This document shows positions 1 to 64,000 of a stretch of DNA of 64,000 bases, in pieces. The DNA comes from Pyrinomonadaceae bacterium (GTDB lineage: Bacteria > Acidobacteriota > Blastocatellia > Pyrinomonadales > Pyrinomonadaceae), in assembly GCA_014380365.1 (NCBI GenBank), contig JACMJZ010000003.1, forward strand, positions 1 to 64,000, read 5' to 3'. A model generated the notes under the pieces. It searched no databases, was not told the origin of the DNA, and was given only the letters and a program-made list of their open reading frames with translations. Within the stretch, counting starts at the first letter, position 1. Each line of letters starts with the position of its first letter. Both the position numbers and the translations under genes were made by a program.

Positions 1-120
1 CCTCCTTCCCGACCTTAGACTCTTCCGATCTGAGATTGACCCGATCTTGGGAGCCTCTCAAGCAAAAGGTTGAACTCAACTATGATCAGCTCTGGTCGGG
101 AAGGTGGGCTTGCCCCCGCT
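1..120. repeat. Palindromic intergenic repeat, truncated by the window edge
   Basis: Bases 1-14 (CCTCCTTCCCGACC) pair with 95-108 (GGTCGGGAAGGTGG) with one mismatch, and the right arm continues into GGCTTGCCCCCGCT. A related copy lies at 56799-56830 (GGGGGCAAGCCCGCCTTCCC followed by AACCTTAGA). The left arm is therefore cut off by the window edge. Bases 20-31 read CTCTTCCGATCT, which is also the 3' end of common Illumina adapters. Confidence 0.6.
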
Positions 121-218
121 CTTTAGTGCCGCGCAACTACTTTTCCCCAAGTTGTAACCGCTGTCCACTTGGTTTATCGTCGGCAAGAATCAAAACCATC
201 AAACATCGAGGCTCATTA

Positions 219-1931
219 ATGAAACCGCTGACGCTTTTTCTGTTGACCTGCGCCCTTGTTGTTGTTTCCTTCAGTTCAGCGATGGCGCAGGATCCAAAAA
301 CGCCCGCTGACCTTCATCGCCTGGCAGCCGATTACTACACTTGGCGCAATCAAAATTTTCCCGTCTTCTCAAGCGACGCCGGACTGCATACATGGGACCA
401 TCGCCTGACTGACTACTCCCTCTCGGCAGTGCTCGCGCGCCGGCTGCACGCAAAGGAACTGCTCGGCAAGGTGGAGAAGATGCCCGCTGCGACTTGGGGC
501 AAAGATGACCGGATTGACTGGTTGCTCTTTCGCGCGCAACTCGAAAACGTAGTCTTCTTCAACCGCGTGATTGACTTCGAACAAACTGATCCGCAGATCT
601 ACGTCAACGAGTGCAGCAACGGAATTTTTTCGCTGCTCAAGAAGGAATACGACACGCCGCGCAATCGTGCCCTGGCGGCAACTGCACGGCTCAAGCAGAT
701 GCCGGCGCTGATTGAGCAGGGTAAAGGCAACCTTATCAAGCCCGTCCGGCTTTACGCCCAACTCGCCATCGAGTCCGCGCGTTCAATCGACAGCCTGTTC
801 AACGACAGTTTGATAACGCTCGCGAAAGACCTCTCGCCCGCGGAGATGACCGATCACGTGAAGGCGCGTGATGCCGCGATCGTGGCGCTGCATGGCTTCG
901 CAGACTGGCTTGAGCGGCGCCTGCCGGGAATGGTGCCCTTCAAACCAATGGGCGAAGAGAACTACAACTACATTCTGAAAAATATTTACCTCCTCCCACT
1001 CGACGCAAACCAGGTGGAGATGCTCGGCCAGGCGGAACTGGCGCGCTATCGCGGGTTGGAATCGTTGCTGCCGGATCCTTCCCTCGCCGATCCGAATCCG
1101 GCTCGCAACAAAAACATTCCCGCCGACCAGCAGGCCTTTCTGAAAGCTTACGAGAGTCGTCAGGCGGAGATGATTAGTTTCCTCAAGACGAACCGGCTGC
1201 TCACCATCCCCGACTACATCGGCCCATTCACGATTCGCCAACTGCCGGAGGCCTTCAAGCCCACGAGTCCGGGTGGGTTTATGAATCCGCCCGGCGTCTA
1301 CGACAAGGACAACAGCGGTTTCTATTTCATCCCCACTTACAATCCGGCGAGCAAGAATTTCTACATTCGCGCGGCCATCGAAGACCCGAGGCCAATTCTC
1401 GGTCACGAAGGAATTCCGGGCCACTTCCTACAGCTTTCTGTCGCGAACCATCTGACGAACGAGATCCGCCGCCAGCATTATGACGGCATCTTCGTTGAGG
1501 GTTGGGCACTCTATGGTGAAGAGATGTTGATGCGCACCGGCCTCTATCCTGACAACTCCGCCGCGCAGGGACAGATACTCCGCCTCTCTCGCTATCGCGC
1601 GGCGCGCATCGGAGTTGACGTAAATCTGCACACCGGCAAGTGGACTTTCGAACAGGCGGTGAACTACTTCATGGAAGCCGGCGGACTCGATCGTGAATCA
1701 GCAACCGGCGAAGCAGCCGGCGCCGCCGCGAGCCCGACGCAGAAGATTACGTACATGGTTGGCAAGTGGCAGATTATGCGGCTGTTGGGAAAGTATCGCG
1801 ACAAGCAGGGTGCTAACTACCGCCTGGGTCAGTATCACGACGACCTGATCAAGCAAGGGAGCCTGCCGCTTTCGATCGTCGAATGGATTCTGCTGGATGA
1901 TAAGTCGTCGCTGGATCAGGCGCTGAAGTGA
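219..1931 (+). CDS. Secreted DUF885 family metallopeptidase-like protein
   Basis: This 570-residue protein belongs to the DUF885 family, whose members carry a gluzincin-like zinc site. It opens with a lysine, a hydrophobic stretch and an AMAQ cleavage site typical of a Sec signal peptide, so it should act in the periplasm or outside the cell. The motif HEGIPGH at residues 396-402 and EGWALYGEE from about E427 supply the expected zinc ligands and catalytic glutamate. The length fits the family. The reading frame stays open upstream to base 36, but the start at 219 is preferred because a GAGG Shine-Dalgarno sits 7 bases before it and the signal peptide follows at once; the upstream part is repeat DNA. 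Substrate is unknown; peptide hydrolysis is inferred from family. Confidence 0.9.
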   Translation: MKPLTLFLLTCALVVVSFSSAMAQDPKTPADLHRLAADYYTWRNQNFPVFSSDAGLHTWDHRLTDYSLSAVLARRLHAKELLGKVEKMPAATWGKDDRIDWLLFRAQLENVVFFNRVIDFEQTDPQIYVNECSNGIFSLLKKEYDTPRNRALAATARLKQMPALIEQGKGNLIKPVRLYAQLAIESARSIDSLFNDSLITLAKDLSPAEMTDHVKARDAAIVALHGFADWLERRLPGMVPFKPMGEENYNYILKNIYLLPLDANQVEMLGQAELARYRGLESLLPDPSLADPNPARNKNIPADQQAFLKAYESRQAEMISFLKTNRLLTIPDYIGPFTIRQLPEAFKPTSPGGFMNPPGVYDKDNSGFYFIPTYNPASKNFYIRAAIEDPRPILGHEGIPGHFLQLSVANHLTNEIRRQHYDGIFVEGWALYGEEMLMRTGLYPDNSAAQGQILRLSRYRAARIGVDVNLHTGKWTFEQAVNYFMEAGGLDRESATGEAAGAAASPTQKITYMVGKWQIMRLLGKYRDKQGANYRLGQYHDDLIKQGSLPLSIVEWILLDDKSSLDQALK

Positions 1932-1945
1932 TCGTAGGTTTCCCC

Positions 1946-2107
1946 TGTAGGATAGACATTCTTGTCTGTCCATTTTTTCCAGTCAAAACGATGGCCGACA
2001 TTCAAGAAGTTCAGAGTTCAAACTTCAGTTTGTCTTGCGGACCCAGCAAGCTAAAGCTTGAACTCTAAACTGCTTGACCGATGGACAGGCGGGAATGCCT
2101 GTGCTAC
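1946..2107. repeat. Composite nested palindromic element, family A
   Basis: The outer arms are TAGGATAGACATTCTTGTCT (within 1946-1970) and the segment 2084-2107, which contains GGGAATGCCTGTGCTAC. They form an imperfect inverted repeat with GTAG ends. A second pair of arms is nested inside: AGTTCAGAGTTCAAACTT near 2009 and AAGCTTGAACTCTAAACT near 2054. A second copy of the outer arms lies at 47597-47703. Confidence 0.7.
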
Positions 2108-2113
2108 TTGCTC

Positions 2114-2551
2114 ATGGAACCTCTGAATCCATCTTTCGCCGCAGAAGTTGAACGCGGCTTTGCGCGGCAGCCAATCATGAATCTCATTGGCGCCAGGCTC
2201 TCAATCGTTGAGCCGGGTGTGGTTGAGATTACACTTCCTTACCGCGCCGACCTCGCACAGCAAGACGGTTACCTGCACGCCGGCATCGTGACAACGATTG
2301 CCGACTCGGCTTCTGGATATGCGGCCTATAGCTTGATGCCGGCGGGCTCGGCGGTGTTAAGCGTCGAGTTTAAGGTGAACCTGCTGCGGCCGGCCCAAGG
2401 CGTGACATTCGTTGCCCGCGCTGAAGTGATCAAACCTGGAAGAACACTAACAGTCGTGCGTGCGGATGTCTTTGGCATCGATGGAGATGGCGATCGAGAG
2501 TTGGTGGCTACAATGCTGAGCACAATGATCTGCCTGCGTGATCGAGAGTGA
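2114..2551 (+). CDS. PaaI/YbgC-type hotdog thioesterase
   Basis: The 145-residue product has the size and pattern of a single hotdog-fold acyl-CoA thioesterase of the PaaI group. It has a helix-containing segment QQDGYLHAGIVTTIADSASGY (residues about 48-68), with the HAG turn and the following acidic residue that usually line the thioester site, then alternating beta-strands (SVEFKVNLLRPA, RADVFG). No signal peptide is visible, so it should be cytosolic and hydrolyse an aromatic or other acyl-CoA; the exact substrate cannot be read. An in-frame ATG at 2081 lies inside the preceding palindromic repeat, so 2114 is taken as the start. The stop region overlaps a possible GTG start of the next gene and the two are probably cotranscribed. 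Confidence 0.85.
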   Translation: MEPLNPSFAAEVERGFARQPIMNLIGARLSIVEPGVVEITLPYRADLAQQDGYLHAGIVTTIADSASGYAAYSLMPAGSAVLSVEFKVNLLRPAQGVTFVARAEVIKPGRTLTVVRADVFGIDGDGDRELVATMLSTMICLRDRE

Positions 2552-2571
2552 GACTGAGGACACCTAAAGTT

Positions 2572-4101
2572 ATGACCCTGTTCAAAAGGCTATCAACTCT
2601 GGCGATGGCGCTCCTGCTGGTTCAATCCACTGCGTTAGCTGACCGCCCGATTCGGGAATATCGCCGCGCTCATGAGCACGAGATCCTGAAAGAGTTCATG
2701 GAACTGCTGGCGATTCCTAATGTCGCCAGCGACCGTGAGAACATTCGCCGCAATGCCGCTGCCCTCGTCGCGATGATGCAGCGACGCAAGCTCCAACCGA
2801 GACTGCTCGAAGCCTCCGATCCAGCCGCGCCTCCGGCCGTTTATGGTGAATGGAAAACACCCGGCGCGACTCGCACTCTCATTTTCTACGCACACTACGA
2901 CGGGCAACCGACTGATCCGCGTAATTGGACCGGCACCTTGCCGTGGGAACCTCAGTTGCGAAGGGCTGCGCTTGAAGTGGGTGGAAGAGTTGTAGAGCCG
3001 CCCAGGCAGAATGAGGCAATCAATTCGGAGTGGCGTCTCTACGGACGTTCGGCGGCGGATGACAAAGCGGGTGTGATGGCGATCCTGACTGCGTTTGATG
3101 CGCTGATTGCTTCCGGCGCGAAACCGACAGCAAACATCAAGTTTTTCTTTGACGGGGAAGAAGAGGCGGGTTCGCCACACCTCGCGGAAATACTCCGCTT
3201 GAACAAACAACTTCTGCAAAGCGATGCGTGGATCATCTGCGACGGGCCAGTCCATCAATCAGGCCGCAAGCAAGTGGTCTTCGGAGTTCGTGGCGATACG
3301 AACGTAGATGTCACCGTCTACGGAGCCAAGCGCCCGCTACACAGCGGCCATTATGGAAACTGGGCGCCGAACCCCGCGTTAACTCTGGCGAGGTTGCTCG
3401 GGACGATGAAGGATAATTCGGGCCGGGTAACAATCGCCGGTTGGTATGACGACATCGAGCCACTCGGCGAAGCTGAGCGCCGGGCCATTGCCGACGCCCC
3501 TCAATACGACGACACGCTGCGCTCTCAACTTGGACTTGCGCGCACCGAAGGTTCAGCCAGGAGTCTGCTGGAGTTGATTAACGAGCCGTCGCTAAACATC
3601 AACGGCATGAGCAGCGGCGACGTTGGTGCGCTCGCCCGCAATGTCATTCCCACCACGGCGACCGCGGTTCTCGACTTGCGCTTAGTCAAAGGCATCGACC
3701 ACCGCCGGCAGGTCCAACGACTCATCGAGCATATTCGTAAGCAGGGTTTTCACGTGATCGATCGGGACCCCAGCGACGAAGAGCGCCAGCATCACGGATT
3801 GATCGCTACGGTGACGCCGCGTGATGGCGGCTACAATGCCGCACGCACGCGAATGGATCTGCCAATCTCTCTCGCAGTGGTCAGCGCGGTACAATCAACA
3901 TCTGAGCAGCCGATTGTGAGGCTGCCGACCTCGGGAGGGAGTCTTCCGCTTGCGGTCATCACCGACAATCTGGCCACCGTGACTCTTACTGTCCCGATCG
4001 CCAACTACGACAACAACCAGCACGCAGAGAATGAGAACCTGCGTTTGCAAAATCTATGGGATGGCATCGAGACGATGGCAGCCGTGATGACTATGAAATG
4101 A
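2572..4101 (+). CDS. Secreted M20 family metallopeptidase
   Basis: This 509-residue protein is an M20/M25/M40-type dizinc peptidase or dipeptidase. A signal peptide (hydrophobic core LAMALLLVQ, ending near ALA-D) points to export. Metal-site signatures are AHYDGQP (H108, D110), GRSAADDKAG (D163/D164) and DGEEEAGSPH (catalytic E196/E197), and the dimerisation lid carries GAKRPLHSGHYGN. A GTG at 2548, overlapping the thioesterase stop, is also in frame, but the ATG at 2572 has a GAGGA Shine-Dalgarno (2556-2560) and puts the signal peptide at the N terminus. Likely role is breakdown of short peptides outside the cytoplasm. Substrate preference is not visible. Confidence 0.92.
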   Translation: MTLFKRLSTLAMALLLVQSTALADRPIREYRRAHEHEILKEFMELLAIPNVASDRENIRRNAAALVAMMQRRKLQPRLLEASDPAAPPAVYGEWKTPGATRTLIFYAHYDGQPTDPRNWTGTLPWEPQLRRAALEVGGRVVEPPRQNEAINSEWRLYGRSAADDKAGVMAILTAFDALIASGAKPTANIKFFFDGEEEAGSPHLAEILRLNKQLLQSDAWIICDGPVHQSGRKQVVFGVRGDTNVDVTVYGAKRPLHSGHYGNWAPNPALTLARLLGTMKDNSGRVTIAGWYDDIEPLGEAERRAIADAPQYDDTLRSQLGLARTEGSARSLLELINEPSLNINGMSSGDVGALARNVIPTTATAVLDLRLVKGIDHRRQVQRLIEHIRKQGFHVIDRDPSDEERQHHGLIATVTPRDGGYNAARTRMDLPISLAVVSAVQSTSEQPIVRLPTSGGSLPLAVITDNLATVTLTVPIANYDNNQHAENENLRLQNLWDGIETMAAVMTMK

Positions 4102-4292
4102 GCAACCCTGCGGGTTGCCAAAAAGTAGCCGGAGGTCGGAGCGCAGCGAAGACCTCCGGTTATGGGTCGATGATTGTTAGCACCCTGAAGGGGTGCCAGC
4201 CGTCTTGCACCCTTTCAGGGTGCGTCATTTATTGATTAGTGACCGGTGGTCTTCGACCACCGGCTAATCTCTTCCACGCCCTCCGGCGTGAA
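4102..4292. repeat. Cluster of five different short palindromes
   Basis: This gap is almost entirely made of hairpin-forming units: GCAACCCTGCGGGTTGC, ACCGGAGGTC-like arms (CCGGAGGTC and GACCTCCGG), GCACCCTGAAGGGGTGC paired again with GCACCCTTTCAGGGTGC, GGTGGTCTTCGACCACC with flanking CCGG, and CACGCCCTCCGGCGTG. No open reading frame of interest lies here. The last hairpins could act as terminators for the M20 gene, though no U-tract follows. Confidence 0.75.
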
Positions 4293-4308
4293 TCGAGGAA
4301 CCCAAAAG

Positions 4309-4896
4309 ATGATCAAGGGAAGCGAAAAACGAACAGCCGAATATCCGATCGACGAGATTTTTTTAGATCGCTGGTCGCCGCGGGCGATGACCGGCGAACC
4401 GATCGCGGAGGAAGACTTGATGGTCCTGTTCGAAGCTGCGCGTTGGGCGCCTTCGTCCTACAACAACCAACCCTGGCGCATGCTCTACGCGCTGCGCGAC
4501 AGCAAACACTGGGCGATATTCTTCGACCTCATGGTCGAGTTTAATCAGAACTGGGCCAAAGACGCAGGAGCGCTCGTCGTCTTCGTCTCTCGCACGCATT
4601 TCGACTTCAATGGTGAGCCTTCCGTCACCCACTCGTTTGACACCGGGGCCGCATGGGAAAATCTGGCGCTGCAGGGCTGGCTCAAAGGTTTGGTGGTTCA
4701 CGGCATGCAGGGGTTTGACTACGAACGCGCGCGTACTGAACTAAATGTTCCCGACGGATTTCAGGTGGAAGCAATGGCGGCGATCGGCAAACCGGCAGAC
4801 CCGGCGACGCTCTCCGACGACCTGCAAACGAAGGAAGCTCCAAGTGATCGTCGCAAACTTGAACAGACAATCTGCGAAGGCCCGTTCTGCTTTTAA
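4309..4896 (+). CDS. Nitroreductase family FMN-dependent oxidoreductase
   Basis: The 195-residue protein has the nitroreductase fold signatures: RWSPRAMTGEPI (residues about 21-32), in which the Arg-Ser pair contacts FMN phosphate, and AARWAPSSYNNQPWR (about 46-60), followed by the C-terminal FMN segment AAIGKPADP. It should reduce nitro or quinone-like compounds with NAD(P)H in the cytosol. Codons continue upstream to 4246 through palindromic repeats, so the ATG at 4309 with GAGG at 4295-4298 is chosen. It stands alone between repeat blocks, so its neighbours say nothing about substrate. Confidence 0.88.
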   Translation: MIKGSEKRTAEYPIDEIFLDRWSPRAMTGEPIAEEDLMVLFEAARWAPSSYNNQPWRMLYALRDSKHWAIFFDLMVEFNQNWAKDAGALVVFVSRTHFDFNGEPSVTHSFDTGAAWENLALQGWLKGLVVHGMQGFDYERARTELNVPDGFQVEAMAAIGKPADPATLSDDLQTKEAPSDRRKLEQTICEGPFCF

Positions 4897-4917
4897 ACTT
4901 GAACTGGGCAGGAGATT

Positions 4918-5032
4918 TGCAGAACCGCGAGCCGTAGCGAGCGGATGCAGGCAGTCAACTCCGCAGCCGAGAGATTGTTCTTCATTTCAACGCCACTCCT
5001 GGCACCCGCTCGCTACCGCTCGCGGTTCTGCA
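4918..5032. repeat. Long inverted repeat, family H
   Basis: TGCAGAACCGCGAGCCGTAG at about 4918-4937, continuing into CGAGCGG, pairs with the segment ending at 5032 (CCGCTCGCTACCGCTCGCGG then TTCTGCA), giving arms of about 26 bases around an 80-base loop. A diverged relative occurs at about 37790-37830 (GGTCGCTACTGCTCCCGGTT). It lies between convergent genes. Confidence 0.75.
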
Positions 5033-5098
5033 AAATGCAACTTTCCCTGTCCGCGTGATCGCCCCGACGGCGGGACGACGCCCTCCCTTACGGTTGGG

Positions 5099-5947
5099 CT
5101 ACTGCCCCGGGTGCGGGTCTTTCAAGAAATCCAAAATAGCGGCAATCGTTTCTTCCGGGTTTTCTTCCTGCGGTACATGGCCCGTCTTGTCGAGGATCAC
5201 CAACCTTGAGTCTGGAATATCGTGCTCTAACTTCTCTCCGATCCCCAGCGGTATGACCCTATCCTCGCGTCCCCAAACAATGAGTGTCGGAACACAGATG
5301 GTTGGATACTGGGCGGTCAGTTCTTCGAAGGTATCCGGCACAGCCTGCTGCGCGACTTGAAGCAGCGCGTACCTGCCGCCGGGCGAACCAATGGGCTTCG
5401 CGTATGTCCTGACCTGGTTCCACTCAATTAGCCTTTTCTTGTAGTAGGAATATCGAAGAACGGTCAGCGTATTCATGCTGGGTGGCGCCAGGTGCAGCGT
5501 TAACCATCCGAACACAGGCAGCCTGAGCAGCTTCAGGTGCCAGGGAAGATCCTGGCTGTAGCCGGCGCTGTCGATCAGGATCAGTTTTGACAGTCGCCCC
5601 GGCTCCTCCTGGCAGAGTCTGATTGCCACCATCAGGGAGACAGCGCCGCCATAGGAGTTTCCCATCAGCGTCAGGTTCTGCAGATCCTGTTCACGAATAA
5701 ACTGGAGGACCAGCTCGGCTTGCTCGGGGATTGAATAATTCGTGTCGTGAGGTTTGGGCGACTGTCCGTGGCCCTTGAGATCGACGAGAATCAATTTGTG
5801 ATTGGTTAGCCGGCCTTTCAGTTTTCGCCACGAGTAGAGGGAGGCGCCCAGACCGTGCACCGCCAGGATCGGCTCTCCGCTCCCGTACACCTCGTAGTGA
5901 AGACCCGTTGCGGAATTGCACGGACTACTGACTGGATTGGTAGGCAT
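5099..5947 (-). CDS. Alpha/beta hydrolase
   Basis: This is a 282-residue single-domain alpha/beta hydrolase. The oxyanion-hole motif HGLGASLYSW starts at H31, the nucleophile elbow is GNSYGG (S98), the acid is in GREDRVIP (D229) and the base in TGHVPQE (H257), so the catalytic triad is complete. The cap region (about residues 130-200) is rich in Leu and Tyr. No signal peptide is seen. Possible activities include esterase, haloalkane dehalogenase or C-C hydrolase; the sequence does not decide. The stop codon falls in a short dispersed hairpin (GCCCTCCCTTACGGTTGGGC, 5080-5099) also found at 39774. Confidence 0.9.
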   Translation of the reverse strand: MPTNPVSSPCNSATGLHYEVYGSGEPILAVHGLGASLYSWRKLKGRLTNHKLILVDLKGHGQSPKPHDTNYSIPEQAELVLQFIREQDLQNLTLMGNSYGGAVSLMVAIRLCQEEPGRLSKLILIDSAGYSQDLPWHLKLLRLPVFGWLTLHLAPPSMNTLTVLRYSYYKKRLIEWNQVRTYAKPIGSPGGRYALLQVAQQAVPDTFEELTAQYPTICVPTLIVWGREDRVIPLGIGEKLEHDIPDSRLVILDKTGHVPQEENPEETIAAILDFLKDPHPGQ

Positions 5948-5958
5948 CCGTTACCAAC

Positions 5959-5983
5959 GGCGGGCGATGCCCGCCTCTAAACT
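5959..5983. repeat. Short palindrome, family J
   Basis: GGCGGGCGATGCCCGCC followed by TCTAAACT. The same core plus TCTAAAC flank recurs at 35603-35674. It sits between two minus-strand genes and could be a weak terminator for the upstream beta-barrel gene. Confidence 0.65.
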
Positions 5984-6028
5984 CTTAGTCGGTTCTATAA
6001 GTGATTCCGCGTGCCGCCTTGCGGGCCT

Positions 6029-6751
6029 TCAGAAGTTGCGACCGTAGTAGAGTCCCAGCGAATTGTTGCCCCGGCCCTGGTTCCCGAAGTTGTAGCCGGC
6101 ATAGAAAGAGTCCTTCGGTGACAGAGTGATGCCGGCGCCAGCAACCACGTAACCATAGTCGTTGTTGCCGCTGGCCCAATCAGCCAGAAAAGAAATCTTG
6201 CTGGTTACCGGCTGTTCGTAACCAAGCAAAACGCCGTGCTTCGTAGTTCCCTTCTCCAACCAGCCCGCGAGAGTGTACCCCCCGGCGGTGACGCGCGGCC
6301 CGTACCGGCCTTCGAAAGTCTTGCTGCCCACGGCGTAAAGCATTGCCCTGGTCGTACCTTTGCTGCGACGTGTGACAGGTATGGAAAGCAAGACTCCTGC
6401 GCCTGCCGCCAAACCTTTGGTTTCATCCGCGTAGAATTGCCACTTGAAATTTGGCTCGATCACAATTGGCTCGCCAGGCTTGGCCCGAGTATAGAAACCG
6501 TTGACGCCTACCTCAGTGTTCCCAGGCAAGCCAACCACCACGCGCGGGCCGTAGGTCTGGTAACCGCCATCCGCGTAAGACGCGAAGTGGGTTATGAAGT
6601 TGAGCTCGAGATAAACCTTGCCCGGAGACTCCACGTCAGTTGAAGGTTTGTCGAAGATAGTTGACTGCCCCAGTGCAATTGGCGCGTTGGAAATGCATAG
6701 CAAACAGGTGCCGAGGAGTGCGAGCTTGATGATCCGCTGATGGAGTTTCAC
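6029..6751 (-). CDS. Outer-membrane beta-barrel protein (porin-like), unknown ligand
   Basis: The 240-residue product begins with a signal peptide (hydrophobic LALLGTCLLCISNAPIALGQ) and then shows alternating hydrophobic strands rich in Gly, Tyr and Asn, ending with an aromatic residue (YYGRNF), as is usual for outer-membrane barrels. Segments such as YGPRVVVGLPGNTEVGVNGF and SFLADWASGNNDYGYVVAGA look like antiparallel strand hairpins. The start is taken as GTG at 6751 because an AAGGA element precedes it and the signal peptide begins there; the open frame upstream to 6913 would bury the signal. The family resembles small secreted barrels of unknown function. It is divergent from the next gene, with a 272-base shared upstream region in which I see no clear operator. 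Confidence 0.7.
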   Translation of the reverse strand: MKLHQRIIKLALLGTCLLCISNAPIALGQSTIFDKPSTDVESPGKVYLELNFITHFASYADGGYQTYGPRVVVGLPGNTEVGVNGFYTRAKPGEPIVIEPNFKWQFYADETKGLAAGAGVLLSIPVTRRSKGTTRAMLYAVGSKTFEGRYGPRVTAGGYTLAGWLEKGTTKHGVLLGYEQPVTSKISFLADWASGNNDYGYVVAGAGITLSPKDSFYAGYNFGNQGRGNNSLGLYYGRNF

Positions 6752-7023
6752 AATATGGTCCTTTCCCGTTCGATTGTCGAAAACAGGTCGGGCAACAGGG
6801 CAATTGTGGCTCGATGCTGTAAGGTTCGTTGGTTTTGGGTTTGCTGACAATCTTTTAATCCAATCAGCGGAAGAGTGCAAGACCTCCGCGCAGACCCGCT
6901 TGGAATCAGGCAAGACAAGCGTGCCTCAAGCAACATTGCGTGCTCCAGCCACTTGCACTAATCTTGCGCGCAACCCAGTACCTGCCACTGAGCTGAGCTA
7001 ACGGGCGACTTGAAAGGAAGCGC

Positions 7024-7926
7024 ATGGCAAATCCGATTCGCGTTCTGTTACAGACCACCATTCCTTTTGCCGAAGACAACTGGCACATCGGCCGCTTCTC
7101 TTTGTTGCGTGACGAACTCGCATCGCTAAAAGGCGACGACGGCAACACCTTGTATGAGGTGACAACTCGTAATCGGGAATCAGACGCAGACGGCAATGAT
7201 CCTGTTCTCAGCACGCTGGATACTTCTGATTTCGATGAGCTCTGGCTGTTTGCGATTGATCAGGGCGACGGCCTGAGTGTAACCGACTGCCAGGGCATCA
7301 CGCGCTTTCGTCAGCGCGGCGGCGGCATAATGGCGACGCGCGATCACGAAGACCTCGGCATTTCGCTTTGTACGCTCGGTGGCATTGGACTCGCACACTT
7401 TTTTCACTCCCAGCATGCCGAACCGGATTCTGCCAGACATGTGCCGGATGATCCCTACACCACTTCGATCTCGTGGCCCAACTATCATTCGGGCGCCAAT
7501 GGCGACTACCAAACAGTAATTGCCGATCCCGCTCATGAGCTCATGAGAAGTCCCGAATCGCCAAACGGCGTCATTGAGTTTTTCCCGGCTCACCCACACG
7601 AAGGGGCGGTCGGGGTGCCGGAAGGCGAGCGCACTGCGAGCGTCGTTGCTACCGGGCAAAGCAAAGTCACCGGGCGTGAGTTTAACCTGGTCGTCGCCTT
7701 CGAAAGCTCCATCGACGATCACGGTAACCAGCTCGGACGCGGCATTGCCGATTCAAGCTTCCATCATTTTGTAGACTACAACTGGGACACCGGGATGGGT
7801 TGTCCGAGTTTTCTTGCCGAGCCGCCGGGCGATGGCTACAAACGTAATCCTCGCGCGCTGGAAGACATCAAGACTTATGTCGGCAACGCCGCGCGCTGGC
7901 TCGCTGATCAGGACCACCTGCGTTAA
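7024..7926 (+). CDS. ThuA/GATase-like hypothetical protein
   Basis: The 300-residue protein lacks a signal peptide. Its N-terminal third resembles the flavodoxin-like core seen in ThuA or class I glutamine-amidotransferase-like proteins: a starting strand IRVLLQTTIP, then DFDELWLFAIDQGDGLS, then GITRFRQRGGGIMATRDHEDLG, where a glycine-rich turn follows a helix. A later H-rich segment (FFPAHPHEG) and SFHHFVDYNWD recall metal- or sugar-binding sites. No catalytic Cys nucleophile elbow is recognisable, so amidotransferase activity is unlikely. AAAGGA stands 6-7 bases before the ATG. Function is unknown. Confidence 0.75.
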   Translation: MANPIRVLLQTTIPFAEDNWHIGRFSLLRDELASLKGDDGNTLYEVTTRNRESDADGNDPVLSTLDTSDFDELWLFAIDQGDGLSVTDCQGITRFRQRGGGIMATRDHEDLGISLCTLGGIGLAHFFHSQHAEPDSARHVPDDPYTTSISWPNYHSGANGDYQTVIADPAHELMRSPESPNGVIEFFPAHPHEGAVGVPEGERTASVVATGQSKVTGREFNLVVAFESSIDDHGNQLGRGIADSSFHHFVDYNWDTGMGCPSFLAEPPGDGYKRNPRALEDIKTYVGNAARWLADQDHLR

Positions 7927-8061
7927 CGGGTGGGCCAGATAGCCCCAGATTCCATCAGGTTTGCCGGAAGGGCACAGCCCGGGCGGCAAAGCCGGAAAAC
8001 GTTGAAGGTTAAGTGAGATTGGAAGCGGGGCTTCTGCTGCTGCGGCCCCAGATGCTGTCTG

Positions 8062-10374
8062 TCAGGGACCGAAGCGTTGGCGGTATTCGCTCGAGGTGAT
8101 AAACGCCTTCACCATTTCGGCATTGATGTAATTGCCGCCGAATTGATTCAGCTTATTGAGCCAGAAGTTGTAACCTGCGAAGTCGAGCGTCGGCTCTGGT
8201 GCGTCGTAAGGATTGCGACGCAGGTAGCCGAAATATTGAGCCAGCACAAACGCCCTGTTCTTTTCAAATTGGATCAGTATCACGTTTTCCGCCACGCGAC
8301 GCAGCGCTCGTCCGCGCGCGGCGGCGTCACTGGTGTTTGTCGCGCCGCTGAATTCATTGATAGCGGCGTTTCGCTCAGGCGCTGAGGGTGTGAACCCGGC
8401 GGTGGCAAAAAGTCCGTTCACAAACTCGGTGGGCGTCCTCGTGGTCGGGTAAGCCACGACAAAGCGCGAACGTGTGACGAAATCCTGTGAGAAAGCGATC
8501 GTGTTGCTTTCCAGTTTAGCCTCCCAATTGACGGCGCCCACGACCACGCCCTTACCGATCTGTTGCGTATCAGCCAGGAATTCCAAAAACTCAACCGGCA
8601 CCGGCGCTCCCGCAAGGTTGCCATAGCTGGCCCTGTAAAACCGGTACGCCAGAAATCCAGTTTCCTGAAATTCGACGGCGAGGAAAAACGCTGCCGAAAC
8701 ATTGATCCGCTTCAGCTCGGTGCATTGCGGCTTGGGCGTGCAGTTATCGATCTCACCTGTCCAAAACTCGAGACCACTCGCATCCGGCTCGCGATTAAGA
8801 AAGTCGAGATAGTGCTGCCGCACAAAGAAGGCAGAGCTGTCGATAGGGTTTGTGCCAGTTGACGTGTCGTTGTCGGTAATCGTGATTGTAGCGCTGGCCG
8901 GCGAACCCAGCGTGGCACCAATCGGATTGCTAAGCGTAAACGAGAAACTCTCGCTGTTCTCAGTATACGAATCGTTAATGATCGGGACAGCAATTGATTT
9001 GGAAGTTTCACCGGCAGCAAACTGCAGGGTGCCAACCGTTGTCAGGTAGTCGCAGCGAGAAGAAGCCGCGGCATTGGTAACGTTGCAGGGACTGGCGCCA
9101 GCCGTATCGCTGGTTGCGTAGCCGACGGAGAAGGCACCCGAGGTGTCGCCGCTGCGCGTGACCAGGAGGTTTACCTGCAAGTCAGTTTCGCTTTTGCTGT
9201 AACTCGCGGCATCCAGTTGGACTGGCGAAGCACTGACGACATTCACGCTCCACGAAGTTGACTCATGCAGCAGTTGGTTTGGGTCATTTCTCACGAATGG
9301 AGTCGTATCGCTGATTGTCGCTGAAACGGTGTGGCTGCCGGCGCTGAAGTTATTGGAATCAAAACTGAATGCTGGGCCGGTCGCTTGCTGTACACCGTCG
9401 ACAAACCAGGTCACTGACAGATTGTGCGTAAACGGCGACGGAGTTGAGACGGTGAAGTTTTGGTTCTGACCTCGCGATACGGTCAAACTGCCGCTCTCGG
9501 GAAACCTGGAGTCGAGAGGCGACACGACGTTGTACATCCGCTTGACGAGCTGCTCGTTGTTGATTTGTTCAAAAGGCTGATTGAGGCCGCGCATCTTCGA
9601 GTTGAACGTCGGACGATAGAGACCCGTATCGCAATATTGAGCGCCCTGGTAGGCGCCAGGAACGCCTGGACTTGAAGTGGTTGTCGGCAGAGTGGTGCTC
9701 GGATCAATCCAGTGGTTCCACTTGATGCGAGCGCGCTCCGTTTCTTTCGTGGCATTGGCCGCAGAAGGTTCGAATGAACTGTTGCAGCTCGGCGGGGGAG
9801 GTCCGCCATATTCGTCAGCGAGGAGTCCAAAGCTATGTCCTCCTTCATGCAGAATCAGATCGACTGCCGCCGCGTTGGTGGAAGCTACGGCTATCGAACC
9901 TCCCGAGCCGCCATACTCTGAATCGTTCACAATCACGAAAACCAGATCGCGCTGCGTCGGGCCCAGGGTGTTTGCCAGAACATTGAAGACCTTCGTGAGG
10001 TTCGCGCAGATCAAGCGCTGAATGTTTGAGCAGTTGTAAGTGGAATCAAAAGCCGTGTCGACAAAAGAGGAGCGTTCGGGATGGTCAGCCCCCGATTGGG
10101 CGCTGGCAACATCGATGCGGTGCACATTGAAATATCGTTGATACTCGAGATAGGGTTGCTGTCCGAAATGGCCCTGGATCAAATTCTGCACGTCGTTCTT
10201 ATATTTTTGCAGTTCCGCCGCGGTGTAACCGTCACCCAAAATCGCAATGTCCAGTCGATTTTGAGAGCTGCCATTGTTTACGATGGTTTCAAACGGCTCC
10301 GCCTGAACGCTGACTGCGGCTAACGATACGCACAGTAAGAACGCGGTGAAGATGAGTTTGACGCTTCTAGTCAT
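8062..10374 (-). CDS. Secreted M64-type metallopeptidase with Calx-beta and DUF4214 tail
   Basis: The 770-residue exoprotein begins with a signal peptide (AVSVQA-EP). Residues about 30-300 match the M64 IgA-peptidase-like family: the zinc motif HEGGHSFGLLADEY starts at residue 176 and a Met-turn candidate SKMRG follows. An Ig/PKD-like segment (about 305-385) and a Calx-beta domain (about 390-510, ending TITDND) come next. The last 245 residues are a DUF4214 module starting FFVRQHYLDFLNREPD and ending EYRQRFGP. The ATG at 10374 is preferred over GTG at 10389 because AAGGTGA lies 9-10 bases upstream of it. It is the last gene of a minus-strand run, 27 bases after the 217-residue protein. Likely role is extracellular proteolysis with cell-surface retention through the tail; retention is inference. 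Confidence 0.9.
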   Translation of the reverse strand: MTRSVKLIFTAFLLCVSLAAVSVQAEPFETIVNNGSSQNRLDIAILGDGYTAAELQKYKNDVQNLIQGHFGQQPYLEYQRYFNVHRIDVASAQSGADHPERSSFVDTAFDSTYNCSNIQRLICANLTKVFNVLANTLGPTQRDLVFVIVNDSEYGGSGGSIAVASTNAAAVDLILHEGGHSFGLLADEYGGPPPPSCNSSFEPSAANATKETERARIKWNHWIDPSTTLPTTTSSPGVPGAYQGAQYCDTGLYRPTFNSKMRGLNQPFEQINNEQLVKRMYNVVSPLDSRFPESGSLTVSRGQNQNFTVSTPSPFTHNLSVTWFVDGVQQATGPAFSFDSNNFSAGSHTVSATISDTTPFVRNDPNQLLHESTSWSVNVVSASPVQLDAASYSKSETDLQVNLLVTRSGDTSGAFSVGYATSDTAGASPCNVTNAAASSRCDYLTTVGTLQFAAGETSKSIAVPIINDSYTENSESFSFTLSNPIGATLGSPASATITITDNDTSTGTNPIDSSAFFVRQHYLDFLNREPDASGLEFWTGEIDNCTPKPQCTELKRINVSAAFFLAVEFQETGFLAYRFYRASYGNLAGAPVPVEFLEFLADTQQIGKGVVVGAVNWEAKLESNTIAFSQDFVTRSRFVVAYPTTRTPTEFVNGLFATAGFTPSAPERNAAINEFSGATNTSDAAARGRALRRVAENVILIQFEKNRAFVLAQYFGYLRRNPYDAPEPTLDFAGYNFWLNKLNQFGGNYINAEMVKAFITSSEYRQRFGP

Positions 10375-10401
10375 TTTGAAACTGGTCACCTTGCTTACTT
10401 C

Positions 10402-11055
10402 CTACCGCAGTGACGCCACGCCCCAGGGCTCAAGACGAAACGACTCGCCATTCCAGACAGGACGATAGAGTCGTAACTGCCGCAGGACTGGATCATCGGG
10501 ACACTCAATAATGAACTCCACTTTCGCCTGGTAGAGATTCTCGCTTCGCATCTGATCGCTTCGCCCAACTTCTGCTCGCACGAATCGAGGATCAATCATC
10601 AGCTTCCACCAACGCACGGCATCGTTCTCGTCGAGGGCCACTATCAGAATGTGATCCGGTGAAAACTCCAGGGAACGCTCGCGCGGAAGAGTACCCACCC
10701 GCGCGGTTGATGAAATTTGCGTAAGCACGCCAGCGACCGGCTGCTGTTCTGCGTTGAGTAGTCCTGCTGAGCCAGTTTTCTGAAGACTTTCCCAGTTGAG
10801 CCGCAACTCGCGATAGCTGAGAGCATCTGAAGTCTGCAGCCCCGGTCCGACGCGGATACCCACACTCGAGAATAGGCCGGTAAGCTTTTCCCGCGCGCTT
10901 GCTTCTTTTTCTTTCTCTGGAATTGCGCTGCTGGCTGGTTGGCTGGGAACCGGGTCCTTCCCCGCACTTTGGGCCAGGAAGCTTGCGACCGCGGTCAGCA
11001 AAATTATTATCAAAATACTGACCATCGCCGCCTTCTGTTTTTTGCTGTTCGCCAT
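10402..11055 (-). CDS. Membrane-anchored protein of unknown function in the exoprotein block
   Basis: I do not recognise this 217-residue protein. It has a short basic N terminus (MANSKKQK), one transmembrane segment (MVSILIIILLTAVASFLA), a Pro/Ser/Glu-rich linker to about residue 58 and a soluble domain of about 155 residues expected outside the cytoplasm. The domain contains LNAEQQPVAGVLTQISS, HILIVALDENDAVRWWKLMI and a final mixed beta region (KVEFIIECPDDPVLRQLRLY). No DUF4214 tail is present, unlike every neighbour. It lies 61 bases after the subtilase gene and 27 bases before the M64 gene, which suggests cotranscription and a role in export, folding or anchoring of these proteins, but nothing in the sequence proves this. 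Confidence 0.7.
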   Translation of the reverse strand: MANSKKQKAAMVSILIIILLTAVASFLAQSAGKDPVPSQPASSAIPEKEKEASAREKLTGLFSSVGIRVGPGLQTSDALSYRELRLNWESLQKTGSAGLLNAEQQPVAGVLTQISSTARVGTLPRERSLEFSPDHILIVALDENDAVRWWKLMIDPRFVRAEVGRSDQMRSENLYQAKVEFIIECPDDPVLRQLRLYRPVWNGESFRLEPWGVASLR

Positions 11056-11116
11056 CTTGACCCCGTCATTACTTAGTAGGACACCGTCGCATTTAACACC
11101 TGTTACCGATTTCTTC

Positions 11117-13330
11117 TCAAGGGCCGAAGCGCTGCCGGTACTCGCCGGCGGTGATAAAGGCCTTAACCATCTCGGCTGCGATGTAGTTTCCGTTGAACTC
11201 GTTTAGCTTGCCTAGCCAGAAGTTGTAGCCGCCGAAGTTTAGTCCCGGCTCCGGGGCGTCGTTTGGATTACGGCGCAGGTAACCAAAGTATTGCATCAAC
11301 ACAAACGCCCGGTTGAATTCCTGTTGCGAGAACCTCGAGTTCTCTGCCACTCGTCGCAGTGCTCTGCCGCGCGCGGCTGTGTCAGCAGTGTTGAGGGCGG
11401 TGCCAAACTCGCTTATGGCTGCATCGCGCTCACTTGCCGAGGGCGTCACTCCAGCTTGAGCAAACAGCGCGTCGACAAACTGCGCCGGCGTCATGGACGT
11501 TGGATAGAGATTTGTGAAGCGCGTGCGCGCCACGAAGTTCGACGCGAACACCACCTTATTGTTTTCCAGCTGTGTCTGCCAGCTTCCCACTCCCACTACC
11601 ACGCCCTGACCAATCTGTTGCGTATCAGGCAGGAATTCACTTAACAGCAACGGCACGGGCGTTCCTGGCATGTCGCCATACGCCGCTTTGTACATGCGGT
11701 AAACCAAATAGCCAGTTTCCTGAAATTCAATCGAAACGAAAAACGCCGCCGACGCGTTGATTCGACGTTCGTCTGCGTTGCAGGTCGCGCCTGGTTGCTG
11801 GCACTCGGTGATTTGATTTGTCCAAAACGCGAGTCCGCTCGCATCCGGTTCGCGACTGAAGAAGTCGACATAGTGCTGGCGCACGAAGAACGGCGCGTTG
11901 TCCGCGGCGTTGGTAACCGCGGCACAAGCATTGATGGCTTTGTTGACGTTGAGCCGCCCGCCCGTGGTGTTTTTGTCTGCGAGCGAGGCGACCGCATCAG
12001 TGTGGGTTAAGATAATTCCCTTAAGGCCTGCCGTCGTGAGCGGGCATCTTGAAAGCAGGAGCGCGGCCGCGCCGGAAACATGGGGCGTCGCCATCGACGT
12101 GCCATTGAAGTATCCAAAGCTGCCATTACGAAGCGTGGAGAGGATGCTAACGCCGGGTGCTGCCAGATGAATAGTTGTCTTGCCGTAGTTTGAAAACGGG
12201 GCGAGCGCGTCACGATTGTCAGTCGCCGAGACCCCGATGACGTTTGGAACTTTGTGACCTGAAGGCGTGCGCGGCGTGACGTCGTTGTCAGTGGTGTTGT
12301 TACCAGCAAGCGCCACGAAGAGCATGTTGTTAGCTTCCGCGCGAATAATCTCGTCGCCGACGGATGGCGAAAAATTGTTGGCGAACCAGCTATTGTTGAG
12401 CACGCGGACATTTGCCCCGTTGAATGGCGCCAGCGCCTGCTTGGCCTGAATCGCGAACTCTATCGCGTCAATCGCATTCGAGATGAAGCCGCTGTTATTC
12501 GAGTCGAGCCACTTCACCGCCATGATGTTCGCCGTCCAGTTCACACCCGCAACGCCGTGACCATTATCACCAACGGCGCCAATGGTTCCCGAAACGTGGG
12601 TGCCGTGATTATGGTCGTCGAGCGGATCGCAAGTGCGTGTGATGGCATTAAAGCCGTGGGAGCCGGCCGGACAATTGATGTTCTGACCGCGAATGTTGAC
12701 CGTAAACGAAGTAGGCGCGGACCAGACGTTGGCGGCTAGATCGGGATGATTGTAGTCTATGCCGGAATCGACGACGGCCACGACACTGTCGCGCGATCCG
12801 GTGCTTAGGTTCCATGCGCCTTCCGCGTCAATATGCGCGCCGGGGGTGCCGGTGACGCCCAAAATATTCTGGCCAGTGTTCTTCATTCCCCACAACTGAG
12901 AATATTGAGAATCGTTTGGAGTCCGACCGCCATATGCGACGTAATTAGGTTCTGCATAAACTACGTCGGCGCGCGCCGAGAGTTCGTGCACCAGCGTCGC
13001 GGCGTCTTTACTGCGCGATTCAATCAACCGTGTTCCTGCTCCGCCCACGGGGACATTCATACTGGCGTCGAGACTATCAGCTACCGCCTCCACTGCAGCT
13101 GCTGATGTTGTCTTGCGAAACTTGACGAGCACCTGCCCGGCGGCAGCGTCCTGGCCGTTAACTCTCTCAATCTTCCATGAGCTGCTATCGGCTGCCTTAT
13201 CGACACTCTGCGTCGAAGCGCGCGGAATCAGCAAGACGGCGGCGAGCAGAATGCTGAGAAACAGGGCGAACGTCGCAAGTCTGTGCGACGCCGAGCGAGG
13301 TTGGGTATTGATAGTGAAGTTATTCTGCAT
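11117..13330 (-). CDS. Secreted S8 subtilase with DUF4214 tail
   Basis: This 737-residue protein is a subtilisin-family serine endopeptidase. After a signal peptide comes a propeptide-like region (residues about 60-130; AGQVLVKFRK to DVVYAEPNYVAY). The catalytic triad is D188 (VVDSGID), H242 (NHGTHVSG) and S412 (NGTSMATPHVSG). The DUF4214 module occupies about residues 490-737, starting FFVRQHYVDFFSREPD, with the Cys pair ECQQPGATC, and ending EYRQRFGP. A hairpin lies in its 5' leader (13341-13371) and no strong Shine-Dalgarno is visible before the ATG. It should digest proteins outside the cell, possibly as part of a shared surface system with its neighbours. Confidence 0.93.
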   Translation of the reverse strand: MQNNFTINTQPRSASHRLATFALFLSILLAAVLLIPRASTQSVDKAADSSSWKIERVNGQDAAAGQVLVKFRKTTSAAAVEAVADSLDASMNVPVGGAGTRLIESRSKDAATLVHELSARADVVYAEPNYVAYGGRTPNDSQYSQLWGMKNTGQNILGVTGTPGAHIDAEGAWNLSTGSRDSVVAVVDSGIDYNHPDLAANVWSAPTSFTVNIRGQNINCPAGSHGFNAITRTCDPLDDHNHGTHVSGTIGAVGDNGHGVAGVNWTANIMAVKWLDSNNSGFISNAIDAIEFAIQAKQALAPFNGANVRVLNNSWFANNFSPSVGDEIIRAEANNMLFVALAGNNTTDNDVTPRTPSGHKVPNVIGVSATDNRDALAPFSNYGKTTIHLAAPGVSILSTLRNGSFGYFNGTSMATPHVSGAAALLLSRCPLTTAGLKGIILTHTDAVASLADKNTTGGRLNVNKAINACAAVTNAADNAPFFVRQHYVDFFSREPDASGLAFWTNQITECQQPGATCNADERRINASAAFFVSIEFQETGYLVYRMYKAAYGDMPGTPVPLLLSEFLPDTQQIGQGVVVGVGSWQTQLENNKVVFASNFVARTRFTNLYPTSMTPAQFVDALFAQAGVTPSASERDAAISEFGTALNTADTAARGRALRRVAENSRFSQQEFNRAFVLMQYFGYLRRNPNDAPEPGLNFGGYNFWLGKLNEFNGNYIAAEMVKAFITAGEYRQRFGP

Positions 13331-13340
13331 GATCTTAATT

Positions 13341-13371
13341 GTCAGAACCCCGACGAGTCGGGGGTTCTGAC
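13341..13371. terminator. Hairpin between FG-GAP gene and subtilase gene
   Basis: GTCAGAACCCC (13341-13351) pairs perfectly with GGGGTTCTGAC (13361-13371) around a GC-rich inner stem. On the minus strand it lies after the FG-GAP gene stop and before the subtilase start. No U-run follows, so it may be an attenuator, an mRNA-processing or stabilising element, or a Rho-associated hairpin instead of an intrinsic terminator. Confidence 0.5.
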
Positions 13372-13376
13372 AGGAA

Positions 13377-16300
13377 CTACTGACCGAAGCGCTGGCGGTA
13401 TTCGCCTGAGGTAATAAATGCTTTCACCATCTCCGCAGCGACGTAGTTGCCATTGAACTGGTTCAACTTGCCCAGCCAGAAGTTGTAGCCGCCGAAGTTT
13501 AGTCCCGGTTCGGGTGCGTCGTTTGGATTGCGGCGCAGGTAACCAAAGTATTGCATCAACACTAACGCGCGATTGGTTTCCTGTTGAGTGAACGTCGGGT
13601 TCTCAGCTACGCGCCGCAATGCCCGTCCGCGCGCGCCAATGTCATTTGTGTTGCCGGCGACGCCAAACTCGTTGATGGCGGCATCGCGATCAGCGGCCGA
13701 GGGCGTAACGCCGGCGTTGGTGAAGAGCGAATCGACAAACTCTGCCGGTGTCCGCGTCGTGGGGTAGGCAGCTGTAAATTGCGAACGGGAAACAAAATCC
13801 TGCGCAAACCCGACTTTGTTGCTTTCCAGCAGTGTCTGCCAGTTTCCCACTCCCACAGCCACGCCCTGACCGATCTGCTGGGTGCCCGGGAGAAACTCGT
13901 TCAGCCCAATCGGCACCGGGGCTCCAGCGATATTCCCGTAAGCAGCTTTATAGAACTTGTAGACCAGGTAGCCGGTCTCTTGAAACTCTACCGAAACGAA
14001 AAACGCGGCGGAAACATTGACGCGCTTCAGCTCGGTACACTGCGGCTTGGGAGTGCAACTGTCGATTTCGGATACCCAGAAATTGAGACCACTCGTGTCT
14101 GGCTCCCGGTTGAGAAAGTCGATGTAGTGCTGACGCACGAAGAAGCTTGACGCGTCGACCGGATTTGTTCCGTCGGTGGCGTCATTATCATTGATCGTGA
14201 TCGCGGTCGTAGCTATTGCACCCAGCGTAGCTCCTGACGGGTTACTCAGCGTAAATGTGAAAGCCTCGCTGTTTTCCGCATAAGCATCGTTAACAATCGA
14301 AATCGAAATGGTCCTGGACGTCTCGTCGGCAGCAAAGTTCAAGGTGCCCATGGAAGAGATGTAATCGCAACGCGATGAGGCGATGCCATTCTTGACATTG
14401 CAGTTATTTGCCCCGGCGGTGTCGCTCGTGACATACGAAACGAAAGAAAGCCCCGACGTATTTCCTGCGCGCGTTACAGTCAGCGTCAAGCGGCTCTCGC
14501 TCTCGCCAACGCTGTAAGCCGGGGCGCCGAACTCAACGACAGGCGGCGCGACTGGCCCTTCGCAAGTGTTGAGGAGGACCGAAAGGTTGTTTGCAGTTTC
14601 ATTGGCAATGACGAGGTCAGGCCGGCCGTCGCGATTAAAGTCGCCGGAGACGATCCGAGCGGGTATGCGGTCGGCTGCAAACTGGGAAGCCGGGCCGAAG
14701 CCACCCACACCGTCGCCGAAGAATACCGAGACGCCCCCAAGAGGTGGGCCAGGGTTGTAGGGGTCTTGTCGGGCCACTGCAATGTCCGCCTTGCCGTCTC
14801 CATTAAAGTCGGCAATCGTTCCATCCTGTGCGTTGCGGCTGACACCGAGTGGTGACGGCAGTCCGAAACCGCCGGAGCCGTCTCCGAGCACGACCGACGT
14901 CTGTTCAGAGGAAACGAGTAGAAGGTCAGACTTGCCATCGCCATTGAAGTCGAAGACGCTTATCGAGCTCGCGTTCGCGGTGATGAGGCGGGTGCGGGGG
15001 CCAAATGCGCCTGAGCCGTCTCCCATCATAATGCTAAAGCCGAAGTCGCTCGGTATCGCCAGATCTAGTTTACTGTCGCCGTTGAAGTCGGCCACGCCGA
15101 CCGATTTCACATTAACGGCAGTTGGGACTGAAAGAATCGGCTTCACATCGAAGTGCCCGGCACCGTCGCCGAGGGCGATCGAAATCGATCCCTCAAGGTT
15201 GTTGCCGCCGTCCCAGTTGACCGTCAGGAGGTCGAGGTTGCCGTCGGCGTTAAAATCCTCACTGGCCAAACCTCTGGGTTCGTCGGCGTTGATGCTGGTG
15301 GAGATGGCCGGCGCGAGACCGCCCGCACCGTCGCCCAACAGCACGTGCAGGCGTGCTTTGCCTCCCGGACCATTGGCCGATGGGTCGACCGTCGCCACAT
15401 CCAACTTTGTATCGTGATTGAAATCGGCAACGACTGGACTGTAGTACGAAGACGTAGAAGGAACAGGCACGATGGTAGGCGGCCCGAAGCCGCCGACGCC
15501 GTCGCCCAGCATCGTTACGACATTTCCGGCGCTCATCAGCACGAGGTCGAGATTGCCATCGCGGTTGAGATCACCACGCCCAACGCCGTAAGCGCCGCGT
15601 CCGGGCGGGCCGACAGCAAACTTGAAGCTACCTTTGCCATCGCCCAGCAGGATACCGACCGAGCCGGTGGCCGCCGTAGCCAAATCCAAATTGCCGTCAG
15701 CATCGAAATCACCTACTACGGCAACATCACTTGAACTTCCGGTACCGAAGGGTGTGACTGCGTTAAAGCCGCCGGCCCCATCATTCAACATCACGGAAGG
15801 GCCTCCCATGATGTCGAGTTTGCCGTCATTGTTTAGGTCGCCGAAGGTGACATATCTGGGTGCGCCTGCTTTGGAAACGTCGATGTTGGGCATTGATACA
15901 AAGCAGCCCGTCCCGTCGCCCTGCATGTAGTGGAATTGTTGGGGCAGGACGTCCGCTGCGACCAGGTCGAGCTTGCCATCCCCATTAAGGTCGCCAACGG
16001 CGAAACCCTGGTTGCCGACAGCTCCGCATGAGATGGAGGGGAAGTTCCCTGTGCCGTTGCCCAGTCGAATTTGGATCGAGCCGGCGGAGAATGCCAAATC
16101 AAGGTTCCCGTCGTTGTTAAAGTCGGCTACAGCGATGTGGCTCGCGCCAGTTTGCAAGTTGATTGGAGTATTGAATCCGCCACTGCCGTTACCGCGCAAT
16201 ATAGTGACATTGGAGGAGGTAGCGACGGCTACGTCCAGCGCGCCATCACGGTTAAGGTCACCCGTTGCAAGCCATCGAGGCCCTCCGCCTACCGCAAAAG

Positions 16301-16724
16301 CACTGCTCGGAAGAAAAGTGCCGGTGCCGTCGTTGAGCAGCAATGAAATGTTGCTGGACGAGTTGTTGGCCGTAACTATGTCTGGCTTACCGTCGCCGTT
16401 GAAGTCGCCCGCAGCTATGGATATCGGGAAGCTGCCTACCGCATAGCTGTTGATATCAGCTGGGACGCCCCGGGCCACCTTTCTCAACACGGTGACACTG
16501 CCGGCATCCGCGTTGGCGGAGGCGATGTCCGGCCTCCCGTCGCCGTCGAAGTCGGCGGTAGCAAGCGCGCGCACATCGTTGCCGACTGGGTAAACAGGCG
16601 GCTGCGTAAAGCTCGGCGTGGAACAGCTCTGAGCTAAGGCTGGAGCGGCGGATAACGTCATCATGGCTGTGAGGGCCAGTACGATTAATGAATAACCGGA
16701 ACGGTTTGGAAATTTGCGAAGCAT
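13377..16724 (-). CDS. Secreted FG-GAP/VCBS repeat protein with Calx-beta and DUF4214 tail
   Basis: The 1115-residue protein starts with a signal peptide ending in APALAQ. Residues about 40-720 are more than a dozen FG-GAP/VCBS repeats, each with the calcium-binding pattern D-x-D/N-x-D-G-x-x-D (for example DFDGDGRPDIA, DFNGDGKPDIV, DLNRDGALDVA), predicting a beta-propeller of the integrin alpha type. A Calx-beta domain follows (about 735-850, ending TINDND), then the DUF4214 module (about 868-1115) ending EYRQRFGQ. Calx-beta plus tail closely resembles the same pair in the M64 protein, so the two genes share a two-domain block. No catalytic motif is visible. A role in adhesion or ligand binding is inferred from the propeller. 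Confidence 0.92.
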   Translation of the reverse strand: MLRKFPNRSGYSLIVLALTAMMTLSAAPALAQSCSTPSFTQPPVYPVGNDVRALATADFDGDGRPDIASANADAGSVTVLRKVARGVPADINSYAVGSFPISIAAGDFNGDGKPDIVTANNSSSNISLLLNDGTGTFLPSSAFAVGGGPRWLATGDLNRDGALDVAVATSSNVTILRGNGSGGFNTPINLQTGASHIAVADFNNDGNLDLAFSAGSIQIRLGNGTGNFPSISCGAVGNQGFAVGDLNGDGKLDLVAADVLPQQFHYMQGDGTGCFVSMPNIDVSKAGAPRYVTFGDLNNDGKLDIMGGPSVMLNDGAGGFNAVTPFGTGSSSDVAVVGDFDADGNLDLATAATGSVGILLGDGKGSFKFAVGPPGRGAYGVGRGDLNRDGNLDLVLMSAGNVVTMLGDGVGGFGPPTIVPVPSTSSYYSPVVADFNHDTKLDVATVDPSANGPGGKARLHVLLGDGAGGLAPAISTSINADEPRGLASEDFNADGNLDLLTVNWDGGNNLEGSISIALGDGAGHFDVKPILSVPTAVNVKSVGVADFNGDSKLDLAIPSDFGFSIMMGDGSGAFGPRTRLITANASSISVFDFNGDGKSDLLLVSSEQTSVVLGDGSGGFGLPSPLGVSRNAQDGTIADFNGDGKADIAVARQDPYNPGPPLGGVSVFFGDGVGGFGPASQFAADRIPARIVSGDFNRDGRPDLVIANETANNLSVLLNTCEGPVAPPVVEFGAPAYSVGESESRLTLTVTRAGNTSGLSFVSYVTSDTAGANNCNVKNGIASSRCDYISSMGTLNFAADETSRTISISIVNDAYAENSEAFTFTLSNPSGATLGAIATTAITINDNDATDGTNPVDASSFFVRQHYIDFLNREPDTSGLNFWVSEIDSCTPKPQCTELKRVNVSAAFFVSVEFQETGYLVYKFYKAAYGNIAGAPVPIGLNEFLPGTQQIGQGVAVGVGNWQTLLESNKVGFAQDFVSRSQFTAAYPTTRTPAEFVDSLFTNAGVTPSAADRDAAINEFGVAGNTNDIGARGRALRRVAENPTFTQQETNRALVLMQYFGYLRRNPNDAPEPGLNFGGYNFWLGKLNQFNGNYVAAEMVKAFITSGEYRQRFGQ

Positions 16725-16771
16725 GACAGATCTAATCCTTAATACACTAGTTCCCTCGGCAGAACATTAGG

Positions 16772-19700
16772 TCAGTGCGCAAAGCGTTGGCGGTATTCGC
16801 CCGACGTAATGAAGGCTTTCACCATTTCCGCGGCGACGTAGTTGCCGTTGAACTGATCCAGCTTACCCAACCAGAAGTTGTACCCTTCGAAGTTCAGGCC
16901 AATCTCCGGCGCATCGTTTGGGTTCCGTCGCAAGTATCCGAAGTACTGTGTCAATACAAACGCCCGGTTCTTTTCCTGTTGAGCCAGGATCGAATTTTCC
17001 GCCACACGACGCAACACGCGCGCACGCGCCGTCGTGTTTGTGCTGCCACCAGCTCCGCCAAATTCATCGATTGCCGCAGCGCGATCCAGGGCGGAGGGAG
17101 TAACGCCAGCGTTACTGAAAAGCGCGTCAACAAACTGAGATGACGTCCACGTATCCGGGAAAGCGTTCGTAAATTTCGATCGTGTGACGAAGTCGGCAAA
17201 AAAACCATTCTTGTTGTTTTGCAGTAGTCCTTCCCATCCCGCTGCGCCGACAACTACGCCTTGCCCGATCTGCCGCGTGTCGGGCAGAAACTCGCTTAAC
17301 GTCATAGGCACCGGGGCGCCGGGCAAATTGCCATAAGCGGCTTTGTACGTGCGATAGACCAGGTAACCGGTCTCCTGGAATTCTATCGAAAGAAAGAAGG
17401 CTGCTGAGACATTGACACGTTTGAAGTCAATGCAGGGCAGATAGGCGCCGCAGGAAGAAATCTCGTTGGTCCAAAACGCGAGGCCATCTCCGTCAGGCTC
17501 ACGTCCAAGAAAGTCGCGATACTGTTGAGTAACAAAGTTCTTCGAATCGTCAATGTAAGTTCCCGGTCTCCCGATGAAATTGAAGAACATGTTTGGGTAG
17601 ACATTCGCAGTTTGGCTGGGGACCTCAAACACATAACCCACCTTCGAGGGCGTGATGGTGTACTGTTGCTGGGCTATTGCACCAGAAAGAGTGTACTCAC
17701 CACTTGCGTCTGTGACGGTGGTAACCACCGGGGGGTTCCCGACGCTTGAAAGAGTCACTAACACTCCAGCCATTCCATGAACGGAGTCGGTCACTCGCCC
17801 TCTCACGCTTATCGCACGCGGGGAAGCGGTGAAGTTAGCCCCGGTTTGATTCGAGCTGAGGTTTGCAAAGCTGATCGATCCGGGAGCAATAGTGTAAATC
17901 TCGCTGGTCGGCATGACGGTATGGTTCTTACCTTGGGCAAGGTTGACTGCATAGTTGCCGTTACTGTCCGTGGATTGCCCCAGGATAGGAAAATTTCCGA
18001 CGGGGGTAGTTGATCCCGGAAACTCCACTCGAATTCCTGCGATGCCGTTTCCAAGCGAATCCGTTATCCGGCCGCTAACTCTGAAAGTCTCGGCTGTTGA
18101 AACCGCGAAGTTTGCTGTTTGGTTAGAGCTCAGACTATTGAAGGAATAAGAGCCCGGCGTATAGACAGTAAGTCCCCCCTGAAAACTAGGCTCGACCTTA
18201 TAGTTTCCGCCTGCACTCAAATTGCTAAAACTATAGCCACCACTCGAGTCAGTGATCGCCATTGCATGTTGAGATCCCGAAAGAAATACTTGAATTCCGC
18301 TGAAACCGCTTCCGTCCTGACGAGTTAAGCTGCCCGATATTGAGTACTTGCGGAAGCCCCCGCCCGTGCGATTGATTGAATTGGCAATGTTTAGCTTTCC
18401 CAGACCCAGGCGCGGACTCCATCCCGAACCGGTGAAGATGTCCTGAACAGCATAAGTGGTTAACAGGTCCTTGATCTCATCCGCAGAAGCTGTGGCATTC
18501 GTCTCTAATAACAAAGCCACCGAACCCGTGGTGACGGGTGTAGCCATGCTGGTTCCGGCAAGACCCGCGTAGTGTGTGCTGTCGGTGGGAGCGTTGGCGC
18601 CGGTGCCAAGCGTCCCGAAATTCGCCGCCGTCACGTCAGTTGAACGGGCGGAGTAGAGATAGAAACCCGGCGCGCTGATTTCAGGTTTCTGACGGCCGTC
18701 GGCAGTCGGCCCGGGACTGGTAAAAGTCGCGGGCGCTCCGGTTGTTTGGGACGACGAACGGCTCACGAATGCGCCCACGGTGATTGCGCCTCGCGCTGTG
18801 CCCGGTGACCCGACCAGATGCGAATCACGGTCGACGTTAGTGCTGAAGTAAACGCCTTCGCCTTCTGCCCAGGCATCGTAGGATTGGTTAGCGTTGCCGT
18901 CGGCGTCCTGGAGGGTGATCTTCCACATGCCGTCAGGAGCTTCCGGCTTGAACAATAAGACAATGTCAGGCTGATCGTTTGACGCGTCCGAATCGCTCTT
19001 GTTGTCGTTGGCGTTATACGCCTCGAGATACTGATTGGAAGCCTGTCCGTTCGGAAGACTAAATCCGTTTGCGTTGTAGGAGACGGGTCCGAGCGTAACT
19101 CCGTCGGGACTGGTAACCGTTACCGCGAACCGATCGGCCTGGTGCTGATAAAGATCAACTACATGCGCCGCGCCATTAACGTTGAAATCCAATGTTTGGC
19201 TACCGCCCGCGGGAACCGTGCTGCGAGCGTGGATACTGGAATCACCTTCATTGCCGGCCGCAACGACAACAGCTCGTCCGTTTCCGCCATTTACCAGATT
19301 GTCGATGGCGCGTTCGTCGGGATTGGTGCCGTCGTGCGGGCCGAGTTGGCCGCCCAGGCTCAGGTTTATGACAAAGGGTTTACCCAGTTCAGCTGCCCGC
19401 TGCCTGATAAACTCCATCGCATTGATTACGTCGGTGGTGCGAAAATCGTCGTCGCCGTCGTTTGCGCGGCTGGCCTTCACAATTACTAAATCAGCCTCGG
19501 GCGCCATCCCGGCGTAAGTTCCGGGCGCGGGCGCAGCCAGCCCATTTCCCGCCGCGGTTGCGGCCACGTGGGTTCCATGGCCGTTCTTGTCACGCTGCTT
19601 AATGCTATCGGAGTTTTGATCCGCGGGCTTCGCCGACTGCAGCGCCGAGTTGATCTCTGCTTCGGTGTAGAGATGACCAATGGCCGCCGACTGGTCGGGC

Positions 19701-20464
19701 AGCGAATAATTCCAGTTTGGATCGGGCGACTGGCTGCCCGACTGACTGCTATAGACGGTCATATCGAGAATGGCCTTGATTCGCGTTTGCTTGCCGTCCG
19801 TTCCGGGGACGGTAAAGTCGCGGTGGCGAAAGTCGATCCCGGTGTCTACGATGCCTACCACCACGCCGCGGCCCGTTTGCGAAACCATTCGCTGTGCGGA
19901 CGAGTTATCGATGCCGGCTGATTGCCGCGCGCGATCGTTCAGCGGATAACGAAAAGCTGACGCCACCATTTTCCGAACCGAAGGGACCATCGCCAAGTCC
20001 TCCAGCCGATCGATGTCGATGGTGAGCGTGGCGATGTCGCCCGTGCGCGACTGCAGGGCAAATCCCGCAGCCTTCAAATCTACGTCGCTGTCGGCGGCCA
20101 GTGTTACCGCAAGGTCTATGGTCGCTGAGGTAGCCGAACGGCGCTGGATACCAGTCAGCCTCGCGAGCCGGCTAACCTGGGACGTTTCGCTTCGCAAGCG
20201 GCCCTTGGCAGCAGCCGATCGGTCCTCGTCAAGCGCGTGACGCACACGCTTCAGTATCTTGTCCGCCTTTTCCTCGAAAGCGGCTTCGCCGTCAGTGCGG
20301 TTTCCCTGGGCGCTGCTGTTGGCGACAAAGCCGCCGGCGACGAAAAATGCCAGGGTAAGCAGGAGTGCGAGGCCTAACAGCCAAAACCGGGATGTGTGCT
20401 TAAGGAAACGTCTGCGAAGGCTTGAAGGACGCCTGCGCGCGTGAGAGTTAGAAAAGCTAGCCAA
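16772..20464 (-). CDS. Large secreted S8 subtilase with carboxypeptidase-regulatory-like repeats and DUF4214 tail
   Basis: The 1230-residue protein has a basic N terminus with a long hydrophobic core (WLLGLALLLTLAFFVAGG) and a subtilase domain with D207 (VDTGID), H296 (GHGTHVAA) and S639 (GTSMATP). A PA-like or beta insertion separates the His and Ser parts. Three carboxypeptidase-regulatory-like beta-sandwiches follow (about 690-960; cores ISGSLTRQDGSG, VSGRITDSLGNG, VRGRVTDSVHG), then DUF4214 (about 985-1230) ending EYRQRFAH. No ATG is near; TTG at 20464 has AGGAG at 20474-20478 with a 9-base spacer, while TTG at 20470 would leave only 3 bases. It heads a run of five minus-strand genes with gaps of 27-61 bases. 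Confidence 0.9.
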   Translation of the reverse strand: MASFSNSHARRRPSSLRRRFLKHTSRFWLLGLALLLTLAFFVAGGFVANSSAQGNRTDGEAAFEEKADKILKRVRHALDEDRSAAAKGRLRSETSQVSRLARLTGIQRRSATSATIDLAVTLAADSDVDLKAAGFALQSRTGDIATLTIDIDRLEDLAMVPSVRKMVASAFRYPLNDRARQSAGIDNSSAQRMVSQTGRGVVVGIVDTGIDFRHRDFTVPGTDGKQTRIKAILDMTVYSSQSGSQSPDPNWNYSLPDQSAAIGHLYTEAEINSALQSAKPADQNSDSIKQRDKNGHGTHVAATAAGNGLAAPAPGTYAGMAPEADLVIVKASRANDGDDDFRTTDVINAMEFIRQRAAELGKPFVINLSLGGQLGPHDGTNPDERAIDNLVNGGNGRAVVVAAGNEGDSSIHARSTVPAGGSQTLDFNVNGAAHVVDLYQHQADRFAVTVTSPDGVTLGPVSYNANGFSLPNGQASNQYLEAYNANDNKSDSDASNDQPDIVLLFKPEAPDGMWKITLQDADGNANQSYDAWAEGEGVYFSTNVDRDSHLVGSPGTARGAITVGAFVSRSSSQTTGAPATFTSPGPTADGRQKPEISAPGFYLYSARSTDVTAANFGTLGTGANAPTDSTHYAGLAGTSMATPVTTGSVALLLETNATASADEIKDLLTTYAVQDIFTGSGWSPRLGLGKLNIANSINRTGGGFRKYSISGSLTRQDGSGFSGIQVFLSGSQHAMAITDSSGGYSFSNLSAGGNYKVEPSFQGGLTVYTPGSYSFNSLSSNQTANFAVSTAETFRVSGRITDSLGNGIAGIRVEFPGSTTPVGNFPILGQSTDSNGNYAVNLAQGKNHTVMPTSEIYTIAPGSISFANLSSNQTGANFTASPRAISVRGRVTDSVHGMAGVLVTLSSVGNPPVVTTVTDASGEYTLSGAIAQQQYTITPSKVGYVFEVPSQTANVYPNMFFNFIGRPGTYIDDSKNFVTQQYRDFLGREPDGDGLAFWTNEISSCGAYLPCIDFKRVNVSAAFFLSIEFQETGYLVYRTYKAAYGNLPGAPVPMTLSEFLPDTRQIGQGVVVGAAGWEGLLQNNKNGFFADFVTRSKFTNAFPDTWTSSQFVDALFSNAGVTPSALDRAAAIDEFGGAGGSTNTTARARVLRRVAENSILAQQEKNRAFVLTQYFGYLRRNPNDAPEIGLNFEGYNFWLGKLDQFNGNYVAAEMVKAFITSGEYRQRFAH

Positions 20465-20670
20465 TATCAAAAACTCCTAAAACCTTGAAAAAGTGCAGAC
20501 CGCAACGAAGGCACACCACTGCGTGAACGGACAACTTTCCTTCGTTTTTTAAGGAAATCTGGAGGTTCAAGAGGTCGGGTAGTGAAGCTTCCAGCACGAA
20601 GCCGTTTAGTGGTGAAAACAGGCCAAAACGTTGCCTCTAACGGGAGCCCCATTTGTGCTTTTTCAAGCCC

Positions 20671-21011
20671 TCAGGGACCGAAACGTTGGCGGTACTCCCC
20701 GGCGGTGATGAAGGCCTTGACCATCTCCGCAGCGATGTATTTCCCGTTGAACTCGTTCAGCTTGTTCAGCCAGAAGTTGTAGCCGACGAAATTTAGTCCT
20801 GGTTCGGGTGCATCGTTTGGATTACGGCGCAGGTAACCAAAGTACTGCATCAACACAAAAGCGCGGTTGAACTGCTGTTGCGTGAACGTCGAGTTTTCAG
20901 CCACGCGTCGCAGCGCGCGCGCGACCGTGTTCGCAGTATCAACGGCTGACCCAAACTCGCCCATCACCGCCGCTAGTTCTGATGCCGAACAAAGCCAATT
21001 GCTCGGGGTGC
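20671..21011 (-). pseudogene. Orphan DUF4214 C-terminal fragment
   Basis: This segment encodes the last ~110 residues of a DUF4214 module (from a SASELAAVMGEFG-like point to EYRQRFGP) with no signal peptide, no ectodomain and no upstream start. It begins directly after the stop of the lamin-tail gene in another frame and resembles that gene (GEFGSAVDT, ALRRVAENST, GYNFWLNKLN are shared). It is best read as a remnant of a duplicated or recombined copy. An in-frame GTG/ATG pair near 20967 could still allow a 98-residue product, but no ribosome-binding site is evident. The 205 bases that follow, up to the next gene, hold only its leader. Confidence 0.75.
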
Positions 21012-22505
21012 CTACGGGCCGAAGCGTTGGCGGTATTCGCTTGAGGTGATGAAGGCCTTAACCATCTCAGCGGCGATGTAATCACCGTTGAATTGGTTCA
21101 GCTTGTTGAGCCAGAAGTTGTAGCCCTGGAAATCGAGCGTCGGCTCCGGCGGGTCGTTCGGGTTCCGTCTGAGGTAACCAAAGTATTGCATGAGGACAAA
21201 GGCCCGATTCCTTTCCTGCTGACCGAGCGTCGAGTTTTCAGCTACCCGGCGCAAGGCACGCGCGCGTGCTGCGGTGTCCGCTGTATCAACGGCTGATCCA
21301 AACTCGCCCACCGCGGCCGCTCGTTCTGACGCGGAAGGCGCGACTACCGCTTTAGCAAAGAGCGCGTCAACGAACTCCGCCGGAGTCAGCGTAGTCGGAT
21401 AGGCGTTGCGAAAACGCAGCCGCGAAACGAAATCCACGAAGAACGCGACTTTGTTGTTCTCCAGTTGCTGTTCCCAACCCGGCGCGTTGACCACAACGCC
21501 CTGACTGATCATCTGCGTGTCCGGTAGAAACTCATCCAGCTTCACTGGAACTGGGGCATTGGGCAGATTGCCGTAAGCCGCTTTGTATGTGCGGTAGACG
21601 AGATAGCCTGTCTCCTGAAACTCCACCGACAGGAAAAAGGCGGCGGAGACGTTGATGCGCTTGAGCTCGATGCACGCTTGGTTCGTGCCACACGAAGTAA
21701 TTTGATTCCTCCAGAACGCCAGGCCGGATGTGTCGGGTTGGCGGTTGAGAAAGTCGGCGTAGTGTTGGCGGACAAAGAAATCGGCGTCGTCAATCTGATT
21801 TGCCGAGCAAGAGTGGTTGGGAAACGAACTATTGCGCGGAGTCGGCGTGGTAACGGTAAAGTCGCTCGCGTTGTTGTTGGTATCGGTGCAACCCGCCGCG
21901 TTCCTGATGGCCGCAGTTGTGTTGCTCAGGGTGGCGGTTGGCCCACTCCCTTCGAAGCAATTCGCGGTGCTGCCGTAGCCGATCAGATCCATGAGCCCCG
22001 GGTTGGATAAGGGACATTGGCCACTGAAACCCGAGTTTGGCCTGGCCAGGGCGAGCTTGCCTGAGGGCGGAAGATTGATAGAGAACTGGCCGAACTGAGG
22101 AACGAACAAATCGAAGAAGGGTAAGGCGCCACCGCTGGAGCCGGTGGTTTCGAACACAATCAGAAGATATCCGCCGGGTGGAATGGAGAGACCTCGTGAG
22201 CTGGTGAACGATATGGCCGTGCTGAATGTGCCGGTGTCGGAGCCGATATAAATTGGCCAACCGCTGATGTCAACAGCCGCATTCGATCGATTGAAAAGCT
22301 CAATGAAGTTATCTTTATACGTCGAACTGGGGTTGCCGCCCCGGGTGTAGACCTGGCTGAAAACAATATCGCCGGCGGCGGGAGTCTGGGCTTGTGCTTC
22401 GTTCGGATTCCCTGAACCGGTGACCACCGCAAGCAGTGAAAGAGCGCAGATTAGGGATTTGAGGACGCACCTGTAGCGAGGTATTGCTAACTTAAAACGG
22501 GGCAT
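21012..22505 (-). CDS. Secreted lamin-tail-domain protein with DUF4214 tail
   Basis: The 497-residue protein has an N-terminal signal sequence (CALSLLAVVTGSG to AQAQ). Residues about 40-200 form a lamin tail domain: DIVFSQVYTRGG, then DNFIELFNRSNAAVDISGW, then GGYLLIVFE, matching the Ig-like LTD pattern of bacterial exoproteins, where it often accompanies nucleases or calcium-binding modules. DUF4214 fills about 245-497, starting FFVRQHYADFLNRQPD, with the Cys pair SCGTNQAC, ending EYRQRFGP. No enzyme motif is visible. It is the most upstream gene of the block and has its own promoter candidate. Confidence 0.88.
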   Translation of the reverse strand: MPRFKLAIPRYRCVLKSLICALSLLAVVTGSGNPNEAQAQTPAAGDIVFSQVYTRGGNPSSTYKDNFIELFNRSNAAVDISGWPIYIGSDTGTFSTAISFTSSRGLSIPPGGYLLIVFETTGSSGGALPFFDLFVPQFGQFSINLPPSGKLALARPNSGFSGQCPLSNPGLMDLIGYGSTANCFEGSGPTATLSNTTAAIRNAAGCTDTNNNASDFTVTTPTPRNSSFPNHSCSANQIDDADFFVRQHYADFLNRQPDTSGLAFWRNQITSCGTNQACIELKRINVSAAFFLSVEFQETGYLVYRTYKAAYGNLPNAPVPVKLDEFLPDTQMISQGVVVNAPGWEQQLENNKVAFFVDFVSRLRFRNAYPTTLTPAEFVDALFAKAVVAPSASERAAAVGEFGSAVDTADTAARARALRRVAENSTLGQQERNRAFVLMQYFGYLRRNPNDPPEPTLDFQGYNFWLNKLNQFNGDYIAAEMVKAFITSSEYRQRFGP

Positions 22506-22579
22506 TGCACAACTCTTTCAAAATTCCGCTGAATTGTTGGTCGTTGTCGTGGGAGACAAGGATTGAACGCGCGAGACAG

Positions 22580-22608
22580 ATACTACCCGCGGATCTGAAT
22601 TTGATCAA
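22580..22608 (-). promoter_or_regulatory. Candidate sigma-70 type promoter for the lamin-tail gene
   Basis: On the minus strand TTGATC (22608-22603) and TAGTAT (22585-22580) are separated by 17 bases. Each hexamer matches four of six consensus positions. The site is about 75 bases upstream of the ATG at 22505. Confidence 0.35.
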
Positions 22609-22627
22609 CCAGGCAGAATCAAATGGT

Positions 22628-22690
22628 AGTGTCCTAATCTGAGTTTTCCTCTGTGTAACCTCGCACAGAGATCAATTCAAACAGGACACT
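22628..22690. repeat. Two-level stem-loop between fabG and the exoprotein block
   Basis: AGTGTCCT (22628-22635) pairs with AGGACACT (22683-22690), and inside it CTCTGTG (22649-22655) pairs with CACAGAG (22664-22670). It is placed where transcription from fabG would run toward the exoprotein genes and may separate the two units. No U-tract is present. Confidence 0.5.
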
Positions 22691-22696
22691 GCCGAC

Positions 22697-23455
22697 TCAA
22701 ATCGCGAGGCCGCCATCAACCTGAATTACCTGGCCGGTGATGTACCGCGCGTCGTCAGAAAGCAGGAAACAGGCTATGCGTGCAACCTCATCTGCTTCAG
22801 CAAAGCGACCCAGAGGAATCTGTTCGATGATCTTCGCGCGGTAAGCTTCATCGAGCTTTTCGGCCATGTCAGTGGCCACCATGCCGAGTGCGAGTGCGTT
22901 GACCGTCACCTTCCGGCTCGCAACTTCCTTCGCCAAAGCTTTAGTTAGCCCTACCATCCCCGCCTTCGAAGCTGAGTAGTTTGACTGCCCGGGCATTCCC
23001 ACCTCGCCGCTGATGGAAGAGATATTCAGAATAGACGCGCCGTCGTCCTGGCGCAGCATCGTGCGCAACGCGGCCTTGGAAAAGTTCCAGGCGCCCTTGA
23101 GATTTGTGTCCATCACCTCATCCCAGTCAGACTCTTTCATTCGCAGGATGAGATTGTCGCGGGTGATGCCGGCGTTGTTGACGAGGAAGTCGATGCGCCC
23201 AAAAGCTTCTTTCACTTGTTTCACGAAATCGGCAGCGCTTTCGGTGTTAGCCACGTCGCACTGTGACGCCAGCGCGCGCACGCCAAGGGCTTCGATTTCC
23301 TTCGTCAACGACTCAGCAGCCTCGACACTCTGCGCGTAGTTGAAGGCGACATCAGCTCCCCGGCGAGCGAGTTCAAGGGCGATGGCGCGGCCAATACCGC
23401 GAGTGGCGCCGGTGACGATTGCCACTCGGCCGGAAAATTGTTTTTGATCAGGCAT
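22697..23455 (-). CDS. fabG: 3-oxoacyl-ACP reductase (SDR family)
   Basis: The 252-residue protein is a classical short-chain dehydrogenase of the FabG type. It has the cofactor loop TGATRGIG (residues 15-22), NNAG at 93-96 and the tetrad N118, S147, Y160, K164. The C terminus DARYITGQVIQVDGG is typical of FabG. It reduces 3-oxoacyl-ACP with NADPH in fatty-acid elongation; a close paralogue acting on other ketones cannot be ruled out, since no other fab gene is adjacent. The frame extends into a perfect palindrome at 23473-23500, so the start is placed at ATG 23455, just before the conserved core, with ATG 23470 as an alternative. Neither has a good Shine-Dalgarno. Confidence 0.88.
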   Translation of the reverse strand: MPDQKQFSGRVAIVTGATRGIGRAIALELARRGADVAFNYAQSVEAAESLTKEIEALGVRALASQCDVANTESAADFVKQVKEAFGRIDFLVNNAGITRDNLILRMKESDWDEVMDTNLKGAWNFSKAALRTMLRQDDGASILNISSISGEVGMPGQSNYSASKAGMVGLTKALAKEVASRKVTVNALALGMVATDMAEKLDEAYRAKIIEQIPLGRFAEADEVARIACFLLSDDARYITGQVIQVDGGLAI

Positions 23456-23472
23456 GATGGTTGTTTTCATAT

Positions 23473-23500
23473 GTAGGGGCACGGCATGCCGTGCCCCTAC
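23473..23500. repeat. Perfect 28-base palindrome
   Basis: GTAGGGGCACGGC (23473-23485) followed by its exact reverse complement, with ATGC at the centre. It lies between the galU stop and the fabG start on the same strand, so it would form a strong hairpin in a shared transcript. Confidence 0.8.
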
Positions 23501-23503
23501 GAA

Positions 23504-24373
23504 TCAAATCTTCAACGCGTGCAAGTACGCTCGAAACTCAGGCGCAAGCTCCTCATGCTTCAGTGCAAACTGGACAGTTGCAATTAGAAATCCCAACTTA
23601 TCACCAGCATCGTAGCGGGTTCCCTCAAAGCGCACCGCGTAGAACGGACGCTTCCGGAGCAGCGACCTCATCGCGTCAGTTATCTGAATTTCTCCAATCG
23701 CGCCGGGCCGTGTGTTTTCAATTTCTGCGAAGATGTCGGGTGTCAGTACGTAGCGCCCGATGATTGCCATGTTCGAAGGAGCTTCAGGCAGCGGCGGTTT
23801 CTCAACCATGTCGCGAATTTTGTAAACCCCCGCTTCAACCTCTTCACCATCGATAACGCCAAAGCGAGAAATAGCTTCGCCTTCAACTTCGAAAACAGCC
23901 ACCACGGGAGCGTCATACTTTTCATAAACGTCGAGCAGCTGTTTGAGCGCGGGCGTCTCGGAATCGATGATGTCGTCGCTGAGCATCACGGCGAATGGTT
24001 CGTCACCAACCAGATCGCGCGCTTGCAGCACTGCATGCCCCAAGCCCAATGCCTCTCGCTGACGCACATAACTAACACGCGCCATTTCAGATATCGCGCG
24101 CGTCGCCTTCAGCTCTGCTGTTTTCCCACGCTCTTCCAGGAGCTTTTCCAGTTCAAATGAAATATCGAAGTGGTCCTCAATCGCAGCCTTGCCGCGCCCC
24201 GTCACAATGATCACGGATTCAATCCCCGAAGCGACCGCCTCCTCGACCCCGTACTGAATCAAAGGCTTGTCCACCAGCGGCAACATTTCTTTCGGCGACG
24301 CCTTGGTGGCGGGCAGAAAACGCGTCCCTAATCCCGCGGCAGGAAAAACTGCTTTGCGAACCCTCTGTGGCAT
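23504..24373 (-). CDS. galU: UTP--glucose-1-phosphate uridylyltransferase
   Basis: The 289-residue length and motifs match GalU. The nucleotide-binding signature AGLGTRFLPATKASPKEMLP (residues about 13-32), the sugar-binding region GLGHAVLQARDLVGDEPFAV with the metal-binding SDD (about 130), VEKPP and the C-terminal GTRYDAGDKLGFL are all present. It makes UDP-glucose from UTP and glucose-1-phosphate for envelope polysaccharides. It is divergent from serS with 41 bases between start codons. fabG follows downstream after the palindrome. Confidence 0.95.
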   Translation of the reverse strand: MPQRVRKAVFPAAGLGTRFLPATKASPKEMLPLVDKPLIQYGVEEAVASGIESVIIVTGRGKAAIEDHFDISFELEKLLEERGKTAELKATRAISEMARVSYVRQREALGLGHAVLQARDLVGDEPFAVMLSDDIIDSETPALKQLLDVYEKYDAPVVAVFEVEGEAISRFGVIDGEEVEAGVYKIRDMVEKPPLPEAPSNMAIIGRYVLTPDIFAEIENTRPGAIGEIQITDAMRSLLRKRPFYAVRFEGTRYDAGDKLGFLIATVQFALKHEELAPEFRAYLHALKI

Positions 24374-24414
24374 AATGAGTTGTTCTCATACCATATTACT
24401 AAGGATTACCCCAA

Positions 24415-25701
24415 ATGCTTGATCTCAACTACGTGCGGGAGAATCTTGAGCAGGTGCGCGCTGCGCTCGCTACGCGCGGCGTGGTGCCTGAGGCCCTGGA
24501 CAGCTTTGCCGAAGCCGACGTCGAACGCCGTCGAATCATTGCCGAGTCGGACCAACTCAACGCCGAGCGCAACGCTTCGAGCCGCGAAATCGGCGCGCTA
24601 ATGAAAGATGGAAAGCGGGACGAAGCGGAAGCGCGCCGCAAAGAAGTTAACGAACTAAAAGAACGCATCGCCGAGTTAGACAGTCAGCGCGACGGGGCTG
24701 AAACGCGCCTCCGCGACCTCATCTCGGGTCTTCCCAACCTGCCGCACGAAAGCGTGCCCGTGGGCAAGGATGAGTCGGACAACGTCGAAGTCCGTCGGTG
24801 GGGTACGAAGCCGGAGTTTGATTTCCAGCCGCAGGACCATGTTGATCTCGGCAACGCTCTCGGCATTCTCGACCTCGAGCGTGCCAGCAAAATTGCCGCG
24901 GCGCGTTTCGCCATACTCAACGGCGCCGGCGCGCGTTTGAGTCGTGCACTGGTTAACTTCATGCTCGACCTGCACACGCGTGAGCATAGTTACCGGGAAA
25001 CGCTGCCGCCGTTTATCGTGAACAAGGATTCATTGTTTGGCACCGCACAGCTGCCCAAGTTTGAGCAGGACCTCTTCAAACTGGAAGACGAGCGCGGCCT
25101 CTACCTGATTCCCACCGCCGAGGTCCCGGTCACCAACTATCATCGTGAAGAAATACTCGACGCCGCGCAGCTACCGCTCCGATGGGCCGCGTACACGCCC
25201 TGCTTCCGTTCCGAGGCTGGCAGCTACGGACGCGACACGCGCGGCGTGATTCGGCAACACCAGTTTGAAAAGGTCGAGCTGGTGAAGTATTCGCTGCCGG
25301 AAAATTCTTACGACGAGCTCGAATCGCTCACCAGCGACGCAGAGAGGGTCTTGCAAAAATTAGGACTTCACCACCGCACAGTCGCCCTCTGCACTGGTGA
25401 CATTGGAAATGGCGCCGCCAAGACTTACGACCTAGAGGTGTGGTTGCCGTCGCAGAACGCGTTTCGCGAAATCTCTTCTTGCTCAAACTATGAAGCGTAC
25501 CAAGCGCGTCGCGCGCAGATTCGCTTTCGCCGCTCTGGCGGCGCGAAGCCGGAGTTTGTGCACACATTGAATGGTTCAGGACTGGCGATTGGCAGGACGT
25601 GGCTGGCAATACTGGAAAACTTCCAACAGGTGGATGGCTCGATTGTTATTCCGGAAGCCTTGCGCCCCTACATGGGTAGGCTGGAGAAGATTAGCAGATA
25701 A
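24415..25701 (+). CDS. serS: Seryl-tRNA synthetase
   Basis: The 428-residue class II synthetase charges tRNA-Ser. It starts [12 protein letters not shown], has the long N-terminal antiparallel coiled coil that grips the tRNA long variable arm (residues about 25-105; [19 protein letters not shown]), motif 2 ([20 protein letters not shown], about 262-281) and motif 3 ([16 protein letters not shown], about 390-405). Its length is normal. AAGGA lies 9 bases before the ATG. The stop codon lies at the edge of an inverted repeat shared with the convergent sppA gene. Confidence 0.97.
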
Positions 25702-25834
25702 CTATCCGCAGATTCCGCCGATTACGCAGAAAAGGATCCTCAGCAAAGGGGGATCCTTTTGGTCTTGGAGGCTTGAACCTTTGTCGCTTGCCTATTTTAA
25801 ATCTGTGTAATCGGCGTAATCTGCGGATAGTTAT
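25699..25834. repeat. Inverted repeat spanning the serS/sppA convergent ends, family C
   Basis: The left arm ATAACTATCCGCAGATTCCG (25699 on, continuing CGATTACGCAGA) matches the reverse complement of the right arm (25801-25834, ending ATCTGCGGATAGTTAT) over about 33 bases with few mismatches. Each arm contains the stop codon of the adjacent gene (serS TAA at 25699-25701, sppA TAA at 25833-25831). Related elements lie at 54079-54181 and 60761-60882. Confidence 0.85.
25730..25760. terminator. Bidirectional intrinsic terminator between serS and sppA
   Basis: AAAAGGATCC (25730-25739) pairs perfectly with GGATCCTTTT (25751-25760) around an 11-base loop, giving a U-run on the plus strand and, by symmetry, on the minus strand. 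It lies between the two convergent stop codons. Confidence 0.7.
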
Positions 25835-27630
25835 TTGACCCTCAGGTCAAACGGCATCAGTAGCATCGACTCACCATTCTTCATGCGATCCAGCAGCGCC
25901 GCATACCGCAACGCTCGGCGAGCGTCCTCCGGTAGCGCGGCCAATACCGCTTGCTGCTGCTTCGCTTGAGTTCCCCCGCTCCGCGTCTCATCACCGGCAG
26001 CCATCAATTCCTGGAGGAACGTGCGAGGCACCGGCAGAATCACGCGACGCACGCCTTTGTCCTTCGGAATATTAGCCAGCTCCTTAGCCAACTCCACCGC
26101 GCGGTCTAACCCACCAAACTCATCTACGAGCCCACGCTCCTTGCCTTGCGAACCGGTCCACACGCGGCCTTGGGCAATTGAGTCGATATAAGCGGCATCC
26201 TTGTTCCGACCCTTCGCTACCTTGGGGACGAAGTCTTCGTAGTAAGTCGTCTTGATCCACTCTTCAAACTTCGCCCGTTCGTCCGGCGAAAACTTTTCCG
26301 TCTCACGAAACATTCCGGCGTTCTTCCCGCGCAGCACATACTCGTTTGAGATTCCCAGCCAGTCGTAGAAACCCCGCAACACAGGCTTGCCGGCCACCAC
26401 GCCGATGGAGCCGGTGATGGTGGATGGTTGAGCCACAATCTTGCTGGCGCCGGCTGCGATGTAGTAACCACCGGAAGCGGCCACGTCGCCCATGGAAATT
26501 ACGACCGGCTTTTTCTCCTTCGCCGACACGACGGCGTGCCAGATGATGTCAGAGGCGAGACCTGAACCACCCGGACTGTCTACGCGGATCACGATTGCCT
26601 TGATTGTCTTGTCATCGCGAGCATCATTCAATGCTTTCGCCAGCGTGTCAGAACCAATGGACTGGCTCCCGCTCGGACTGTTGTCTGATTGTCCCGAGCC
26701 AATGTCTCCGGTCGCGTAGATGACCGCAATCTTCTCACCCTTGTTGAGCCCCAATGACTCGGGTTCGATTTCGCTGTAGGTTGAACCTCTCACAATCTTG
26801 AGCGGGTCCGTTTCTTTGTAACCGAGCTTCGTCTTCAACTCTTTTTCAAGTTCGTCGCGATAAGCCACATTGTCAATTAGCCCCGCCTCTTTGGCTTTCG
26901 CCGCGCTGTAGGGTGAGTTGTCGATCAGCGCGTGCACCTCTTCGACCGACTTGCCGCGAGCTTTCGCAATTGCTTCAACGTAGCGGTTGAAGAGATCGTC
27001 GAGCAGCGAGTTGATATATTCCCGATGCGCGTCGGTCATCTGCTTTTGGGTAAACATGTCGCCCGCGCTCTTGTATTTTCCGATCTGATACATGTCGGGA
27101 TAGATACCGAGCTTATCGAGCGAGCCGCGGAAGAACATCACGTCAGCGGCGAGACCATTGATGAAGAGCTCGCCGGGAGGGGCCACATAGATTTTGTCGC
27201 AGGCGCTGGCGATGTAGTACTCCTTGTTCATTCCGAGTTCCAGATAGGCGTACACAGGTTTTCCGGAACTGCGGAAGTCAGCAATGGCGTCGCGAATTTC
27301 TTCCGCCTTGCCCCAGCCCACTGCGGACATGTTGACGTCCAGCACGATCATCTTGATGCGCTCGTCTACCTTCGCCTTCTTAAATTGGAGTATGAGAGTT
27401 GAGAGCGACTGATCGGGCCCGCCGAGAAATTTCCGAAAGGGATCATTTGGGACGTAGTCGGGTAAGGTCCCGGCTACACGCAGCGAGAGTACGCTGTTGC
27501 TGGCAACTGACGGCGCGGAACCGCGGACGGCTGCAACCAGTATCGCCAGCCCAATGAGCACAACTAGAATCAAGGCCACCACAATGCTTGTGATAATCAG
27601 GAGCGTCTTTCGTGAACGTGACATTGCCAT
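25831..27630 (-). CDS. sppA: Signal peptide peptidase SppA, 67K type
   Basis: The 599-residue protein is a double-domain SppA, which cleaves leftover signal peptides in the periplasm while anchored by one N-terminal transmembrane helix (LLIITSIVVALILVVLIGLA). The general-base lysine lies in GKYKSAGDMF in the N-terminal domain and the nucleophile serine in DVAASGGYYIAAGAS in the C-terminal domain, the arrangement known for the long form. The oxyanion region DSPGGSG is intact. The stop codon lies in the inverted repeat shared with serS. The large set of secreted proteins in this window gives a plausible need for it. Confidence 0.93.
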   Translation of the reverse strand: MAMSRSRKTLLIITSIVVALILVVLIGLAILVAAVRGSAPSVASNSVLSLRVAGTLPDYVPNDPFRKFLGGPDQSLSTLILQFKKAKVDERIKMIVLDVNMSAVGWGKAEEIRDAIADFRSSGKPVYAYLELGMNKEYYIASACDKIYVAPPGELFINGLAADVMFFRGSLDKLGIYPDMYQIGKYKSAGDMFTQKQMTDAHREYINSLLDDLFNRYVEAIAKARGKSVEEVHALIDNSPYSAAKAKEAGLIDNVAYRDELEKELKTKLGYKETDPLKIVRGSTYSEIEPESLGLNKGEKIAVIYATGDIGSGQSDNSPSGSQSIGSDTLAKALNDARDDKTIKAIVIRVDSPGGSGLASDIIWHAVVSAKEKKPVVISMGDVAASGGYYIAAGASKIVAQPSTITGSIGVVAGKPVLRGFYDWLGISNEYVLRGKNAGMFRETEKFSPDERAKFEEWIKTTYYEDFVPKVAKGRNKDAAYIDSIAQGRVWTGSQGKERGLVDEFGGLDRAVELAKELANIPKDKGVRRVILPVPRTFLQELMAAGDETRSGGTQAKQQQAVLAALPEDARRALRYAALLDRMKNGESMLLMPFDLRVK

Positions 27631-27790
27631 AAGTATTTCCTGCCTTTTGTCGGGGAGATAGCTGAATTATTCGTGGTTTGAGTACGTTTGGAGTGGGGAA
27701 AAGGTTTACGAAACGTGAGCAGTGAGCAGTAGCCAGCGGCGCAGTGGCGGAAGAAGGGACTGGAATTCGCAGGCTTTACAACGCCGAAAT

Positions 27791-28570
27791 TCAATATTCT
27801 AAAAGCGGTTTATTGTCGACGAGCGTACCCTTGGGTTTCAACACGTTGTCATACCAATTAGAAAGACTCTTGATAAATCTTTTGGCCTTCTTATTATTCT
27901 TGGCCTTTATCTTTAGAGCTATCTGCATATGTTTATCGGTGGATTGTTTAGGAAAGCCTATGAACACAACATTATCGTCGATAATTAAGAAGTTAAAATA
28001 ATACTGATTCTTAAATTCATAATGGAACATTCTATCGTATTCGACTTCAGTCAGTGGCAGCTGTTTAAACGCATCTATTCTTCTGGTGAAATCGTGGCCT
28101 TCATTAAAGCAGCAATGATAGGTCAAATTATTTACCTTCAACTTTATCTGAAAACCTAAAGCGGTGTAGTAATCGGAGGGACTGTCTTCGTCCGTCATAT
28201 CTTTAAAACTCGTAACACGAAAAGTATCTTCAGCGTGTTGTACCTCCGTAATAATCTCCAGCAAAATATCTTCTTTACCCTCTATGATTTCATAGTAAGG
28301 AATTTGCAGGAAATCAGTTTTTAGTTTCTCAAAGTCCTCTGACAGCGTGAGAACTTTGGATTCTATCTGTTCGCGTTGTTCCCAACGCTCATAACTGGCC
28401 GCAACAAGCAAGGTTCCCAGCAGGAAGATGATGATTAAATACTGTCTGTCGAGGTGAAAATCATAAAAGGAGAGCCAACCATTTGTAACTGAAAAAACTA
28501 TCGCACCAGCCCCAGGCAACGTAGTTAGTCCAAAGAAAATGTAAACAAATACTTTCTTCACCCGAGTCAT
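27791..28570 (-). CDS. AT-rich two-helix membrane protein of unknown function
   Basis: I do not recognise this 259-residue protein. It has two hydrophobic helices near the N terminus ([20 protein letters not shown] and [17 protein letters not shown]), a short charged coiled-coil ([20 protein letters not shown]) and a cytosolic or periplasmic mixed domain of about 165 residues containing CCFNEGHDF and a C-terminal Lys-rich helix. Base composition is unlike its surroundings: two 60-base samples (27841 and 28081) are 32 % and 37 % GC against about 70 % in a 60-base sample of mnmA. Its ATG overlaps the mnmA stop as ATGA (28570-28567). Together this suggests recent transfer with coupling to mnmA. 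The layout resembles two-helix sensors or effectors, but no family assignment is justified. Confidence 0.75.
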
Positions 28571-29700
28571 GTTGCCTCCTCAAAAAACGCCTGGCTTTTC
28601 ACTATCCAGCCGCCGCCAACGACCTCGTCGCCACGGTAGAAAACCGTAGCCTGGCCCGGTGTAATGGCTCGCTGCGGTTCCTCAAAAATTACACGGACCC
28701 GGTTGTGCTCGAGAGGGGTGATCGTCGCCTCGGCAGGCGTGTGGCGGTAGCGCACACGCACTTCCGCACGGACCGGCATCGCGGGCTGGTCAAACGCCAC
28801 CCAGTTGACGCCTGCGGCGATGAATTCGCGGCTCAACAGATCTTCCTGCATTCCGACAACCACCTGATTTTTCGGCGCGTCAATATTGATTACGTACAAC
28901 GGTTTCTCATGAGCGATGCCGATTCCACGCCGCTGGCCAATTGTGTAATGGTGGACACCGTCGTGGTGTCCCATCACTTCGCCGCTCCGGCTAACAATCT
29001 CGCCTTCACCAGGAAGGCGGTCTTGGGAGTCTTCCGCTGCGAGATAGCGATCTATGAAGCCGGCGTAGTCGCCGTCAGGGACAAAACAAATTTCCTGCGA
29101 TTCCTTTTTCTCCGCCACGGCCAGGCTACTCGCCCTCGCCACCTCGCGCACTTCCGGCTTCGACATTTCCCCGAGTGGGAACATCGCCCGCGACAACTGC
29201 TCCTGAGTCAGTTCCCAGAGAAAGTAAGACTGATCCTTGTCGAGATTGCGGCCGCGAAACAGACGGTGGCGATTCGCCGCTTCGTCAAACTCCACCCGCG
29301 CGTAATGCCCGGTGGCAACCTTGTCGCAGCCCAGGCTTTCGGCGAGTTTGTCGAGCGAAGCAAACTTGAGTCGGCTGTTGCAGGACACGCAGGGAATCGG
29401 AGTCTCGCCGCTGAGATAACTCGCGACAAAGGGCTGCACGACATCGCGTTCAAATTCGCGCTCTAGATTCAGCACGTAAAAAGGAAAGCCCAGCTCTTCG
29501 GCCACACGGCGCGCATCGTAAACATCGTCGAGCGAGCAGCAACGGGAAGGAAGCGGATCGCCGTTTTCGTCAACGCTGATGCCGCGACGCTGGTTCCAGA
29601 GCTGCATCGTGAAGCCGACCAGCTCGTGGCCCTGCTCCTTCAGGATTGCCGCGGCGGCGGATGAATCGACCCCTCCGCTCATTGCTACTGCTAACTTCAT
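28567..29700 (-). CDS. mnmA: tRNA-specific 2-thiouridylase
   Basis: The 377-residue enzyme thiolates U34 of tRNA-Lys, -Glu and -Gln using ATP and a persulfide relay. It has the PP-loop SGGVDSS (residues 8-14), the catalytic cysteine in SCNSRLKF (C107) and the partner cysteine in EICFVPDG (C205), followed by the C-terminal beta-barrel. An insertion around residues 38-57 ([17 protein letters not shown]) is slightly longer than in some homologues and contains an extra Cys pair. Its stop codon overlaps the start of an AT-rich foreign-looking gene. Confidence 0.96.
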
Positions 29701-29701
29701 T

Positions 29702-29880
29702 CAGTTTCGAGTTCCGAGTTTCAAGTTTCGAGTTGTGTCCACGATACACTAGAATACTGTAGAAGCGTCTATACGTCAGGTAACCCGGCCCGATCTGGTA
29801 AAAGCTTCGCCGGTGGGCGCTCGAACGCTAAAGACAGCAACCTTAACTCGAAACTCGGAACCCGAAACTTGAAACCCTGA
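29702..29880. repeat. Inverted repeat in the mnmA/norQ divergent gap, family D
   Basis: TTTCGAGTTCCGAGTTTCAA (about 29704-29723), continuing GTTTCGAGTT, pairs with AACTCGAAACTCGGAACCCG (about 29846-29865), continuing AAACTTGAAA. The arms abut both divergent genes, so the shared promoter region lies in the loop. Confidence 0.75.
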
Positions 29881-29883
29881 AGC

Positions 29884-30690
29884 ATGCCAGAATCACCCAT
29901 CGAAGAATTTCGCGTCGTCGACGAGCCCTACTACTTGCCCGTCAATGGCGAAATAGATCTGTTTGAAGCGGCCCACTCTGCTCGCCTCCCCGTAATTCTC
30001 AAAGGTCCAACCGGCTGCGGCAAGACGCGTTTTGTCGAACACATGGCCTGGCGGCTCGAGCGGCCCTTGATTACCGTCGCCTGCCATGAAGACTTGTCGT
30101 CGACTGATCTCGTCGGAAGATTCTTGCTCGAAGGCGAAGAAACGGTTTGGCACGATGGGCCGTTAACCTCGGCAGTGCGCCATGGCGCGATTTGTTATCT
30201 CGACGAAATTGTCGAGGCACGCAAAGACACAGTCGTCATAATTCATCCGCTAACCGACCACCGCCGACGCCTGCCAATCGAGAAGCGCGGGACCATACTC
30301 GAAGCGCCTGCCGATTTCATGCTCGTCGTTTCCTACAATCCCGGTTATCAGTCGATCCTTAAAGACATGAAACAGTCGACGCGGCAACGCTTCGTGGCGA
30401 TTGACTTTGATTACCCGCCGCCGGAACTGGAGACGGAGATCGTCGCGCGCGAAGGCGGGGTAGACGAAAGCACCGCGCGCGATCTCGTGCTCATCGGCCA
30501 GAAGGTGCGTAATCTCCGTGGGCATGGGCTGGAGGAAGGCGTCTCGACGCGCTTGCTGATCTACGCCGCTCAACTAATCACACTGGGCATCCCTCCAGTC
30601 ACCGCCGCCGAGACCGCCATGTGTTCACCCATCACCGACGACCGTGAACTCCAACGCAGCATCCGCGAGATCGTAACAACGGTAATCTAG
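29884..30690 (+). CDS. CbbQ/NirQ/NorQ-type AAA+ ATPase
   Basis: The 268-residue AAA+ protein matches the MoxR-related CbbQ/NirQ/NorQ group. It has Walker A GPTGCGKT (41-48), a Walker B region (AICYLDEI), a sensor-1 Asn in [10 protein letters not shown] and the C-terminal CbbQ extension. In known systems such ATPases work with a VWA protein (NorD, CbbO) to remodel or insert metals into a target enzyme such as NO reductase or Rubisco. The downstream neighbour is exactly such a VWA protein, 130 bases away, but no nitric-oxide reductase or Rubisco gene is in the window, so the target is unknown. Confidence 0.88.
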
Positions 30691-30820
30691 AGTTGATTCA
30701 TGTGCATTTAGGTGACCAGGTGTGAACCAACGAAAGAGCGATCCACGAAATCTCACGAAGAACGGTTGGTGTTTCTTGTTGTAATTAGTGGATCGTTTAC
30801 CTTCGTGCTCGCTTAATACA

Positions 30821-33800
30821 ATGCCAGACGAAAACCTGCATGCGGAGCCCCCCAGCGCTGAGCGGCAATCTTTTCTCAAGTTAACTCGCGAGCTGGCAGG
30901 TTTGCCGCTCGAACAATCGGCAGCGGTGCTGGAGACAAGCGGAGCGATCGCCGGAGTCTCTTTACGTGCCGGCATTGAATTTCTGCGTGCGGCGCCCGCC
31001 GCCGCGGAGGTCTTGCAGGCAGCGGAATTGCGCTCCTGGGGCGAGATGGGGCGGCGGATCGCGATGAGCGACGTCGAAACTGCGGTGACATTTTTCGGAG
31101 AGGGCGTCAGTGAACTCCGAACCGTTCCTGAGGCCGTGCTGCCCGCACTCTTTCAACTCTGCTCGCGGCAGATCACCCTCTCGGTTCCCATTGCAATCGA
31201 CACGCTTCGCGGCCTGCCTGCGCTGGCGAGCACCGTCCCCGCCGAAATGCTGGGAAGTATTTTGGATGTCGCTGCCGAGATCGCGCGACGTTCCGCCAAA
31301 CACAGCGCTGAGTTTCTCAGCCACACTCCTCAGGTAGTCGCAAGTCTGGATCGGTTCAAAATGCGGGAAGTGAGCCAGCGGGGCGTCGAGCTGGCGACTG
31401 AGTTCGCCGCGCGCGCCGGTGGGATTGCCGCAGACGCCTGGGCCGCGCTTCCCGCGGCCCTCGCAAGTCTCAATGCATCCGACGCGTTGAGGCTGCTCAA
31501 CGACTCGATGCGGTTTCTCGAACGCGGCGGTGGTTCAGCTCTTCAAGTTCTCATCACTGGCGGCGAAGTTCTAAGGTCGCTTCCGGAAATCTTCAGCGAG
31601 TGGGTTCAACTCCTGTGGACTGTCGCCCAGCATGGCAACGCGAGCTTGATTGCGTTTGTTCGCAGTAGCCCGAGATTTGTTCATGCTCTGGGCAGCGACG
31701 TGGATCACAAGCGCAGAATAGAGCTCGCCCGGCGCGTGATCGTGTTAACACAGGAAATCGCCGCGGTCGATGGCGAAGCCGCCCTCGCCTGTTTTCGCTC
31801 GAGCGCGGCGGCGCTGCGAGTTGTCGACATTTCACAGTTTGAAGACTGGGCTCGCCAGGGTCTGGCGCTAGCCAACAAAAATGCGCGGGCGCGGCGCAGC
31901 TATTTCGCTCTGGAAACCCGCGGCAGTTACGACGCGTTGCGCGGCGGCAGCAATGGACTGGCGCTTGAAGACGTGCGGCATCTGCTCCAGCTCTATATTG
32001 AAGGTCTTACCGGCCGCCAGGTCGAAATCACGCCGTTGGCTGCGGTGCCGTCGGAGTCTCGGATTGAAGATGGACGGACCATCCATCTCCCTTCTGCGGT
32101 GGCTGAGTTTGGAGATGACCAACTCGACTTTCGTCTCTACAAAGTGTTGGCAGCTCATGCGGCGGGACAGATCGAGTTTGGAACTTATGAACAAGGAACG
32201 CCGACGTTGCGCGCGGCTTATGCGACGCTGGCAGAAACCTATGCTGACGAAAATGCCGATGCGCGCGCCGCCTTCTCACTTCCCGACGAGAGGGTCAATG
32301 CAAGCGCGAGCGACAGCGATCGGGGCAGTAGCCCAACCCTGGGGTCCCCGGCCGGGCAGCCCGGCTGGGGTGGGACGGTAAAGGCGGGCGTTTCATCACA
32401 AGACGACAAACTGAAGTTTGTCGGACAAGATGTCGACTATCGCCGCGCGCTCCATCTGTTTCCAAGTCCCCAGCTCGGTCGCCGTATCTTCGGCACGCTG
32501 GAGAATTGCCGCATCGACCGTCGTCTGCGTCAACAGTATCGCGGGCTTGCTCGCGATCTCGATCTGATTCGCGAACACCTCCGGCGCGGCCGGCCTTCCG
32601 TACTTGAGTTGCCCGCAACTTTGCTCCCCTTCGAACTGCTTTTTCAGACTTCGCTGCTCGGTGGCGCGACCGACGAGGCGCGGCAGTTTTACGGTCAGAT
32701 AATCTCCGAACTGGAAACAGTTGTAGCGGAGTATTTATCAAGTCCTTCGGCCACAGTCGCCGACAGCCTAATGGCCACAAATCGGGTCTACGCGTTATTT
32801 CAATCGGTCACTTCTAACGATGATTCAGTGCAGGAGATAGAAACTCAGCCGGAGCCTTCGGAAACGGAATCCGAGAATTCGATTCAGACGGAAAGCTTCC
32901 AACGCACCCGGCCTGAAAAGTCGCAGCAGCGACGCGATGCACGTGAGCTTTTCAACTCCTGGAACGATCCCGATCAGGAGGGCGAACCCGATGAACTAGC
33001 GGGCGCCGAAGCCTGGACCGAAGCCGATCTTCCCGAGCAGGCGATTGAAGAAGGCGAGGTCGCCTACAACTACGACGAGTGGGACCGCGAACTGACTGAT
33101 CATCGTCTGGGCTGGTGCCGCGTGGTTGAAAAGCGCGTGAAGCACGGCGACGGGGCCTTTGTCGAAGAAACGCGGGAACGACATAAGGGCGTGATTTCTT
33201 CCATCCGCCACCAGTTTCAACTGATGAAACCCGAGGACCTGACCCGCGTCACAAATGAGCTGGACGGCGAAGAGTTTGACTTGAATGCCGTGATTGATTA
33301 CGTGATTGATCGCCGCGCCGCGCGGGGCGGTGGCCGCAGCCATCAATCCGAGCGTCTCTACACCCAGCGACTGCGGCGCCGTCGTGATGTGGCCGTTTCC
33401 TTCCTGCTGGACCAATCGTCGTCGACCGCACGCACGATCGGTCGCCATCCGTTGCAGCCCTACACGCGCCCGGGTCGTCGCATCATCGAGATCGAAAAGG
33501 AAGGCCTGGTGTTGATGAGCGAGGCGCTGGAAGCCGTGGGCGACGTCTATTCAATCAACGGTTTTACTTCCGAAGGCAGGCGTAACGTGAAGTTTTATGT
33601 GGTGAAGGATTTTGACGAGAAGTATTCGGACGAGGTAAAACAAAGAATCGGCGGGATAACCTTTCAAAACAACACCAGGCTGGGCGCGGCAATCCGTCAT
33701 GCTACGGCCAAACTGACCAGGCAGCCCGCGCGTACGCTTTTATTGATCGTCCTGTCAGATGGGCGTCCCTATGATCACGACTACGGAGACGCGCGCTACG

Positions 33801-33991
33801 CTCGGGAAGATACCCGCGAGGCTTTGAAGCAGGCAAAGAACGCCGGGATTACGCCCTTCTGTATCACGATCGATCGTGAGTCGGAAGCCGAGTTGCGCGA
33901 TCTCTACGGCGACATTGGCTATACCATCATTGACGATGTACTCTCGCTGCCTGAACGGCTGCCGGGAATCTATCGCCGGCTGACTACCTGA
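30821..33991 (+). CDS. NorD/CbbO-type VWA protein, 1056 residues
   Basis: This is the VWA partner of the preceding ATPase. The N-terminal ~340 residues are helical repeats of the [12 protein letters not shown] / [12 protein letters not shown] kind. A middle region with an acidic linker (about residues 660-740) leads to the VWA domain, whose metal-ion site is DQSSS (864-868), followed by [10 protein letters not shown] and [12 protein letters not shown]. It is longer than many NorD proteins. Residues about 502-534 are Gly/Pro/Ser-rich and are encoded by a dispersed palindromic repeat, so part of the linker is repeat-derived. The ATG at 30821 is chosen over GTG at 30788. It presumably presents a client protein to the ATPase. 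Confidence 0.85.
32326..32422. repeat. Palindromic repeat embedded in frame in the NorD-like gene
   Basis: AGTAGCCCAACCCTGGGGTC (about 32327-32346) is followed by an imperfect palindrome CCCCGGCCGGGCAGCCCGGC-TGGGG and, at 32405-32422, GACAAACTGAAGTTTGTC. The first part resembles the core of the intergenic element at 47656-47680 (CCCCAGCGGGGCTGCCCCGC-TGGGG) and the TAGCCC hairpins at other gene ends. The reading frame crosses it without a stop. Confidence 0.65.
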
Positions 33992-34092
33992 TTGCAACGC
34001 GCGTTTACTCGCTGGGCCAACCCGCAGGTTGAGAATGAAGAAGTCAGTCGAGGGCCAGCGGCTCATAACCTCATCAGCGAAAGGACAAATAC

Positions 34093-35052
34093 ATGAACCA
34101 CGGAAACGTTTCCCCGAAAATCGCTAAGGGGTTGCTCGCTCTTAAGGAGCGCATTGCGGCAGCTGGCATTCCCTCCTCCAGGCTCGATGAAAGCATTAAC
34201 ATCGCAACCTGGAATATCCGTGAGTTTGGAAAAAAGCAACGCACTCTCGCGGCAATTCATTACATTGCGGAAATCCTCGGCCAGTTTGATCTCATCGGCA
34301 TGGTCGAGCTGCGCGACAATTTGAAAGACCTGGGCCGGGTGCTGAAGATCCTCGGGCCGTATTGGTGCGCCGTTTATTCCGACATGATTCCCGACGCCGG
34401 CGGCAATCGCGAACGCATTGCTTATGTTTATGACAAACGCGCGGTAGTCTTTAACGGCCTGGCCGCGGAGGCCAACGAACCACGGAAGAAAGAGGGTCTC
34501 GAATATTTACCCGAAGGCTCATTCTGGCGCAGTCCTTACATGGCATCGTTTAAGTCTGGTAACTTCGACTTTGTCGCGCTCACGACGCATATTCGCTGGG
34601 GCGACAGCGAGGAGCCAAGGCGCCAGGAACTGGAGCGGCTGGCTGATTGGATCGAAGGGAAGCGTCAGGAAAAACATTCGGAAGACAAGGATCTGATAGT
34701 GATGGGCGACTTCAATATCCCGTCGAAGACAAGCCCATTATTCAAGGCAATGACCAAACACGGCCTCAAGATTCCCACAGCGCTGGCCGATCTCGAACAC
34801 GGAAGCAATCTGGCGAAAGATAAGCGCTACGACCAAATTCTTCATTACGCGGAATACCCCGACAACTTCACGAACAAAGGCGGCATACTCGACTTCTATA
34901 TCGACGCCTCTGAAATAAAGGATCTTTTCCCAGGTATGAGCAAGACCGAATTCACCTATCAGATGTCCGACCATTTGCCGTTATGGATGCAGATGAAGAC
35001 GAACATCGATGGTTTCAAGCTGCAGCAGATTGTCCAGGGCAAGAAAGACTGA
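34093..35052 (+). CDS. Endonuclease/exonuclease/phosphatase family protein
   Basis: The 319-residue protein has the full EEP-fold metal-dependent phosphoesterase set: NIATWNIREF (residues about 36-45), the metal-binding Glu in GMVELRDN, the catalytic TTHIRWGD, GDFNIPS with the key Asp/Asn, YDQIL, and SDHLPLW near the C terminus. It could be a DNase, an RNase or a lipid/sugar phosphatase; no signal peptide is seen and the sequence does not distinguish these. It lies about 100 bases after the NorD-like gene on the same strand and may be in the same unit. Nothing else ties it functionally to that pair. Confidence 0.9.
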   Translation: MNHGNVSPKIAKGLLALKERIAAAGIPSSRLDESINIATWNIREFGKKQRTLAAIHYIAEILGQFDLIGMVELRDNLKDLGRVLKILGPYWCAVYSDMIPDAGGNRERIAYVYDKRAVVFNGLAAEANEPRKKEGLEYLPEGSFWRSPYMASFKSGNFDFVALTTHIRWGDSEEPRRQELERLADWIEGKRQEKHSEDKDLIVMGDFNIPSKTSPLFKAMTKHGLKIPTALADLEHGSNLAKDKRYDQILHYAEYPDNFTNKGGILDFYIDASEIKDLFPGMSKTEFTYQMSDHLPLWMQMKTNIDGFKLQQIVQGKKD

Positions 35053-35132
35053 TTGATTGATTTTTGGGTGCTGCGGTATACATCAATAATCCGAAATGAC
35101 GAACGTCTAAGAACAAACTGAGAGGAAACACA

Positions 35133-35594
35133 ATGACGGCCGAAACAGGCAAACGATTTGTAGACTTCAATCTGCAGAACCAGGATGGCAAGGCGACAAC
35201 TCTGGACGATTTTGCGGGCAAGTGGCTCGTGGTTTACGTCTACCCGAAAGACGACACACCGGGTTGCACGATCCAGGGAAAATCCTTCACCGCCTCGAAG
35301 CAGGAGTTTGACGATGCGAACATTGCGGTGGTCGGTGTCAGCGCGGACGACGTGGCATCGCACAAGGATTTCTGCAACAAGTTTTCGTTCACGATTGACT
35401 TGCTGGCCGACCCGAATCAAGAACTGCTGAGAGCGGCGGGCGTGGGTCAAAGCGAGTACAAAGGCACGACGTACTGGGACCGCACTTCGTTTGTCATCGA
35501 TCCCGAAGGGAAGCTGCGGAAGGTTTACGAGAAGGTGAGTCCCGAGGGACACGAGCGCGTGCTGCTGGACGATATCAAGGGGATGCAGGCGTAG
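35133..35594 (+). CDS. bcp: Peroxiredoxin of the Bcp/PrxQ type
   Basis: The 153-residue thioredoxin-fold peroxidase reduces hydrogen peroxide and organic peroxides. The peroxidatic cysteine is in DDTPGCT (C45), with the supporting FVIDPEGKLRKVY strand and an Arg in WDRTSF. The resolving cysteine that PrxQ enzymes usually carry five residues later is absent (CTIQGK); the only other cysteine is in KDFCNKF (about C91). It may therefore act as a 1-Cys enzyme or use the distant cysteine. AGAGG lies 9-10 bases before the ATG. Confidence 0.9.
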   Translation: MTAETGKRFVDFNLQNQDGKATTLDDFAGKWLVVYVYPKDDTPGCTIQGKSFTASKQEFDDANIAVVGVSADDVASHKDFCNKFSFTIDLLADPNQELLRAAGVGQSEYKGTTYWDRTSFVIDPEGKLRKVYEKVSPEGHERVLLDDIKGMQA

Positions 35595-35602
35595 CTATTT
35601 TC

Positions 35603-35706
35603 GTTTAGAGGCGGGCACTGTCCGCCGGTTCTATCTCCGAATCTAAGGAGCGGGCAATGCCCGCTTCTAAACTTCAGCGTCACGCAAACTAACACGCGTG
35701 CGTTAC
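35603..35706. repeat. Two adjacent palindromic repeats, families J and B
   Basis: 35603-35674 has arms GTTTAGAGGCGGGC and GCCCGCTTCTAAAC, related to 5959-5983. 35683-35706 is a family-B unit (minus strand GTAACGCACGC, then GTTAGTTTGCG), placed 3 bases beyond the moaA stop codon. Confidence 0.75.
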
Positions 35707-35708
35707 AT

Positions 35709-36710
35709 CTACCCGCCGATAAAACTCATCGAACGCGAGGGCGCAACGAACTGAGGCTCGTTGATGTAGTGGCGCGGCTCCTTCTTCAAAACTACGCCGC
35801 GAATGAAGTCGATAATTTCAGCGCGCGAGCCCCCCAGGCGAACGACGTCGCGCAGGGAATGTTCTACGGTGGAAAACAGACAGGTGCGAATCTGGCCGTC
35901 GGCGGTGAGGCGTATGCGCGAGCAGGCTCCGCAGAAAGCTTCCGTGACGGGAGCAATGATGCCAATTTCCCCCGGAGCCCCGTCAGTGAAACGATAGCGC
36001 GAAGACGTTTCCGAGCCGCGCGCGACGTCAATCGGAGTTAACTCAAATCTTTCATTGATCCGTTCGCGAATCTCGCGGCCGGAAACAACGTCCGTGCGCG
36101 ACCAGTCGTGACCCGAGTCGAGCGGCATAAACTCGATGAAGCGCATCTTCACATCGTGTTCGCGCGCGAAGGCCGCAAAGTCTGCCACCTCATCTTCGTT
36201 GTGCCCGCGCACGATTACGGCGTTAATCTTAATCGGTTCCAGCCCGGCTTTCTTTGCCGCCGCAATCCCAGCGAGTACACGATCAAGGACGTCAACGCCC
36301 GTCATCTGTTTGAAGGTTTCGGGTTTCAAACTATCCACGCTGATGGTGATGCGATCCAGCCCGGCATCTTTTAAACCCTGGGCCCGGTCGGGCAAAAAAT
36401 AGCCATTGGTCGTCAGGGCCAAATCCTGAAGTCCTTGCGGTTTCAGCAGCGCGAGTTTGTCGATTATGGTTTCGATATCGCGTCGCATCATCGGCTCGCC
36501 GCCGGTCAATCGAATCTTCTCAATCCCGAGAGACACGAAGATGTCGCAGACATATTCGATCTCCTCGTAAGAGAGCATCTGCTCCTTTGGCGCAATTGGC
36601 GGCTCGCCGTGCGGGAGACAATAAAAACAGCGGAAATTGCAACGGTCGGTGAGCGAAACGCGCAAGTCGCGTATCGGGCGGTTGTACGAATCTTTGAGGG
36701 CCGTCGACAT
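35709..36710 (-). CDS. moaA: GTP 3',8-cyclase, molybdenum cofactor biosynthesis
   Basis: The 333-residue radical-SAM enzyme carries out the first step of molybdopterin synthesis. The N-terminal 4Fe-4S motif is C24NFRC28FYC31 and the second cluster is ligated by FCGACSR plus the later RTCLF. The conserved C-terminal double glycine (SFIGG) is present, which is required for MoaA action on GTP. Its length is normal. No other moa gene is in the window. It is divergent from a DUF5996 gene that starts about 110 bases away. Confidence 0.96.
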   Translation of the reverse strand: MSTALKDSYNRPIRDLRVSLTDRCNFRCFYCLPHGEPPIAPKEQMLSYEEIEYVCDIFVSLGIEKIRLTGGEPMMRRDIETIIDKLALLKPQGLQDLALTTNGYFLPDRAQGLKDAGLDRITISVDSLKPETFKQMTGVDVLDRVLAGIAAAKKAGLEPIKINAVIVRGHNEDEVADFAAFAREHDVKMRFIEFMPLDSGHDWSRTDVVSGREIRERINERFELTPIDVARGSETSSRYRFTDGAPGEIGIIAPVTEAFCGACSRIRLTADGQIRTCLFSTVEHSLRDVVRLGGSRAEIIDFIRGVVLKKEPRHYINEPQFVAPSRSMSFIGG

Positions 36711-36821
36711 CTATCGGATAATACGCTGACTGAAGTGCTGTTCCAAGCGTGCTTTTGGTTTTTCGAAAATTGCACGCTCGGCCTGGCTTGCGATAGAGTC
36801 GGATGGAGGGAGACAGCTCGC

Positions 36822-37724
36822 ATGACAAACGGTTCCTGGCCGATCTTAAAATTCTCAGAATGGCAGGACACTCTGGCCACGCTCCACATGTGGACCCAGG
36901 TAGTCGGGAAGATCCGCCTCGCGCAAACACCGCTCGTCAATCATTGGTGGAACGTGCCGCTCTATGTTTCGGCACGTGGACTAACCACCTCCGCCATGCC
37001 TTACAAAGATCGCATCTTCGAAATCGAATTCGACTTCATCGACCACCAGCTTCTGATTAAATGCAGCGACGGCGCTTCCAGGATTCTGGCGCTGCGTCCG
37101 CAATCAGTTGCCGACTTCTACGCGGAAGTGATGTCGGCGCTCCGTGAGTTGGAAATAGAAATAAAGATCTGGACGATGCCGGTCGAAGTTCCCGAGCCAA
37201 TTCGCTTCGAAGAGGACACTGTCCATGCGTCTTACGACGCGGAGTATGCAAATCGCGTCTGGCGCGCCCTGGTGAAGATGGACGAAGTGTTGAAGCAGTT
37301 TCGCGCGCGCTTCATCGGCAAGGTTAGTCCGGTGCATTTCTTCTGGGGCAGCTTCGACATGGCCGTCACGCGTTTCTCGGGCAAAACCGCGCCCGAACGC
37401 CCGGGCGCAGACCTGATGACACGAGAAGCCTATTCCCATGAAGTCATCAGCCACGGCTGGTGGCCCGGCAATAAAGATATGGAAGCGGCGTTCTACTCCT
37501 ACACGACTCCGGAACCACCGGGACTGGCTGATGTCGTTGCTGCGGGAAAGATTCGCCCCACCGAAACCTTTTACAACGCCGAGATGAAAGAGTTTTTTCT
37601 GCCCTACGACGCCGTGAGGAAATCCGACTCACCCGACCAGACCCTCATGGATTTCTGCCAAACCACCTACGACGCCGGCGCCGACCTCGCCGCCTGGGAC
37701 CGCCCTGCCCTGGAACGAAAATAA
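36822..37724 (+). CDS. DUF5996 family protein
   Basis: The 300-residue protein matches DUF5996: it starts WPILKFSEWQDTLATLHMWTQVVGKIRLAQ, has the NHWWNVPLYVSARGLTTS stretch (about residues 42-59) and the FFWGSFDMAVTRFSG motif (about 165-180). It is soluble with no signal peptide. Function is unknown in the family. The ATG at 36822 has GGAGGG at 36805-36810; the frame stays open upstream opposite moaA, but that part is antisense to a known gene. It is a single-gene unit as far as can be seen. Confidence 0.85.
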   Translation: MTNGSWPILKFSEWQDTLATLHMWTQVVGKIRLAQTPLVNHWWNVPLYVSARGLTTSAMPYKDRIFEIEFDFIDHQLLIKCSDGASRILALRPQSVADFYAEVMSALRELEIEIKIWTMPVEVPEPIRFEEDTVHASYDAEYANRVWRALVKMDEVLKQFRARFIGKVSPVHFFWGSFDMAVTRFSGKTAPERPGADLMTREAYSHEVISHGWWPGNKDMEAAFYSYTTPEPPGLADVVAAGKIRPTETFYNAEMKEFFLPYDAVRKSDSPDQTLMDFCQTTYDAGADLAAWDRPALERK

Positions 37725-37878
37725 ACGTAGCACCGGGTTCGACATTTAACGTTCAATCAAGTCTGGGCGTGCTACTCGATCCGACCTTTGTGAGGGATCC
37801 GGTCGCTACTGCTCCCGGTTCTGACTTCTTGTTCGCAACGTTGAAACAGTTGACTGGTAAATTTCGTTTCAGCTAGGA

Positions 37879-38556
37879 ATGCCTAAGCTGAATAACTCGC
37901 AACGAAGGAATGTCTGGCGGCATCCTAGTGTCGTTGTGAAAAGACTATCCCTCGCAGTATTGCTTCTGTTCACCTTCCTCGTTTTAGGCAGCGCGACCGG
38001 CATCACCGCGGCGGCTGAAAGAATCGCGGACAAACTGGCCGGGAAACTCGTCTTCTACGTCCATGTCGCACAGCTTTACGCGAAGGAGCCTGACCAGAAG
38101 ATCGCGATGCCGGTCCAGGACGTCTCGAAGAGCCAGATAGCAAACACCTGGCACGCGGCGCGCGGAACGGACCGGCTTCACGAAGGCCAGGACATTTTTG
38201 CGCCCCAGGGCACGCCTGTACTCTCAGCGACTGAGGGCTACATAGCGAGCATTGGTGAGAATCGTCTCGGCGGCCAGACGGTCTCAGTTGTCGGCGCGGG
38301 CGGTCGAGTCTATTACTACGCTCACCTTGATTCCTACGCACCACACATCACCGAAGGCGACTGGGTCACGACGCAAACAGTACTTGGTTACGTCGGCACC
38401 ACCGGTAATGCGGCCGGCACTCCCCCTCATCTCCACTTCGGCGTTTACGCACCCGGCGGAGCGATGAACCCTCTCCCGCTGCTCAACGATCGACCTCGCC
38501 CCGAGCTGACGGGGTCAGGCAAAGGAAAAACCGCTCGCGGAAAAAAGAACCGGTGA
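37879..38556 (+). CDS. Exported M23 family (LytM-type) metallopeptidase
   Basis: The 225-residue protein has a basic N terminus and one hydrophobic helix (LSLAVLLLFTFLVLGSATG), so it is exported or membrane-anchored. The catalytic M23 domain is complete: H101 and D105 in HEGQDIFA, H149 in YYYAHLD, and H184/H186 in PHLHFG. It should cut peptidoglycan cross-links or other glycine-rich peptides in the periplasm. The C terminus is short and very basic (KGKTARGKKNR). A palindromic element starts 25 bases after the stop. Confidence 0.92.
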   Translation: MPKLNNSQRRNVWRHPSVVVKRLSLAVLLLFTFLVLGSATGITAAAERIADKLAGKLVFYVHVAQLYAKEPDQKIAMPVQDVSKSQIANTWHAARGTDRLHEGQDIFAPQGTPVLSATEGYIASIGENRLGGQTVSVVGAGGRVYYYAHLDSYAPHITEGDWVTTQTVLGYVGTTGNAAGTPPHLHFGVYAPGGAMNPLPLLNDRPRPELTGSGKGKTARGKKNR

Positions 38557-38581
38557 AGGTCCCCCGTGCGAATCCCGCCGG

Positions 38582-38847
38582 GCCTTGCACAATACCTATT
38601 GTGACAGTCCGCGCAGCGGACGACCGACAGTAGCCCAGCGATTAATCGCTGGGATCGGGGCGCACATTACTAGCAGTCCCTGAAACGGACGGCTGATTGG
38701 GAAGGAGCGTACTCACTGTAGAAGGCTCTCTGGCTCAGCCGTCCGTTTCCCGGACTAGCTCGACAAATCGATCCCTTCCCAGCAGTAAACTGCTGGGCTA
38801 TTGTCAGTTGTCCGCTACGCGGACTGGGCCGAAGTCTTGTGCAAAGC
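38582..38847. repeat. Composite four-level palindromic element, MITE-like
   Basis: This 266-base element is symmetric around about 38715. Terminal arms GCCTTGCACAATAC (38582-38595) and GTCTTGTGCAAAGC (38834-38847) match at 12 of 14 positions. Inside are CAGTCCGCGCAGCGGAC / GTCCGCTACGCGGACTG (38605, 38810), AGCCCAGCGATTAATCGCTG / CCCAGCAGTAAACTGCTGGG (38632, 38778) and AACGGACGGCTGA / TCAGCCGTCCGTTT (38684, 38736). It fills most of the 391-base gap between two plus-strand genes. It has no coding capacity. The remaining ~100 bases before the next gene hold no recognisable site. Confidence 0.8.
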
Positions 38848-38947
38848 GGTGCGCGCACGACGGCCACTGCTCACTACCCGCTGGCGTTTCTGTTGTATTT
38901 TCGTTGCTCGATCCCCAAAGAACACCCAGCGGGCGTAAGATGAGGAC

Positions 38948-39532
38948 ATGAAATATCGAATCGTAGTCGGCGGCGTCTTAGCGATGATGGTTTTGGCTGG
39001 CGGTAGCAGCGCCCAGGGACAAAGCAGTGCGCAGGAGTTGGCAGCGAGTCTCCGTGGTCAACTTATTGAACTGGAGACAAAGCAGTCTGCGCTACAGACG
39101 CGTCTGCAGGAGCTGGATGAGAAGCTGAAGCCTGAAAACATCGAACAGAGTCTGGCCGGAGTGGGCAGCACTCGTCCGGAAGATCTGCGCGAGCAAAAAC
39201 GTCGTCAACTTGAGATCGAACGCGGGGGTGTGCAGAGGCAACTGGATCTGCTGGCAGCGAGCCGCACGCGTCTGGAGACGTCAATCGCGCGAGCTGATGC
39301 AGAGGCCTATCGACAAAGCGCTGCGCCTCAACCTGTCACTCCTCAAGGTGCTCCCGCGCAACCCAGCACGGGCGTCGCGGTCATCGAAACCAAGACAACT
39401 CCGGCAACCAGTCGTCGCGTTCGACGAAAGCGAACGAGGCGCGTTCGACGCACCCACCACGTTCAGACGAGTGTTGTTGCTCCGATAGCGCACCCGGGGA
39501 TCAGTACCCTTACCGCACTGGGAAAAAAGTGA
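38948..39532 (+). CDS. Secreted coiled-coil protein with basic C terminus, unknown
   Basis: I do not recognise this 194-residue protein. It has a signal peptide (VVGGVLAMMVLAGGSSAQG), a heptad-like coiled coil (residues about 28-62 and 80-120; LRGQLIELETKQSALQTRLQ), a Pro/Ala/Gln linker and a strongly basic stretch (SRRVRRKRTRRVRRTHH, about 155-171). That charge pattern could bind nucleic acid, heparin-like polymers or anionic wall components, but this is inference. The gene is bracketed by two unrelated composite palindromic elements, 100 bases upstream and 28 bases downstream. Confidence 0.75.
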   Translation: MKYRIVVGGVLAMMVLAGGSSAQGQSSAQELAASLRGQLIELETKQSALQTRLQELDEKLKPENIEQSLAGVGSTRPEDLREQKRRQLEIERGGVQRQLDLLAASRTRLETSIARADAEAYRQSAAPQPVTPQGAPAQPSTGVAVIETKTTPATSRRVRRKRTRRVRRTHHVQTSVVAPIAHPGISTLTALGKK

Positions 39533-39560
39533 ATCAGAGAGGTAAGACTTGGTTCATTAC

Positions 39561-39711
39561 GCGGCTTGCCGCCGCACAGTGCGGAAAGCCTATGGCTTTC
39601 CGGCCAGCCACACTCTCCAATCTTTCCTGAGGCTCAGCCTCAGGAAAAGGTTCTTAAATTACCCGGCCCCGGTAAGGCAAGCCTTACCGCACTGTGCGGC
39701 GGCAGAGCCGC
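39561..39711. repeat. Composite palindromic element
   Basis: Outer arms GCTTGCCGCCGCACAGTGCG (within 39561-39584) and CCGCACTGTGCGGCGGCAGA (39687 on) are reverse complements apart from one inserted base. Between them lie AAAGCCTATGGCTTT, TTTCCTGAGGCTCAGCCTCA-GGAAA (39623-39647) and GGTAAGGCAAGCCTTACC (39671-39688). It is nested like the 38582 element but has a different sequence. Confidence 0.8.
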
Positions 39712-39781
39712 AAGCTCGGTTGATAGTCAGCCGATGGTACTAGCATCAGCGTTGTCTGTTCTTTGCTGAGACGAGCCCTCC

Positions 39782-40822
39782 CTAACGGTCGGGCTTCTGT
39801 CCGGTCCTGGCGAAGTAACCGGGGCGGTAGCGGAGTTTCAATTGTTCTTTCTGCAGCGCGGGGTTGGTTATGTCGAGGCGCATCTGGCGGTAGGCGCCAT
39901 CGCGGTTCTTGTTGGTTGACGAATAAGCTATCAGGTATTGCGAACGCAGCTCCTGCTCAATCTCCGCGAATGCGGTCTTCAAGTCAGCGTCACGTTTCGG
40001 AAAAAATGCGCGGCCGCCCGTGCCTTCAGCCACCGCGCGCACCGCATCCTTGTCGACGCCTTCATACTTACTATCCCCAATACCAATCGCGTAGATCACT
40101 GTCTCTGCCGCAAGCGCCTGGTTGATTGCCTCGCTGCGCAGCAGACGGCTGGAAGTGTCGACCCCGTCGGTCAAAAGAATAATTGCGCGGCGTCGTTGGA
40201 CTTGGCTGGGGTCCTGGCTGGGGCCGAGTATTTCCCGAGCAGCAAGGGTGATGGCTTCCCAAATCGCAGTCGAACCTTCGCGAGGCGGCGCCGGCATACC
40301 GGGTCCCGAGGCGATCCCGCTAATCGGGCGACCCGAACCGAGATACGCCGGCATCGCAACCTCAACGCGCTCGAGCGCTCGATAGATGCTGAACACGTCG
40401 CGCGTCAAACCCTGTTCGAGAAACGCCGCGCCAGTGAACGGAATGATCGCCGCCTGGTCTTTGTTTGACCGGATGATCGCTTCGATGAACGCGCGCGCTG
40501 CGGCTTTCTCCTGGCTTAGAGTGCGTTCCTGAGAAGCGCTCACATCAATCAGGAAGGCAATTGCGAGAGGGCGATCTGTTTCGCGCTGAAACGTCAAAAT
40601 CTTCTGTGCCACTCCATCTTCGGTTACGCGAAAGTCTTCCTCACGTAGGGTGGTGATAAACCGGGCTTCTTTACCGCTGGCTGTGAAGAAGAGATTTGTG
40701 AGATCGGTTTCGACGCGGATGACGTCGTCTTGATCAGTTGGTGTTTGGGCTGGAACGCGATGGGGGAGCGAGCAGAGGAAGGGGGAGAAGATCAACGATA
40801 AGGCTAAAAAGATTGGTTTCAT
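39782..40822 (-). CDS. Secreted VWFA-related (Acidobacterial-type) protein
   Basis: The 346-residue protein has a signal peptide (LALSLIFSPFLCSLP) and matches the VWFA-related domain family common in Acidobacteriota: a beta segment VIRVETDLTNLFFTASGKEA, then FRVTEDGVAQKILTF, then a VWA domain with the metal site DVSASQE (about residues 92-98), LLTDGVDTSS and a C-terminal SQYLIAYSS. It should bind protein ligands at the cell surface or in the periplasm. Its last codons lie in a dispersed hairpin (GCCCTCCCTAACGGTCGGGC) also seen at the alpha/beta hydrolase stop. Confidence 0.88.
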   Translation of the reverse strand: MKPIFLALSLIFSPFLCSLPHRVPAQTPTDQDDVIRVETDLTNLFFTASGKEARFITTLREEDFRVTEDGVAQKILTFQRETDRPLAIAFLIDVSASQERTLSQEKAAARAFIEAIIRSNKDQAAIIPFTGAAFLEQGLTRDVFSIYRALERVEVAMPAYLGSGRPISGIASGPGMPAPPREGSTAIWEAITLAAREILGPSQDPSQVQRRRAIILLTDGVDTSSRLLRSEAINQALAAETVIYAIGIGDSKYEGVDKDAVRAVAEGTGGRAFFPKRDADLKTAFAEIEQELRSQYLIAYSSTNKNRDGAYRQMRLDITNPALQKEQLKLRYRPGYFARTGQKPDR

Positions 40823-40900
40823 TGAGACGCCGTGATCAGTCGCAATTGTTCGCGCCTGCGGCGCTCATTGCAAGCAGGATGCCTGCGCTCCCAGGTAACG

Positions 40901-41767
40901 TTACTTCAAAGCTTTGATGTTTGCGGGTTTGGCGAAGAGAACATCGGCCAGGGGTTTATTGTATTCAATCGACTCGTAATTGACTCGGCTGGTTTGCACA
41001 CCGTTAATGAAGTGGTCGATGACCCAGGCCGCAGTCACCCCCGCGATGGTGATTGGTTTCGCCAGGCGATCTTCTTCGGCAGTCTCAACCGTCTCCTCGG
41101 AGTCGGGGTTCTTCTTCGTCCGTTTATAAATCATCTTGGCTGGCAACCCATCCTTCGCGCCAAACTCGTACTCGATCCAGAATCCGTCAGGGTAAGTGAG
41201 CCGGACCACCTCGTTGCGTTTCGCGAGTCCCGCTTCGCGACGGCCAACATAACTGAGCGTGGCTCCCTCTTTGCGCCACCAACCATGCAGCAGATTCTCA
41301 GTGCTGGTGCGCATGCCTCGTTTGAAGTCCTGGATCTGTTCGGGTTTCATATCGTGTAAGGATTTAGTCGCGCCGTCGTAAAACCAACCCGTGTCGCCGA
41401 CATTAGTCTGAACGGTTCGTATCCCGCTGCTGAAAAACTCCGTCCGTTCTCGATCGGGAAAAGCGATGTAATCAACAAACCTGGCGGGGAGTTGCGACAT
41501 ACCATCAAGGAAAGCTGTATAGAAGCCGCGTCCCAAAACCGTTTTCACATTCAGGTAGTTGCTGCCGCCCACAGTTTCAATGCCGCGAAGCAGAATCTGT
41601 TCAGCCTTGGCGACATTCTCAGCTGTCGGCTTAGCTTCAGCAATCGTGGTTTCGTCTTGCGCATGGATAGGGCCGGACGGGAAAAGAAGGAGCGACGCTA
41701 TCCCGAAGCTAACCAGCAGGAGCCGGGGAACCGGCAAAGAAAATATTGACTTGCGGATGTGTACCAT
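40901..41767 (-). CDS. Secreted LolA-like protein of unknown function
   Basis: The 288-residue product has a basic N terminus and signal peptide (LPVPRLLLVSFGIASLLLFP to HAQ). The mature part shows LolA/LppX-like alternating strands: AEQILLRGIETVGGSNYLNV, GWFYDGATKSLHDMKPEQIQ, EVVRLTYPDGFWIEYEF. Such folds bind hydrophobic ligands or lipoproteins in the periplasm, but the family is broad and no ligand is evident. In-frame ATGs exist at 41767 and 41788 and neither has a strong Shine-Dalgarno; 41767 gives the better signal peptide. It is on the same strand as the VWFA gene with an 80-base gap. Confidence 0.72.
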   Translation of the reverse strand: MVHIRKSIFSLPVPRLLLVSFGIASLLLFPSGPIHAQDETTIAEAKPTAENVAKAEQILLRGIETVGGSNYLNVKTVLGRGFYTAFLDGMSQLPARFVDYIAFPDRERTEFFSSGIRTVQTNVGDTGWFYDGATKSLHDMKPEQIQDFKRGMRTSTENLLHGWWRKEGATLSYVGRREAGLAKRNEVVRLTYPDGFWIEYEFGAKDGLPAKMIYKRTKKNPDSEETVETAEEDRLAKPITIAGVTAAWVIDHFINGVQTSRVNYESIEYNKPLADVLFAKPANIKALK

Positions 41768-41980
41768 GACGCTGAGTAAGAGGTTCATTTGAACTGCGCA
41801 GTTGCCAGTTGAAACTGGCTTGGCAAAAAGGGCCTCAATAAGAAACAGAAGCCCGCGCGTCAGCAAGGGCTTCGGTGAAATTCCTACGATAACTCTTATT
41901 TAGTTCGAAGTGTTCTGACTTATAACCCGAGCCATTGCTCAGGCGCGGGCTTCTCCCAGGCAACTGCCAGGCTACGGCCA

Positions 41981-44266
41981 TCAATTCAGTTGCGCGTTTG
42001 TGCCTTCCACAGGCTTGACGACGGTTTCGCCATTTTCCACATCAACGACGAAATTCGTAGCGGTCTTCCAAAGTGCCGTAATCGGCAGCTTCACTTTTTC
42101 GTCGATATGACGTTTCAGGAAACGCGCTCCATACGCTGTGTTGTAGCCCTTGGCAGTCAGCAGGTTAAGCGCTTCATCGCTGACGCTGACCTCTTTGCCC
42201 TGGCGCTGCATCTGTCGTTGCAACCGATGCAGATAGAGTTCAGCAATCCGGCGCACTTCATCCATCGTCAGCGGCGCGAACACAATGATCTCGTCGATGC
42301 GATTACGAAACTCCGGCGAGAAACGCGTCTCCGCGGCCTTCATCACTTCCTTGTTTACCACGCGGAAGTCGCCCGCGGTCTTGGTGCCGAAGCCGAGTGG
42401 CTTCTCAAACTTCTTGAAACTGTCCGAACCCAGGTTGGAAGTCATGATCACAATCGCGTCAGACAAATAAACTTTCTTGCCGCGACCGTCGGTCAGCCAA
42501 CCTTCATCGAAAGCCTGGAGAAACAGGTTCATCAAATATGGCGACGCCTTCTCAACCTCGTCCAGCAGCAAAACTGTGTAAGGGTTCTCGCGGAGTTGTT
42601 CAGTCAGAATTCCGCCACGTTCCGAACCGACGATTCCGCGCGGCATGCCGATAAGCTTCTCAATGCTGACCGTGCCGTCGCTGTATTCGGACATGTCGAT
42701 GCGGACCATCTTCTCTTCGTCGCCAAACATGAATTCGGCCACGGCTTTTGCGAGCTCGGTCTTGCCGACTCCGGTGGGACCAAGAAACAGCAGCACGCCA
42801 TCAGGTTTGTAGTGCGACTCCTTGAGCGGTCCCTTGTTCAGGCGGAGTCGTTGCGCCACAGCTTTGATTGCAGCCTTCTGGCCGATCACGCGCTGGCCGA
42901 GCATTGCTTCGGTCATCGAGAAGCGATCACTGGTGTCGCGGAAGATCATGTCACGTGGAATACGCGACTCCTGGGAGATCACATCAATCACGTGTTCCGG
43001 CCTGACCACCATCGTTTGCGGCTCATTGATCTCAACTTTCACCGCGGCCGTGTCGAGCCACCCGATAGCTTTGTCCGGCAGGTGTAGATTCCGTATGTAC
43101 TTGGGCGCCATTTCGAGGGCAATGTTGATGGCGTCGTCGGAGATTTTTACTGAATAGTTCTTCTCCAAACGCGGACGGATGCCGAGCAATATCTCTCGCG
43201 TCTCGCTGATTGAAGGTTCGACCACTTTCACCAGGCGGAAGCGCCGGGCGAGGGCCTCGTCTTCTCCAATCGACTCCTTGTATTCCGAGAGCGTGGTAGC
43301 GCCGATAATGCGCATGTCGCCGCGCGCGAGCGCTGACTTGAACATGTTCGCCGCGTCAGAAGAGGTGCCGAGCGCCGCGCCCGCGCCAATGATTGTGTGA
43401 GCCTCGTCGATAAAGAGGATCAGATTGTCGCGTTCCTTTACCTCATCGATGATGCCTTTGATTCTTTCCTCGAACATGCCGCGCAGCATCGTGCCCGCGA
43501 CGAGTCCGCCCATTTGCAGTTGCACCACATGCGAACCGCGCAAACGCGCCGGCACTTTATCGGGTTCCAGTTCAATCAGCCGCGCCAAGCCTTCGACCAC
43601 CGCCGTCTTGCCGACGCCGGGTTCGCCGACGAGCATCGGCGAATTTGCCCGCTCGCGATGGCAAAGAATCTCTACCATCTGCTGAATCTCTTTTTCCCTG
43701 CCAATCGTGGGCGCAATCTTGTCGGCACGCGCCAGGCGATTCAAGGAAACGCCGAAGTGTTTCAGATAGGGTGGCAGATCAAATTTCTTGCGATACTGTT
43801 CCTCTTCGCGCTCACGCTTCTGCACCTGGGCCTGCACGTTCTCACTGACGGCCTCAGGATTCGCGCCCATGCCTCGCAGTACTTCAACAAAGAGACTGTC
43901 CTCATTTGTTAATGCGGAAAAAATGTCAGTCGCCTCAATTGTCTTGCGACCCTGTGCACGCGCGCGTTCCATCGCCCGTTTGAAAAGATCAGTGGTATCC
44001 GGAGAAATACGGAAGCCCTTGCCCACATGTTGTTGGTGGGTACTGTCCAGACGTTTGTCGATGGCAATTTTTACGGTGACTGGATCGAGCGACAGCTCGC
44101 GCATGGCGGAGTTGAACATATCCGGCTCTTCATGCATGAGCGCCTGCAGAATATGCTCGACTGCCACGAAGTTCTGGTCACGCTGTCGCGACTCGCTCAG
44201 CGCATGCTCGAGTATGCGCTGCCCACTATCGCCAAACTTGTCTTTGTAAGAACCTAAATCAACCAT
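41981..44266 (-). CDS. clpA: ClpA-type AAA+ unfoldase
   Basis: The 761-residue ATPase has a double Clp N-domain (1-150) and two AAA+ modules: D1 Walker A GEPGVGKT and Walker B LFIDEAHT, D2 Walker A GPTGVGKT and Walker B LLLDEVEK. No long coiled-coil middle domain is present, so it is ClpA-like rather than ClpB. A LGF tripeptide (KPLGFGTKT) sits where the ClpP-docking IGL/IGF loop is expected, so it should feed substrates to ClpP; clpP itself is not in the window. The ATG at 44266 is chosen because GAAGGG precedes it; a TTG lies 15 bases further upstream. It is last in the chaperone cluster, 268 bases after groEL. Confidence 0.9.
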   Translation of the reverse strand: MVDLGSYKDKFGDSGQRILEHALSESRQRDQNFVAVEHILQALMHEEPDMFNSAMRELSLDPVTVKIAIDKRLDSTHQQHVGKGFRISPDTTDLFKRAMERARAQGRKTIEATDIFSALTNEDSLFVEVLRGMGANPEAVSENVQAQVQKREREEEQYRKKFDLPPYLKHFGVSLNRLARADKIAPTIGREKEIQQMVEILCHRERANSPMLVGEPGVGKTAVVEGLARLIELEPDKVPARLRGSHVVQLQMGGLVAGTMLRGMFEERIKGIIDEVKERDNLILFIDEAHTIIGAGAALGTSSDAANMFKSALARGDMRIIGATTLSEYKESIGEDEALARRFRLVKVVEPSISETREILLGIRPRLEKNYSVKISDDAINIALEMAPKYIRNLHLPDKAIGWLDTAAVKVEINEPQTMVVRPEHVIDVISQESRIPRDMIFRDTSDRFSMTEAMLGQRVIGQKAAIKAVAQRLRLNKGPLKESHYKPDGVLLFLGPTGVGKTELAKAVAEFMFGDEEKMVRIDMSEYSDGTVSIEKLIGMPRGIVGSERGGILTEQLRENPYTVLLLDEVEKASPYLMNLFLQAFDEGWLTDGRGKKVYLSDAIVIMTSNLGSDSFKKFEKPLGFGTKTAGDFRVVNKEVMKAAETRFSPEFRNRIDEIIVFAPLTMDEVRRIAELYLHRLQRQMQRQGKEVSVSDEALNLLTAKGYNTAYGARFLKRHIDEKVKLPITALWKTATNFVVDVENGETVVKPVEGTNAQLN

Positions 44267-44534
44267 TGTCTTGCCCTTCAAACTTCTTTAAGGAAATCTG
44301 GACGATTTCATGACATCAACCCGTGTCGTTTCCCTGGTGGGTTCAAATGTCCCGTTGTCAATCTCCAACCAAACGCCTGTGGTTGGATGTCCTGAGCATA
44401 TTCGCCGTTGCGTTTCGATGCAATAAGAATTCTCCACAACTGCTACAGCAAATATTCGGCCAGCCGAACGCGTTAGCAAAAGACATCCAGGGTTGTGGGG
44501 TGAAAAGCCCCGCAAGGATAGTTCGCATCAGCGA
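44267..44534. other. Gap between groEL and clpA-like gene
   Basis: No convincing gene is visible. A GGGG-CTTTTCA-CCCC hairpin on the minus strand (about 44500) lies shortly after groEL and may attenuate readthrough. The rest shows no repeat family seen elsewhere in the window, unusual for a gap of this size here, so it could hold a promoter for the clpA-like gene. No clear -10/-35 pair could be identified. Confidence 0.4.
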
Positions 44535-46275
<1,741 letters not shown>

Positions 46276-46284
46276 GCTATTCCG

Positions 46285-46971
46285 CTAATCGCCGGCCTGT
46301 TTTCCTCTCGCCGCCGGACGTCCAACTTTAACACGCGCCGGGCGCAACAGCCGTTCGCCCATCCGGTAGCCGGGCGCATACTGACCTACGACCTTGCCCT
46401 CATCCTCCGGCGCCACTTCCACAGTCTCAACTGCTTCGTGCAACTCGGGATCGAATTGTTCGGCGACTGCATTGATTGGCTCGACACCAGCGGCGGCCAA
46501 AGCCTTTTCGAAACTCGCCGCTGTTTGACGAATGCCTTCGGCGAGAACTTCCGGCGAACTTCCGTTCTCAGCAGCTTCGGTCGCGCGCTGCAGATTATCG
46601 AGCACCGGCAACAAAGCAGCGATGAAGGCAGCCGTCTCGCGCCTGGCCCGCTCGTCCGCCGCCTTATTCAGGCGTTGGCGCGTTTCATCAGTTTCCCTTT
46701 GCAACTGCGCGCGCAACTGCTCGAAACGTGAATTTACTTCCAGAGTTTTTTGCTCCGCTGCCCGCACGCGTGCCTCGAGCTCTTCAACGTAGCTGGGCTT
46801 CAGGTTGGGAGTCTCAACATTACCCGGAGTGTCGTCGGTCTCGCGCTTCGCATCGCCGTCATCCACGTGAATGCGCCGCCGATCCGTTACGCGGATCTCG
46901 TCGCCGCGGTCATCACGCGGAACGTCATCAAAAGGGCCTCGCCGGCCTCGTCCAAACAAATCTCTAGCCAT
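46285..46971 (-). CDS. grpE: Nucleotide exchange factor GrpE
   Basis: The 228-residue protein is the nucleotide exchange factor for DnaK. The long coiled coil (about residues 60-110; VEELEARVRAAEQKTLEVNS), the four-helix segment LLPVLDNLQRA and the beta-domain with PELHEAV and GYRMGERLLRPARVKV are characteristic. The N-terminal ~55 residues are charged and disordered, a common variable extension. No dnaK or dnaJ gene is near, so the partner lies elsewhere. The stop is 10 bases from a family-B repeat. Confidence 0.95.
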   Translation of the reverse strand: MARDLFGRGRRGPFDDVPRDDRGDEIRVTDRRRIHVDDGDAKRETDDTPGNVETPNLKPSYVEELEARVRAAEQKTLEVNSRFEQLRAQLQRETDETRQRLNKAADERARRETAAFIAALLPVLDNLQRATEAAENGSSPEVLAEGIRQTAASFEKALAAAGVEPINAVAEQFDPELHEAVETVEVAPEDEGKVVGQYAPGYRMGERLLRPARVKVGRPAARGKQAGD

Positions 46972-46984
46972 CTATTCCTTCCGT

Positions 46985-47085
46985 CTTTCTTTGCGAACCT
47001 TTGCGTCTTACTTTGCGTGCTTTGCGGTTGAGATTGGTTGGTTACCGCAAAGCACGCAAAGAACCCGCAAAGAAACGCAAAGGAA
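46985..47085. repeat. CTTTGCG-type inverted repeat, family E
   Basis: Multiple CTTTGCG units (CTTTGCGAACCTTTGCGTC, then CTTTGCGTGCTTTGCGG) on one side pair with CCGCAAAGCACGCAAAG and CGCAAAGAAACGCAAAG on the other, forming a hairpin of about 40-base arms in the gap between hsp20 and grpE. Confidence 0.75.
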
Positions 47086-47099
47086 TACAAGCAACACAG

Positions 47100-47579
47100 C
47101 TACGACACCTTGATCTCAATTCGTTGGGCTTTGCGTTCCGGCTGCCGGGGAAGGCGAATCTTTAAGACGCCGTCCTTATACTCGGCCCTGATATCCTTTT
47201 GATCGACAGAGGCAGGCACGCTAAACGTCCTCAGGAAGTTTCCTTTGGGACACTCACCCAGTTGTTGCGGCAAATCGTTACCGTCCCGCTTTCCTTTCAC
47301 CGTCAGCCGATCGTCGTCGATGCTGATATCCAAAGTCGAGCGATCAATGCCCGGAAGATCAACTGCCACGATGTACTCCCCATTGTCCTCATACACGTCT
47401 GCCGCCGGGTACCAATCGGCAGTTTCTACACCTTCAACGTCAGCTGGCGAATCGGTGGCCGCCGGTCCCGCAGCCCTGCCCGGGTGCTCGCTGGCTCGTC
47501 GTTGCGAGGCGTCTTCGAATAATCGATTCATGCGGTCCTGCAAAAACATCAAGTCGTCCAAAGGATTCCACTGCGCCAT
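47100..47579 (-). CDS. Small heat-shock protein, Hsp20 family
   Basis: The 159-residue protein has a short N-terminal arm (MAQWNPLDDLMFLQDRMNRLF), an alpha-crystallin domain (about residues 50-145; WYPAADVYEDNGEYIVAVDL, ERSxLDISIDDDRLTVKGKR-like) and a C-terminal basic extension (RQPERKAQRIEI). It should bind unfolding proteins without ATP and pass them to ClpB/DnaK. The ATG at 47579 has GAGGT upstream; the frame further upstream lies in a repeat. It is one of two Hsp20 genes flanking clpB, and its N-terminal sequence differs from the other. Confidence 0.93.
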   Translation of the reverse strand: MAQWNPLDDLMFLQDRMNRLFEDASQRRASEHPGRAAGPAATDSPADVEGVETADWYPAADVYEDNGEYIVAVDLPGIDRSTLDISIDDDRLTVKGKRDGNDLPQQLGECPKGNFLRTFSVPASVDQKDIRAEYKDGVLKIRLPRQPERKAQRIEIKVS

Positions 47580-47596
47580 CAAATTACCTCGACTGA

Positions 47597-47703
47597 GTAG
47601 GACAGACATTCTTGTCTGTCTCTGATTTCTCGGTCAAAACAGACAGGCCTGACCACCCCAGCGGGGCTGCCCCGCTGGGGACCCCGGGGAATGCCTGTCC
47701 TAC
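47597..47703. repeat. Composite palindromic element, family A copy 2
   Basis: Outer arms GTAGGACAGACATTCTTGTC (47597-47616) and GGGAATGCCTGTCCTAC (47687-47703) repeat those at 1946-2107. A different palindrome, CCCCAGCGGGGCTGCCCCGC-TGGGG (47656-47680), has replaced the inner unit of copy 1. It ends 2 bases before the clpB stop codon. Confidence 0.8.
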
Positions 47704-47705
47704 CA

Positions 47706-50300
47706 CTACACCGCAGCCGCTGCGACTTCATTCTTGAAGTCCAACTTGTCCCCAGTTGCTGTCACACTCACCGTCTGACCCGGCAGAATCTCTCCGCGCA
47801 AAAGTTTTACCGCCAGCGGGTTCTGTATCAGCGTCTGAATCGCGCGCTTCAGCGGACGTGCGCCATACGTCGGATCATAACCTTCACGCGCCAGCAGATC
47901 TCTCGCCGCGTCGTCCAGAACCAAATGAATATTTCTTTCCGCCAGCATCTTTCGCAGTTTCTCGAGCTGCACATCGATGATCTTTGCGATTTGCTCGCGC
48001 GACAGCTGATGGAAAATAACGATGTCGTCCACGCGATTCAGAAATTCGGGTTTGAAGTGTGCCTGGAGTTCCTGCAAAACAGTTTCGCGTACCTGGCTCT
48101 CATCACCCTCAGCTTCCTGAATCTCGCGCGAGCCAAGGTTCGACGTCATGATCAGCACGGTGTTTTTGAAGTCAACCGTACGACCTTTGGCGTCGGTAAG
48201 ACGACCGTCGTCGAGAATTTGCAAGAGCACGTTGAAAACGTCGGGATGCGCTTTTTCGATCTCGTCGAAAAGCACCACTGCATACGGTCGGCGGCGAATT
48301 GCTTCGGTTAACTGACCGCCCTCTTCGTAACCAACATAGCCTGGAGGCGCTCCAATCATCCGCGCTACGGCGTGCTTTTCCATATACTCGGACATGTCCA
48401 GGCGAATCATTGCGTGCTCGTCGTCAAAAAGAAACTCCGCAAGCGAACGGGCTGTTTCCGTCTTGCCCACGCCGGTGGGGCCAAGAAAGATGAACGAACC
48501 AACCGGACGATTTGGATCCTGGAGTCCGGCGCGGGCGCGGCGAACTGCGTTAGCTACAGCCGCCAAAGCTTCCTCTTGACCCACAACTCGTTTGCCGAGC
48601 CCGGCCTCCATCGTCACCAGTTTCTGCATCTCGCCTTCAAGCATTTTGGAGACCGGAATGCCCGTCCATTTGGCAACGACCTGGGCAATGTCCTCTTCGT
48701 CCACCTCTTCCTTGAGCATCACGCCGTCTTTTTGAAATTCAGCCAGCTTCGCCTGCTCGTCAGCAAACTTCCTCTCCAACTCAGGAATTTGCCCATATTG
48801 AATCTCCGAAGCTCGCGCCAGGTCGCCGGCATTGCGAACCTGATCCAATTGCAGTTTGAGTTGCTCCAGTTCGGCTTTGGCTTTGCGCATGCGCTCGATG
48901 GCCTCTTTCTCCGACTGCCATTTGGCTTTCATGCCCGACGAGGTTTCCCGGAGATCGGCAATCCGTTTCTCAATCTCCTGCAAGCGCGCTTTTGAGATCG
49001 CGTCTTCCTCGCGCTGCAAAGCTTGCCGCTCAATCTCCAGCTGGACGATTTCACGTTCCAACTCATCGATCTCCTGCGGCAGCGAATCAATCTCAATCCT
49101 AAGCCGCGAAGCCGCCTCATCAATTAGATCGATTGCCTTGTCGGGGAGGAACCTGTCAGTGATGTACCGGTGGGAAAGTGTAGCGGCAGCAACGATCGCG
49201 GAGTCTTTTATCCGAACTCCGTGATGAACTTCATAGCGTTCCTTCAGTCCGCGCAAAATCGCAATCGTATCCTCGACGGTTGGTTCGCCCACATATATCT
49301 GCTGAAACCGTCGCTCGAGCGCCGCGTCCTTCTCGATATATTTTTTGTATTCGTTGAGCGTGGTTGCCCCGACGCAACGCAACTCGCCCCGGGCCAGTGC
49401 GGGCTTCAACATGTTGGAAGCATCGATCGCGCCTTCGGCCGCGCCGGCGCCGACAAGCGTGTGCAGCTCATCGATGAATAGAATAATCTGACCTTGCGCG
49501 TTTTCTATCTCTTTTAGAACTGCCTTCAGTCGATCTTCAAATTCGCCACGATACTTAGCGCCGGCCAGCATAGCGCCGAGATCAAGGCCCACCAGCCGTT
49601 TGTTCCTCAACGTCTCAGGAATGTCGCCGGAAACAATCCTCTGCGCGAGACCTTCGACAATCGCGGTCTTGCCGACGCCGGGTTCACCAATCAGTACCGG
49701 GTTGTTTTTCGTGCGCCGCGACAACACCTGAATGGTCCTGCGTATTTCCTCATCGCGGCCAATCACCGGATCCAGTTTGCCTTTGCGAGCCTGTTCCGTC
49801 AGGTCACGCGCATATTTCGAGAGTGCCTGGTAGTTCTCCTCAGCATTCTGATCGGTGATACGCGATCCACCACGCATCTCCTCGACTACCTTAAAGAGAT
49901 CGTCGCGCTTAATACCGTGCTGCCGGAGAATTTTTCCAGCCTCGCCATCCTTCTCGTCTACCAGCGCCAGCAGGAGATGCTCGGTCGAGCTAAACTCGTC
50001 CTGCATCTTGTCGGCCTGCTTTTGCGCGGCCCTAAATATCTGGGTGATGCGCGGACTCTCGTACAGCTGCCCGCCCTCGACCCGCGGAAAACGAGCGATG
50101 GCCGCTTGCACATCATTCAGCACGACAGGGACATTCGCTGCGAGCTTTCCCAATATCGGGCGCACGATGCCTTCGGGCTGCTCAAGCATGGCAGCCAGCA
50201 AATGTTCCGGTTCCACTTGCTGATTTTGATTGCGCTCGGCGAGCTCACGGGCCGCTTGAATCGCTTCCTGAGCTCGCAGTGTAAATTTATCTAAACGCAT
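47706..50300 (-). CDS. clpB: ATP-dependent disaggregase ClpB
   Basis: The 864-residue protein is a full-length ClpB. It has an N-domain, NBD1 (Walker A GEPGVGKT, Walker [11 protein letters not shown]), the long coiled-coil middle domain (about residues 400-530; [19 protein letters not shown] to [10 protein letters not shown]) and NBD2 (Walker A GPTGVGKT, Walker B VLFDEIEK). The middle domain distinguishes it from the clpA-like gene nearby and couples it to DnaK. It untangles aggregated proteins with DnaK/GrpE and small heat-shock proteins, which fits its two hsp20 neighbours. A CTTGAGA element occurs in the 113-base gap before its start. Confidence 0.97.
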
Positions 50301-50413
50301 CGTGGTTCACTGAGCTTAACTGAATCTCAAGCGGGGCGCTCGGAAGCAACCTCGCTCCCAAGCAACCCCGCTCGCGTTACGCCTTCGCCTTAACTGCCCG
50401 TGGCAGTGGCGTC

Positions 50414-50944
50414 TTAGCTACCGCCTGTTGCTGTCCTGGACTTTTCAGTCGTTACATTTTCAGGTTTCGCTTCAATGGTCTTCGCCGAACTGGCGGTTCC
50501 CTCACCGCTAATCTGTATGCGCCGCGCCTTCGTCTCTTCACGTTTGGGCAGTGTCACGCGCAAGACGCCATTTCGATATTCCGCTGTGGCGCCGTCAGCG
50601 GAGACGGTCTGGGGCAACATTAAGGAACGCGTAAACGAACCGTAAGAGCGCTCGACCCGATGATAATTATCGGTTTCGTCCTTCTTCTCAAATTGGCGTT
50701 CTCCGCGCAGCGTAATCACGTTATTTTCCACAGAGAGCTCGAAGTCGTCACGGTTCATTCCCGGCAACTCGGCTTCCAGCACGATCTGCTCTTTGTTCTC
50801 ATAAATGTCCACGCTTGGATTCCAGGCGCCCCGGCCAATACCTTCTTCGCCGAAGCCTCGGGTCAGGTTAGTTGAAAAGAGTCGATTCACCTCTTCCTGC
50901 AACGTGCGCAAATCGCGAAAAGGGTCGTATCGAACTATCGGCAT
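50414..50944 (-). CDS. Small heat-shock protein, Hsp20 family
   Basis: The 176-residue protein starts MPIVRYDPFRDLRTLQEEVN, has an alpha-crystallin domain (about 42-135; WNPSVDIYENKEQIVLEAEL, GMNRDDFELSVENNVITLRG) and a Ser/Thr-rich tail. The second ATG of an ATG-AAA-ATG pair is chosen as start: GGAGGAG (50951-50957) is 7 bases from 50944 but almost touches the ATG at 50950. It is the promoter-proximal gene of the chaperone cluster, with clpB 113 bases downstream. The tail GEGTASSAKTIEAKPENVTT is longer than in the second Hsp20. Confidence 0.93.
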   Translation of the reverse strand: MPIVRYDPFRDLRTLQEEVNRLFSTNLTRGFGEEGIGRGAWNPSVDIYENKEQIVLEAELPGMNRDDFELSVENNVITLRGERQFEKKDETDNYHRVERSYGSFTRSLMLPQTVSADGATAEYRNGVLRVTLPKREETKARRIQISGEGTASSAKTIEAKPENVTTEKSRTATGGS

Positions 50945-51018
50945 TTTCATTCTCCTCCTTATTTCACTTAACACTCACTCCGGGAAATCAAGACCGGCCG
51001 TTTAGTGAGCGTGTCGGA

Positions 51019-51048
51019 ATAATAATATTTGAGTGTGAGACTGTCAAG
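51019..51048 (-). promoter_or_regulatory. Heat-shock cluster promoter with HAIR-like operator
   Basis: Minus strand TTGACA (51047-51042), a 17-base spacer and TATTAT (51024-51019) form a strong sigma-70 promoter, about 75 bases upstream of hsp20. The -35 and part of the spacer are covered by CTTGACA-N7-ACTCAAA (51048-51028). Compared with the HAIR operator of HspR (CTTGAGT-N7-ACTCAAG), 11 of 14 specified bases match. HspR control is inference. Confidence 0.55.
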
Positions 51049-51128
51049 TTCTCAGCGGAATGTAAAAAAGCTAAAGAAATGCTGGGGTTCGACGGGATGG
51101 CAGTATTGAGTGTCGCGGCTTCGGAGGC

Positions 51129-52577
51129 TTACTTCATTCCAAAAAATCGCTTGATTGAGGAGAGGATCCCAGCCGACTCGTCCTGGTTGGAACCGGGAAG
51201 GTCGTCGGTTGCGGCTAATGCTTGCCGGCGCTCGGCGATGATGTGACTCAACGACTCCACGAGGTCCGGGTTGTTGTCGAAAACGCGCTTCATAGCGGCG
51301 TGTCCGATCTCCAGTACTTCAGTCTCCTCCACGGCAACTATGCTGGCGGTCCTCGGTTCGCCCGTGAAGAGGGCCATCTCGCCGAAGAAGGCGCCGTCGC
51401 TTAAGGTCGCAACCGTGCGCGCACGACCGTTTTCGTTGACCTGGACACTAACCCGACCGTTGTGCACCACGAACATGGACGAACCCGGATCGCCGGCGCG
51501 AATAACCGACTCTCCGGGAGCGAACACGTGACTGGTCGCGGCCTGAGCGAGCATTGCCGTTTCTTCAGAAGACAGCGGCGCAAAGATATCCACGGCCGAC
51601 AAGCGCTCCACGATTGCACTCTCCTCGCCTTCTCGCATTGCCGACGTGGCCCTTCGTTCGATTAGCAGAGTTCGAGTGGGGTAGGCGAAGTTGAGTTTGG
51701 CCCTGCGGAACGCATACCAAATTCGTTGCCGCACAAGGGCGTCCGTGTCGTTGTATTTCGCGTAGTCGGTTAGCCAGTATTTCACTTCATAGTCGACGCC
51801 GTTCTCACCAAGGTTTCTGATGCGCACGATGGGGGTTATCTTCTGCGACACGTTGTCAGCCTCGCGAACCGCTTCACGAACTACGTGGATTGTCTTGGCG
51901 GGTGAATCCGAATAGAGCGTATTAAAGAAAACTAGCCGGGCATTCAGATTCTCTCGCGGACAAACTTCAATTGGTTCTTTCGCGGCCGTGCTGTTGCTGA
52001 TCAGCACGACATGGTTCTGAAAAGTCCGAATCTTCACCGCCCGCCAGGTAATCTCTTCGACTACGCCCGTATGCATCTGCACTCCGACTGTGATCACATC
52101 GCCAACCTGAAAAGGTCGATCGGCTTGCAGCGAGATGCCGGCAAAAAAGTTGCCCAATGTGTCCTGTAGCGCAAGACCCAGGATGACGCCGAAGATCGCG
52201 GAGGTGGTGAAAAGCGCGCCGAGGTTTACCTCAGGGAACCTGACACTGAAGATAAGGAAGAACAAGGCCGTGAACGCGATGATCGAAAAGATGTTTCGCA
52301 CCAGCGTAGGCGCTTCAAACCCGCGCCGAAATCGAAACACGAGACCAAAAATAAGAGCGTTAAATGCGCGTACGACGAGATAGGCAAGTATTCCGAGTAG
52401 GACTAACTGCAGGACATGGACAATTGTTTTTGCCTGGGATGCTGACACGTCCATTCGGAGGGTTAGCAAATCCCTCAGTTGGACATCAAACTTGAAAATC
52501 GGGTAGAGCGCTAGCCCCACAATTGCGGTAGCTATGAAGAAGAGAGCGAATCTATTTTTAGGACGGGGTCGATTCAC
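51129..52577 (-). CDS. MscS-type mechanosensitive channel with cyclic-nucleotide-binding domain
   Basis: The 482-residue protein has about four transmembrane segments (FFIATAIVGLALYPIF, LVLLGILAYLVVRAF, IIAFTALFFLIFSV, AIFGVILGLALQDTLGNFFAG), the last being the pore-lining TM3-like helix. The MscS beta-domain follows (GDVITVGVQMHTGVVEEITW), and after it a C-terminal cNMP-binding domain (about 335-450) with the phosphate-binding cassette FFGEMALFTGEPRTASIVA. The fusion suggests gating or tuning by cyclic nucleotide or a related ligand. No adjacent cyclase is present. It is in the same direction as the heat-shock cluster but separated by the cluster promoter. Confidence 0.9.
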   Translation of the reverse strand: MNRPRPKNRFALFFIATAIVGLALYPIFKFDVQLRDLLTLRMDVSASQAKTIVHVLQLVLLGILAYLVVRAFNALIFGLVFRFRRGFEAPTLVRNIFSIIAFTALFFLIFSVRFPEVNLGALFTTSAIFGVILGLALQDTLGNFFAGISLQADRPFQVGDVITVGVQMHTGVVEEITWRAVKIRTFQNHVVLISNSTAAKEPIEVCPRENLNARLVFFNTLYSDSPAKTIHVVREAVREADNVSQKITPIVRIRNLGENGVDYEVKYWLTDYAKYNDTDALVRQRIWYAFRRAKLNFAYPTRTLLIERRATSAMREGEESAIVERLSAVDIFAPLSSEETAMLAQAATSHVFAPGESVIRAGDPGSSMFVVHNGRVSVQVNENGRARTVATLSDGAFFGEMALFTGEPRTASIVAVEETEVLEIGHAAMKRVFDNNPDLVESLSHIIAERRQALAATDDLPGSNQDESAGILSSIKRFFGMK

Positions 52578-52695
52578 GTTTGATGGTGTTGTGCTTAGCG
52601 AGAACTCAAGTTAGAAGGCCGATGACGCTATCCTTTTACCACTGATCCCGTGACTTGGCGAGATCGAATCACAAGACCGCTGGATTACTTTTACG

Positions 52696-54024
52696 CTACT
52701 TGCGCAAGAGGTTTGGGAAAAGCGTGACGAGAATGAACAGCAACGACAACGCGGTTACGATTACAGCTGTCAGCCGGGCGCCGATGTTATAGAGCGGCCC
52801 ATTCACGTGCGTGCCCATTAACTCGCGATCGTTAACCAGACGCAGGATGGCAAACAGGATTATGGGCAGGAGTAGACCATTGATGACCTGCGTCACAAGC
52901 AGCACTCTGATCAGCGGCAGGTTTGGTATGACTGCGATCGCCGCTCCGACCGCCACGAGAAAAGTAAAGACGCCGATAAAGATCGGCGCTTCCCGGAAAC
53001 TGCGGGAGACGCCCTTCTCAAAACCGAGAGCCTCGCTGATCGAATAGGCCGTCGCCAGTGGCAACACACCCGCGGCCAGCATCGACGCACCAAACAATCC
53101 AATGGCAAACAATTTCTCGGCGTAGTCTCCGGCCAGTGGTTTCAAGGCGCGCGCGGCGTCGGCGGCACTGTCGACGTGCAGCCCATATTTATGGAGCGTT
53201 GCCCCAGTGGAGACGACGATAAAGAACACCACCAAAGCTGCCAGGATCGTCCCCACCCAAACGTCGGCCCTCGTCCGGCCGTAGTCTTCAGGGGTCACGC
53301 CTTTATCGACTACCGACGACTGCACATACACCTGCATGTACGGCGAAATCGTGGTGCCAACCACGGCCACAATCATGAATAGATAGGCGGGTTCAAAACT
53401 AAAGCTGGGCGTGACCAATCCGACAGCAACCTCGCTCCAATCAGGCTTGGCAAGAAATGCTGAACCGATGTAACCAAGAAAAACGAGCGACATCAGTAGA
53501 AAAACGCGCTCCACCCGCTGATACGAACTCTTAACAACCAGCCACCAGATGGCCATCGCGGATAGGGGAACGGAGACAAATCGCGGCACTCCGAAGAGTT
53601 CCGTAGCTGCGGCAATGCCGACGAATTCAGAAACGGTAACGCCGCCATTAGCGATCAGCAACGCCAGCATTACAAACGCAGTCCAGCGCACGCCAAAGCG
53701 CTCGCGAATCAGATCGGCGAGTCCCTTGCCGGTGACTGCGCCCATGCGTGCGCACATCTCCTGAACCAGACCGAGACTAATTGTGATGGGAATTAGGATC
53801 CAGAGGAGGCGATAACCCTGTTCAGCACCAACGGACGCAAACGTCGCGATGCCGCCAGCATCATTGCCGGCGCTGGCGGCAATCATTCCGGGGCCCAGGA
53901 TGGCGAGATAGGTAACTAATCTTCGGCGAAACGCCACCGCCGGTTTCACACCGGCAGCGCCGCGCCGTAAAAACCGACGGTGTTTGGCCTTTGCGGCGTC
54001 CTTGTCCGCTTGTGTTTCGGCCAC
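52696..54024 (-). CDS. NRAMP-like divalent metal transporter
   Basis: The 442-residue integral membrane protein has about eleven transmembrane helices and an NRAMP core. TM1 reads LGPGMIAASAGNDAGG in place of the usual DPGN, and TM6 reads GTTISPYMQVYVQSS in place of the MPH motif, so this is a divergent member with altered metal ligands; transport of Mn/Fe or Mg cannot be decided. The N terminus is basic and cytosolic (KHRRFLRRGAAGVK). It lies directly downstream of a PRC-barrel/MgtE_N/CBS gene on the same strand, a pairing that suggests a regulatory partner. Confidence 0.85.
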   Translation of the reverse strand: MAETQADKDAAKAKHRRFLRRGAAGVKPAVAFRRRLVTYLAILGPGMIAASAGNDAGGIATFASVGAEQGYRLLWILIPITISLGLVQEMCARMGAVTGKGLADLIRERFGVRWTAFVMLALLIANGGVTVSEFVGIAAATELFGVPRFVSVPLSAMAIWWLVVKSSYQRVERVFLLMSLVFLGYIGSAFLAKPDWSEVAVGLVTPSFSFEPAYLFMIVAVVGTTISPYMQVYVQSSVVDKGVTPEDYGRTRADVWVGTILAALVVFFIVVSTGATLHKYGLHVDSAADAARALKPLAGDYAEKLFAIGLFGASMLAAGVLPLATAYSISEALGFEKGVSRSFREAPIFIGVFTFLVAVGAAIAVIPNLPLIRVLLVTQVINGLLLPIILFAILRLVNDRELMGTHVNGPLYNIGARLTAVIVTALSLLFILVTLFPNLLRK

Positions 54025-54078
54025 TTGGAGGTTCTCCGTCAGACATAAAGTTTGATCAACTACCTAAGAGCGAAGTAT

Positions 54079-54181
54079 TAGCCGCGGATAACGCGGATTT
54101 AGAGGAATCTGAAAAACTCCTCCTGCCGTACTTCTTATTTTGGTCCGAACCCGCGTTTATCCGCGTGAATCCGCGGCTGAG
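54079..54181. repeat. Inverted repeat, family C relative
   Basis: TAGCCGCGGATAACGCGGAT near 54079 pairs with GTTTATCCGCGTGAATCCGC-GG ending near 54176. It lies between the two metal-transport genes and just before the MgtE_N/CBS stop, resembling the serS/sppA and 60761 elements. Confidence 0.75.
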
Positions 54182-54187
54182 ATCAAG

Positions 54188-55426
54188 TTATCCAAAGAGC
54201 CGAGGCAGACGCTGCCGCCAATCCTTCGGCAGCAGAATTTCCATTGCATCATCTACGGTTATGATTCCCAGAATATCGCCTGCTTCGTCCATCACCGGCA
54301 AGGCCAGCAGATTGTATTCGGCGATCCGCTGGGCCACCTCGTCTGCCGGCTCGTCCGGGTGCGCCCTTTGAAACTCCGTGCGCATCACGTCAGCTAGCGG
54401 CACCGAAGGATCGGCCAGAATCAAACTGCGCAGCGCGATTACACCCAGAAGTTTCCACGACCCTTCACCCTCCACGACGTAGAGGTAGTAGATCATGTTT
54501 GGCGTTTCCGCCATCTCACGCAAACGCGCGAGCGCCTCGCCCACCGTCAACTCTCGCGGAAGCGTGACAAACTCGGTAGTCATCAGTCCGCCGGCCGTGT
54601 CGTCTTCGTAAGGCAGCAACTCGGCGACGTCGGCCTGTTCTTCGTCTTCCATCAAGCCGAGTAATTCTTCGGCCTTGTCCTCCGGCAAATCGCCGAGTAC
54701 GTCGGCGGCTTCATCGGGCGACATCCATTCGAGAATGTCGGCCGCGCGTTCCTGGTTCATGTCGCCGATGATTTGGGCCTGACGTTCCGAAGGCATTTCT
54801 TCGAGAGTTTCGGCCGCGGTTTCATCGTCGAGCGATTCGACAACTTCGGAACCGTGGTGATAGGAGAGCGCTTCAGCCAGCCGCGCAATCTCCACCGGAT
54901 GAAGCCGGGCCAGCTTGCCAAGCGGAGACTTCAGTCCGACCGTGGTCCCATCGGTCGCCAGGTAACCGACGTTGGACCAGTCGATAACTTCAACCGGCGT
55001 GCGCGTGCCGATAAAACCCGCCGGCGCAAGTCGTCGCCAAAGTCCCTGGACGCTCACGTCGGCCCCCGTCACGCGCCAGTCTCCGGCGACGTCGATGAGT
55101 TGCACGTCATTCACGCGCACCACACGCTTGCCGTCCACGTCGATCAACTGCTTATCGAGCACGTTGCGTGCAAGCAAGACTTCGCCTTCGCGGCGCACAA
55201 AGGGACGCAAGTTTAATTTGTCTGAATTGAGTCGCACGCCGTGTTCATTGAGTTCAGTGACCCGCCAGCGGGAAAGGAAAAACTCACGCCGTCCGAAGCG
55301 CGCCACCAGGCCCGTGACCGGCGGATGGTCCTCGCCAAGACGCACAATGACGTCCTTGACGGTGGCCACACGCTCACCTTCAAGATCGCGGATGGGGCGA
55401 CCCAACACTTGCGACAGATAAAGCAT
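54188..55426 (-). CDS. PRC-barrel, MgtE N-terminal and CBS domain protein
   Basis: The 412-residue soluble protein has a PRC-barrel-like N terminus (residues about 1-150; LYLSQVLGRPIRDLEGERVA, duplicated as LLARNVLDKQLIDVDGKRVV), an MgtE_N superhelix (about 195-290; LAEALSYHHGSEVVESLDDE, ERAADILEWMSPDEAADVLGDL) and a CBS pair (about 295-410; GGLMTTEFVTLPRELTVGEA). The transmembrane domain of true MgtE is missing, so it is a cytosolic Mg2+-sensing or regulatory module. The NRAMP-like gene 163 bases downstream is the likely partner. The start is the ATG at 55426 with AGGTGA before it. Confidence 0.87.
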   Translation of the reverse strand: MLYLSQVLGRPIRDLEGERVATVKDVIVRLGEDHPPVTGLVARFGRREFFLSRWRVTELNEHGVRLNSDKLNLRPFVRREGEVLLARNVLDKQLIDVDGKRVVRVNDVQLIDVAGDWRVTGADVSVQGLWRRLAPAGFIGTRTPVEVIDWSNVGYLATDGTTVGLKSPLGKLARLHPVEIARLAEALSYHHGSEVVESLDDETAAETLEEMPSERQAQIIGDMNQERAADILEWMSPDEAADVLGDLPEDKAEELLGLMEDEEQADVAELLPYEDDTAGGLMTTEFVTLPRELTVGEALARLREMAETPNMIYYLYVVEGEGSWKLLGVIALRSLILADPSVPLADVMRTEFQRAHPDEPADEVAQRIAEYNLLALPVMDEAGDILGIITVDDAMEILLPKDWRQRLPRLFG

Positions 55427-55517
55427 TATTGATTCACCTGCGGGCTCTAAAAACGTTCGCGAATCATAGCAGATCAACCTGTCAGTTTGCGGTTGGTTCA
55501 TGAACCGCATCCACCAT

Positions 55518-55540
55518 CGCAAACTAACAGTTTGCGTTAC
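55518..55540. repeat. Family-B palindrome
   Basis: CGCAAACTAACAGTTTGCG plus TTAC on the plus strand. It lies 9 bases past the stop codon of the small membrane protein gene, on the minus strand, with the GTAACGC side facing that stop. Confidence 0.8.
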
Positions 55541-55549
55541 TCCTTCCAA

Positions 55550-55735
55550 CTAAGGCTTCTTCCGCGAATAGACGTAGAACAACGTCCCAATAATAATCAG
55601 CACCAGGCTTTCCATGAAAATGAAGAAGCGCGGAACGAAGGTCCCATCTTCCAGGTGAGCGTCTGAATATGCGACAAAGGTTCCGAGCGCCAGCCCCGCC
55701 CCCAGCCAGATTAATTGTCTTTTCGCATCCCACAT
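55550..55735 (-). CDS. Small two-helix membrane protein
   Basis: The 61-residue protein has two transmembrane segments (LIWLGAGLALGTFVAYSDA and FFIFMESLVLIIIGTLFYVYS) separated by a short acidic loop and a positively charged C terminus (SRKKP). It has no Shine-Dalgarno, but coding character and helix positions support it as real. No function can be assigned. It is followed by a family-B repeat and then the PRC-barrel/MgtE_N/CBS gene in the same direction. Confidence 0.65.
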   Translation of the reverse strand: MWDAKRQLIWLGAGLALGTFVAYSDAHLEDGTFVPRFFIFMESLVLIIIGTLFYVYSRKKP

Positions 55736-55736
55736 A

Positions 55737-55879
55737 GAAAGTAAACAGCAAACAGCAATCAGTTAACAGCAATCGGCGATAGCAAAGCGGCGGTTGGTGG
55801 CTGTTACCAACCAGCGATCACCAAGAACGAACTGCCCGGCTGTTTGCAGTTTGCTGATTGCTGTTTGCTGTTTGCTTTC
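55737..55879. repeat. AACAGCAAACAGC-type inverted repeat, family F
   Basis: GAAAGTAAACAGCAAACAGC (55737 on) pairs with GCTGTTTGCTGTTTGCTTTC (55860-55879). Further AACAGCAATC units lie inside. It occupies the gap between the small membrane protein and the DUF4350-like gene. Confidence 0.75.
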
Positions 55880-55883
55880 TTTG

Positions 55884-56786
55884 CTACTTCAGCAGACCCG
55901 ATAGCCAGTGCATGATGTTCAGCGCCAGTTGCTGGTTGTCGATGTCAGCGGTGTTCATGCCAAACGGTCTATTGTCACTGCCGGTTACTTGCGCGGAAAG
56001 CATTGCCGCATCGGCAAGCACTACGGTTCGTCCTCTTCCCAGGCGGAAGGCGACACCTTGCGCCCGGCCAGCGGCGGAGCCAGTTTGATCGACGGCAGTG
56101 TCTGCGAGTTTCAGGAAGCCGTCGCTACCCGCCGGACCTTTCAACGAGTGCCCCATAAAAGTCATCACACGATCTACGCGCTCCGTTTCATTACGCCCGT
56201 TTGTGATCGCGTGCGTTGCAAGCAGTTGATTCTCGCGCGAATAAACCAGGACACTCGCATCGTTTGAACCTTTATCTGAATTCGCGGGATCGGTTGTGTA
56301 AGCTTTACTCAACTCAACCCCCAGGCGCGTCGCCAGAATTTCTGTTGCCGCCGCGAAGGGAGCGGGATCCGCGACCAAAAGCAGCGCGCCACCGCCGCGA
56401 ATCCAGTCAGTAACCACGTCGCATTCTTGCGCCGTAAAGGCCGGACCGTCGGCGCCATCATCATCTGAGTCTTCCGCGCCCAGTGGATTCACAATGACGA
56501 GAATCTTAAAAGTCTTAAGCGACTCTTTGGTGAATGGCTTGCGGTTGACGACGATGTGGTAGCCATCACGGAAGAGCAGGTCGGCAAAGGGTTTGTAGCG
56601 TCCGTTTATGCTCTCAGAATTGTAATGGGCTTCGTCGAAGAGAACGCGCGGAAAGTTCCTGGTGAAGGCTGGACTATCCACTGTCGCTTTGAAAAGCGGG
56701 TCGGCACTCTGCTGGGAATGAGCGGTTCCGCCAACCAGAAGCAGTAGTAAAAACCCAAATAAGACTCTGGAGAATTTGGTGATCAT
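55884..56786 (-). CDS. Secreted DUF4350-like protein
   Basis: The 300-residue protein has a signal peptide (VLFGFLLLLLVGGTAHSQQ). The mature part has a ThuA/GATase-like Rossmann core: RVLFDEAHYNSESINGRYKP, then LKTFKILVIVNPLGAED, then CDVVTDWIRGGGALLLVADPAPF, with a final LALNIMHWLSGLL. It resembles DUF4350 periplasmic proteins that accompany membrane machineries, but no such partner is present. The acidic run EDSDDDGAD (about 104-112) may bind calcium. Function is unknown. Confidence 0.75.
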   Translation of the reverse strand: MITKFSRVLFGFLLLLLVGGTAHSQQSADPLFKATVDSPAFTRNFPRVLFDEAHYNSESINGRYKPFADLLFRDGYHIVVNRKPFTKESLKTFKILVIVNPLGAEDSDDDGADGPAFTAQECDVVTDWIRGGGALLLVADPAPFAAATEILATRLGVELSKAYTTDPANSDKGSNDASVLVYSRENQLLATHAITNGRNETERVDRVMTFMGHSLKGPAGSDGFLKLADTAVDQTGSAAGRAQGVAFRLGRGRTVVLADAAMLSAQVTGSDNRPFGMNTADIDNQQLALNIMHWLSGLLK

Positions 56787-56798
56787 GGTTAGCCATGC

Positions 56799-56830
56799 AG
56801 CGGGGGCAAGCCCGCCTTCCCAACCTTAGA
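56799..56830. repeat. GCAAGCCCGCC-type palindromic repeat
   Basis: GGGGGCAAGCCCGCCTTCCC (56803-56822) followed by AACCTTAGA. It is related to the arms at 1-120. It lies between the DUF4350-like gene and the aminotransferase gene. Confidence 0.6.
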
Positions 56831-56894
56831 GCTTCCGCGACCAGTTCCTCCGCCCATATCTTGAAAGCCGCTCAATCCGTGTCTGAAGGAACTG

Positions 56895-58094
56895 CTAGGA
56901 TCGAGCGCGAAGTTTTTCCAATCGCTCCGCGGCCAACTGAAGAGTCTCGTCCTTTTTGCAGAAACAAAATCTTACTTGCTGGCGGCCGCGCTCCGGAACG
57001 CTGTAGAAACTCGACCCTGGCACACACGCAACCCCAATCTCCCGAATTAAGTGTTTGGTAAACTCGACGTCATCAGCAAAACCAAACTGTGAAATATCGG
57101 TCATGATGTAGTAAGCGCCGTCCGGACTAAACGTTGCGAACCCGGCGTTTTGCAAAACCGGCAGGAGCAGGTTGCGGCGCCGCTCATATTCAGACTGCAA
57201 CGCATCGTAATACTCAGCCGGCAGTGAAAGGGCGTAAGCTCCCGCCGCTTGCAATGGGGCTGCCGCGCCGACTGTAAGGAAGTCGTGAACTTTGCGAATC
57301 GCACCCGTAATTTCCGGCGGTGCGATGCAATAGCCCACGCGCCATCCGGTCACCGAATAAGTCTTCGACATCGAGTTGACGATCACCGTGCGCTCCCGCA
57401 TCCCGGGAATCTGGGCCATGGAAATGTGCGCGATCTCCGCGCCGGCGCGCGGATAGATGATGTGTTCGTAAATCTCATCGGTGAAGCAGAGCGCGTCAAA
57501 CTCCTGGCAAAGCGCCGCGATAAATTCCATCTCCCGGCGGGTGAAAACTTTGCCGGTGGGGTTATTTGGATTACAAACGATTATCGCTTTTGTCTTTGAG
57601 TTGAACGCCGACCGCAACTCCTGCTCGTCAAAACTCCAGTCCGGCGCGCGCAGCGGCACGTAACGGGGCGTCGCATCGGAAAGGATCGCGTCGGGTGCGT
57701 AGTTCTCGTAAAACGGTTCGAAGATGACTACCTCTTCGCCCGGATCAACTGTCGCCATCATCGCGGCGATCATTCCTTCGGTTGAACCGCAGGTGACTGT
57801 GATCTCGGTTTCCGGATCAATGTCGAGACCGAGATAGCGTTTGGTCTTCGTCGCGATAGCTTCGCGGAAATTGCGCGCGCCCCAGGTGATTGCATATTGA
57901 TTGATGTCATCGGCAATGGCCTGCATCGCGACGCGTTTGATGTCTTCGGGCGCCGCGAAATCCGGAAAGCCCTGCGAGAGATTTACCGCGCCGTGCTTGA
58001 GCGCTTCCCGCGTCATCTCGCGAATCACCGATTCAGTGAACAGGCTTGCCTTCTTTGAGACGTGTCGAGTTGCGGAAGGTGCGGGTGTAGGCAT
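56895..58094 (-). CDS. PLP-dependent aminotransferase, class I/II
   Basis: The 399-residue fold-type I aminotransferase has the signature NSMSKTYSVTGWRVGY with the PLP-binding lysine (about K244), an NPNNPTGKVF loop and a C-terminal RFCFCKKDETLQ with the substrate-carboxylate arginine. It most resembles kynurenine/methionine aminotransferases (YbdL/KAT-like), which transaminate aromatic or sulfur amino acids. It lies 19 bases after the esterase gene on the minus strand and probably shares the hut-linked transcript. Confidence 0.9.
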   Translation of the reverse strand: MPTPAPSATRHVSKKASLFTESVIREMTREALKHGAVNLSQGFPDFAAPEDIKRVAMQAIADDINQYAITWGARNFREAIATKTKRYLGLDIDPETEITVTCGSTEGMIAAMMATVDPGEEVVIFEPFYENYAPDAILSDATPRYVPLRAPDWSFDEQELRSAFNSKTKAIIVCNPNNPTGKVFTRREMEFIAALCQEFDALCFTDEIYEHIIYPRAGAEIAHISMAQIPGMRERTVIVNSMSKTYSVTGWRVGYCIAPPEITGAIRKVHDFLTVGAAAPLQAAGAYALSLPAEYYDALQSEYERRRNLLLPVLQNAGFATFSPDGAYYIMTDISQFGFADDVEFTKHLIREIGVACVPGSSFYSVPERGRQQVRFCFCKKDETLQLAAERLEKLRARS

Positions 58095-58113
58095 AACTGT
58101 TCCTCGCTTGGGC

Positions 58114-59065
58114 TTACTGTGCGGCGGTCTTTACATTCGCCGCCGGTTCGCTGAATCTTCGCGCGGCAATCCGGAGAACTTCCTGGACTTGCGCGTCCCA
58201 GTATTTCCAGTTGTGGGTGCCGGGAAGTTGGCGATATTCGTGTGGAAGTTTTAGCTCAACCAGCAATTGCACAAAATCACGATTATCTTTGAAAAGAAAA
58301 TCCTCTGTGCCGCAGTCGATATACAAGTAGGGAAGCGGCGTTTTAGATTGAGATGAAAATTCCCGCGCCAGGCGCAGCACATCGTTGGCTGTGCGCGTGG
58401 GGGAATTGGCCGGACCGAAGGTCTGCATCAGCGAATCTCTTATCGGCCCGGGATCGAGTTCCTTTTCCCCCCACGAGGCAGCGCTGAAAGCACCGCTCAT
58501 GGATGCGGCAAGAGAGAACATCTCCGGACGTTTGAGACCAAACTTCATCGCGCCGTATCCGCCCATCGAAAGCCCGGCAATCGCTCGTCCTTCCCGTTTC
58601 TCGATTGCGCGATATCGGCGCTGCACATCCGGAATCAACTCCTGGATGACGTACGTTTCATACTTGTCCGTCGCGACCGTTGCGCTATCGGTGTACCAGC
58701 CGTTATTGCCTTCCGGCGTCACGATGATCATCGAATGCTGCGCAGCATAGTCGGCCAACTTAGTTTTCGTTGTCCAGTTGTCGTAGTGACCCGTCAGTCC
58801 GTGCAGCAGATACAGCACTGGATAACGTTTCGCTTTCGCGCCCGGCTCGGCGTAGTCCACCGGCAGCACAACTTTGTAAGGCAATGTCTTGCCTACAAGC
58901 GTGCTCTGAAACTGAACAGTCTGGACGCGGCTGTCCTTTTGAGCTTCGCGAGTTGCTTGCGCAGGAGTGCTTGCTGCGGCCGGAGCCCCCGTCGGACCAC
59001 GGTAGAAAAAGTGGGAAACACCTGCCGAAAGAATCAGCGTGATCAGCAGCGGCAGTTTGGAGTGT

Positions 59066-59073
<8 letters not shown>
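58114..59073 (-). CDS. Exported esterase family (antigen-85-like) protein
   Basis: The 319-residue protein has an N-terminal hydrophobic helix ([18 protein letters not shown]) for export. Its alpha/beta-hydrolase esterase domain contains [13 protein letters not shown], the nucleophile GLSMGGYG (about S179), an acid in IDCGTEDFL and a base in GTHNWKYWD. It should hydrolyse an ester or acyl-transfer substrate outside the cytoplasm. Its start overlaps the hutU stop by 8 bases (ATGACTAA), so translation is probably coupled to hutU. An in-frame start further upstream would lie inside hutU and lack the signal. Confidence 0.88.
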
Positions 59074-60736
<1,663 letters not shown>

Positions 60737-60760
60737 CACAAAACTTTCAGCCGGAACAAC

Positions 60761-60882
60761 AAACTATCCACAGATTACGCAGAACGACTGGGTAGTTAAG
60801 TTGCCTCGAGGCTCGCGACGGTACTCCCTCAGCCGTCTAACCAAATAATCTGTGTAATCTGCGAAATCTGTGGATTGTGTTT
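60761..60882. repeat. Inverted repeat upstream of hutU, family C relative
   Basis: AAACTATCCACAGATTACGC (60761 on, then AGA) pairs with the segment 60847-60882 (AATCTGTGTAATCTGCGAAA, TCTGTGGATTGTG). It is close in sequence to the serS/sppA element. It separates the zinc-ribbon gene from hutU. Confidence 0.75.
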
Positions 60883-60900
60883 TTGGAGGCGGACTGTTTT

Positions 60901-61200
60901 CTATCCACCAAAGAGCTTGCCGAAAAAGCCGCCACCCTCGTGTTTGGTTAACTGCTCGAGTTCACCCGAATCAAGCCAAACGCCGCCACACTTGTCGCAA
61001 GTGTCAATCGAAACCTCTTCAACCTTGCTCTCTTGCAAATTCCCGTCGCAACGAGGGCAACGCATCGAAGAAGTGCCGGCGGCTTTGGCCTCTTCCGCCA
61101 CTTTCATCTTCTCCCGCAACTTTTCTATTGCCTCTTTGTTCTTACGGTGAAAATACTCTTCTTCTAATCCTCTTCTCCGCTCATCAAATGCGTCCGCCAT
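60901..61200 (-). CDS. TFIIB-type zinc-ribbon protein
   Basis: The 99-residue protein has a charged helical N terminus (FDERRRGLEEEYFHRKNKEA) and one zinc ribbon, CPRCDG (C48, C51) with CDKCGGVWLDSGELEQL (C68, C71), the zf-TFIIB pattern. The C terminus is Gly/Phe-rich (GGGFFGKLFGG). Such small ribbons are usually of unknown cellular role. It sits between hutH and hutU, separated from each by a palindromic repeat. Confidence 0.85.
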   Translation of the reverse strand: MADAFDERRRGLEEEYFHRKNKEAIEKLREKMKVAEEAKAAGTSSMRCPRCDGNLQESKVEEVSIDTCDKCGGVWLDSGELEQLTKHEGGGFFGKLFGG

Positions 61201-61235
61201 GTGTGCTCCTCCGCCTTTCTTATTCTTTCCAGGAA

Positions 61236-61258
61236 CGCAAACTAACAGTTTGCGTTAC
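61236..61258. repeat. Family-B palindrome carrying the hutH stop codon
   Basis: CGCAAACTAACAGTTTGCG plus TTAC on the plus strand. The minus-strand TAA of hutH (61257-61255) is inside the GTAACGC end of the repeat. Confidence 0.85.
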
Positions 61259-62757
61259 AAATCCTCAAACTCACCTTCGCGAATCGCCTGCGCAATTCGC
61301 TGAATATCGGCAGACATCGAGCGATCGCCGCTCAGCTCCGAGACATGCGACCGAACCACGTCATAAGCGCGTTTGACCCCGTTGCCCGGAAGCAAAGGCG
61401 CACGGAACCCGAGTCCCTGTGCTGCGGTGATTAACTCAATAGCCGTTGCCAGTTCAGCAATCTCGACTATGGAACGCAGCTTCGAGGCGGAAGTCATGCC
61501 CATCGACACGTGGTCTTCTTTGCCGCCATCCGTTGGGACATTATCGACACTCGCCGGGTGGGCTAAGATCTTCGCCTCGCTCAACAGTGCGACCGCTGTC
61601 ACCTGCAGCATCATGAACCCGGACGACGTTCCGGCCTCAGTTGTTAAGAATGGAGGCAGGTCTTCGTTGGCATCAGGATTCACCAGACGATCTATGCGCC
61701 GCTCAGTAATGCTCATCAGATCTGTGATGGCGATGGCGGCGTAATCGAAAGCGAGCGCGAGCGGAGCGCCGTGGAAGTTGCCGCCAGAGAGAACGTCACC
61801 AGCTTCGAAGAAGACCAGTGGATTGTCCGTAGCGCTTCCGGTTTCCGTTTCCACGATTCCGCGCGCGTGCGCGAGCGCATCACGCACCGCTCCGTGCACT
61901 TGCGGCATGCAACGCAAACTGTATGCGTCCTGGATGCGGGGATCGTTTTCCAGATGGGACTTGCGAATCTCGCTGCCGTCTAGCAACTCGCGCAGGTGCC
62001 GAGCCACCTCAACTTGCCCCGGATGAGGACGGGCCGCATGAATGCGTTCATCAAAGGCGACCGGTGTTCCTCGTAGCGCTTCGAGCGACATCGCTCCCGC
62101 AACGTCTGCGAGCTGGGTCAGGCGCTGGGCGCGATGGAGCGCCAGCCCGCCAACCGCACCCATCGCCTGCGTACCATTCAGTAACGCCAGGCCTTCCTTT
62201 GCTTCCAGTTTGAGAGACGCAATCCCGGCTCGTTCAAGCGCCGCGGCGCTGGGTAGACGTTCTCCCCGGTAGAATGCTTCGCCCTCACCAATCGCGGCCA
62301 GCGCGAGATGGGCCAACGGCGCCAAATCCCCGCTCGCTCCCACGGAGCCCTTCTCCGGTATGACGGGCGTAACTCCGCTCTCGAGCATTGCCAGCAACGT
62401 CTCTACGACTATAGGCCGTGCGCCGCTGAATCCACCGGCCAACACATTTGCCCGCAGCAACAGCATTGCCCGAGACTCGCCTTCGGAGAGCGGGTTTCCT
62501 AAGCCGCACGAGTGACTGCGAACCAGGTTCAACTGCAATTCGCTTAGCTTATCGGGCTCGATCCGAACATCGGAGAGTTTGCCAAAACCGGTGTTGATTC
62601 CGTAAACAGCACGGTTATCAGCGACGATTTGCTCTACGACACGCCGCGACGCTTCAATCCGCACGCGTGCTTCATCGGCGAGAGCCACCTGCTCCCCGCC
62701 GTTTGCAACGGCTGCTATTTGATCAAGCGTTAATCGTTGTCCGCGGAGTTGGAGCAT
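61255..62757 (-). CDS. hutH: Histidine ammonia-lyase
   Basis: The 500-residue enzyme deaminates histidine to urocanate. The MIO prosthetic-group tripeptide A141-S142-G143 is in GSVGASGDLAPLAHLAL, with NTGFGKLSD near residue 55 and the later catalytic segments (NATDNPLVF-like SATDNPLVF, NGTQAM) intact. Its length is normal for the family. The stop codon is part of a family-B repeat, so the last residues (EGEFEDL) abut the insertion point. Confidence 0.97.
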   Translation of the reverse strand: MLQLRGQRLTLDQIAAVANGGEQVALADEARVRIEASRRVVEQIVADNRAVYGINTGFGKLSDVRIEPDKLSELQLNLVRSHSCGLGNPLSEGESRAMLLLRANVLAGGFSGARPIVVETLLAMLESGVTPVIPEKGSVGASGDLAPLAHLALAAIGEGEAFYRGERLPSAAALERAGIASLKLEAKEGLALLNGTQAMGAVGGLALHRAQRLTQLADVAGAMSLEALRGTPVAFDERIHAARPHPGQVEVARHLRELLDGSEIRKSHLENDPRIQDAYSLRCMPQVHGAVRDALAHARGIVETETGSATDNPLVFFEAGDVLSGGNFHGAPLALAFDYAAIAITDLMSITERRIDRLVNPDANEDLPPFLTTEAGTSSGFMMLQVTAVALLSEAKILAHPASVDNVPTDGGKEDHVSMGMTSASKLRSIVEIAELATAIELITAAQGLGFRAPLLPGNGVKRAYDVVRSHVSELSGDRSMSADIQRIAQAIREGEFEDL

Positions 62758-62870
62758 AGAAAACAGAGATCAGAGAACAGAGGTCAGCGATCAGAAGTCA
62801 GAGGCCATCCGCCAGACGATTACTGACTTCTGATCGCTGACGTCTGACTTCTGACTTCTGACTTCTGCTC
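62758..62870. repeat. TCTGACTTCTGAC-type inverted repeat with tandem units, family G
   Basis: CAGAGATCAGAGAACAGAGG, then TCAGCGATCAGAAGTCAGAG on the left side, pairs with CTGACTTCTGATCGCTGACG and tandem TGACTTC heptamers (TCTGACTTCTGACTTCTGAC) on the right. It fills the gap between the DUF2270 and hutH genes exactly. Confidence 0.8.
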
Positions 62871-63863
62871 TTAGGCCTTTACCGTGCGGTCCCTATCTGG
62901 CGTTTCTGAAATATCGATTCGGGCGGAGTTTCGTTCCGGCGTTTCGCTGATGTCGATCTTCCGGAATTCTCCAGTTGCAGCGCCACTGCGTACGCGTTGG
63001 CGGGCGCGTTTGGCACGTTGCGTAGTTCGGCCTCCGCCCGTTGCCACTCGCGTCCAACTGGTCATCCGCTTCAAAGGTCGCAGTGAAAATTCATGCTGCG
63101 GCAAAACCTCGCCCGTCGCTTCGCGCAGACGCACCGTGCCGATGGCAAAGATTGCAATCGCCGCATTGAAGAGTACGCCGCAAACAAAAACTGCCCACCC
63201 CGGCACAACGCCAACTGTGGCGCGATCTATAAAGGCGTTGAAGTCACGCGCCGGCAGCGGATGCAGATAGACTTTGAGGTTCCAGCTCAACGCCAGCAAC
63301 GCAAAGATCCAAAGATAGTTGCGGCGTAGTCGCCTGCCAATCGCTTCCCATTCACTAATAGTGAAATGTGGCGTGATCAAATCCGCCGCCAAATGTTCGG
63401 CCCATCCCTCGTCGGGCGGAATGCTCTCAGGAGCCAGCATCTGCGCAAAGTATCCTGTTTCAATTACGCGTACGCGACTCGACCAGATTTCGTAGTAACG
63501 ATACCGCCGCGCTTCCATGATCAAAAAAATAGCTACGAGAATTGAGTTGATGGGAATCACAAAGTGGGCATTGGTGGCCGAACCAAAAACGAATGAAAGG
63601 GTCGCGCCCGCTGTTAGCACGGCCCAGTTTGTAGTTGTATCCAGCCGGTTGCGCCAGGTGTTAGACCGCTGCACCTCCCCGCGATAGAAATGAATCATCG
63701 CGGTATTAAACTCACCGGGCCCCATTCGACGCATCTGCGCTGTAGGCGTGTGCGCCACTCTCTCGGAAGCGGCGCTCTCCGGCGGCACCGCCGGCCGCAA
63801 GCGAACTGGCGCCCGTTCTCCCGAAAGCGGACCCGTTCCTTTTTGCTGCATTTCGGTGGTCAT
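62871..63863 (-). CDS. DUF2270 integral membrane protein
   Basis: The 330-residue protein matches DUF2270: MIHFYRGEVQRSNTWRNRLD then about four transmembrane helices (NWAVLTAGATLSFVFGSA, FVIPINSILVAIFLIMEARR, WIFALLALSWNLKVYLH, WAVFVCGVLFNAAIAIFAIG). N-terminal ~45 and C-terminal ~80 residues are cytosolic and Arg/Pro-rich. The tail ends in a duplicated motif (IDISETPERNSAR, then IDISETPDRDR). Function unknown. It is transcribed toward hutH and could be the first gene of that run. Confidence 0.85.
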   Translation of the reverse strand: MTTEMQQKGTGPLSGERAPVRLRPAVPPESAASERVAHTPTAQMRRMGPGEFNTAMIHFYRGEVQRSNTWRNRLDTTTNWAVLTAGATLSFVFGSATNAHFVIPINSILVAIFLIMEARRYRYYEIWSSRVRVIETGYFAQMLAPESIPPDEGWAEHLAADLITPHFTISEWEAIGRRLRRNYLWIFALLALSWNLKVYLHPLPARDFNAFIDRATVGVVPGWAVFVCGVLFNAAIAIFAIGTVRLREATGEVLPQHEFSLRPLKRMTSWTRVATGGGRTTQRAKRARQRVRSGAATGEFRKIDISETPERNSARIDISETPDRDRTVKA

Positions 63864-64000
63864 CTAGTAGATCGTCCGTGGCATTTCAGCCGGTAATGTC
63901 GGAAGATTCAGCCTCGAAAATAATATAGCACGCAGTTAACATTCGCTCGTAGCTAAGTGCATTTGCATACCCGATTTTTTGCAACGCAGACTTGTTAGTT
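63864..64000. other. Window end without a gene; partial family-B repeat
   Basis: No gene is supported. The last 20 bases (GCAACGCAGACTTGTTAGTT, 63981-64000) are the start of a plus-oriented family-B palindrome, cut by the window edge. Confidence 0.6.

Follow-up and report, generated by a model that had tools for sequence, protein, structure and literature searches.

Extent and structure of the palindrome

What kind of element is the long palindrome found near position 38,715 of the window (the whole stretch of 64,000 nucleotides of Pyrinomonadaceae DNA that was analysed), and how did its layers come to be nested? A first-pass annotation made from the letters alone had described a four-level palindrome with terminal arms matching at 12 of 14 positions around that centre, had likened it to a MITE or REPIN-like composite and had proposed that it grew by successive insertion at the centre of earlier palindromes. 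A repeat search and folding confirmed the nesting, which is genuine. Inside the terminal arms (38582-38595/38834-38847), which match at 12 of 14 positions, lie a pair of 50-nt arms (38605-38654/38777-38826, 82%) and a pair of 22-nt arms (38675-38696/38735-38756, 91%), all about a centre near 38715. The predicted fold reaches -151.2 kcal/mol on the + strand (z = -11.5) and -155.1 kcal/mol on the - strand (z = -13.9) relative to 200 dinucleotide shuffles. Alignment to the terminal repeat common to other copies made the element one or two bases longer than first described, giving a shell and a core that together span 268 bp. The element is intergenic, with an M23 peptidase gene (37879-38556) upstream and a small ORF at 38948 downstream, both on the same strand; in relatives, the matches to these two genes lie on different contigs. 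The features referred to below are as follows.

38581-38848, no strand: whole element, shell plus core (repeat search, folds, alignment of ends)
38581-38597, + strand: left terminal inverted repeat of the shell, GGCCTTGCACAATACCT; 13/17 to the consensus GGCTTTGCACAAAAAGT
38606-38825, no strand: core, read as a RAYT-type composite that lacks the transposase gene and is built from two half-units in inverted order
38606-38653, - strand: match to RF01687 (Acido-Lenti-1), 40.0 bits (gathering 37), E 4.1e-7
38607-38621, + strand: left outer hairpin H1, GTCCGC-GCA-GCGGAC
38630-38633, + strand: GTAG, the tetranucleotide immediately 5' to the REP hairpin
38634-38653, + strand: left REP hairpin, CCCAGCGATTAATCGCTGGG; its stem covaries across copies
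38675-38696, + strand: left inner H1 hairpin, AGTCCCTGAAACGGACGGCTGA; adjoins the gene start in RAYT-bearing copies
38697-38734, no strand: centre, 38 nt; position of the transposase gene in RAYT-bearing copies
38735-38756, - strand: right inner H1 hairpin
38778-38797, - strand: right REP hairpin, CCCAGCAGTAAACTGCTGGG
38778-38825, + strand: match to RF01687, 32.6 bits (below gathering 37), E 4.2e-5
38798-38801, - strand: CTAT, complementary to the tetranucleotide in its ATAG form
38810-38824, - strand: right outer hairpin H1, GTCCGCTACGCGGAC
38832-38848, - strand: right terminal inverted repeat of the shell, CGCTTTGCACAAGACTT; 13/17 to GGCTTTGCACAAAAAGT

Most of the layers are small hairpins: H1 (GTCCGC..GCGGAC), REP (CCCAGC..GCTGGG) and H1 once more, the outer and inner H1 layers being the same hairpin type at a spacing of 69 nt. 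With most layers being hairpins, the DNA has two ways of folding: into a single long stem, or into short hairpins set in a row.

The core and the RAYT genes of related genomes

Other copies of the core were found both at home and in relatives. The element's own genome carries four further near-complete ones at non-homologous sites (C1:33196-33402, C1:155095-155285, C3:2969-3176 and C12:1492-1681) and, where contig C18 ends, a fragment. Matches occur in 18 of 59 related genomes; congeners within the Pyrinomonadaceae hold dozens of copies, full-length ones being present at about a dozen sites each in genomes G004 and G012. A search of a plasmid collection with the element, and with the shell plus a half-unit, returned no match. 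Core copies measure 188-225 bp and consist of two inverted half-units, 1-39 nt apart, each with the order hairpin H1, RTAG, REP hairpin, inner H1. The profile of the half-unit reads AGTCCGC-GTA-GCGGACGACTGACA-RTAG-CCCAGCNN..NNGCTGGG-AT, followed by a spacer of variable length after REP and then by AGTCCGTGAAGCGGACGGCTGA. The RTAG tetranucleotide is present in 73 of the 88 aligned half-units. Two pairs of the REP stem vary freely yet remain paired, with Watson-Crick combinations in 82/87 and 83/87 cases as compared to shuffle means of 39 and 29, and few G.T pairs are observed. Covariation of this type suggests that the target of selection is the DNA, or both strands, and not a single RNA.

In some relatives the space between the half-units is occupied by a gene for a Y1/HUH transposase (RAYT) of 149-150 amino acids (G002, C514:774-1226 and C14:about 376-828; G004, C22). 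On one side, the start codon follows the end of the inner H1 hairpin within about 11-25 nt; on the other, 0-2 nt separate the hairpin from the stop codon. The protein matches PF01797 and can be aligned with IS608 TnpA (PDB), bringing its HUH (DDHVHALL) and Y1 (YINNQKEHH) motifs into register. Against NCBIfam models, it scores 56.4 bits with the IS200 equivalog (a second protein, 54.3; cutoff 55) and 21-24 bits with REP_Tyr_transpos (cutoff 80). Around more distant RAYT genes (L121 and L123, about 50% identity) the hairpin-REP-hairpin layout is kept while the sequences diverge. As the half-units lie directly at both ends of the gene, the core corresponds to a RAYT element minus its gene; we read it as the two ends of a Y1/HUH, IS200/IS605-like element from which the gene is missing. 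H1, REP and inner H1 keep one order and one spacing on each side of the RAYT genes; successive insertion is not how the layers within the core arose.

No close cognate RAYT was found in the element's own genome, which is 95% complete. The best relative there shows 45% identity and has other repeats around it, so the cognate gene is probably absent from this genome. Comparison by eye of the window copy's centre with the RAYT leader revealed no convincing remnant.

Some neighbouring arrangements were recorded along the way. One core copy (L096, G004:C12, 674-2083) is interrupted by an element with an ORF of 320 aa, assigned to the IS110-type transposases by sequence appearance only. At the end of contig C20 of G000 (L043), a RAYT of another family is followed by tandem direct copies of a AACGCTGAAAGCGTT/CCCAGGGTT unit. 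A REP family with the sequence GTAACGCAAACTGTTAGTTTGCG is found in the window at 46182-46215 and 61230-61263; two of its units, inverted relative to each other, flank the core copy at 155 kb of C1 (G000:C1:155040-155330), and the 9-bp duplication of locus L085 overlaps a unit of this family.

A target-duplicating shell around the core

Many copies share the sequence GGCTTTGCACAAAAAGTA outside the H1 hairpins. This motif occurs above the control level in the genus, and paired copies of it enclose a number of different REP cores (GCGCCAAAGGCGC, GCCGCCGCACAGTGCGG, AACGCTGAAAGCGTT, CCCGCGGAGTGGGCG and others). The possibility that the outer arms of the window element are mere local flank was rejected once this repeat was found in sister copies as well. 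In 23 shell elements, the two flanks were 0.57 identical, as opposed to 0.26 when cross-paired, at k = 9 only (0/20000 permutations); a second set of 25 elements, obtained from a scan of genome contigs and nearly all lying in other genomes, gave 0.72 versus 0.28, again at 9 bp only. Thus, target-site duplications exist at the sister copies, in keeping with a MITE, but not at the window copy, the flanks of which agree at 3/9 positions and show no duplication. Its terminal repeats, at 13/17 each, are far above chance at that distance. With its ends decayed, its target duplication lost and no close cognate RAYT, the window copy looks old.

HUH/Y1 transposition is not known to make target duplications. 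Since the shell does leave them, it appears to represent a second, DDE-like system. In its terminal repeats and 9-bp duplication the shell resembles ISAba12-type elements, which we take to be members of the IS5 family, and we refer to it as IS5-like in this sense. Like MITEAba12 and the ISAba12-type elements (PMC6382973), it combines a similar terminal repeat (GGCTTTGTTGCACAAA there, GGCTTTGCACAAAAAGT here) with 9-bp duplications and a gene-less size of about 100 bp; it differs in a repeat that is three bases shorter, in the REP-type core inside and in that no autonomous partner was found. The search for an autonomous element with shell ends, and hence for a transposase with matching terminal repeats, was negative at PF01609 matches in four genomes and in 80 loci carrying the repeat; the PF13737 profile had no match anywhere, controls included. 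One candidate, a 1374-bp repeat pair in G000 (L227), was rejected, as its flanks agree at 2/9 positions and thus show no target duplication, and no transposase was recognised by eye among its ORFs.

The shell ranges well beyond the family of the window element. Bare shell MITEs of 98-99 bp were found in Abditibacteriaceae, Rubrobacter and Acidobacteria, and one of 109 bp in a planctomycete. Contigs of metagenome-assembled Aenigmatarchaeota (DPANN archaea; L264, L301, L302) carry GGCTTTGCACAAAAAGT elements of 126-187 bp with hairpin cores and target duplications at 7-9 of 9 bp. Copies belonging to the family of the window element have far shorter shells, of about 22-26 bp per side, than the shells of about 99 bp found elsewhere.

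Independence and combination of shell and core

The layers also occur separately. Cores devoid of shell (L022, L024, L025), shells with other cores (L228-L233, L242-L244) and shells with H1 only (L422, L413) were all identified. Of the last kind are two elements of 71-72 bp in G006, made of the shell and one H1 hairpin, one of them with a 7/9 duplication; deletion could have produced them, or they could represent a simpler form. The shell was found at 19/25 core half-ends in G012, 9/26 in G004, 6/11 in G006 and 3/10 in G000, and at both ends of the window copy; at RAYT-bearing copies (loci L080 and L143) it was found at 0/5 half-ends, for a chance rate of 1%. Exchange involves a second shell too. 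The core of L228, which lies in the first shell, is 73% identical (E 5e-28) to the core found in a different shell at L238 in G004. The latter belongs to a 240-bp element (L238, 2096-2335) with ends GAGCCCGTGCCAAAACTC/GAGGCTGTGTCAAAACTC, a TTA duplication and its own REP core, and sits inside the REP hairpin of a copy of the window family. On these comparisons, the shell and the core are mobile units in their own right, able to occur apart and combined more than once. Central insertion, as originally proposed for all layers, would therefore fit the core relative to the shell, though not the layers within the core.

When the REP core was cut out of eight hybrids, residual shells of 98-109 bp were left, five of them of 98-101 bp, the size of the bare shells. 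Given that the cut points were chosen by the analyst and that the interiors of bare and hybrid shells are unrelated in sequence, this match in size is only suggestive. An empty shell matching a hybrid was sought for five hybrids and none was found.

A second nested composite palindrome lies about 720 bp downstream of the first in the window (39561-39711, GCCGCCGCACAGTGCGG / CTGAGGCTCAGCCTCAG) and has a core of another REP family. This core recurs in G012 (L229) within a GGCTTTGCACAA shell with a 7/9 duplication.

A simpler reading would take the element for an ordinary IS-derived MITE, a single DDE transposon over its whole length, with the RAYT genes of the relatives merely inserted into it. 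The shell-core unit does carry its 9-bp duplications as a whole and has been amplified as a unit in G012 and G004. This reading does not account for the unrelated cores found in the same shell, nor for the preservation of the H1-REP-H1 order around divergent RAYTs; shell-less cores, RAYT-bearing copies among them, and core-less shells largely refute it, leaving it little likelihood. One might also suppose that RAYT alone moved a REPIN/REPtron in which the outermost layer is simply part of the REP family, as in a TIRtron. TIRtrons and REP dimers inside palindromes are indeed known (PMC3733652), and the outer repeats lie at a near-constant distance from H1 in most G012 copies. However, exact 9-bp duplications at the outer repeats are unexpected from HUH/Y1 transposition, the same repeats bound the bare MITEs of about 99 bp in other phyla, and the outer repeats are absent at the copies that bear a RAYT gene; we judge this alternative very improbable. 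The interpretation favoured here remains that of a RAYT-type core inside a MITE-type shell, and the initial description as MITE or REPIN-like composite thus holds in both senses.

The half-unit and the Acido-Lenti-1 motif

The left half of the core matches RF01687 from end to end (model positions 1-46 of 46) at 40.0 bits, and the right half matches it over the whole length below the gathering score. Alignment indicates that the conserved 'CUA' following the first stem of the model is the complement of the TAG in the tetranucleotide. The Acido-Lenti-1 motif was given as a probable RNA by Weinberg et al. 2010 (PMC2864571), and a 2026 paper still describes it as functionally obscure and guesses a regulatory role (PMC13298647). 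RF01687 matches were obtained in 46 of 59 related genomes, 37 of them with matches over the cut-off, and in 0/14 controls; at least 85 copies are present in one genome. They accompany 11 of 20 RAYT loci (E <= 0.05), where 23 of 24 matches are on the - strand to the left of the gene and on the + strand to its right; the remaining match comes from the distal end of a gene-less copy nearby. Among 20 other high-scoring loci, chosen regardless of RAYT (one adjoins a RAYT), 12 show the same -/+ pair within about 230 bp. A scan of the interval 38400-39000 for promoter-like or terminator-like sites was empty.

That the element is a functional structured RNA, an Acido-Lenti-1 sRNA in two inverted copies, is the least probable of the readings considered, for the strength of the RF01687 match, the Rfam type (sRNA gene) and the strong fold are set against the copy number, the inverted pairs with fixed orientation around transposase genes, the scarcity of G.T pairs despite covariation and the empty scan. 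The H1+REP half-unit covers the whole covariance model, and what Rfam classifies as a probable sRNA of obscure function appears here as a mobile-element end, in inverted pairs and beside RAYT genes. Multicopy, paired and oriented as it is, the motif is better read as a DNA transposon end: at least in Blastocatellia, Acido-Lenti-1 would be the H1+REP end of RAYT elements and not an independent sRNA gene. No description of it as a RAYT end was found in the open-access literature searched. Acido-Lenti-1 sRNA annotations therefore merit re-examination, the motif being a transposon end in these genomes, and an orphan 'structured RNA' family may have found its answer.

Proposed mode of spread

Taken together, these data make it very likely that the window element is a non-autonomous chimeric mobile element, in which a gene-less, RAYT-type core resides in an IS5-like MITE shell. 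Its ends, its repeats, the duplications at sister copies, the independence of shell and core and the central RAYT gene of relatives can all be read from the DNA itself. Weighing against this reading are the negative searches for an autonomous partner and for an empty shell, the unrelated interiors of bare and hybrid shells, the short shell in the family of the window element and the flanks of the window copy, which show no duplication. As single-stranded DNA, each core end would fold into H1 and RTAG-REP hairpins, which RAYT would bind and nick, as its homology suggests and by analogy with TnpAREP, for which single-strand binding and cleavage are on record in E. coli, S. maltophilia and Marinomonas (PMC8266576). 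The core could thereby be copied or moved leaving no target duplications. A presumed DDE-type transposase would act on the GGCTTTGCACAAAAAGT ends in double-stranded DNA, excising and inserting shell plus core as a whole and leaving the 9-bp duplications behind. In the simplest scenario, a shell MITE was already in place when a REP core inserted inside it, and the resulting hybrid then spread as one unit. The wider proposition is that such chimeras form a class present in bacteria and DPANN archaea, that an IS5-like MITE shell of about 99 bp, found across phyla, is invaded time and again by RAYT-type REP cores, which gain from it a second, double-strand cut-and-paste mode of spread, and that Acido-Lenti-1 is the DNA end of the cores and not an RNA; we consider the arguments for and against it to be evenly poised.

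Relation to known systems

REPINs, REPtrons, TIRtrons and IS-type MITEs are already known, and REP dimers in palindromes were noted in 2013 (PMC3733652). The core shares with REPINs and REPtrons (PMC3116915, PMC8266576) two inverted REP hairpins preceded on their 5' side by a GTAG-type tetranucleotide, a dispersed, intergenic and gene-less occurrence, and arms that also flank a Y1/HUH transposase gene. It departs from them in having three hairpins per arm (H1, REP, H1), a tetranucleotide that is mostly ATAG, a transposase gene at the centre of the palindrome, an outer shell in the window copy, and a transposase that scores nearer to IS200/IS605 than to the NCBIfam REP-associated equivalog. In the proposal of Bertels and Rainey 2011 (PMC3116915), REPINs go back to repeats that flanked an autonomous element in the past. 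On such an origin from the ends of an element, one would expect to see a transposase gene at the centre of a REP palindrome, and the RAYT-centred copies match the proposal.

TIRtrons (Di Nocera et al. 2013, PMC3733652) likewise associate tyrosine transposases with long flanking inverted repeats, Acidobacteria included, and the same study reports REP dimers within longer palindromes in A. variabilis, T. roseum and H. neapolitanus. That study did not demonstrate that the outer palindromes are transposon ends that leave target duplications, and those of A. variabilis and H. neapolitanus were seen only together with REPs, whereas the outer layer described here has exact 9-bp duplications, surrounds several unrelated cores and occurs bare as well. 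Within the open-access literature searched, no target-duplicating MITE shell common to several REP cores was encountered. Two unrelated transposition systems appear to be joined here in a single miniature element, and families have traded shells and cores; actual genomes are thereby at hand in which to ask how small palindromic repeats originate and spread.

Other repeats in the window

Further long imperfect inverted repeats are present in the window at 4916-5034, 25695-25837, 29703-29875, 55733-55883 and 62758-62871 and probably belong to other short-repeat families. Between 14600 and 16562, imperfect repeats about 51 and 26 nt long are scattered over a coding-looking stretch that, by appearance only, specifies an FG-GAP-like repeat protein.
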